Origin: a bacterium
GTDB lineage: Bacteria; UBP15; UBA6099; DSWB01
NCBI GenBank assembly: GCA_020061125.1
Contig: JAGUYV010000022.1
Location: 1-6,387, forward strand
Length of the DNA stretch: 6,387 nt
Reading direction: 5' to 3'
This document shows, piece by piece, positions 1-6,387 of this stretch (the first letter of the stretch is position 1; the number at the start of each line of letters is the position of its first letter). The position numbers and the translations under genes are program-made. The notes under the pieces are model-generated. The model made no database searches. It was not told the DNA's origin and worked only from the letters and a program-made list of their open reading frames with translations.

Positions 1-164
1 GCCGCGAGCGCCCTCACGGCCAGGGGGTGCACCTGCTCCGCGGGCCGCGCGCCCGCGCTGAACACCTCGGCGCGCGCTCCATATCTGTTCCGTATCAACG
101 CTTCAGCCATCTGGCTGCGGCACGAGTTCTGCGTGCAGAGAACGAGGATCCTTGCTGGTTTCAT
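1..164 (-). CDS. arsC: Arsenate reductase ArsC, LMW-phosphatase type (N-terminal part)
   Basis: The first 54 codons of a gene that runs off the left edge of the window. It begins with ATG at 164-162, preceded by an AGGGGG ribosome site 4 nt upstream. The protein starts MKPARILVLCTQNSCRSQMA, which holds the C-x5-R anion-binding P-loop (C10 to R16) with the NSCRS core typical of thioredoxin-coupled arsenate reductases. It continues with a VFSAG-like segment and a VHPLAV segment, both expected in this family. Such enzymes act in the cytoplasm, using the P-loop cysteine as nucleophile and a later cysteine pair to reduce arsenate to arsenite; that pair lies outside the window and cannot be checked. 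It follows the arsenic operon in the same direction but is separated from it by 90 nt holding its own promoter. A general low-molecular-weight tyrosine phosphatase is the alternative, but the NSCRSQMAE signature and the neighbours favour arsenate reductase. Confidence 0.88.
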   Translation of the reverse strand, partial: MKPARILVLCTQNSCRSQMAEALIRNRYGARAEVFSAGARPAEQVHPLAVRALA

Positions 165-205
165 ATTGCCCCCTGTACTTAGGCAATTTGACAACTTTCG
201 AACTA

Positions 206-234
206 ATTATAGTGTGTCCATGCCGTCAGTTCAA
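206..234 (-). promoter_or_regulatory. Sigma70-type promoter for arsC
   Basis: On the minus strand TTGAAC (234-229) and a perfect TATAAT (211-206) are separated by 17 nt, the ideal spacing. The -10 box ends about 40 nt upstream of the arsC ATG. It lies in the only gap longer than 50 nt on the minus strand between arsR and arsC, so arsC can probably be transcribed on its own as well as by read-through. I found no strong terminator hairpin after the upstream gene. A TTCGAA palindrome (197-202) lies just downstream of the -10 and could be an operator, but this is weak. Confidence 0.6.
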
Positions 235-254
235 GGGGTTCCAAGACAAATGCG

Positions 255-941
255 TCATATGATTCTGAAAATGAATTTCAAGCAGTAGGAGATCCCGATG
301 ACAATGAACACACAGCCTGTGGCGCGGCGCGCCCAGAGTTCGAATTGTTTGATTCTGTTGAACGCAGCGCCCACCTTTTGAACGCCGAACGCGATAAGGG
401 CAGCGAAGAACAGCACGGGCAGCCCCGTTCCCACGCCGTAGAGAGCGGGCAGCAGCGCGCTGGATTCGTATTTCACGGCCACGGGAATGAGCGTGCCGAA
501 AAACAGGGCTGCGGACACCGGGCAGAAGGTGAGCGCGAACAGAATGCCCAGCAGCCCGGCTCCCCACACCCCATGGCGCTCCGCCCTGTTGCGCAACCCC
601 TGCCCCGCACCCCCGCCGGGCAGATTCATCTGAATCAGTTCAAGCAGAAACATTCCGGCCAGAATCAGAACCGGGCCGAGGATCCGGTTCATATGAGTCT
701 GTAGAAAATGCGACACCGACGGCACATTTAGCAGCCCGGCGACGATGACCGCGCCCAGGCCCATGTAGGTCAGCGTACGGCCAGCGGTGTACAGCATCCC
801 GGCCGCAAACACGCTGGCCGGAATGTCTACCCGCTTTCCGATGTAGGTGATGGCGGCGATGTTGGTTGTCAGAGGACACGGGCTGATGGAGGTGAGAATT
901 CCCAGCCACAGCGCGGTCCCGGCTCCAAGAAGATATTCCAT
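255..941 (-). CDS. arsG: ArsG-family / CcdA-DsbD-like membrane protein
   Basis: A 228-residue integral membrane protein with about six hydrophobic segments. It belongs to the cytochrome c biogenesis/DsbD transmembrane superfamily. The first segment carries SPCPLTTNIAAI (C22) and a later one LTFCPVSAALFFG (C140), matching the paired membrane cysteines that CcdA/DsbD proteins use to pass reducing equivalents across the membrane. The SPCPL-TNIAAI signature, and its place directly after ArsF-like genes, resemble the ArsG family described as an efflux permease for trivalent aromatic arsenicals in arsEFG operons. Efflux, electron transfer or both are possible; the sequence alone cannot decide. The ATG start is fixed by an in-frame stop six codons upstream. 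No good Shine-Dalgarno is visible, and the preceding gene ends 15 nt upstream, so translational coupling is likely. It is the last gene before the arsC promoter. Confidence 0.8.
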   Translation of the reverse strand: MEYLLGAGTALWLGILTSISPCPLTTNIAAITYIGKRVDIPASVFAAGMLYTAGRTLTYMGLGAVIVAGLLNVPSVSHFLQTHMNRILGPVLILAGMFLLELIQMNLPGGGAGQGLRNRAERHGVWGAGLLGILFALTFCPVSAALFFGTLIPVAVKYESSALLPALYGVGTGLPVLFFAALIAFGVQKVGAAFNRIKQFELWARRATGCVFIVIGISYCLKFIFRII

Positions 942-956
942 GGCGCGCGCCCCGGC

Positions 957-1430
957 TCACAGCCAGGCGCGAATCTCCTTTTGCACATATTCGACAAAAG
1001 CCTTTTCGTCGTTCAATCGGGTCCACACTTCTTCAAGATTCTTCCACTTCTTCTGTTCTCCGTTTTCCATGTCCGAGAGCACGAGAGAAATGGACAGAAT
1101 CCGATATTCCTGAATGAAATGCCTGTTCTCTGGCTTATCGAGATCTATGTCGCGCCACACGATGCGCCCGGACTTCATTTCTTCCGGGAACCCGGCCTGC
1201 AGGGCCTTTTGCCCGAGAGCTTCGATGATCTTGCATGAAACGCAGCGCGCCCTGCCGTGGAAGAAATACACGACAAGCGTCCTGCCTTGCGCGGGCGCGG
1301 CCTGTTCGCGCAACACTGTTTGTGCGGGGGCTGGTGCGGGTTCGCCTTGCGCATTTTTATAAATCAGATAACCGGCGGACACGGCTACGAATAACAGCAA
1401 TATCGCGCTTGCAATCGTTTTGATCTTCAT
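957..1430 (-). CDS. arsF: ArsF-like membrane-anchored CxxC thioredoxin-fold protein (copy 2)
   Basis: A 157-residue protein. Residues 5-24 form one hydrophobic segment after a KIK start, most likely an uncleaved anchor. A short Pro/Ala/Gln linker follows to about residue 50, then a single thioredoxin-like domain. The domain opens with LVVYFFHGRARCVSCKIIEA, giving a CVSC redox pair (C63, C66). It ends with KKWKNLEEVW and a final helix rich in charged residues, the pattern of the ArsF family (annotated as nitrophenyl compound nitroreductase subunit ArsF). The domain is expected in the periplasm. ArsF has been linked to reduction of nitrophenyl arsenicals together with ArsE, but the direct chemistry of a CxxC domain is more easily read as thiol-disulfide exchange. 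The gene lies 47 nt after a paralogue and 15 nt before the ArsG-type gene. The ATG start has GGAGG 11 nt upstream, slightly far but usable. Confidence 0.78.
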   Translation of the reverse strand: MKIKTIASAILLLFVAVSAGYLIYKNAQGEPAPAPAQTVLREQAAPAQGRTLVVYFFHGRARCVSCKIIEALGQKALQAGFPEEMKSGRIVWRDIDLDKPENRHFIQEYRILSISLVLSDMENGEQKKWKNLEEVWTRLNDEKAFVEYVQKEIRAWL

Positions 1431-1477
1431 GTTCTGCTTTGCCTCCGCGCCATAGGCGATTCATGCCTGGCATCTGC

Positions 1478-2044
1478 TCACTTCTTCTCACCGCCGGCTT
1501 TGCCCGCATCTTTTTTCTCATCACTTTTCGGCTTCTCATATTTCTGGTCCAGAAAAATCCGCGCCTCTGTTTGAATGTATTCCATGAACTTTTTCTTGTC
1601 CTTCAACAGCGGCCAGACCTCTTCGAGACTCTTCCATGCAATGATCTTGTTTTTATCTTCCCTGGAGTCTTTATAATCCGCCACCACAACGGTTTTGGAC
1701 CTCAATTGGAAATCCTCGACATAATGCCAGTTGCCGTCTTTTTTGACATCCACGGGCATCCAAACCAGACGGCCGGATTTGAGTTCCTTTGCGAATTCCT
1801 TTTCGATGGCTTCTTTGGTGAATTTCTCAATGTTTGTGCACGAAATGCATCTTGGCTCGGTGTAGAGGTAGTAAACCACAACCGTGTGCGTGGCGGCTGG
1901 CGCGGGCTTGGCCTTGGCCGGCTGGGCCGCCGGCGGCTTCTTGCTTCCCGCGCCCCCGGTTTTCTGCGCTGCGCGTGCTACGCCCCCACATGCCATGACA
2001 ATGAATAATACCGCTGCCCAGACACAGGCTGATTTCCTAATCAT
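1478..2044 (-). CDS. arsF: ArsF-like exported CxxC thioredoxin-fold protein (copy 1)
   Basis: A 188-residue paralogue of the next gene. It has a signal peptide (RK at 3-4, hydrophobic core 8-18). Cleavage is plausible after A25 (VARA-A); a poorer lipoprotein alternative is C19 after VMA. A Lys/Pro/Ala linker (about 27-51) leads to a domain starting TVVVYYLYTEPRCISCTNIE with a CISC pair (C66, C69), followed by WKSLEEVWPLL and a terminal helix. It differs from its neighbour in its long linker and a Lys/Glu/Gly-rich tail (about 170-188). The domain shares the order of motifs with the ArsF family (CxxC, then KSGR-VW, then W-K-LEEVW). It is expected to work in the periplasm as a redox partner in the arsenic operon. 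The ATG start has AGGGTG about 4 nt upstream. It begins 36 nt after the YeeE-type gene. Confidence 0.74.
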   Translation of the reverse strand: MIRKSACVWAAVLFIVMACGGVARAAQKTGGAGSKKPPAAQPAKAKPAPAATHTVVVYYLYTEPRCISCTNIEKFTKEAIEKEFAKELKSGRLVWMPVDVKKDGNWHYVEDFQLRSKTVVVADYKDSREDKNKIIAWKSLEEVWPLLKDKKKFMEYIQTEARIFLDQKYEKPKSDEKKDAGKAGGEKK

Positions 2045-2080
2045 TGCGCACCCTTTCCGCGCCGTGGCGCATGCCTTGGT

Positions 2081-3319
2081 TCATCTGCGGCCAAGGTTTA
2101 TTCCGCCGCCCATGAGATAGAAGTATGTGGCGATCCAGTTGGACAGAATCACCACGATTCCGAACAGAAACACACCCGCGCTCATGAGCGCCCAGCCGGA
2201 CATGATGTTGCCGATCACGCAACCGGTCGCGAGGGCCGCGCCAGCGCCAACCATGAAGCCGCCGAATATGGCGCCCACAATCTGCTCCGGCGGTTTCGGC
2301 AGGAGCCGCGCCTGCCCGGACAACGCGCCCGCAATGAACGCGCCTGGCAGCATGCCCAGCACCACGAGCACCAGCCACCACACGACTTTTTTATCCTGCG
2401 GGGCCTCGGATTTCTTTGGAGCGGCTTGTGCCGCGGCCGTCGGGGCCGCCGCCGCTTTTTTGTAAACGAATTTTGCGGGGGTGTCCGTCAGCAGTATCTG
2501 CGCCTGCAACACGCCGTGCGTGACGCCCAGCGGGTAATTCCTGCCGCTCATGTCGGAAGAAATGTAGGCGAAGAGCGCCAGCGCGCCGATGGCCAGTCCC
2601 GCCTGCCAGGGTTTCCAGGGCTGCGTCAGCGCGCGCTTCAATGACGGCGGTTTCGCGCGTTCGTTCCCGGCGGGCTTTTTCTTCGGCTTGTTCCGCGCCC
2701 ATGCGATGGCCACGGCGGCCAGCGTGAGCGCCGCAAAGCCAACGGCGAGCGTGGTGAAAGAAAGTCCGGTGAGCGAGGACAGGGTTACCGGTCCGCCGTC
2801 CGCAGCCGCGATCTTTTTCGAGGTCATGCTTTCAAACCAGCCATGCAAGGGTCCGTATTCAACCAGCCCGATTCCAAACGGCATGGCTGCCAGCGCGGCG
2901 ATGGAATTCACATTGCCCGTGGCCGATTTGTACAGGCAGCCGCTCACACAGCCGCCGGCAAGCACGGAACCCACTCCGAATATCACGCCGCCCACGATGT
3001 AGTTCAGCCAGATCATCGGCTTGGGAGCAAGCTGCACCAGCCCCATTCTGTCGCCAACGGCGAATGCGAGCATGGAGACCACGATGGCGGCCCACAGCCC
3101 GAAAATCTTCCGCCCATCCTTCATGATGATGACTTCACTGAATGCGGACGCGCCGCACAGGTCTCCCTTTTGCAGAAAAAATCCGAAAAGAAACCCGGCC
3201 GGAAGCGCGGTCAGAACCCAGAGCTTTGTTGCGACAGCCGCCACAGCCGTGGCGGCTATAATGATGATTCCAATCAAAGAAAGACCAATCCAGTTCCCTG
3301 ATGCTTTGGAACGCGCCAT
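2081..3319 (-). CDS. YeeE/YedE-family transporter (thiosulfate/sulfur-transport type)
   Basis: A 412-residue polytopic inner-membrane protein. It has the internal two-half architecture of YeeE/YedE proteins: GFLFGFFLQKGDLCG (C55) and GSVLAGGCVSGCLYK (C124, C128) in the first half, and GAGAALATGCVIGN (C367) in the second. These glycine-flanked cysteines match those that line the path in characterised thiosulfate importers (TsuA) of this family, where thiosulfate is passed by cysteine contacts. Residues about 285-313 are a Lys/Ala/Pro-rich low-complexity stretch between transmembrane segments, which makes this member longer than the usual roughly 350 residues. Substrate here is unknown; thiosulfate, sulfane sulfur or a thio-arsenic species are possibilities inferred only from the setting. 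ATG start with GGGAG 7-8 nt upstream; it begins 19 nt after the small Trx gene, within the arsenic operon. Confidence 0.82.
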   Translation of the reverse strand: MARSKASGNWIGLSLIGIIIIAATAVAAVATKLWVLTALPAGFLFGFFLQKGDLCGASAFSEVIIMKDGRKIFGLWAAIVVSMLAFAVGDRMGLVQLAPKPMIWLNYIVGGVIFGVGSVLAGGCVSGCLYKSATGNVNSIAALAAMPFGIGLVEYGPLHGWFESMTSKKIAAADGGPVTLSSLTGLSFTTLAVGFAALTLAAVAIAWARNKPKKKPAGNERAKPPSLKRALTQPWKPWQAGLAIGALALFAYISSDMSGRNYPLGVTHGVLQAQILLTDTPAKFVYKKAAAAPTAAAQAAPKKSEAPQDKKVVWWLVLVVLGMLPGAFIAGALSGQARLLPKPPEQIVGAIFGGFMVGAGAALATGCVIGNIMSGWALMSAGVFLFGIVVILSNWIATYFYLMGGGINLGRR

Positions 3320-3338
3320 GAGAAAACTCCCTGAAAAT

Positions 3339-3572
3339 TCATCCGATGAGCTTTTTGATGTCGCCCGGGCCGAGCAGTTTGCCCGTGGATTTCACCTGCC
3401 CGTCCACGCACAGCGCCGGGGTCATCATCACGCCGCGCGCGGTAATCTGCTTGATGTCCTCGACTTTTTCAATCTCGATGTCGTCGCGGCCCAGTTCCCT
3501 TGCCGCGGCCTTCGCGTTCTCGTACAGCTTCTTGCATTTGGCGCAGCCCGTGCCAAGAATCTCGATCTTCAT
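3339..3572 (-). CDS. Small thioredoxin-like redox protein (CAKC active site)
   Basis: A 77-residue protein with no signal peptide, so cytoplasmic. It belongs to the small 'redox-active disulfide protein 2' thioredoxin group. The sequence opens MKIEILGTGCAKCKKLYENA, with the CAKC pair at C10 and C13 after the first beta strand. GVMMTPAL around residues 47-54 supplies the cis-proline before beta 3, and GKLLGPGDIKKLI forms the C-terminal helix. Members of this group very often sit next to PF03773-type permeases, as here, 24 nt after the ArsP-like gene. Likely roles are reductant for the permease or ArsC, or chaperone of a thiol-bound trivalent arsenical to the permease. Whether it corresponds to the ArsE component of arsEFG systems I cannot tell. 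ATG start with GGAGG 8 nt upstream. Confidence 0.85.
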   Translation of the reverse strand: MKIEILGTGCAKCKKLYENAKAAARELGRDDIEIEKVEDIKQITARGVMMTPALCVDGQVKSTGKLLGPGDIKKLIG

Positions 3573-3596
3573 TGTCCGTGCCTCCAGTTGATTGCT

Positions 3597-4766
3597 TCAA
3601 ACGATGATTGCATTGAACAAATAACCCACAGCCAGGATGCCCAGCCCGACCACGGCCGCGAACACGGCGATCAGCCTGGGCTTGAGCACCTTTCGAAGAA
3701 TCACGAATTCAGGAAGCGAGAGCGTTATGACCGCCATCATGAACGCCAGCACCGTGCCCAGAGCCGCTCCTTTTTCGAGCAAAGCCTGGACTACGGGTAT
3801 AATCCCCGCCGCATTGGAGTACATGGGAATGCCGAACAAAACGGCGGCGGGAACCGACCACCATGCGTCTTTGCCCATGATGGACGCCATGAAGTTTTCG
3901 GGCACATAGCCGTGTATGCCCGCTCCCACTGCGATGCCCGCAAGAACGAATGGCCAGACTTTGCCCACAATCTCGCGCACCGCATTCAGTCCGTAGCTCA
4001 CCCGGTCCGGCCATGTGAGTTGCGCATCCTCGCCCGATTCGCCGATCTGCGTCTCGAAAACCCAATCCTCTATTCCCTTTTCCATGCGCAGCCGGCCGAT
4101 GGTCCATCCCGCAAACATAGCGATGAACAATCCGGTGCCAAGATACAGGGCCGCCACTTTCCAGCCAAACAGACCGTAGAGCAGCACCAGCGCCACCTCA
4201 TTCACCATGGGCGCGGAAATCAGGAACGAAAAAGTCACCCCCAGCGGAATGCCGGTTGTCACAAACCCGATGAAAAGAGGAACCGCCGAGCAGGAACAAA
4301 ACGGCGTCACGATACCGAGCAACGCCGCAAGCACATTACCGAACGACTCGTGCCGGCCCTCGAGAATCCTTCGCGTGCGTTCGGGCGTAAAGAAGGATCG
4401 GATGATTCCAACGCCGAATACAACCAGGGTCAACAGCATCAACACCTTGGGCGTGTCATACAAAAAGAACTCCACGGACGACCCCAGCCTGGTTCCTTCC
4501 TTCAAATGCAACGCGCCGTATGTGATCCATTTTGATATGGTCTCCAGCTCGCGATACAAAAGCCACCACAAAAAGAGCGCCGGGGCGATGAGCGCGAGCC
4601 TCGTGAACGAAGCGCGCTTGTGCCCGCCCCCAGATACCGGCGCGTCACTGGTTTTGCATGAACATGCGCAACCCGTTTCTTTGTCTGTTTTTGAGTCCAC
4701 CCTGTGCACCTTTTCTGTACCCGTGATCTTCCCGCGGGCGTCTTTGTGTGAAAAGCGATTATCCAA
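3597..4766 (-). CDS. arsP: ArsP-type permease (PF03773 family) with Cys-rich N-terminal tail
   Basis: A 389-residue polytopic membrane protein of the predicted-permease family that includes ArsP, the exporter of trivalent organoarsenicals. Hallmarks visible are TPFCSCSAVPLFIG (C157, C159) in a transmembrane segment, followed by SAPMVNEVALVLLYGLFGW, and later GIPMYSNAAGIIPV and LPEFVILRKVL. The cysteines in the FCSCS motif are plausible arsenical ligands. The N-terminal tail of about 50 residues before the first membrane segment carries a CACSC cluster (C33, C35, C37), which could bind metal or arsenical. The start used is TTG at 4766 with GGAG about 5 nt upstream, overlapping the arsR stop by 8 nt. 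GTG codons at 4709 and 4700 are alternatives that keep the Cys cluster. Assignment to ArsP rather than another branch of the family is by context, so the symbol is moderately secure. Confidence 0.8.
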   Translation of the reverse strand: MDNRFSHKDARGKITGTEKVHRVDSKTDKETGCACSCKTSDAPVSGGGHKRASFTRLALIAPALFLWWLLYRELETISKWITYGALHLKEGTRLGSSVEFFLYDTPKVLMLLTLVVFGVGIIRSFFTPERTRRILEGRHESFGNVLAALLGIVTPFCSCSAVPLFIGFVTTGIPLGVTFSFLISAPMVNEVALVLLYGLFGWKVAALYLGTGLFIAMFAGWTIGRLRMEKGIEDWVFETQIGESGEDAQLTWPDRVSYGLNAVREIVGKVWPFVLAGIAVGAGIHGYVPENFMASIMGKDAWWSVPAAVLFGIPMYSNAAGIIPVVQALLEKGAALGTVLAFMMAVITLSLPEFVILRKVLKPRLIAVFAAVVGLGILAVGYLFNAIIV

Positions 4767-5079
4767 CCGACTCCATCTGCTTTACAGCCGCCGTTTTAAT
4801 CACCGCCTCCACGCAGCCGAAGAAATTCAGCACGCACGGAACGCACAGCGAATAGTACACCTGGGTCCCGCGCTTTTCATCGGACACGATGCCCGCGGCC
4901 TTGAGCACGGAAAGGTGCCGGGACACCGTGGACATGTCCGCGTTGATTTTTTCCGTAAGCTCGCACACGCACCGCTCGCCCTCATTGAGCAGATCCACGA
5001 TATAGAGCCGGGAGGGATGCGCCAGCGCCTTGATGATTCTGGCCCTGGCCTCGTATTTCGCCCTGGTTTTCTGGTCCAT
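4759..5079 (-). CDS. arsR: ArsR/SmtB-family arsenic-responsive repressor
   Basis: A 106-residue winged-helix repressor expected to release its operator when it binds trivalent arsenic. LAHPSRLYIVDLL begins the DNA-binding fold, and MSTVSRHLSVLKAAGIVSDE (49-68) holds the recognition helix and the start of the wing. The ELCVC-type metal site is present as ERCVCEL (C37, C39), the pair used by classical ArsR. The C-terminal helix adds C79, C82 and C89 in a SLCVPC...FFGC segment, so a third or alternative thiolate ligand is available. I chose ATG at 5079: AAGGTG lies 6 nt upstream. A GTG at 5088 is in frame but has its ribosome site only 3 nt away. The stop overlaps the start of the permease gene by 8 nt, indicating translational coupling. 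A promoter and palindromes lie immediately upstream, so autoregulation is expected. Confidence 0.92.
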   Translation of the reverse strand: MDQKTRAKYEARARIIKALAHPSRLYIVDLLNEGERCVCELTEKINADMSTVSRHLSVLKAAGIVSDEKRGTQVYYSLCVPCVLNFFGCVEAVIKTAAVKQMESVG

Positions 5080-5085
5080 GCCCGC

Positions 5086-5091
5086 CACCTT
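5086..5091 (-). promoter_or_regulatory. Ribosome binding site deciding the arsR start
   Basis: AAGGTG on the minus strand ends 6 nt before the ATG at 5079. This good spacing favours that ATG over the in-frame GTG at 5088-5086, which would itself overlap this site and have only a GAGG 3 nt upstream. Confidence 0.6.
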
Positions 5092-5107
5092 CCTCTTTGT
5101 TTCCTAT

Positions 5108-5123
5108 TTGGCATAATAACCAA
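5108..5123. promoter_or_regulatory. Candidate ArsR operator over the -10 box
   Basis: TTGG-N8-CCAA (5108-5111 and 5120-5123) is an inverted repeat that encloses the -10 hexamer of the arsR promoter, where a bound dimer would block polymerase. ArsR-family operators are usually short imperfect palindromes over the promoter. The arms are only 4 nt, so this rests mainly on position. Confidence 0.35.
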
Positions 5124-5140
5124 GTTGTGGCGGGTTTCAA
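5113..5140 (-). promoter_or_regulatory. arsR operon promoter
   Basis: On the minus strand TTGAAA (5140-5135) and TATTAT (5118-5113) are each one base from consensus and separated by 16 nt. A transcript would start near 5106, leaving a leader of about 27 nt before the arsR ATG and its ribosome site. It is the only good promoter found upstream of the gene block and probably drives arsR through arsG. Confidence 0.68.
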
Positions 5141-5144
5141 GTGC

Positions 5145-5154
5145 GTTGGCCAAC
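5145..5154. repeat. Perfect palindrome GTTGGCCAAC upstream of the arsR -35
   Basis: A perfect 10-bp palindrome 4 nt upstream of the -35 hexamer. It contains the same TTGG/CCAA half-sites as the repeat over the -10 box, so it may be a second operator site. Confidence 0.4.
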
Positions 5155-5175
5155 CAGCGCCACATACACGGAATG

Positions 5176-5184
5176 TGGTATACT
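5176..5184 (+). promoter_or_regulatory. Possible divergent extended -10 promoter
   Basis: TGG followed by TATACT (5179-5184) matches the extended -10 form TGnTATAAT with one mismatch. No recognisable -35 lies 16-19 nt upstream, which extended -10 promoters can lack. A transcript would start near 5191 and read rightward through the intergenic region. Confidence 0.3.
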
Positions 5185-5189
5185 TGAAA

Positions 5190-5470
5190 ACATGGCGAGC
5201 AACGCCGCAATCAAAGAACGATGTGGAGATGGTTTTCGCCCCGGCTGCGGCTGCGTTCCAACCGCGAACCCAGGCTGTGCCGCATGGGACCATAGCGCGG
5301 CCACATATTTCAGATCCGGGATTGTGTAACCGGAGCTGCGATAAGGGACCATTGCTCGAAAGCAGGAGGAATGAGACCCAAAGGGGAAAGAGAAGTATAG
5401 AGTAGTCTTGTTCCCATAATCACCCAGTTCAGGATTTGATATGGGGAATGTCGGATAATTGGTGTAAAAT
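5190..5470. other. Intergenic stretch without a convincing gene
   Basis: About 280 nt between the arsR control region and the AT-rich gene. GC-rich to about 5360, then increasingly AT-rich. It holds an imperfect hairpin (5311-5319 with 5330-5338, nine pairs with one mismatch and a 10-nt loop) without a following T-run, so not a terminator. It also holds a 14-nt imperfect direct repeat (5286-5299 and 5345-5358) and a nine-residue open frame at 5371-5400 behind AGGAGG. No tRNA, transposase remnant or CRISPR repeat was recognised. Confidence 0.5.
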
Positions 5471-6387
5471 ATGCAGATAGTTGAATATATAAGACAATTT
5501 ACATTACACCTGATTATAACCTGTATAGTTTCAGGAGCGCAATGTTACAACAATTGCCAAGCTTATAAGACCATAACCGAAAAGGATTCTGTTTTCGAGC
5601 CAATCTACTCTAAGAGCTATTCTTTCGAAGGCGATTCATTGAATTTGGAGAAATCCGCAATTGTTCTAAGTAACGGAGACAATCGATTTGATTATGAAAC
5701 ATGCCATCCGATTGTAACGCTGCTTTATCACGGGAGAGATGCTATCGTTTGTATTGCAATATGGGCTGGACATCCAGGAGATTTATGGATCGTTATTAAT
5801 GATGATGGCGAATGGTCAATTCCTTATTTTACTGGGAAAAGAATTAATGATTTTCTTGATGAAAGATATAAAGATTTGGCTGTTCCACTCATATTCTTTA
5901 AATTACAGACAACTCCGGAAGAAGTCATTGTAAAAGACGACCTTCTTTCCTTGAAACTCGAATTCCAATCAGAAGAAGGGTTTATATCAAATTCAGTTGA
6001 TATCGATTTGAAGGATATTCAAAAGGATACTGACGCAGACGGAGCAACAGATTTATTTGAGGATCGAATCGGAACATCAGTGAATAGCAACGATACAGAT
6101 GGTGATGGCATAGATGATTTACACGACACAAACCCTCAGGCTTCATTCAAAGAGTACAGTGAAAACTGTGCCATTTATAATTTGATTGCAGAGAATTACC
6201 AAACTTCAGATGCGATTATTATTTCGGAATTCCCACAAAATGAACATTGCACACTGGTAGGTATTAACAGGCCTGTAGTAAATCTTCATATTGACATCTG
6301 CATAAGTAATGCAATAAACTTGAGTAACGAGCTTGGAGGTTACTCAAGATGCGGCCCAATGGAACAGCCAAAGCACTGGAACAAAGA
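5471..6387 (+). CDS. Exported protein with thrombospondin type 3-like Ca2+ repeats (C-terminus cut off)
   Basis: An open frame of 305 codons that continues past the window. It starts with ATG at 5471, six nt after GGTG, and a stop lies two codons upstream, so no earlier start is possible. Residues about 9-23 are hydrophobic after an arginine and look like a signal peptide; C25 does not sit in a proper lipobox. Residues 31-180 are an unrecognised, probably beta-rich region. Residues 186-222 hold two acidic loops, DTDADGATDLFEDRIGT and NDTDGDGIDDLHDTNP, the DxDxDGxxD pattern of thrombospondin type 3/EF-hand-like calcium-binding repeats common in secreted bacterial proteins. The following part (223-305) has several cysteines and no recognised domain. 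Codon use is AT-rich, quite unlike the arsenic genes. It is divergent from arsR and has no evident link to arsenic. Function unknown. Confidence 0.8.
   Translation, partial: MQIVEYIRQFTLHLIITCIVSGAQCYNNCQAYKTITEKDSVFEPIYSKSYSFEGDSLNLEKSAIVLSNGDNRFDYETCHPIVTLLYHGRDAIVCIAIWAGHPGDLWIVINDDGEWSIPYFTGKRINDFLDERYKDLAVPLIFFKLQTTPEEVIVKDDLLSLKLEFQSEEGFISNSVDIDLKDIQKDTDADGATDLFEDRIGTSVNSNDTDGDGIDDLHDTNPQASFKEYSENCAIYNLIAENYQTSDAIIISEFPQNEHCTLVGINRPVVNLHIDICISNAINLSNELGGYSRCGPMEQPKHWNK

Follow-up and report, generated by a model that had tools for sequence, protein, structure and literature searches.

An arsenic resistance operon with a possible CcdA/DsbD-kind trans-membrane dithiol relay

Gene content of the ars operon

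The DNA stretch analysed here, referred to as the window, comprises 6,387 bp of contig JAGUYV010000022.1 from a bacterium of the UBP15 lineage (assembly GCA_020061125.1). The source genome is represented by 513 contigs at 79% completeness, and the one analysed here breaks off inside an arsC gene. Judged from its sequence, the minus strand of the window carries a single ars operon. An ArsR/SmtB repressor of 109 aa with an RCVCEL cysteine pair is encoded at 4759..5088 (NF033788, 91.4 bits, cut-off 55; PF01022). It is followed by an ArsP_1-type permease of 389 aa with a TTG start and an FCSCS motif (3597..4766; PF03773, 253 bits). The next gene (3339..3572; PF13192) encodes a cytoplasmic thioredoxin of 77 aa from the ArsE family, with the motif GTGCAKC and a cis-proline, P52. 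It is the candidate electron donor. A YeeE/YedE-type sulphur transporter (Sulf_transp) of 412 aa lies between the thioredoxin and ArsF (2081..3319; PF04143, 194.5 bits). Two ArsF-like proteins predicted to be exported are encoded at 1478..2044 and 957..1430. The former has a CISC motif and threonine at the cis-proline position, and the latter, a thioredoxin-fold protein, has a CVSC motif (C63, C66) and Ser115 at this position. ArsG is encoded at 255..941 and is a CcdA/DsbD-type protein of 228 aa with six transmembrane segments (TM) and the cysteines C22 and C140 (PF13386/PF02683). Last comes the start, about 64 codons, of an ArsC of the low-molecular-weight-phosphatase type (3..194; PF01451, 40.6 bits). 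It carries CTQNSCRS, a motif typical of thioredoxin-coupled ArsC reductases, and its NF010053 score is below the cut-off because the gene is truncated by the contig end.

The first-pass annotation of the window had placed a thioredoxin at 3572-3339, a membrane protein at 941-255 and two exported proteins at 2044-957. The NCBIfam and Pfam assignments agree with these placements, and the CAKC, the exported CxxC pairs and C22/C140 were found as described there. The YeeE protein (3319-2081) and the ArsC start were absent from that account. The usual gene order among the compared loci is arsR-arsP-Trx-arsF-arsG. No counterpart of the 412-aa YeeE protein was found in the other loci compared (phmmer, 1e-6), and the gene is probably an insertion particular to the window operon among these loci. 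The score of this protein was far under the cut-off for the thiosulfate transporter TsuA. On the divergent strand an open frame of 305 aa (5471-6385, plus strand) is ended by the window edge. It contains TSP3-like DTDxDG repeats and had no match in Pfam or NCBIfam.

ArsG, ArsF and the ArsE-type thioredoxin

ArsG scored 287.5 bits against the curated NF040495 cut-off of 200. The Pfam gathering scores were also exceeded for DsbD_2 (57.8, threshold 24.9) and DsbD_TM (28.9, threshold 27.1). The two cysteines lie in the contexts SPC22PL and FC140PV. Both are invariant in 40/40 aligned ArsG and ArsG-like proteins, where they are within 13 invariant columns. The other cysteines, C210 and C220, are conserved in just 1/40 and 7/40 proteins, respectively. 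The first-pass annotation had staked its proposal on the invariance of C22 and C140 in the ArsG clade, and as both are conserved the refutation from sequence that it named did not occur. C140 had seemed to be lost in 7/57 proteins, but these were different proteins of CcdA type that had been misaligned; their TM4 cysteine is kept in a shifted register (GPCT, SLPCN/SLACN). ArsG is present in two frames (86 and 64 aa) at L091:6978-7474, which is probably a frameshift.

Single-sequence PDB searches with ArsG and with ArsF gave nothing useful. A profile of the 40 ArsG and ArsG-like proteins had a single PDB sequence match, which was CcdA (5vkv, E 8.6e-6). The AlphaFold model of ArsG, built with 40 sequences, had a pLDDT of 85. 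In this model TM1 is broken at residues 19-20 and TM4 at 138-140, beside C22 and C140. CcdA 5vkv was the first-ranked Foldseek match to the model with a probability of 1.00 and a TM-score of only 0.41 against the NMR model. VIA-align gave a Z of 6.0 to CcdA, not above that to RNF/NQR subunits, and CcdA did not stand out. The fold match is therefore drawn from the sequence profile and Foldseek. Kinship of ArsG to CcdA is good by these two measures while VIA-align leaves the fold unsettled. The distribution of positive charge places the N-terminus outside and loops 1-2, 3-4 and 5-6 in the cytoplasm in 40/40 ArsG and ArsG-like proteins. ArsG was the sole full-length DsbD_TM/DsbD_2 match when its own genome was scanned for another relay, a weak negative because the genome is 79% complete.

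Both ArsF proteins of the window scored above the NF040494 cut-off of 60, with 112.5 bits (957..1430) and 88.1 bits (1478..2044). Each has one CxxC and an N-terminal hydrophobic signal or anchor segment. Such a segment, judged by hydropathy and not by a trained predictor, is found in 53/57 ArsF proteins. Three of the remaining four have a doubtful start or a frame cut by a contig end, and the fourth is weak. ArsF appears to be exported. The model of the protein at 957..1430 (pLDDT 91) is a thioredoxin fold behind an N-terminal helix, with a Z of about 10 to thioredoxins. The residues R62-C63-x-x-C66-x-x-x-E70 are nearly invariant and the CxxC is present in 44-45/46 sequences. Residue 115, before the third core strand, is Ser in 35, Thr in 5, Cys in 3, Ala in 2 and Gln in 1 of the 46. 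No proline was found at positions 110-119 in any of them, and ArsF lacks the cis-proline of a classical thioredoxin. A search of ArsF for a domain that binds flavin or NAD(P)H found none. Direct binding of As(III)-type compounds by ArsF is possible because no cis-proline adjoins the CxxC. Second ArsF copies at L092:3045-3611, L093:6955-7512 and L094:4289-4837 are without one or both CxxC cysteines. The thioredoxin neighbours in L093 and L094 are also without the resolving cysteine (CRESE, CRESD), as if the whole side branch had turned non-redox.

The 77-aa thioredoxin scored 94.7 bits for TIGR00412, the MTH895/ArsE family (cut-off 62), and retains CAKC. The proline corresponding to P52 is present in 54/54 family members.

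Recurrence and co-inheritance

The survey covered 386 genomes of relatives, almost all of them outside the order of the window. ArsG was found in 42/386 genomes (34 above the cut-off) and ArsF also in 42/386 (41 above the cut-off). ArsF was present in 33 of the 34 genomes with a clear ArsG, and in the exception, G006, a contig end falls at the ArsG gene. Independent occurrence would put ArsF in about 3.6 of the 34 (34 x 41/386). Chance co-location of ArsF and ArsG was ruled out by these counts. The ArsE-type thioredoxin was present in all 33 genomes with ArsF and a clear ArsG, compared to 149/386 overall. It was also paired with ArsP, in the absence of ArsF and ArsG, in at least 28 genomes, a figure read by eye from the survey tables. 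Four loci (L068, L077, L066 and L003) encode thioredoxin, ArsF and ArsG without an adjoining ArsP. No ArsP was found at E 1e-20 in the genomes G145 and G282, which contain L066 and L077, respectively.

Pairwise distances were compared across 32 operons. The ArsF and ArsG matrices were correlated with r = 0.63 and a partial r of 0.61 given ArsP, while other pairs of operon genes ranged from 0.15 to 0.41. For the thioredoxin and ArsG r was 0.24, where a protein of 77 aa gives noisy distances. The correlation supports a partnership of ArsF and ArsG. It does not by itself support the thioredoxin as donor, and adjacent genes tend to travel together. No ArsF-ArsG fusions stood out in an unsystematic look at the ORF lists. 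Proteins with a DGC domain (PF08859) were seen inside or beside such operons in 4 of 44 neighbours scanned, for example at L064:6141-6527.

In four genomes (loci L093, L094, L099 and L100) a DsbD-type membrane domain lies near ArsF in the place of ArsG. The assignment was made by PF02683 for L100 and by PRK00293 matches for L094 and L100. These domains form a separate, well-supported branch of the tree (100/97), and an extra thioredoxin (PF00085) lies beside the domain in all four loci. The constant element is a membrane thiol carrier and not the ArsG lineage. A sister group of ArsG without ArsF comprises seven proteins (99/95), with both cysteines kept wherever the protein is complete. The member in L059 adjoins CcmF, the one in L062 adjoins an exported redoxin, and others have multicopper oxidases or copper-type ATPases in their vicinity. 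ArsF-like genes with no CcdA gene or ArsP seen nearby occur at L095-L097, in two genomes of family f111 (G250 and G377). A calcineurin-like phosphoesterase gene adjoins ArsF in L095 and L096. At L098:7271-8279, near a contig end, the gene directly after ArsP, thioredoxin and ArsF encodes not ArsG but an NADPH-dependent FMN reductase (PF03358). This locus is the best support seen for a flavin link.

A proposed relay, its rivals and known systems

We judge it somewhat probable that these genes specify a dedicated dithiol relay across the membrane, of the same kind as CcdA/DsbD. Electrons would pass from the thioredoxin through ArsG to the exported ArsF proteins and on to arsenicals or their binding partners. 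At the cytoplasmic side ArsG would receive electrons, most likely from the 77-aa CAKC thioredoxin, with the thioredoxin reductase of the cell as the ultimate source. The C22/C140 pair would carry them across the membrane to the CxxC in each ArsF protein. Once reduced, ArsF would act on arsenicals, or on arsenical-binding partners, at the outer side of the membrane. The computational results cover the gene set, the family kinships, the fold and export of ArsF, the topology and invariant cysteines of ArsG, the co-inheritance and the DsbD-type replacement; the direction of electron flow, the thioredoxin as donor and an arsenical as substrate are inferred. The first-pass annotation had proposed a DsbD-type relay. 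That proposal is partly supported, in that the CcdA kinship and topology of ArsG, the predicted export of ArsF, the co-inheritance of the two and the DsbD-type replacement are all consistent with it. Its cytoplasmic end held up less well as the thioredoxin is not tied to ArsF and ArsG. The role of donor to ArsG is plausible but weaker for this protein, because the same thioredoxin accompanies ArsP in many genomes without ArsF or ArsG. The relay is further favoured by G145 and G282, with the three-gene set and no ArsP found, and by the CcmF and redoxin neighbours of the ArsG sister group. Counting against it are the FCP form of the second ArsG motif, the ArsF-like proteins of family f111 with no CcdA gene seen nearby, and the efflux role for which Chen 2019 is cited. 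A bolder form, which is regarded as doubtful, makes ArsF a distinct exported class of thioredoxin fold. Its CxxC, freed by the loss of the cis-proline, would bind trivalent arsenicals on the outer side of the membrane, and the CcdA-type ArsG would keep it reduced. Detoxification would then be powered across the membrane by cytoplasmic thiols and not by efflux alone.

Two other accounts of these genes were weighed. In line with the published assignment, ArsG may be a permease that exports trivalent amino-aromatic arsenicals, the substrate given in the family name. ArsE and ArsF would jointly form the nitroreductase that produces this substrate. The cysteines shared with CcdA would then be either inherited remnants or residues that bind arsenic along the route of transport. 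The NCBIfam family names agree with a permease and nitroreductase, and the FMN reductase that follows ArsF in L098 is a possible nitroreductase partner. PMC9144182, citing Chen 2019 as the source, also puts ArsG among efflux transporters and lists ArsE and ArsF under organoarsenical resistance. ArsF however fits a cytoplasmic nitroreductase poorly, because it is apparently exported and has a thioredoxin fold, with neither a flavin- nor an NAD(P)H-binding domain found. The invariance of both ArsG cysteines and the ability of a DsbD-type domain to substitute for ArsG also argue against this account, which is considered unlikely.

The thioredoxin could alternatively be the donor for a thioredoxin-coupled ArsC or a partner of ArsP, with ArsG and ArsF as a separate, general pair maintaining exported thiols and sharing only the regulator. 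The genomes in which the thioredoxin is found with ArsP alone are in keeping with such a division, as are the CTQNSCRS motif of ArsC and the low thioredoxin-ArsG distance correlation. ArsC was also the thioredoxin target preferred by Castillo and Saier 2010 (PMC2963123). They presumed a cytoplasmic target when arguing against trans-membrane flow, whereas ArsF is predicted to be exported. The thioredoxin is moreover enriched to 33/33 where ArsF and a clear ArsG occur, and G145 and G282 retain thioredoxin, ArsF and ArsG with no ArsP found. A split of this kind is thought quite improbable.

If the relay is real, the supposed working of the ArsE-ArsF-ArsG arsenic genes changes and arsenic resistance gains a mechanism working on the outer side of the membrane. 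The range of CcdA-type proteins would extend past cytochrome c and disulphide repair. Public annotation names ArsE, ArsF and ArsG as nitroreductase and permease, and many automatic annotations would mislead. The proposed relay role of ArsG is testable with simple cysteine mutants.

ArsG resembles CcdA of Thermus (PDB 5vkv) in its six TM, in the single cysteine in each of TM1 and TM4 and in the outside N-terminus predicted from charge. It differs in its second motif, which is FCP compared to the PC of CcdA and DsbD, and in its occurrence in ars operons with ArsF and not with cytochrome c genes. Sequence similarity is low and the VIA-align Z is modest. Reductases of the DsbD/ScsB type share the cytoplasmic thioredoxin, the two-cysteine membrane domain and a periplasmic acceptor of thioredoxin fold. 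The parts of the proposed relay are separate genes in the window whereas those of DsbD/ScsB form one fused protein. No DsbD-alpha domain was seen and the acceptor ArsF has no cis-proline. The thioredoxin, ArsF and ArsG of the window all scored above curated NCBIfam cut-offs and in this respect match ArsEFG of Shewanella putrefaciens (Chen 2019). The window differs in its doubled ArsF and inserted YeeE gene. The functional reading published for the Shewanella genes is reported to be a nitroreductase plus a permease and not a relay.

The available text of Castillo and Saier 2010 describes CcdA, thioredoxin and redox-active disulfide protein 2 in 8 instances of ars operons and suggests a DsbD-like role. 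It ties the set to cytoplasmic ArsC and judges trans-membrane flow less likely. That text does not note the export of ArsF, the absence of its cis-proline or the DsbD-type replacement of ArsG. The relay idea is partly published; what is added here is that the acceptor is exported, that it has no cis-proline and that a DsbD-type domain can stand in for ArsG. The present proposal is a sharper, testable form of the older suggestion.
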